A stretch of 21,175 nucleotides of DNA from a virus. The stretch is from positions 1-21,175 of the IMG/VR virus record IMGVR_UViG_3300025168_000819. One strand, 5' to 3'. Each line of letters begins with the position of its first letter. Position 1 is the stretch's first letter. The notes beneath the pieces were generated by a model that made no database searches, had not been told where the DNA came from, and saw only the letters and a program-made list of their open reading frames with translations. A program made the position numbers and the translations under genes. This document shows, one piece after another, positions 1 to 21,175 of the stretch.

Positions 1-1219
1 CTATATCTGCAATTACTCCTGTAGCTGTGACTGCGGCTAAATCAGCTACTATATCAGTAGTAGCAAGTAGATTTAAGTCTGCAACTATATCACTTGTTGC
101 AAGAGTATTCATGTCTTCTATAACTGTATTACCAGAAGCCGAGTTACCTGCTAGTAACGCCATATCAGCTACTACACCTGTGGCAGTCAACTGTGCCATG
201 TCCTCTATTACACCAGTAGCACCTAGTAATCCCATATCAGTTACTACATCAGCAGTTCCAAGTCTAGCTAGGTGACCTGTAGTAGCATGAGTCATTGCGG
301 AAGTTCCAAGTCTAGCTAAGTGACCCGTAGTAGCATGTGCCATTGCACTTGTTCCAAGTAATCCAATCTCAGTAGCTTTACCTGCTACTACACCTATGTC
401 TGTAGCATCTCCTGCTACTGCGGTTACATTATTTGCTATTCCTGCAACAGTAGTTACGTTATCACTTATTCCTGCAACAGTAGCTGAGTTAGTCTTGTCG
501 GTAGCAGTAAGCCAAGTGTTCTCCATGTAGGTCTTGGTAACTACATCATCATTTGCAGTAGGTGCGGCAACCTGTGAAATCTTTCTGTTAGTTGTAGTAC
601 CCGGCTGATATGCTTGATATGCGTTTGTACCAGTGTTATATGGAAGTGCTTTCTCTGCTGTTACCACAGCCTGTTGAGCCATGTGAAACACGTTTTTACT
701 TGAGTTATCTAAGTCCTGCTCTGTTAGAATAGACGCATTACTAAAGTCAACTGAAGGCCCACTTTCATCATTAACCCCTCTTTTTAATTCAATGATGGTT
801 GCATTAGCAGAAAATGTTACATTCTTACCTCCTGAACCATAGAGGGTTGACGAAGTTATTGCACTCTGGTCAACGTAGATTAGCTGGTTAGCTGTGTCAA
901 TGTACCATACAGTATCCGTTGTGGAAGCCCATGTTACATTAGCTCCACCTATAGAAGTGAGTCCATTTAGTTTTGAGTTAGAGATGTCCCCATCCTCAAG
1001 AAACCCTGTTCCAGTAGCGTAAGCAGAATCTGAGTTCCTGTATATTCTTACACCATCTACATATACTTTAAATATGTCCCCACTTGTTGACTTATAAGAA
1101 TCATTAGCTGATGGGGTAAAACCTAAGCTACTATAGTCAAATTTGATCTGGTCAGTATTAAACACTGTTCCAGTCCAGGGATTGTGAATGTAACTAGTTA
1201 GGGTTACTTCTGTTGCCAT
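1..1219 (-). CDS. Tail fibre protein, N-terminal part (runs off left edge)
   Basis: Homologue of the T7 gp17 tail fibre, the receptor-binding appendage fixed to the tail by its N-terminus. I translated it directly: it starts MATEVTLTSYIHNPWTG at 1219 and stays open for 406 codons to the window edge, so the receptor-binding tip is missing. Residues 1 to about 165 look like the T7 fibre N-terminal attachment domain (YVDGVRIYR, LEDGDIS, IIELKRGV, FSNASILTEQDLDNSSKN). Residues 227-237 (VTKTYMENTWL) lead into TVAGI/AVAGD repeats, then two 16-residue repeats (289-320), then 12-residue repeats of the type TATGVVADMALL to the edge, probably a trimeric shaft. The ribosome site is weak (AGG five bases before ATG). 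The gene follows the gp16-like gene after 39 bases, the T7 order. Confident on identity; the host receptor cannot be inferred. Confidence 0.9.
   Translation of the reverse strand, partial: MATEVTLTSYIHNPWTGTVFNTDQIKFDYSSLGFTPSANDSYKSTSGDIFKVYVDGVRIYRNSDSAYATGTGFLEDGDISNSKLNGLTSIGGANVTWASTTDTVWYIDTANQLIYVDQSAITSSTLYGSGGKNVTFSANATIIELKRGVNDESGPSVDFSNASILTEQDLDNSSKNVFHMAQQAVVTAEKALPYNTGTNAYQAYQPGTTTNRKISQVAAPTANDDVVTKTYMENTWLTATDKTNSATVAGISDNVTTVAGIANNVTAVAGDATDIGVVAGKATEIGLLGTSAMAHATTGHLARLGTSAMTHATTGHLARLGTADVVTDMGLLGATGVIEDMAQLTATGVVADMALLAGNSASGNTVIEDMNTLATSDIVADLNLLATTDIVADLAAVTATGVIADI
260..355 (-). repeat. Two tandem 48-bp repeats in tail fibre gene
   Basis: Two adjacent copies (355-308 and 307-260) each encode GTSAM(A/T)HATTGHLARL, differing by one residue. 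They sit between TVAGI-type repeats and the 12-residue repeats that fill positions 1-259. The close DNA match suggests recent duplication or recombination in the fibre shaft. Confidence 0.85.
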
Positions 1220-1230
1220 GTTTACCTATT

Positions 1231-1258
1231 GTTATTAAGTTTAATCCGTAAATGTCCA
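1231..1258 (-). promoter_or_regulatory. Candidate phage promoter/control element before tail fibre
   Basis: The 39-base gap between the gp16-like gene and the tail fibre begins with TGGACATTTACGGA, followed by an AT-rich tract ending AACTTAATAAC. A closely matching element lies at 20405-20433. With one gap the two match over about 28 bases. T7 has promoter phi17 at the corresponding place. The element does not look like the T7 promoter consensus, so a promoter role is inference; it could also be an operator or an RNA signal. Confidence 0.4.
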
Positions 1259-4200
1259 TTAATTAAGATCAATGCCATATTGCTCCATAACTTTTGCCTT
1301 TTGCTGGTCAGTCAATCTGAATGTATCTGTTGTTCGTGAGTCTCCACCCATTAATTCTGTAAGCCAATGTTCTTTGTATCCTACCTGTGTAATTGGCGGT
1401 ATTTGTTTAGGAGTTTCACCTTTGGTATCCCTTAATTTATTGTTATTTTTTACAACTTCAACTCTGTGTAATAATACATCAATCAATCCGGGGAACTTAA
1501 GTTTACCTTCTTCCTCACCTTCTTTTCTAGCTTTTCTAATGAATGGAAGTCTACTTCTAGCGGCTTCTCTAAATGTAGTCATTATACCTTGAAGTAATCC
1601 TATCCTTGGATCAGGATCTCCAGTATGAACATCTTCTTGAGTTGGAGGATATGAAGCAGTACTATCCCATTTGTACACTCTCTTTTTTAAAGGTTTACCA
1701 TTTGGGCCAATATCGGCTATAACATCATGAAGAGTTTCTATTAGAGTCTTTTTAGGCCACTTAGGATGTCTAGGATCAGAAGCTCGGATAGTACCCATTA
1801 ATCTTTTGTATTCCGAGAATTGTTCTACTGTGAGTTGTACTCCTACTTTGTTACCTTTCCAACTACCCCAGAAACGTTGTGGAGCAGCTAAATGTGCACC
1901 CATTTTTTCTAATTCGTTCCATACAAGGTCATACTTGGTTTTTGTTATAGTCTTAGGAAGCATACCACTAACCTCTTGAAACTTACCAAAAAGTCCGTCA
2001 CCTTCTCTTTGGACTAGACCTCCTGTTAGGTAGTCGTACTCATCACCATCGTAGTCATTCCAAGCACTATCAGCCGCCATCCTTCTCACACCCATCTCAG
2101 ATACTTGGTACTTTTCTATGGCATTTTGTGCTTCCTTAAAGCCCTCTGTACCTGTGAAAAAGTGTGCAGATTGTTCAATATACTTAGGAACAACTCCAGT
2201 TTTCTCAAATGGTTTAGTAATCAATGACTTCAGGTTCTTAGGATTGTTTGTGACATCCTGCATAGCTTCAAATATATCATAGAAGTTACCGACAAAGTGC
2301 ATGTTCCCTAAACTCTGCATAAATCCTAGCATAGCAAGTTCAGCGATATTATCTTTGTGCTCATTGTATTCCCACGCATTCTCATATATATCTGCCATTA
2401 TCATCATGGCACCTGTTACTGGTGCATATCTATCATAAGGATACCACTCATCTCCTATTTTAATTGAGTAAGGTTTGTGAGTCCTTTCCCACGACTTTCT
2501 TCGATTTGGGTCTCTTGGCCCTGCTCCTGTAAAGGTACCATCTCCTAAATAACTCCATACAGTTGTCATCATACCACCTGCTAATATTGTATCACCCATT
2601 ACTTTTGCTTTTTCTTCAGGAGTACCATGTAACCATTTACGCCTAACTTCTGCTCTTAATGGTACAAACCCTTCATGTCTGTTAATCATCCGCTTAACAA
2701 CATTGGCAGGAGTCCTTCTAATTGGTAACCAGAACTCAAGTACCCTAGATTTTCTTATTGCTTTATCTAGTGTTTGAACAATTTTCCCTGCTTCTAATGT
2801 TTCTTGGAATATTGTTTCTCTAGCATAGTTTATACCAGCCTCATTAGTTCCTCTTCCAAACTCATCATAATACTTTGCCATCTGTGCGTCTACATAGTTA
2901 AGTTTGTCGCCTTTTGCTCCTCTCTTTACAGCCTGTGGCATACTAGTCATTATTTCACCATATGCCCATGATGCATAATTAACTTGCTTTAAGAGTTCAT
3001 CCATTGCACCTAAACCCCTTAGCGGCATCCTTATACCTGCTCCTGTTGTATTAACTAACCAACCTAACCATTTAGAAGAGGACTCTATGTAATGTCCTGT
3101 CTTTAGTCCACTATCATCTATTACTGTACGTAATGGATCTAGTATATTTTTTTCATCTCTGAATGCTTTTAACGCTTTTAAAGTAGCTGGTCTAAAGTGA
3201 TCGACTATCCCTTTCAATCTGTATGCAGCTTTTTGTGCTACTAAAAGGTCTTCTTTATATGACTTAGTAAATGGGGCTTTGAATCCCGCTCTTATTGAGG
3301 AACCTAACAGGTCAGATAAAGGTGCATAGAAGGTTTCTATTGTACCTGAGACAGCCGCTTGTTCAAACACTCTGAAGGATGACAGTAGTTGTGCTCTAAA
3401 CGCCTCTAGAACACCTCCCATTGTTTTATTATAAACGGCTTCACTACCTTTTAATGCTAACTTAATTGCTTTATGTATTGGTAAGTCTGTATCATTAAAA
3501 GCAAACTTCATCATTTCAAAGAACTCCTTATCAACACCATTCTTATTTAACTGTGTATCAATAAAAGCATTCCTAGCAATCATCTCATCCTTAGTTAATA
3601 CAGTATCATCTAATAGTTTACCTGTATCATCAACAAAGCTCTTAGGAAGTTTAATACCAAATTGAGCAAGACTCCTACCTACTGTAGCACCAATGTGACT
3701 ATGTAGTGTAAATAAGTCACTTAGTTGTTGGAAATCATTTAATAATCCCGCTCTTAGTTTAGGGTTTTCTATGGCTCCCGGCATATTCAGTTTTCTGGAA
3801 AAGTCAATTCCCAGATCTCTGAGTATTATTCTGTATGCAAATAGTTCTGATTCCATGCCAGCTATACTATCGTACTTACTTGACATACGTTTTCTTAGGT
3901 TCTCCACAGACACACCATGAAGAGTAGCAGCAAACTGGAGTTCAGGTGCAGACTGAGCACCTTTTATTCCTCCTGTAATTAATTCAGCTTCTTTTTGTAT
4001 AGCAGCATGGTTTTTAGATTGAAAGAAGTTTGCATTTAGAAATTTTCTTTTTGGTGTCATCCCACCTTGGGTAGTTGACTTACCAAACAACTTTTTCTTT
4101 CTGTAAAGTGCTGCTAGTAACTCTACTGTCTGATGCATCCCAAGTTCACTAACTGAATCTAGATTGAACACTCTAAAACTGTCAAGTACTTTACTCCCAT

Positions 4201-5476
4201 CTTTATGTACTCCTGAGAGTACTGCTGAAAGTGACTCTACTAAATCCCTATCTTCTATAGAGAGTGCATCATTTAAAACCTGCCTACTGGGTAGTACAAT
4301 TTCATCTTTCTTTATTTTCTTTGTTCCTCCCTTTATTTTACTTCTTGCAGTCTTCTTTTTCTTTTGTTCTTTAGAGATCAGTTTAATAGCCTTTAGTACT
4401 TCCTTTCTTTGCTTCGTCCCCATCGGCCCAACTAGTTTCTTTATGTCTTGTGCTGTAGCATTAGCTATATTCTCAGCTAACTGCTCTGCCACTTCCCTTC
4501 TCTTAAGTCTTTTATCTCTGCCAATACGTGAAATAGCTGAGTAAGACTTAAATGCAATAGCTCCAAAACCTCGTAAAGCAACATCAACAAATATTGTATC
4601 AACGGCAACCTGTAGTGCTTGAACTAGTTCAGGTGTGTCTTCATCTGCCCTAATTAAGTTATTTACTGCCCTACCAATATCTGAGTCTAAAGGTGTATCC
4701 TCTGTTATATCAGTTAGGTACTCAATAGCACGTTTACTTGATAAAGGAATTGCTGTGAATCCTGCCGCAGTATCCTTTGCAACTTCTGTAGCAAATTTCT
4801 GAGTTTTTGTTCCTGTAGCACCAACCTTAAGGAATGGGAGTGCTCCAAACAGGTATTGTGATATGCCAAATGATATTATTGGTCTAGCTATCTTAGTAAC
4901 ATTGTTTTCTGCTTCTTCTGTGAACCACTTTCCTTCTAAAATCTTATTTCTAAAGCTGTTCGGATCTGCATCCCCCATATAGAAAAGGTCTTTTTCATCA
5001 TCCCATCCTCCATTTGTAACCCCATTAACATGAAAATCAAAGTCTGATCCATAGCCCCATTTATTCAGAGAATCATCTATTGAACGAGTTAATTGGTTTA
5101 TATGGGTAAGATCCCCAACATTGTTACTAAAGTCGTATGATGCACCTAGTACAACTTTAAATGGGAGGTCTGCTATATCACTACCTAATCTACCCAGAGT
5201 ACTCATTGTATCTGGATGTTTCTCACGCAGTACACCTCCAAGTGTCTGACTAGAGGCTGTTGCTGGTTGAAACTTCTCTGGTAACTCATGTGTTACTGGT
5301 GTAACCATTTGTTTAACAACATCTACAGACTCTTTCCTAGATAACTTTGGTGCAGGTTTTTGCTCAAGTTCGACTACAGGTTTTTCCTCCTCTTCCTTAA
5401 TTACTCCTGTATCCGGTTTACCAAGGAAATCCTTCTTCTTCTTTAAATCAGCTCTTAATTCTGCTATTGTTGCCAT
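1259..5476 (-). CDS. Internal core protein, gp16-like (ejectosome)
   Basis: A 1405-residue protein in the place and size class of T7 gp16 (about 1318 residues), an internal core protein ejected into the cell envelope to help form the DNA channel. The N-terminus (residues 1-50) is charged and low in complexity. Hydrophobic stretches lie near residues 198-222 and 290-312, and a very Lys-rich segment near 370-392. Around residues 980-1035 is a block seen in large podoviral internal proteins (GAGPRDPNRRKSW, then KPYSIKIGDEWYPYDR). I see no lytic transglycosylase motif at the N-terminus, where T7 gp16 has one. It starts two bases after the upstream gene's stop codon, with a GGGA ten bases before the ATG. 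The role rests on position, length and the conserved block. Confidence 0.8.
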   Translation of the reverse strand: MATIAELRADLKKKKDFLGKPDTGVIKEEEEKPVVELEQKPAPKLSRKESVDVVKQMVTPVTHELPEKFQPATASSQTLGGVLREKHPDTMSTLGRLGSDIADLPFKVVLGASYDFSNNVGDLTHINQLTRSIDDSLNKWGYGSDFDFHVNGVTNGGWDDEKDLFYMGDADPNSFRNKILEGKWFTEEAENNVTKIARPIISFGISQYLFGALPFLKVGATGTKTQKFATEVAKDTAAGFTAIPLSSKRAIEYLTDITEDTPLDSDIGRAVNNLIRADEDTPELVQALQVAVDTIFVDVALRGFGAIAFKSYSAISRIGRDKRLKRREVAEQLAENIANATAQDIKKLVGPMGTKQRKEVLKAIKLISKEQKKKKTARSKIKGGTKKIKKDEIVLPSRQVLNDALSIEDRDLVESLSAVLSGVHKDGSKVLDSFRVFNLDSVSELGMHQTVELLAALYRKKKLFGKSTTQGGMTPKRKFLNANFFQSKNHAAIQKEAELITGGIKGAQSAPELQFAATLHGVSVENLRKRMSSKYDSIAGMESELFAYRIILRDLGIDFSRKLNMPGAIENPKLRAGLLNDFQQLSDLFTLHSHIGATVGRSLAQFGIKLPKSFVDDTGKLLDDTVLTKDEMIARNAFIDTQLNKNGVDKEFFEMMKFAFNDTDLPIHKAIKLALKGSEAVYNKTMGGVLEAFRAQLLSSFRVFEQAAVSGTIETFYAPLSDLLGSSIRAGFKAPFTKSYKEDLLVAQKAAYRLKGIVDHFRPATLKALKAFRDEKNILDPLRTVIDDSGLKTGHYIESSSKWLGWLVNTTGAGIRMPLRGLGAMDELLKQVNYASWAYGEIMTSMPQAVKRGAKGDKLNYVDAQMAKYYDEFGRGTNEAGINYARETIFQETLEAGKIVQTLDKAIRKSRVLEFWLPIRRTPANVVKRMINRHEGFVPLRAEVRRKWLHGTPEEKAKVMGDTILAGGMMTTVWSYLGDGTFTGAGPRDPNRRKSWERTHKPYSIKIGDEWYPYDRYAPVTGAMMIMADIYENAWEYNEHKDNIAELAMLGFMQSLGNMHFVGNFYDIFEAMQDVTNNPKNLKSLITKPFEKTGVVPKYIEQSAHFFTGTEGFKEAQNAIEKYQVSEMGVRRMAADSAWNDYDGDEYDYLTGGLVQREGDGLFGKFQEVSGMLPKTITKTKYDLVWNELEKMGAHLAAPQRFWGSWKGNKVGVQLTVEQFSEYKRLMGTIRASDPRHPKWPKKTLIETLHDVIADIGPNGKPLKKRVYKWDSTASYPPTQEDVHTGDPDPRIGLLQGIMTTFREAARSRLPFIRKARKEGEEEGKLKFPGLIDVLLHRVEVVKNNNKLRDTKGETPKQIPPITQVGYKEHWLTELMGGDSRTTDTFRLTDQQKAKVMEQYGIDLN

Positions 5477-5477
5477 A

Positions 5478-7712
5478 TTATTTTTGTCCCAATTTTTGTC
5501 CCATTAGTGAATAATATTTTGTAGCGATTGCACTTCTCTGTTCTTCTGGAGTATTTGCACCAGTTAAACCAAGTTTCTTATACAAGTCACCTGTACTAGT
5601 GTCACCCATCTTTCCTATTAACTCTAGTCCTTTATCAATACCATCTATGTCGTTCTTATTTAACATACTGTTATCAACTATCCCACTTGTGTTAGCACCT
5701 CTTAGTATGGTTGTCGCTCGATCTATGTCTGTTACTTCTGTTTTATCATCATCCTCATTCTCCTGTGCCCCATCTTTTAATTTTTTCATACTGTCTTTGG
5801 AGAGTGCTTCATCTAATTTAACCTTCAGTGCAGCTTCAAAAGTATCTTTCTCTGTTACTTTAAATGCTTCGTACCCCTTTTTAAACTTATTAGAATGAAA
5901 AATAAGTTCTTCTTTAATTATTTTGTGTACCTCTTTTTGTTTAGCTTGTGCTCTTTCTACTTCAGTTAAAGAAGAAGCTGCATCTTTTCTAACAGTATAA
6001 AGACCCCAACTTTTTGGGTCTAAATCTCCTAACATCCAATTTGGGAAAACACTTGTTAGTTTAGTTCTTAGTTCCTTTAAGGCATCTCCAAGTTGAGGAA
6101 CCTTTCTGTAAGTTGTTAGAGTTGAACCGACAACCTTTAAGTAGTCATTTGATTCTTTATCTAGAGTTTTACCTTCTTCTTTTAGATAGGTTGCTACATC
6201 TAAGTTGAAACTTTTTTCAGACTCAGGAGAAGAATTTTCTATTAGTTCTTCTATTTTAGTAACAAACTCCTTATGTTCTTTATCAGGACTACTTAAGGAA
6301 ACCACTTGTGACACTTCTTCTGCTGTCTTTAAGGCTTTTAAAATCCCATTCCAAATATCTGGATGCCTTACTGCCATGTATCCTTCAATAACCTTTACTC
6401 GTTCTTCCATTGCCTTCTTATCTTCATACCTAGTACCTCCTAATACTATATTATCTGTGGGAAGTGTGTCCTCTTCTATATGTTTATTTAATATGTATCG
6501 CTCATTTAAAGCACGGAATATGGTTTTCTCTTTAGTAAGAGGAGCATCTGTTGCTTTATTTTTTAGGTAAACCACTTTAATCGGTTGTCGGTAAGTACTT
6601 ATTATACCTTTATTTAAAGTATCTACTTCCCTTCTAAAATCCTCTTTTGTTGCAGGTTCCCACTCAGGAAACGCAACATACTCCTTATCTGGATTTTCGT
6701 TTTTTGCACGATTTAAATACCTCATCCAGAGTTCTTGTCTACCCTTTTTATAACTTGTTATAGCTATCTGTTCTGCTTGTAAAACTTCTGCTGTTTTATA
6801 AAGATCAGATGTTCCATCATCTTCCCCTGATATTTCCTCATAAAAACCTTTTATCAAGTTCTCACCATCTGCACCAGAGTCCTTAAAGAAGTCTATGTTG
6901 TTACTACTAACTATTGTTTTTATGTGATTAGCTACTAGTAGCCGTTGATTAGGCTTCACATCAAATTCCAACTCTGTAACCATGTGTGTCAGTATTTCAT
7001 TAGATATACTCTCTGGATTACTACTGAGTTCAATATTTGTTAGTGTGTCATCTGCAAGTAAGTCAGCCGATAACTCAAGTATTTCCCCATCTTTTATTGG
7101 TTTTGCAATTCCACCCTTTCCTATTGCATCAAGACTTACAACAACATCTTTTAATACATTGTCATAACCTTCTTCTCTACTCTCTTTCTGAAAGTTTTCC
7201 CATGCTGTTTTTGTGTCCTTACTTGGATTCGTTTTGAAGTTGTAGTATGTGTCATTTGCTTTTATTCTAAATAATCGTTTCTCTTCCTTTAGTTCTGCCT
7301 CCTGTCGTTTTGAGTCTGATAAGTTCTCTGCATTTAAATTGGATTGAATCTGGTTGTATGTGTCATAAATCAGTTTTCTACCCTTCATTGTTTGGGCATA
7401 GTTACCATGCTTAGTTTCAATCTTAGGAATCAGATCTAAGTAACGTGTGTCATTAGTTTCTTTTGCTTTCATAGCAAGGGAACTAGCACTCCACCAGAGT
7501 ACATCAGTTGGATTAGAACCTTGCTCCATGTACATCTGGTTCTTTAAATTAAAATCCTGTGCTATTCCAGTAAACTTTGCAGATGAGTACCTCTCAGTTC
7601 TTAGTTTAGTTCTGATGTCTTCTTGTTCTTCTTTAGATCTACTTTGTATATCCTTTGCAAAAGAACTAAAGGAATCTGTAGGACTTCCTGTGAACTTGTG
7701 TTTAGGTTCCAT
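5478..7712 (-). CDS. Internal virion protein, gp15-like
   Basis: A 744-residue, mostly helical, highly charged protein without signal peptide or membrane segment. Length and position match T7 gp15 (about 747 residues), the core protein that with gp14 and gp16 forms the ejected channel. Residues about 60-150 (NPTDVLWWSASSLAMKAKE, then YLDLIPKIETKHGNYAQT) resemble a mid-protein region of gp15-type proteins, not their N-terminus; a more N-terminal-looking block sits in the preceding gene (7712-9256). The ATG overlaps that gene's stop codon as TAATG, with AAGGA eight bases upstream, so translation is probably coupled. The C-terminus (KYYSLMGQKLGQK) is not diagnostic. Assignment is from context plus weak resemblance. 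Confidence 0.65.
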   Translation of the reverse strand: MEPKHKFTGSPTDSFSSFAKDIQSRSKEEQEDIRTKLRTERYSSAKFTGIAQDFNLKNQMYMEQGSNPTDVLWWSASSLAMKAKETNDTRYLDLIPKIETKHGNYAQTMKGRKLIYDTYNQIQSNLNAENLSDSKRQEAELKEEKRLFRIKANDTYYNFKTNPSKDTKTAWENFQKESREEGYDNVLKDVVVSLDAIGKGGIAKPIKDGEILELSADLLADDTLTNIELSSNPESISNEILTHMVTELEFDVKPNQRLLVANHIKTIVSSNNIDFFKDSGADGENLIKGFYEEISGEDDGTSDLYKTAEVLQAEQIAITSYKKGRQELWMRYLNRAKNENPDKEYVAFPEWEPATKEDFRREVDTLNKGIISTYRQPIKVVYLKNKATDAPLTKEKTIFRALNERYILNKHIEEDTLPTDNIVLGGTRYEDKKAMEERVKVIEGYMAVRHPDIWNGILKALKTAEEVSQVVSLSSPDKEHKEFVTKIEELIENSSPESEKSFNLDVATYLKEEGKTLDKESNDYLKVVGSTLTTYRKVPQLGDALKELRTKLTSVFPNWMLGDLDPKSWGLYTVRKDAASSLTEVERAQAKQKEVHKIIKEELIFHSNKFKKGYEAFKVTEKDTFEAALKVKLDEALSKDSMKKLKDGAQENEDDDKTEVTDIDRATTILRGANTSGIVDNSMLNKNDIDGIDKGLELIGKMGDTSTGDLYKKLGLTGANTPEEQRSAIATKYYSLMGQKLGQK

Positions 7713-9256
7713 TATAGCATTCCTTCATTAGTAAGTGGAGTATTAATTTCTAATTCTTGCATCACTTTCTTCATAAGATCTTCATTAATTTTCTTAGCTT
7801 CAGGATGCTGATCTAATATATGTTGAGGTGGCATCTTGTATTGGATTTGTAGTCTTCCCTTTCCTTGCCACTTATTTGCCTCAAAAGAACCATATACTTC
7901 TTTAGGTAAGCTACTGTCTGACATTACTCCCTTTAGTATACTGCTAAAAGTACTTTGTATTTTGGGGAGGAACTCCTTAGTCTTAGCTTGATTCATGTAA
8001 CTCATGACTCCATATGTCTCCTTCTTATGTATAGGATTTTGAGCGTCCTTTGCGGGGGCTTCTGCTACTTTTGCGGGAGCTTCTACTACTTTTGCGGGAG
8101 CTTCTACTACTTTTGTTTTCTTAAGTTTATTCTTCATCCTATTGCCTTTACCAGAAGAAGCAGTTACTTCACTTTTTACACTTGCAGTCTCCACAAGGTC
8201 AGGATGATGACTTGCTTTTTTGTATTCTGCTGTAGTTATGTCACCAGCAGGTTTTTCATAAAGCTCTCCCATCTGTGTTTGTAGCTTGTAATCACTAAAT
8301 ATATTCTCACAAGTGGACTGCTCTAAGACAATGGGTAATGTTGGATCAGGCTTCCCATTTACTATAGTAGAAGGATCGTGTGTCTGTCCACCTGTTGATA
8401 TTTTATTACCAAATACTTCAGCAATTAAATCTTTTTGTAATGGGGTAGTGTTCCCTTGTAACCTATCTTCCTTGTCTAATTTAGTATTCCCAAAAGCAAA
8501 CCTATCTAAGAGTGAGAGTTCATTTTCAATAGATTCTTCATTGGCAACTATTGTTTCCATACGTTCATTAGACTTTAATAACTCATTCTCTGCATCAGGA
8601 TCGTCTGCACTGACTTTATACGATGATAACCTAGTTCTTTCTGTTTCCTCTTTATATATCTGAGCTTCATACTGATTATGGTCTTTAGCTTTTGCAGCCA
8701 TAACTGCATCCATTCCGGGCCAGAATGATTCACCCATTATAATAGGGTTCCTAGTCCCGCCATTGCCAACAGTCTCTAAGTCTGGTCTATTACTTTCAAG
8801 CCATGCCTCATTAAATTCATCATGGGTTTTAGGGCCATCTTCAGGTTTATTAAACTTCCACGTATTATACTCTTGTTCATATGAGTTAGCCTTCTTCTGT
8901 AGTACCATTTCAGCATCGGCTGTATCAGTACCCCACTTATAATAAGGATTTTCGGATAGTGGGGAGTTCTCACGGAATTTTTTTAAAGAGCTAGGTTTAG
9001 CACTTTTGTACTCTAGGTACCCTTGTTTCTTGAGTTTTTCATTCTTTTCGTTCTCTGATCTATTATGTGCATCTAAGGCTTTAGGGCCAGATTTCATTAA
9101 GGCACCGAGAAACTGGGACATTTCACTGGCACCCCCGCCTACATCACTTCTTCCAACTGCATTCTTTACTGAAGTAGGAGAGAGGTTCCCTTGGACATAT
9201 GAGGATTCCTTTTGGAATCTTTGGTTCCCCTGCATTAACTCTTTTACACTTGGCAT
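7712..9256 (-). CDS. Internal virion protein, probably N-terminal half of a split gp15
   Basis: A 514-residue hydrophilic protein between the gp14-like and gp15-like genes. Residues about 45-210 (FLGALMKSGPKALDAHN, NPYYKWGTDTADAEMVLQKK, HDEFNEAWLESNRPDL, ESFWPGMDAVMAAKAKDHNQ) recall the N-terminal region of gp15-family internal virion proteins. Around residues 382-403 are three tandem VVEAPAK-type heptads, a Pro/Ala/Lys linker. The last ~100 residues form a separate compact segment (SFEANKWQGKGRLQIQY). It has a strong ribosome site (AGGAGATAA before ATG). It could instead be an unrelated extra core protein. That it is a virion protein is likely from its place in the ejectosome cluster. Confidence 0.6.
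   Translation of the reverse strand: MPSVKELMQGNQRFQKESSYVQGNLSPTSVKNAVGRSDVGGGASEMSQFLGALMKSGPKALDAHNRSENEKNEKLKKQGYLEYKSAKPSSLKKFRENSPLSENPYYKWGTDTADAEMVLQKKANSYEQEYNTWKFNKPEDGPKTHDEFNEAWLESNRPDLETVGNGGTRNPIIMGESFWPGMDAVMAAKAKDHNQYEAQIYKEETERTRLSSYKVSADDPDAENELLKSNERMETIVANEESIENELSLLDRFAFGNTKLDKEDRLQGNTTPLQKDLIAEVFGNKISTGGQTHDPSTIVNGKPDPTLPIVLEQSTCENIFSDYKLQTQMGELYEKPAGDITTAEYKKASHHPDLVETASVKSEVTASSGKGNRMKNKLKKTKVVEAPAKVVEAPAKVAEAPAKDAQNPIHKKETYGVMSYMNQAKTKEFLPKIQSTFSSILKGVMSDSSLPKEVYGSFEANKWQGKGRLQIQYKMPPQHILDQHPEAKKINEDLMKKVMQELEINTPLTNEGML
8049..8111 (-). repeat. Three tandem 21-bp repeats (VEAPAK linker)
   Basis: Three in-frame 21-base units (8049-8069, 8070-8090, 8091-8111); the last two are identical on the plus strand and the first has two changes. 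Each encodes a heptad of the VVEAPAK type. This is typical of slippage-prone flexible linkers. Confidence 0.9.
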
Positions 9257-9263
9257 TTATCTC

Positions 9264-9863
9264 CTATCCTGTTTTAGTTGGATCTGCTGGTTGCTGTCTA
9301 GTCATACTTTTACCAGTACCATAACCACCCAGTGCCGCAGTACCCATCCCAAACATTTTAGATTCCGCTGATTGACTCCCGCTTCTTGGTAGTCCCATTA
9401 TATTACTCTTAGCTGTATACCACCTATTGTGTTTGTCTCTTTCTAAGTTATCCCAAGAACCTTTTCGTTTCTTTTCTCCCCTCATAAAGTTGTTCTCTAT
9501 GTCATTTAAACTACCAAGAACTCCTCTTTTATGATTAGCAAGTATTGAGTCGGATGTTTGTCCTCCTCCACCCATCTTTTCAAAGTTCATGGCTACGATT
9601 GAAGATTCGTTTCTTTTAGCTTCTATAGAGAGTTGTAACTTAGCATCAGCAGCATCTTCCGCAGACTCAAATCCTGCCTCTGCTATATTAATCTGTTCAT
9701 CATGTAATGCACCTACATCTCTTTTCATACCTGCTATCTGCATTTCTTCATTCTGTGCTGCCATAGCATTCTGTTGATTTACTGCATCTTGCTGTGCCTG
9801 TTGTTGCTGTTGCTGTTGCACCATTGACAGAGCCATCATCCCTGCTGTAACTGGATCACACAT
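9264..9863 (-). CDS. Internal virion protein, gp14-like
   Basis: A 199-residue protein matching T7 gp14 (196 residues) in position, length and character: an MC start, a short hydrophobic N-terminal patch (PVTAGMMALSMV), a long Ala/Gln-rich helix, and a Gly/Ser/Lys-rich C-terminus ending PTKTG, like the T7 end in TKTGR. T7 gp14 is ejected first and forms the outer-membrane part of the DNA channel. Residues 16-22 are a run of seven glutamines. Its ATG lies eight bases inside the upstream gp13-like gene (ATGTGTGA), with AAAGGAG seven bases before it. The family assignment is fairly secure from context and overall pattern. Confidence 0.8.
   Translation of the reverse strand: MCDPVTAGMMALSMVQQQQQQQAQQDAVNQQNAMAAQNEEMQIAGMKRDVGALHDEQINIAEAGFESAEDAADAKLQLSIEAKRNESSIVAMNFEKMGGGGQTSDSILANHKRGVLGSLNDIENNFMRGEKKRKGSWDNLERDKHNRWYTAKSNIMGLPRSGSQSAESKMFGMGTAALGGYGTGKSMTRQQPADPTKTG
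9798..9818 (-). repeat. Glutamine-codon microsatellite in gp14-like gene
   Basis: Seven consecutive CAA/CAG codons encode a polyglutamine run just after the hydrophobic N-terminal patch. Mixed codon use (CAA and CAG interleaved) makes simple slippage less likely than in a pure triplet repeat. Confidence 0.85.
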
Positions 9864-10323
9864 AACTTCTCTCCTTTAAGAATAAATTAAATGGTATTTT
9901 GTCTTCTCCAAACTCAGGTTCCCTATTAATCAAATTGAACCCTAATCTTTGTAACCACTTTGAGGTAGTGGTATTTCTCTCATCTACATAGTTAAACACA
10001 GTTTTAAACTCCTTAAGAAACAATTCAAGATACTCTTTTGATACCTCATAAAAACCTTTTTTGTATTTAGTTAGATTGTCTGATCCCATTAACCATACTA
10101 CTCCAGTGTCTTCTTTCATCTTAGACACCCCAAATATACCTACAATGTCCATATTTAAAAAGAGAGTATAGCAGTTACCTTTTGACAAGTTAAATCCATC
10201 TAAAAGAGCTTCAATAGGTTTAAACCTTCCAGCACTCCATATCTCTTGTTTATCCACTTCTCTCATTATCTTAGACAACACTAAACAATCGTGTTCCTTT
10301 GTTTTACGTACTGTGTACTTCAT
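9856..10323 (-). CDS. gp13-like internal protein with GNAT-type fold
   Basis: A 155-residue protein directly after tail tubular protein B, where T7 has gene 13 (138 residues, a protein needed for infectious particles). Pattern agreement with T7 gp13 is clear: a strand pair with DIVGIFGV (residues 59-66), then VVWLMGSDNL (75-84) against the T7 CWFVTSDQVW, a helix, then FNYVDERNTTTSKWLQRLGF (110-129) against the T7 LWNYVWVGNTSHIRFLKTIG. The layout is that of a GNAT acyltransferase, but the usual acetyl-CoA loop (Q/R-x-x-G-x-G/A) is not visible, so it may be non-catalytic. It starts by a TAATG overlap with the previous gene and has AAAGGA four bases upstream. Confidence 0.82.
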   Translation of the reverse strand: MKYTVRKTKEHDCLVLSKIMREVDKQEIWSAGRFKPIEALLDGFNLSKGNCYTLFLNMDIVGIFGVSKMKEDTGVVWLMGSDNLTKYKKGFYEVSKEYLELFLKEFKTVFNYVDERNTTTSKWLQRLGFNLINREPEFGEDKIPFNLFLKERSYV

Positions 10324-13300
10324 TAGATCCTTTGGTTCCTAAGTACCTGCATTGCTTCCCAGTCAGCAGACTGTAGTGCTACTGGGTACCATGAGTCGCT
10401 AGTCACAGTTATTTTAACATCTTTACTGTTGACATACACAGGTACTCTGAACACTCCTGTGTCGAGGGTCTTGTTACCTAATAGAGATGAACCCACAATA
10501 ACACCTGTGAACTCACTTGTTGTAATGTCTCTGTATAAAGCATCATGAGGTTTTGGTGAGACCCTTACTCTGAAGTACCCAGTTTTATCATAGTATATCT
10601 CAAAGTTTCTCATTTGTAATCTACCTGAGTTAATTGAGTTATCATTGTTCTTAAGGAACTGCTCAGAGAACTGGTATTCAAAATCGTATGGTATTCCTGC
10701 GTAAATGACTGGAGAAGTGTTACCTCTTTGTATAGAAAGGTCAGTACCTTTAACTAAATAAGATGCAACTAAAGAAGCGCTTACTTGTTCTCCTGTCTCT
10801 ACAATGTACTGGACTTCTCTTTCATTAAATGTTAAGACTTTTTGATCTTTCCATTTTGCATCTTCAGATACAGAAGGAGAGACTACTATAGTAGCTTGAT
10901 TAGCAGTATCAGTTTCCTCAGTGTCTATTACTTCATAGACTTTCCCTCCTGACGCTTCTGCTGTAAACGTTTGTCCTACTCTTGGAGAGAAGTCTCCTGC
11001 TGTATCTAACCCACTTACAGTAATCTTAGATCCAAATAATTTAGTAAACCCTTCTACTTTATGTGTACCTCCTACAGAACCAGTATTAGTTATATCTACA
11101 GCACTCGAATTTTTAATAGCTGACACCTTAAAAGTTCCTGCATCTATATTAGCATCTATCACAAAATAAGTTGTTAATAATGCTAGTCCTCCGGGTAATG
11201 TACCGTCTGTTTTAAATTGGACTGTATCTTCGTTTTCTAATTTATGCCCTGTTGCTGTTAAAACATCAGTTGTAGCCGCAGTACATGTTAGAATAGTGGA
11301 TGGATCAAGAGCAGGTGTAACTTTAACACTTGTATCTGTTACCTTATCCCAATCCACATCTGTGTAAGGTGTTAAACTAGAGATAGTTACATCAGCAGTA
11401 TTATTTGTACTACCCGGATCAGTCAGTCTAATTACATTAGTAGCTGCATAACCTGTACCTAGTGCAGTTGTGTACACAGTAGGATTACCACCAGAGTCAG
11501 TTGTTATTGAGAAAGTCCTACCTGCACCTGAAGTCCCACCTTGATTTGCTGTTACTGCTACTGCAATTGGAACAGCTACAGTTCCTTGATTAACTGCCCA
11601 AGCTGCTGAAGGTGCAGGAGTTGAATCCACAACTAGACTTCCGTTAGTCAGTTTAACTCTCCTGTCTAGTCGTATTCCTATCTTATCATCTTCAACTGCG
11701 GTTGCACTATCTACAGACAAGTTAAGTTTCTCTAGGTACACTTTATCGTTAGCTCCGTTACCTCGTCTGAATAGTATGAAGGCAACTGAACCAACAAAGG
11801 CAACATCTATTACATCTGCATCAAATGTCCACTTAGACCACGAAGACTGTAGTTTCTCTTTGTCATTATAGTAGTACTTATAGACAGCCACTACTTTTCT
11901 ATTTGTACTAGATAGAACAATTAGGACTTCTTCATTAGAGGATACAGCAAGTTTCTTAACAACTCCATCAATGTACTCAGGTACATGAGCAGAAATCTCA
12001 TTTGCATCATTTGTTTGAGAAGCTACATCAATGAAGTACTCTCGGATACCTGAGTATGCCCCACGTTGAAATGGAAAGAAGATGGTTTTACCAGCCGCAA
12101 CAGGCTTTGCATCCGTAGAGGTCTCAAAATTGGTTGCAACGTCAACTGTTACTGAGGTAGGGGTAAGGAACTGGTCAGACGTTAGTTTGAACTGCTGGAG
12201 ATCTGAGAACAATATGAGGCTTTCCTGAAAGGGGATAGCAGATTTAAGTATGGCAACTTGGTTATTACTAACTGCCACATCAATAACTGCTGTATCTAAA
12301 ACGGATAGTACAGTAGTGTGGAAAAAGTTAAAGTATGATCCAACCTCAGACAGTATAACGTTCTCATCAGAAACAAAGCCTAGTCTGTTTCGGTGGAAGA
12401 ATATGTCATTAATTGTGTATAAAGGGTCATCACCTGTGTAGTTTGCAAATGAAGGAAATGGGTTTGTGTTGGTATCACCTTTCTCTCGTGTTCCCCATGT
12501 AACAGTTTCAAGTACAAAGTATATTGAGTCTGCTACTCCATTTACTGTGCCAAAGTTCTTAAACAACTGAACTGGCATCGTATTATTTTTTATGGTTGTC
12601 CTAGCATTTGTCAATAGATTAGTATTATTATGTTTTCCATTTCCATCATCAGCTACCCCACCCGGATACACAGGTTGAGCAGTCTCTTTCCATACACCAT
12701 CCATCCATGCTACGAAGTAGTCATCCTGACCACTTGAGCGGTCACCAGAAACCTTTGCAACAAATCCAGAGGGAACCTTAGACCCCGGTAAGTAACCAAA
12801 CTGTGCTACCTCATCGTGTCCATTAAGTGCTCTCATGTACGAGTCACCTTTACCATCTGTTACTTCTACTGTGAAGGGGTACCTACTATTTTTAATGTGG
12901 ATGATACTCTCACTACCTTTTAAATCAACACCATCTGCATTCTTAACTGTGAAGTATTGTCCGTTTTCGGCTGTAGAGTCGGAAAATCCTTTTAGTCCAG
13001 CAGAACCATTTTTCATTGTAGTAGCATTAGAACCTACGGCTGTACCTGTGTATGTACCTTTACCAACTACACCCATGTCACCAGTGTATACAGCATTATC
13101 TGCATAAGAATTGGTATCACTAGGATTAATTTTATTTCCTTCTTGGTCGTAAACATCTTGTGCTCCATCAACATTTACTGTAGCTGCCACATTTGTTCCC
13201 GGTGTAGGTAAGTCAACCTTTACCACCTTATGTTTAGTACCGCCCCAAAACAAGTTGTATGCAATATTTGATACAACAACTGCTTGTGAATTGTTTATGG

Positions 13301-14069
13301 ATTCGTTGTTACCAGAAGTTCCAGCTCCAGCCTGTGACTTAACTTTGTTATCAGGGGTTCTGAATTGGAACTCAGTTGTGTTTCTTGGAGCAGCATCATT
13401 ATCCATTACTCCATCTGAGTCAACATTAAACTCTTTAATGGTTATCTTGTAATCTGCACCATAGTCTCCCACTTTAAAATAAACAAGTGATTCATAATCT
13501 CTATCTGTTGTAAGGGATGCTCTGGAAGTATCCTGTTCTACTAACTTAGTTTTATTAAGTAAGAATGTAAAGTCGGCAATAGTTGTGGCAGATAACTTAT
13601 TAGGCTTAAATACCTCTTTAAGCCCAAAGTTACTCAGGTACTTCTGTACCTCAGTAAATGAAGCCATTGAATCTGATCCAGTTATGCTATTAGATGTAGT
13701 TGCATTCTTAATAAATACCTCTTCACCTGCTTTACCTGTTGCATAACCTGTAAGATCAATTAACTTCATCTCTGTTGGGACAGTAGAGGTTGCTCCATTT
13801 GTACCATTAGTATTTCCACCTTTAACAATCATGGCGTAGGCTTCATCCTCAGATCTTCTGATGGTATGAATAAACACATCATCACTATCACTAGATGTTA
13901 CACCTGTTATCTCAGAGATATGCTCAGTACAAGGTCGTTTCTCTAGTCCTCTTGCAATGTGGGATAGTCCGTTTACCTGTGTTTCACCTTGTGTTGGTAA
14001 CCTGAGTGTCGCAGGTTGTTGCGATACCCCATTAATTAGACTGGGGATTGTTCCTGATATTAATGGCAT
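10323..14069 (-). CDS. Tail tubular protein B (gp12-like), enlarged
   Basis: Homologue of T7 gp12, which forms the hexameric nozzle of the tail. The start is diagnostic (PSLINGVSQQPATLRLPTQG, residues 9-28), as are the core blocks NDIFFHRNRLGFVSDENVILS (554-574, a longer conserved stretch) and the C-terminus DSWYPVALQSADWEAM. At 1248 residues it is about 450 longer than the T7 protein. Extra material lies in a Gly/Asn-rich beta region (about 210-400) and two modules at about 835-900 (FSITTDSGGNPTVYTTALG, GTGYAATNVI) and 925-1006 (TATGHKLENEDTVQF, GTLPGGLALLTTYFVI), which look like small beta domains seen in other phage structural proteins. Its stop precedes the next gene by a TAATG overlap. 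AAGGA in the upstream stop-codon region serves as ribosome site. Confidence 0.93.
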   Translation of the reverse strand: MPLISGTIPSLINGVSQQPATLRLPTQGETQVNGLSHIARGLEKRPCTEHISEITGVTSSDSDDVFIHTIRRSEDEAYAMIVKGGNTNGTNGATSTVPTEMKLIDLTGYATGKAGEEVFIKNATTSNSITGSDSMASFTEVQKYLSNFGLKEVFKPNKLSATTIADFTFLLNKTKLVEQDTSRASLTTDRDYESLVYFKVGDYGADYKITIKEFNVDSDGVMDNDAAPRNTTEFQFRTPDNKVKSQAGAGTSGNNESINNSQAVVVSNIAYNLFWGGTKHKVVKVDLPTPGTNVAATVNVDGAQDVYDQEGNKINPSDTNSYADNAVYTGDMGVVGKGTYTGTAVGSNATTMKNGSAGLKGFSDSTAENGQYFTVKNADGVDLKGSESIIHIKNSRYPFTVEVTDGKGDSYMRALNGHDEVAQFGYLPGSKVPSGFVAKVSGDRSSGQDDYFVAWMDGVWKETAQPVYPGGVADDGNGKHNNTNLLTNARTTIKNNTMPVQLFKNFGTVNGVADSIYFVLETVTWGTREKGDTNTNPFPSFANYTGDDPLYTINDIFFHRNRLGFVSDENVILSEVGSYFNFFHTTVLSVLDTAVIDVAVSNNQVAILKSAIPFQESLILFSDLQQFKLTSDQFLTPTSVTVDVATNFETSTDAKPVAAGKTIFFPFQRGAYSGIREYFIDVASQTNDANEISAHVPEYIDGVVKKLAVSSNEEVLIVLSSTNRKVVAVYKYYYNDKEKLQSSWSKWTFDADVIDVAFVGSVAFILFRRGNGANDKVYLEKLNLSVDSATAVEDDKIGIRLDRRVKLTNGSLVVDSTPAPSAAWAVNQGTVAVPIAVAVTANQGGTSGAGRTFSITTDSGGNPTVYTTALGTGYAATNVIRLTDPGSTNNTADVTISSLTPYTDVDWDKVTDTSVKVTPALDPSTILTCTAATTDVLTATGHKLENEDTVQFKTDGTLPGGLALLTTYFVIDANIDAGTFKVSAIKNSSAVDITNTGSVGGTHKVEGFTKLFGSKITVSGLDTAGDFSPRVGQTFTAEASGGKVYEVIDTEETDTANQATIVVSPSVSEDAKWKDQKVLTFNEREVQYIVETGEQVSASLVASYLVKGTDLSIQRGNTSPVIYAGIPYDFEYQFSEQFLKNNDNSINSGRLQMRNFEIYYDKTGYFRVRVSPKPHDALYRDITTSEFTGVIVGSSLLGNKTLDTGVFRVPVYVNSKDVKITVTSDSWYPVALQSADWEAMQVLRNQRI

Positions 14070-14075
14070 TGTTCC

Positions 14076-14687
14076 TTATGATAAAAGTGCACTTCCATTG
14101 TCTCTTTCTAGTACTCTGTAGACATCGTAACTGTCAAATATAGTGTAGTCTCCAACATTAGATTCGTACTCTACCAGTTCAGACCACGCTTGTCCTTCGT
14201 CCTCTTGAAAGAACCTATGTAACTCACCTGATCCCACTACTCTGTCGTGGAACACACGAGCAGACCTGATTGCTATGAATCTTCGTGCGGCCTCTGGTAA
14301 GGATTCAAAGTTAAAGTATGTTATAGTATTTACTGTTACGTCCTCTGTAAAAATATGGGTGTTATTTTCTCTGTCATAAAGCATATTATCTCGTTCAATA
14401 ATATCCTTTTCACTACTTCTCACTTTACTAGTTGTGTCTATTCGTAAAATACTAGCACCTAGTTTTATTAGACCACTAGTATTAGGAGGTAGTTTAACGC
14501 CAAAATCTGTATTAAAAGTCCAACCTTTAGATTGAACGGCTCTTGATGTGTTATTTAGAATATCTTTTGCAATGGCAGCATCAGAACGACCAGCTAGATT
14601 AATCAAATCATTAACCTTATACTCCCCAATAGTCATCAGCATTAAATTTACTGCCTCTAACTCAGACATTCTTTTTAAGTCTGCCAT
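14076..14687 (-). CDS. Tail tubular protein A (gp11-like)
   Basis: A 203-residue homologue of T7 gp11 (196 residues), the adaptor ring between portal and nozzle. Supporting features are an N-terminal helix set (LEAVNLMLMTIGEYKVNDL), the block RAVQSKGWTFNTDFGVKLPP, and the central YFNFESLPEAARRFIAIRSAR with a downstream acidic segment, all typical of the family. It is the first gene after the capsid terminator; its ribosome site AAGGA (seven bases before ATG) directly follows the terminator's U-tract. It must be reached by read-through of that terminator or by a promoter I cannot see. The next gene begins six bases after its stop. Confidence 0.93.
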   Translation of the reverse strand: MADLKRMSELEAVNLMLMTIGEYKVNDLINLAGRSDAAIAKDILNNTSRAVQSKGWTFNTDFGVKLPPNTSGLIKLGASILRIDTTSKVRSSEKDIIERDNMLYDRENNTHIFTEDVTVNTITYFNFESLPEAARRFIAIRSARVFHDRVVGSGELHRFFQEDEGQAWSELVEYESNVGDYTIFDSYDVYRVLERDNGSALLS

Positions 14688-14700
14688 TTTATTTCCTTGT

Positions 14701-14736
14701 AAAAAAAAGGGAGTACCTTATAACAAAGTACTCCCT
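14701..14736 (-). terminator. Intrinsic terminator after the capsid gene (T-phi position)
   Basis: Read on the minus strand, a perfect 9-bp stem AGGGAGTAC/GTACTCCCT encloses an 11-base loop and runs directly into a T tract (14707 down to 14701). It lies 15 bases after the capsid stop codon, where T7 has its single late terminator T-phi, which lowers expression of tail and core genes relative to capsid. The match of stem, U-tract and place makes this a strong call. Confidence 0.93.
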
Positions 14737-14751
14737 AAGAGTTATTAGCTG

Positions 14752-15984
14752 TTAAGTTACAGCATGTATTGACACAGCACACGCAGGTCGCAATACGTTG
14801 TGACCCATTGCATACTTAGATACAACTAGTGTACCCTGTCGGTTAATTTGGTACTCAGACTCAACTGAGAGATCCATTAACTTCACAGTAGCAACTGCAT
14901 CTTTAGTCATAACAAGTGCACGAGTTTCTAGTGCAACATTAGATATATGCTGAGATGCACCTGATGCAAATGTATGTGCCCCAGCAGGTACACCATACTG
15001 AGTAGTACGACCAGAACCATGATCTTTAGCAAGTGGTGCTGGTGCAGCAGTATTAGCAGCAACTTCTTTATGAGTGACTGGCTTTCCTGCTGTTAATGCT
15101 GAGTTAGTCGATGCCTGATACCACAGGTTAGATACCCATGTGTTCCCAGAGCTAAAGTAACCAAGATGATTAGTTACATAGATCGGCATACCAAGAATTT
15201 GTGGTACTTGACCTCCAGCTATAGAACCTCCACCACCAACATCTCTGTTGAAGATTGCAAAGTCAACCATATCAGTTGCACTTGAGACTTTGAATAAGTC
15301 GTAGTACATGTCTGTTGGCATAACAACAAACGGATCACCCGGAACATCGTGGTTATCAAAGATACGCCTTGCATCCATGATAGCTTGAACAATGTGTTTT
15401 GGGTTACGTATGTCTGCTGCTGCTGATCCACAAACCACGTTAGGTGTGAAGTCCTCATCATCAAGAATATCTAAATCACCTTGAATCATACCTGCAACTT
15501 CAGCGATTGTTTTAGTTTCGCATAAAGATGCTTTAAGAGCAAGTCTCAAGATATTTTCATCAGCAACCTTAGAGAGTCCAAAACCCGCTTCTTGGGTGTA
15601 GACGCTTCTAATGTCATAATGACGCATAGCTTCATCAATACTAGGGATGAACTGTGCGTTGATTAAGAGATCATCAACCGCAATAACTCGTTCAGCTTGC
15701 TTGGAAGCCGTTGGAACTATCTCGTTACCCGGTGTGTGATAAGCGGCATCACGATATTTACCAGTCATCGGAAACTGTGCTGATTTACCTTTAGAGATCG
15801 TGCGGACACGATGCAAAGGCATCATTATGTTCTTCGACTGAAACGATGTCAATACTTCACCAGCGTACAGTTTTAGGAATAGTTCCCTAGAACCTATTGT
15901 ACTATTGGTTGCCGCATTGACCATACCAGAACGATGAATACCACCTTCAACGTTACTGGCAACGCTAGAATAATTTGTAGCCAT
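14752..15984 (-). CDS. Major capsid protein (gp10-like, HK97 fold family)
   Basis: A 410-residue homologue of the T7 major capsid protein (345 residues). Key matches are GEVLTSFQ (42-49), RTISKGKSAQFP (61-72, T7 has RSISSGKSAQFP), MRHYDIRSVYTQEAGFGLS in the E-loop/backbone region, and the C-terminal YAMGHNVLRP (T7 YAMGHGGLRP). The extra length lies mainly before the C-terminal third, in an Ala/Gly-rich segment (TAAPAPLAKDHGSG). It is preceded by a good ribosome site (AAGGA eight bases before ATG) and the longest gap in the window (126 bases), and followed by an intrinsic terminator, so it can form its own abundant transcript. I see no clear 10B-type frameshift extension, because the terminator follows at once. 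Confidence 0.96.
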   Translation of the reverse strand: MATNYSSVASNVEGGIHRSGMVNAATNSTIGSRELFLKLYAGEVLTSFQSKNIMMPLHRVRTISKGKSAQFPMTGKYRDAAYHTPGNEIVPTASKQAERVIAVDDLLINAQFIPSIDEAMRHYDIRSVYTQEAGFGLSKVADENILRLALKASLCETKTIAEVAGMIQGDLDILDDEDFTPNVVCGSAAADIRNPKHIVQAIMDARRIFDNHDVPGDPFVVMPTDMYYDLFKVSSATDMVDFAIFNRDVGGGGSIAGGQVPQILGMPIYVTNHLGYFSSGNTWVSNLWYQASTNSALTAGKPVTHKEVAANTAAPAPLAKDHGSGRTTQYGVPAGAHTFASGASQHISNVALETRALVMTKDAVATVKLMDLSVESEYQINRQGTLVVSKYAMGHNVLRPACAVSIHAVT

Positions 15985-16110
15985 TTTGTTTTTCCTTAGA
16001 TTATTAGTTATTGATTAATAACTCGGAAATCTAGGTCTCACAAAGTTCAGTACAGAGTTGTCCCACGCATGAGGCTTAGTCTTACTTTTCGATTCGTCCT
16101 TATTTCTTTG
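15985..16110 (-). promoter_or_regulatory. Leader region between scaffold and capsid genes
   Basis: The longest gap between genes here. On the minus strand it holds (1) 31 sense codons in frame with the scaffold after its TAA stop, ending at a TAA at 16015-16017; (2) a possible sigma70-like promoter, TTGTGA (16043-16038), 17 bases, then TATTAA (16020-16015), a modest match; (3) an AT-rich hairpin AGTTATT-AATC-AATAACT on 16006-16023; (4) the capsid ribosome site. T7 has promoter phi10 here, but I see no sequence like the T7 consensus. Any promoter function is inference. Confidence 0.35.
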
Positions 16111-16938
16111 TTAGAGCACGTTGGAATTTCCCAACCTTTGTGCAACCCTTGCTCTATAAGCTGGATCGCTTGTATACTTCGGATCGCTCATTGCCGAAGT
16201 AACCTGTGCTAGTGATTCGTAACGAGGAGCTACGTCCTGTCCAACCTCACCAGACATTAGTGCTGGAGGTACACCCTCCGAATTCTGGTAGCGGGCATAT
16301 AGTCCCGCAACTGCAAACTGAGTATTAGCATCTAAGTTTTCTAGTTGTTTATTAAATGCTTCAACTTCCCATGATTGTAGATTGTCATTAGCCCATTCTA
16401 ACATATCATTATAGTTTTGTTCTCCACCAACATTAGAATGTACTGTATCTATATTTTGATCCCTAAGTGCTTCTTGACCAGAGATCCAAGTACTAGCTAC
16501 GTCCTCACTAATACCCGCTTCTGAAAGTGCTTCAAGAGCTTCCTTAGATAGTGTACCTGTGTTGTTATACTCCTCTTGGAATGTTGAGAAGTCCAACCCT
16601 TTATCATCAAGTAGTTGATGTACTTGGGATGGGGTGGTCTCTTGTATTGCAGGTACCTCTTCATCTTGAAACCTTTGTTCTTCTACCTGTTGTTCTCTTT
16701 CTTCTGAACCAGAGTGAAACTGTTGTTCCAAACTTTTGTATGCTTGTGCTAACTCTTCAGCAGAGTTAAACTTCTCTGGAAGCCACTCAGGTCTACTCTC
16801 GTCCCTAGTGTATGTCTCTTCTTCATTGTCAAATGTTTGAATAGGTTCTTCTACTTTAGCCAGCATTTCATGAACGTGAGCTGGATCACCTACTTCGTTG
16901 ACACCTTCGCCTTGGTATGTTTGTACATCATCTACCAT
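16111..16938 (-). CDS. Capsid assembly scaffold protein (gp9-like)
   Basis: A 275-residue acidic, Gln/Glu-rich, mainly helical protein matching T7 gp9 (307 residues), which guides procapsid assembly and is removed before packaging. Residues 50-57 (PEWLPEKF), followed by NSAEELAQAYKSLEQQF, are a hallmark of this family in marine T7-like phages. YVN-like ISGQEALRDQN in the middle matches the T7 IRGQEALVEQY, and the C-terminus MSDPKYTSDPAYRARVAQRL parallels the T7 MSDPRYRTDANYRRQVEQK, ending NSNVL against DSNF. The natural end therefore agrees with the family, although an in-frame 31-codon open stretch follows the stop. The ribosome site is AAGGA six bases before ATG, 25 bases after the portal gene. 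Confidence 0.94.
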   Translation of the reverse strand: MVDDVQTYQGEGVNEVGDPAHVHEMLAKVEEPIQTFDNEEETYTRDESRPEWLPEKFNSAEELAQAYKSLEQQFHSGSEEREQQVEEQRFQDEEVPAIQETTPSQVHQLLDDKGLDFSTFQEEYNNTGTLSKEALEALSEAGISEDVASTWISGQEALRDQNIDTVHSNVGGEQNYNDMLEWANDNLQSWEVEAFNKQLENLDANTQFAVAGLYARYQNSEGVPPALMSGEVGQDVAPRYESLAQVTSAMSDPKYTSDPAYRARVAQRLGNSNVL

Positions 16939-16963
16939 AGTCTTTCCTTCTTAATGTGTGTTG

Positions 16964-18646
16964 TTACGCTTGACCAGCCATAGCCTGTTGCATCTGCTCC
17001 ATCATCTCAGGGTTCTGAGCCATTTGATCGCTCATACCTTTAGCCATTGCTGGAGTTGCACCTTTAACAACATCACCCATCATTTGAGCTTGTTGTTGTT
17101 CCTGCATTTCTGCTTTTTGGGCTTGCTGTGCTTCAGCTTGCTCTTGTTGAATCTGTTCATCTGTCTTAATTAAACCACCTGTGTCAATACCAAGAGATGC
17201 ACCTAACCTATCCATGTAGTCATCAATGTTTAGTTTCTGTGCAATTACTTCTGGCCCCAAAGGAGCTAGATATTCTAGGAATTGTGATAGTTTGTTAAGA
17301 TCTTGACCCCGACCTAGTGCTTCCATACCTGTGACAATCTTCGGTTTCACTTTGTCTTTTGGAAACTTAGGCATCTTCTTACTCTTAACCATTTTCTGAA
17401 GAAGAAGATTAATTAGCGGTAACTGAAATTCTTGAGATAGAACAGAATAGACACCGCCTAGAGTACTCTCTAGTTCTTGTGCCATGAAGCGTACTTCTTC
17501 TGCTGTTACTCTCTCAGCATCTCGTTGAACAGAAGAGTTAAGTAGAAAAGCCGCAGCTAATCTTTCTTCTATTTTTCCTGCTGTCTCTTGTGCAACTCTG
17601 AAATCTCCAGATTTTTGCACTTGGAGAGTTGATACATCTTGTGCATCACCTTGTATTATTGCACCACTTGGTGCTTCAGCTACAGACCTTATCCTAGTGG
17701 TTCCGTTAGGTCTAACTAAGAACAGGACTTTAGAGGCAGCCGCAGATCCCTCTACTATAGCCATAGTAAGTGCTTCAAGTGACTTCAGGTCACCTAAGTA
17801 CTCTTCTACTAAACCTCTTCCATAGGATTCCCCATCTACTCTACTAAATCTTAGGGGTATAAAAGGGTTCTTATCTATTGGGTACTTACCAAAAGAATCT
17901 GGAATGGTTGTAGTACCTAATTCTTGGTGTACATGCCAGTACTTACCTTTGTTACAAACATAAGTAAATAGCTCATAGGGCTTGTCAGGAGACTCAGGGG
18001 AAAGCTCCTGTGGTGAAGGAAGCCCTAGAGCTACTCTTGCTTTCTCTGGTATAGTTTTTGCATCCAGAGATTCTTTAGTTATTAAGTATAGTAAGTTACC
18101 CATTGGATCACGTTTACACACGTATCTATCAAGGTGGAACACTCTCATACCTGTTTCATCTTCTGGTAAATAAATTAAACAGTTACCAGTTGTGATTAGA
18201 TGCTTCAAGGCTTCAAACACAGGTACTCTGTAGGCGTGTGATTCTATCTCGTTCATCGCAGAGCGTTCAATCTTAGCTAAACCTTCTTCAACTGCACCCC
18301 TTTGTTCTGCACCTGTTAGTTCTTGTAGATCGAAATCATCTATAGTAAGTCTAAAGAAAGGTGAGTTAGGTGGTAACAATGTAAGCAATAATTTACTTGC
18401 TAAGTGGTTCACTCCACGTGCACCAATACCTTGGTAGGGAGTTTTAAAGGTTGTTGACCAGTTCGCACCTGAGTCTTTTAATAAGGAAGGGATTGTTACT
18501 TTAGCACACTCTCTAGCTCTATTAAGGTATGACTCTCTCTCACTGAAGGCTTGCTCATACATACTTTTGAGCATACCCTTCTCAGCATATGTGTCATCTT
18601 GTGTATCGTCTACCATGTTTCTCGGTTGGGCTAGGGATTTAGGCAT
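16964..18646 (-). CDS. Portal protein (head-tail connector, gp8-like)
   Basis: A 560-residue homologue of T7 gp8 (536 residues), the dodecameric ring through which DNA is packaged and ejected and on which the tail is built. The signatures YQGIGARGVNHLASKL (71-86) and LPPNSPFFRL (91-100) are diagnostic; FIPLRFSRVDGESYGRGLVE and TAEEVRFMAQELESTLGGVYS continue the family pattern. The C-terminal ~70 residues are Gln/Met-rich (EQIQQEQAEAQQAQ, then NPEMMEQMQQAMAG) and probably form a flexible or coiled tail. It starts after a three-base gap from the upstream stop with AGGAG eleven bases before the ATG. A second Met at residue 11 is possible, but the first fits the family length better. Confidence 0.97.
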   Translation of the reverse strand: MPKSLAQPRNMVDDTQDDTYAEKGMLKSMYEQAFSERESYLNRARECAKVTIPSLLKDSGANWSTTFKTPYQGIGARGVNHLASKLLLTLLPPNSPFFRLTIDDFDLQELTGAEQRGAVEEGLAKIERSAMNEIESHAYRVPVFEALKHLITTGNCLIYLPEDETGMRVFHLDRYVCKRDPMGNLLYLITKESLDAKTIPEKARVALGLPSPQELSPESPDKPYELFTYVCNKGKYWHVHQELGTTTIPDSFGKYPIDKNPFIPLRFSRVDGESYGRGLVEEYLGDLKSLEALTMAIVEGSAAASKVLFLVRPNGTTRIRSVAEAPSGAIIQGDAQDVSTLQVQKSGDFRVAQETAGKIEERLAAAFLLNSSVQRDAERVTAEEVRFMAQELESTLGGVYSVLSQEFQLPLINLLLQKMVKSKKMPKFPKDKVKPKIVTGMEALGRGQDLNKLSQFLEYLAPLGPEVIAQKLNIDDYMDRLGASLGIDTGGLIKTDEQIQQEQAEAQQAQKAEMQEQQQAQMMGDVVKGATPAMAKGMSDQMAQNPEMMEQMQQAMAGQA

Positions 18647-18649
18647 TTA

Positions 18650-19237
18650 CTACTGTGCTCCTACTTTTCTGAGTGCTCGTTTACCTTTAGCACCCATCTT
18701 AGCTTTTTTACCTTTTGCTGCCTCAGCTTGTTTCATAGATACCTTGCTACCACCTCCCCCAACTTTTTCACTTCCTCCGGGTGTAGCACTAGATCCCGGT
18801 GTATCTTCACTACCCGGTTCATCTGATTTATGAAGACCAAGTTTCTGCATACCCCCTTTAAATTGGTCTGCGGCTGTATGGGCAAACGCTTTACCAGCAT
18901 CAGCCGCTGTTGCAAGATTGGTCTTTGTAGCATCTGCGGCATCATGCATAGCTTCTTTACCAGCATCAGTAGCAGTTTCAATATTGGTCTTTGTAGCATC
19001 TGCGGCATCATGCATAGCTTCTTTACCAGCATCAGTAGCAGTTTCAATATTAGTCTTTGCAGCGTCTGCGGCATCACTACCAGTTTTCTTAGCCTTGTCG
19101 ATAACTTTTCCTCCAAAGGATGCTAATCCACCTCCACCACTTCCACCTCCAAAGCATAGGTTCCTATTTGTATGATCAAAGTTGAACCTATGTTCCTCGG
19201 CTCGTAGGTCATCTAGTATCTTAATGTAATCTTTCAT
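18650..19237 (-). CDS. Small Gly/Lys-rich protein with LEA-like 22-residue repeats
   Basis: A 195-residue protein that I do not recognise as a named family. Layout: a short helix (1-25), CFGGGSGGGG (28-37), three tandem 22-residue repeats at 55-120, a Pro/Gly/Ser linker (about 138-165), and a very basic C-terminus (GKKAKMGAKGKRALRKVGAQ, 176-195). Each repeat is two 11-mers of the form xAxDAxKxx(I/M/L)x, which would make an amphipathic helix of the LEA group 3 or synuclein type. Position just before the portal, the Gly-rich N-terminal patch and the basic tail recall T7 gp6.7 and gp7.3, small virion proteins of tail and ejectosome, but alignment is not convincing. Good ribosome site (AAGGG six bases before ATG), nine bases after the preceding stop. 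Confidence 0.75.
   Translation of the reverse strand: MKDYIKILDDLRAEEHRFNFDHTNRNLCFGGGSGGGGLASFGGKVIDKAKKTGSDAADAAKTNIETATDAGKEAMHDAADATKTNIETATDAGKEAMHDAADATKTNLATAADAGKAFAHTAADQFKGGMQKLGLHKSDEPGSEDTPGSSATPGGSEKVGGGGSKVSMKQAEAAKGKKAKMGAKGKRALRKVGAQ
18878..19075 (-). repeat. Three tandem 66-bp repeats
   Basis: 198 bases hold exactly three in-frame 66-base units encoding residues 55-120 of the LEA-like protein. The stretch 18921-18986 and its next copy 18987-19052 are nearly identical in DNA, differing at the final base, while the portion nearest the 3' end of the gene is more diverged. This implies a recent internal duplication on top of an older one. Confidence 0.92.
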
Positions 19238-19246
19238 AGTTACCCT

Positions 19247-19612
19247 TTACTTCTTTTTAGCATATAAGGACGCTTTACCGCCAGTTTTCTTTGATTTATC
19301 TTTACTGAGATCAGCTTTCTTACCTGTTCCCTTAGATGAAGCTGTTGATTTGTTAGAGTAGTTAGCACTTGCAGAGCCATCACTACCGCCACCGCTATCA
19401 TTACCACCACCCATAAGACCCATAGCTTGTAATCCTTTTGTAGTCTCTCTACCAACAGCACCCACTGTATTATCTAGTGAACCTTCTAAATTTTTCTCTG
19501 CTGTTTTAGCTAACTCGTTAGTCTGTCTCTCTGTGTGCTCTTGTAGTCTACCTAACTTAGCACTAGTATATCTGTTAGCACTACCAAAAGCATCGGCTGT
19601 TGATCCTCCCAT
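19247..19612 (-). CDS. Hypothetical Gly/Ser/Lys-rich small protein
   Basis: A 121-residue protein of unknown family. Residues 1-65 are likely helical (NRYTSAKLGRLQEHTERQ, then ELAKTAEKNLEGSLDNTVGA); residues 70-90 are Gly/Ser/Asn-rich (LMGGGNDSGGGSDGSASAN); the C-terminus is Lys-rich (KKTGGKASLYAKKK). The helix-glycine-basic plan is shared with the neighbours at 18650-19237 and 20016-20267 and with T7 gp7.3, which ends in a GGKKSLSVARS-type tail; a small tail or ejected protein is a reasonable inference only. It starts one base after the previous stop with AAGGA six bases before the ATG; translation is probably coupled. Confidence 0.72.
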   Translation of the reverse strand: MGGSTADAFGSANRYTSAKLGRLQEHTERQTNELAKTAEKNLEGSLDNTVGAVGRETTKGLQAMGLMGGGNDSGGGSDGSASANYSNKSTASSKGTGKKADLSKDKSKKTGGKASLYAKKK

Positions 19613-19613
19613 T

Positions 19614-19994
19614 TTAGTTCCTTATAAATAATGTCCAATCATCATTACCATCTCCCTTGTAAAGCTCAAGACCTCCTCCAACTCTACTAGTTAAAGTCTT
19701 ATAGTAAGATGACTTAGGATGACATGGTATAACATAAGACTCATGATTCTCTTGATTCATTAGTGTATCAAGAGACTGAAATATTGTAACTGAATCTCTG
19801 TTGGTTACTTTAGTTGAGTGCATCCACCAGTAAACTGTTGGTGAAACTGTGGAGAAAGAACCAACTATTTCTCCCTCTTTTATTACAACATGGGTGGGAT
19901 AGAGGGGTTGTCTATTATCTGCTAGTCCCGCACTCATTACTGAATCTAACAACTCCTTTGAGTTGATAGGGTAAATTTGTAAATCTGTTATCAT
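19614..19994 (-). CDS. Hypothetical protein, probable GNAT-type fold
   Basis: A 126-residue protein. Its strand-helix plan parallels the gp13-like protein at 9856-10323: THVVIKEGEIVGSFS (34-48) against YTLFLNMDIVGIFGV, VYWWMHSTKVT (54-64) against VVWLMGSDNLT, then a helix, SYVIPCHPKSSYYKTL against NYVDERNTTTSKWL, and a final strand WTLFIRN against FNLFLKE. I infer a degenerate GNAT fold, possibly a distant paralogue. No acetyl-CoA loop motif is visible. Unlike almost all genes here it has no Shine-Dalgarno sequence before its ATG (the upstream bases are ACACACACGTT); a later Met at residue 20 has AAGGAG but too far away. It is 21 bases after the previous stop. Confidence 0.7.
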   Translation of the reverse strand: MITDLQIYPINSKELLDSVMSAGLADNRQPLYPTHVVIKEGEIVGSFSTVSPTVYWWMHSTKVTNRDSVTIFQSLDTLMNQENHESYVIPCHPKSSYYKTLTSRVGGGLELYKGDGNDDWTLFIRN

Positions 19995-20015
19995 AACGTG
20001 TGTGTTTGTTAAAGG

Positions 20016-20267
20016 TTACTTGTTACCCGCTTTCTTCTGTGTATGTCCTGATAAACCTCCTCCTTTATACTTTGAGTGGGATGTGCTTTTACCTTTAGAT
20101 CCTTTGACTCTATACTTCCTATGTTTACCTGTACTAGTCTCTTGCCCAACCTTTTTTGGAGCCGCTAGTTCCAATTCTGCTTGTGATATTTCTGGTCTGT
20201 CTACTTCAGCAGGTGGTGGAATAGGGGGTGGCATTTTAGGTATTGGCGGTGATGTTCTCCCACCCAT
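20016..20267 (-). CDS. Hypothetical Pro-rich/basic small protein
   Basis: An 83-residue protein of unknown family: a Pro-rich N-terminus (MGGRTSPPIPKMPPPIPPPA), a short acidic helix (EISQAELELAAP) and a Gly/Lys/Ser/His-rich basic C-terminus (KHRKYRVKGSKGKSTSHS, then GGGLSGHTQKKAGNK). I chose the ATG at 20267 because GAGG lies six bases before it; upstream in-frame starts (ATG at 20273, TTG at 20303) are worse placed. It overlaps the end of the preceding gene by 32 bases. Similar MGG/Pro-rich small proteins occur before portal genes in marine T7-like phages, as far as I recall; a small tail or virion protein is likely but unproven. Confidence 0.68.
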   Translation of the reverse strand: MGGRTSPPIPKMPPPIPPPAEVDRPEISQAELELAAPKKVGQETSTGKHRKYRVKGSKGKSTSHSKYKGGGLSGHTQKKAGNK

Positions 20268-20424
20268 TATCATCCTCGTATAGTTGTTTAAGCCGTTCAA
20301 CAACAGACTGTTGACCTTGTAGAAAGCACAGTTCTGCTTGTGAAGTATCTTTAGGAGGTAACTTATTAGGAAACATCCTATCTAGATACGAAAGTAAATC
20401 TTTGGTAACTAAGTTATAGTCCAT
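20236..20424 (-). CDS. Small conserved-looking protein of unknown function
   Basis: A 62-residue protein (MDYNLVTKDLLSYLDRMFPN at the start, then QAELCFLQGQQSVVERLKQL). It is predicted helical, soluble, and without metal or catalytic motifs. It is the first gene after the ribonucleotide reductase, 17 bases from its stop, and its ATG lies inside the element at 20405-20433, which recurs before the tail fibre. Its ribosome site is poor (GTGGA five bases before ATG). The pattern YLDRxFP...GQ..V looks like a small conserved protein of marine T7-like phages, but I cannot name it. Confidence 0.68.
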   Translation of the reverse strand: MDYNLVTKDLLSYLDRMFPNKLPPKDTSQAELCFLQGQQSVVERLKQLYEDDNGWENITANT

Positions 20425-20433
20425 AAATGTCCA
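20405..20433 (-). promoter_or_regulatory. Candidate phage promoter/control element before virion genes
   Basis: TGGACATTTATGGA, then CTATAACTTAGTTAC, closely matches the element at 1231-1258 (13 of the first 14 bases identical, then a one-base gap and a shared AACTTA). It starts in the gap after the ribonucleotide reductase and extends over the first codons of the 62-residue gene. T7 places promoter phi6.5 at the matching boundary between DNA-metabolism and virion genes. If it is a promoter, the first fully covered gene would be the one at 20267. Confidence 0.4.
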
Positions 20434-20441
20434 CTTTTGTA

Positions 20442-21175
20442 TTAAAGTTCACAGCCACCAGCAGTACACGCTAACTCTTGTGAGCCAGAAGTACTATCAA
20501 GTGTCTCATATTTAAGGAGATTCTTCCAATCAATCTCTGGCATACGTTTACTTAGTGTGTCAAATTCTTGTTTTGTACACTCTGTGTATGGTGCTTGCTT
20601 ATACACATAGTCAGAGTAAGGAAGGAATGATACTCCAGATATGTCATCAAAGTTGTCGAATACATAAGAACCGACAGTAAGCCACTCATCTTCCTTTACA
20701 GAAATTGTCTGACTAACTTTATGTTCAGCCCAAAACTTAGAATAAATACCATGAAGTTCTAGTTGACCAATAGCAGAGAGATCTTTTCTAGTTAGAGAAT
20801 ACTTAGGGGATCTCATGGGGAATGAAAAGACCATCACATTACTCGGATTAGTTGTGTCCGGTTCGTGAGGTACTCCACTATCAATCAAAAGATTACACAG
20901 GGGATCTTTTACATCAGATCTAATTGTTCTAATGTAATAAGGACTGTGTCGTGTGTGGATTCCTGAAGCTGAATCAACAAGTTGACTAACAGTTCCAGAA
21001 GGTTTAACACAAGTTATACTAGCAGATGGATTAATACCTAGTTCACCCGCTAGTTCTTGGTTAGTCTTTACAGCTTTTTCTTTAAGCTTAGTAAGTAGGT
21101 CAGGTAAGTTCTCACCACTTGATCCATTAGTAAGTGGGCAATCCATTATACCTGTGAGTGAGACACCAAGTAGTC
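20442..21175 (-). CDS. nrdJ: Class II (B12-dependent) ribonucleotide reductase, C-terminal part
   Basis: The visible 243 codons run off the right edge (the frame continues above the first internal ATG at 21146 as LLGVSLTGIMDCPLTN). Matches to adenosylcobalamin-dependent ribonucleoside triphosphate reductase are strong: ITCVKPSGTVSQLVDSASGI followed by HSPYYIRTIR. The C-terminus ends CTAGGCEL, a Cys-X4-Cys pair with the spacing of the redox-active C-terminal cysteines of the Lactobacillus enzyme. The enzyme makes deoxynucleotides for phage DNA synthesis using host cobalamin. The active-site thiyl cysteine and cobalamin-binding parts lie outside the window. Marine T7-like phages commonly carry this gene just before the virion block. 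Confidence 0.93.
   Translation of the reverse strand, partial: LLGVSLTGIMDCPLTNGSSGENLPDLLTKLKEKAVKTNQELAGELGINPSASITCVKPSGTVSQLVDSASGIHTRHSPYYIRTIRSDVKDPLCNLLIDSGVPHEPDTTNPSNVMVFSFPMRSPKYSLTRKDLSAIGQLELHGIYSKFWAEHKVSQTISVKEDEWLTVGSYVFDNFDDISGVSFLPYSDYVYKQAPYTECTKQEFDTLSKRMPEIDWKNLLKYETLDSTSGSQELACTAGGCEL

Follow-up and report, generated by a model that had tools for sequence, protein, structure and literature searches.

Directly 5' of the portal gene of an uncultured, marine, short-tailed T7-like podovirus lies a gene whose 195-aa product combines conserved ends with a rapidly changing array of 11-residue repeats. Judging from its sequence and position, this product could well be a minor portal or tail-channel virion protein of the gp6.7/gp7.3 functional class that is ejected when infection starts. 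The window, i.e. the whole stretch of DNA analysed, is a 21,175-base IMG/VR virus record in which profile matches identified a T7-like gene set with gp13-like, gp14-like, tail tubular A and portal products (Table 1). The 195-aa ORF is a real gene because it is served by a Shine-Dalgarno-like site (AAAGGG), its stop is located 3 nt ahead of the portal start and both of its ends are under purifying constraint when compared to the relative L014 (dN/dS of 0.18/0.55 for the N-terminal 33 aa and of 0.21/0.79 for the last 70 aa).

Table 1. Location in the window of the portal region genes and of the segments of the 195-aa protein.
Feature	Position	Strand	Evidence
Portal (head-tail connector, T7 gp8 type)	16964..18646	-	PF12236 3.5e-92; phrog_449 1.4e-187
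195-aa portal-adjacent protein	18650..19237	-	ORF; RBS-like AAAGGG; same-slot homologues; constrained ends
Basic C-terminal tail, aa 166-195	18653..18742	-	invariant G185, K186, R187, L189 (GKRALRK)
Helix end TAADQFKGGMQ, aa 121-131	18845..18877	-	alignment; AF2 helix 92-132, low confidence
Six 11-mers (three 22-residue double units), aa 55-120	18878..19075	-	
Gly-rich patch and helix start, aa 34-54	19076..19138	-	
N-terminal leader, type A, aa 1-33: MKDYIKILDDLRAEEHRFNFDHTNRNLCFGGGS	19139..19237	-	alignments; 12 viral loci
121-aa neighbour	19247..19612	-	Gly start; basic tail GGKASLYAKKK; weak lag-11 signal
126-aa protein, T7 gene 7 position	19614..19994	-	homologue precedes leader-A protein in phage L221
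Pro-rich small protein with basic tail, T7 gp6.7 position	20016..20303	-	weak phrog_13568 match, E=0.005
62-aa Bbp19-like protein, T7 gp6.5 position	20236..20424	-	phrog_4970 8.7e-8; weak hhalign to T7 gp6.5

The 11-mers of the array read DAADAAKTNIE, TATDAGKEAMH, DAADATKTNIE, TATDAGKEAMH, DAADATKTNLA and TAADAGKAFAH. The original prediction had described six units of the form xAxDAxKxx(I/M/L)x; its limits for the array proved exact and five of the six units fit the pattern, while the sixth carries F at position 9 and A at position 10. At the DNA level, TRF detected this repeat with a period of 66 (2.8 copies, 93%). The 66-bp units had been called near-identical, which is true of units 1 and 2 (63/66 identical), a recent 22-residue duplication, but not of units 2 and 3 (54/66). 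That the repeat arose by chance or as an assembly artefact was rejected since homologues carry in-frame arrays in the same slot. The long amphipathic helix that had been predicted was borne out as a design, both in relatives (see below) and in the window, where the hydrophobic moment of the array peaks at 98 degrees, as for an 11/3 helix, with none of 2000 permutations being as strong. Residue self-similarity was found at lag 11 (z=6.2) and lag 22 (z=8-11), and the protein is the sole one with an 11-residue periodicity among 15 window proteins tested, the 14 others having no lag-11 signal at p<0.05; for the 121-aa neighbour, the weak signal corresponds to z=2.4. AF2 predicts two helices (residues 43-88 and 92-132) at low confidence, with a mean pLDDT of ca. 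45. The Gly-rich patch (ca. aa 30-43) and the basic tail (net charge of +9 over 30 residues) that were said to flank the helix are both present, and TAADQFKGGMQ corresponds to a degenerate further 11-mer leading into GMQKLGLHK.D.PGS, which is kept in close relatives.

Tandem repeats were also seen elsewhere in the window. In a tail-fibre-like ORF (2-1219, minus strand), 48-bp and 30-bp repeats at 254-483 encode 16-residue LGTSAMAHATTGHLAR units, and a 21-bp repeat encoding KVVEAPA units (8049-8115) is located within a 514-aa internal protein (7712-9256).

The close relatives of the portal are all uncultured, the best isolates being 48-56% identical over the portal. In about 26 relatives whose portals are >70% identical, the portal is directly preceded on its 5' side by a gene of the same plan: Cys-Gly-Gly closes the leader, a linker and a helical array of 11-residue units come next, and the protein usually finishes with a basic tail GK(R/K)xLRK. 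Invariant residues in a 15-sequence alignment are mostly found at the ends (K2, D9, D10 and C28, and the tail residues of Table 1), and a Pro/Lys/Ile linker such as LPKIKIKLPEIKIGGS occurs in relatives where the window protein has aa 34-54. There are two types of leader: type A, MKEYIKILDDLRPEE..NLCFGG, is that of the window, is conserved and ends in the invariant Cys28 followed by Gly, while type B reads MKIYTEINYEW.DG..SFDYEGE..LC; no leader of either type is present in the slot proteins of L015 and L035. The middle of the protein differs even where portals are 98% identical (L008), and what is conserved of the repeat in homologues, where its conservation had been at stake, is an 11-residue design and not a sequence. 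Lag-11 scores of z>3 were obtained for 28 of the 36 slot proteins and for 34 of the 58 distinct leader-B proteins, with no lag-11 signal in the slot proteins of L034, L033, L040 and L105-L107. The periodicity is kept after decay of the DNA repeat, for example in L011, L016 and L028, and the window-like 22-mer DATKTNLEYGADATKEAL is also present in L120, whose portal is 56% identical. For the L039 protein, AF2 gives one 95-residue helix at a pLDDT of about 70 together with an N-terminal beta-hairpin (leader B). Regular 11-mers (EGSAGIESIKE) are also found in a portal-adjacent protein of L037 (2-1018), and L168 (2189-4132) encodes a 647-aa leader-B protein (lag-11 z=11) located directly upstream of another large ORF. 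A PHROGs search with the window protein returned no match, a genome-contig scan using the C-terminal motif found no relative, and tblastn searches of 50,697 phage records with the window protein, its relatives in L103 and L009 and both leaders gave chance matches only. No isolate among these records carries the array protein, and we infer its virion presence and function from sequence.

The array changes fast in number and in sequence while relatives keep the design. In the first case, L009 and L010 differ by one 11-mer (GAAALDAGKEA) whereas their centre and C-terminus are nearly identical (dS of about 0.02), as expected from the suggestion that copy number may vary between strains. In the second case, the 309 flanking codons of L018 (808-1989) and L039 (3820-5001) are the same apart from one synonymous change, whereas their 85 repeat codons differ at 53 nucleotides and 28 residues, with length unchanged and both arrays still 11-periodic. 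As the L039 form comes from two samples, a simple assembly error is less likely for that array; homogenisation, recombination or an assembly effect may account for the differences between the two. Such turnover, together with the near-identity of units 1 and 2 and the in-frame deletions that are tolerated in the middle of T7 gp7.3 (PMC12798971), is what would be expected if only the ends mattered and the array were an elastic spacer, whose low-complexity sequence is tolerated as a linker and spreads by replication slippage. This is nevertheless unlikely, given that the periodicity outlives the decay of the DNA repeat, that the L018 and L039 arrays remain 11-periodic at constant length despite 28 changed residues and that DATKTNLEYGADATKEAL recurs in L120.

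The conserved property is the 11/3 geometry; charge-based binding of lipid or DNA is not conserved, since array charge and lipid-binding scores vary among relatives. Net charge per 11-mer extends from -1.17 in the window to +1.05 in L039 (about -1.2 to +1.05 across the family). A HeliQuest-type discriminant, for which the usual lipid-binding threshold is 0.68, was scored over 18-residue windows, and 0% of these lie above the threshold in the arrays of the window, L014 and L120, as opposed to 51-65% in the cationic array of L039. The lipid binding put forward in the original prediction is thus not supported for the acidic array of the window, although the cationic arrays of some relatives do score. 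A LEA/synuclein-like membership was not upheld either: the Pfam Apolipoprotein model gives 20 bits with the window protein for a cut-off of 90, and no LEA or synuclein model matches it in the Pfam profile search. LEA group 3, apolipoprotein, synuclein and perilipin 11-mer proteins share the alpha-11/3 amphipathic design with the window array but are cellular proteins, and the window protein falls below Pfam cut-offs; the likeness is probably convergent, and the protein probably belongs to the DNA-ejection machinery rather than to desiccation-type proteins.

The 11/3 amphipathic helices of apolipoproteins and synuclein bind lipids, and the array might fold in a similar way on the outer-membrane surface during ejection, where it would contribute to opening or sealing the DNA channel. 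The window, L039, L098 and L120 proteins match Apolipoprotein weakly, and these matches, the scores of the L039 array and the function of T7 gp14/gp6.7 at the outer membrane (PMC11784390) point in this direction, whereas the acidic window array has no scoring 18-residue window, as in L014 and L120, array charge is not conserved and the nonpolar face is mostly Ala/Thr. Membrane action is rather unlikely and is not the best-supported reading of the array. The same charge data bear on a head-internal protein that would pack or condense DNA, as its strongly basic tail could suggest; with an acidic array in the window, an array charge that is not conserved and a basic portion confined to the tail, this has hardly any probability.

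The link to the DNA-ejection apparatus that had been proposed agrees with gene order. In the window, the succession Bbp19-like, Pro-rich basic, 126 aa, 121 aa, 195 aa and portal parallels T7 6.5-6.7-7-7.3-(7.7)-8, and that of relatives is Bbp19-like, a small MC-start basic gene, (acetyltransferase-like), slot protein and portal. By this order, the 195-aa protein lies in the T7 gene 7.3 position, beside the portal, and the 121-aa gene is the extra one in the window. The correspondence is one of synteny and not of orthology by sequence, since the profile comparison of the Bbp19-like protein with T7 gp6.5 is weak (E=0.04) and that of T7 gp7 with the 126-aa protein and GNAT-looking proteins gave no signal. 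The window protein matches neither the gp7.3 (PF11653/phrog_1320) nor the gp6.7 (PF17570/phrog_1391) profiles. In distant relatives with portals 57-65% identical to that of the window, the gp7.3-like phrog_1320 is matched 5' of the portal (9.8e-7 in L050, 2.1e-4 in L046 and 3.6e-4 in L084), as it is by a small protein 5' of the portal of LUZ100 (5.7e-10), and gp6.7-like proteins are encoded on this side of the portal in some more distant relatives. The C-terminal profile of the family aligns GKRxLRK with GKKxLR of gp7.3-like tails (score of 12.5, with 1 of 200 shuffled-column controls as high), the alignment of T7 gp7.3 itself to the motif being ambiguous. Among the neighbours, the tail GGKASLYA of the 121-aa protein is similar to GGKKSLSVA of T7 gp7.3, and the weak phrog_13568 match of the Pro-rich protein, whose true start is probably an internal ATG, is common to small portal-adjacent proteins of other podoviruses.

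In T7, six copies of gp7.3 occupy the adaptor-nozzle junction of the tail channel, where K84/K85 lie on the DNA end and residues 1-83 are unresolved around the DNA; twelve copies of gp6.7 occur between the portal barrel and the core, and both proteins are ejected (PMC11784390). Like gp7.3, the window protein is small, is encoded 5' of the portal (with an HNH gene in between in T7) and has a basic C-terminal cluster, and the variable middle of its family recalls the deletion-tolerant centre of gp7.3, whose N-terminus is helical and basic. Unlike gp7.3, it is twice as long, has a leader and an acidic 11-mer array, and is devoid of a SGGGINI-type (SGxxNI) C-terminal end as well as of a profile match. 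Likeness to gp6.7 is seen in relatives, where Cys-Phe-...PKIK.P follows the leader (CFGG..LPKIKIKLP, compared to MCFSPKIKTPK), and in the tail GKRALRKV (compared to GRKGLKV); the similarity of the starts is marginal, 6 of 150 shuffles being as good, and the window protein lacks PKIK, which in gp6.7 belongs to the start of portal-binding loop I (CFSPKIKTPK). A 95-aa protein is a better gp6.7/slot orthologue in the window genome than the 195-aa protein.

Leader-B proteins are located directly before the portal in 53 of the 63 evaluable loci, which include two portal families (phrog_449 and phrog_332). In the podoviruses L212 (2305-3051, minus strand) and L213 (2326-3063, plus strand), which also carry leader B on their portal-adjacent protein, a second copy (MKIYTE..SFDYEGP) is joined exactly to the first residue of gp14, which is assigned in L212 by a T7_gp14 match (2.5e-9, profile from residue 40) and in L213 by position only. 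In T7, gp14 is an ejected outer-membrane pore protein. Leader B further occurs in uncultured marine myoviruses (L193, 2501-3547, and also L187 and L188) on a T4-type baseplate tail-tube cap gp48 (phrog_230 2.4e-56) that is followed by gp53. The carriers of leader B are portal-adjacent, tail-lumen or ejection proteins. Shared as it is by unrelated virion proteins, leader B might serve as a docking tag or be linked to the host. The link of the window protein to gp14 is indirect because it has leader A, and LC-GG was the only part aligned in a profile comparison of the two leaders. In L221 (2092-3481; see also L223, 2501-3487), which is a different phage type, a homologue of the 126-aa protein precedes a leader-A protein whose body is entirely different, and this block seems to move horizontally with leader A. 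The slot protein might also be a non-virion product, either an assembly factor or a host-takeover protein, lying beside the portal by chance, as the T7 7.7 HNH product of the same stretch is not part of the virion. This is very improbable when the slot next to the portal is conserved in both portal families and leader B is also carried by the structural proteins gp14 and gp48.

The original prediction was aware of no described phage protein of such design, yet 11-residue designs are already known in phages, as repeat units in siphophage tape-measure proteins (PMC3271669) and as the hendecads from which the tube of phiX174 H is built (PMC7354561); our literature searches on LEA-like or 11-mer phage virion proteins gave nothing relevant beyond the latter paper. 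Slot proteins resemble tape-measure proteins of the tail lumen by their 11-residue units in variable number, some of them Trp-marked (W every 11 in L022 and L039), and have weak PHROG tape-measure matches. They differ by their length of 195-400 aa and by belonging to phages with a T7-like, short-tail gene set and not to long-tailed phages in which protein length sets tail length. In the DNA pilot protein H of phiX174, hendecad helices form a DNA tube. When compared to the hendecad sequence tabulated for H (PMC7354561), the window array is similar in moment (0.26 vs 0.33), charge per 11-mer (-1.17 vs -0.67) and discriminant (-0.42 vs -0.35), a resemblance that favours helix-helix packing, although the sequences are unrelated and the inner face of H is Gln/Asn/Arg. 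As far as our searches show, it is new for a portal-adjacent protein of a podovirus to carry such an array, for the array to turn over while the ends are conserved and for the leaders to be exchangeable.

In the portal or tail-channel role that we favour, the conserved ends of the 195-aa protein would anchor it, with the leader and Cys-Gly start on the N-terminal side and the basic GKRxLRK tail touching the portal, the nozzle or the DNA end. The middle, with about 75-90 residues, would adopt an amphipathic alpha-11/3 helix (100-130 A if straight) and pack against its own copies or channel partners as a helical element that fills the lumen or extends the channel. Because we propose that the 11-residue packing geometry alone matters, drift in unit number, sequence and charge would then be tolerated. 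It is decidedly doubtful, if conceivable, that marine podoviruses possess a modular channel protein whose exchangeable leader docks in the portal or tail lumen and whose lengthening array is a DNA-conducting helical sleeve; leader B, a predicted beta-hairpin, is also prefixed to gp14 and to the myovirus tail-tube cap, and such a sleeve would bring to short-tailed phages a principle akin to that of the H tube or of tape-measure proteins.

Minor portal and tail-channel proteins of podoviruses are important for infection and fast-evolving. Their orthologues often go unrecognised, as in Peru-2 and ICP3 (PMC13320782). The slot family described here combines a hypervariable 11-residue helix array with conserved ends on either side of it, position together with periodicity offers a way to detect such portal-adjacent proteins, and the N-terminal leaders tie slot proteins to the ejection machinery. 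Should the DNA channel be lined by the array, the number of units and their register would be testable variables of DNA ejection.
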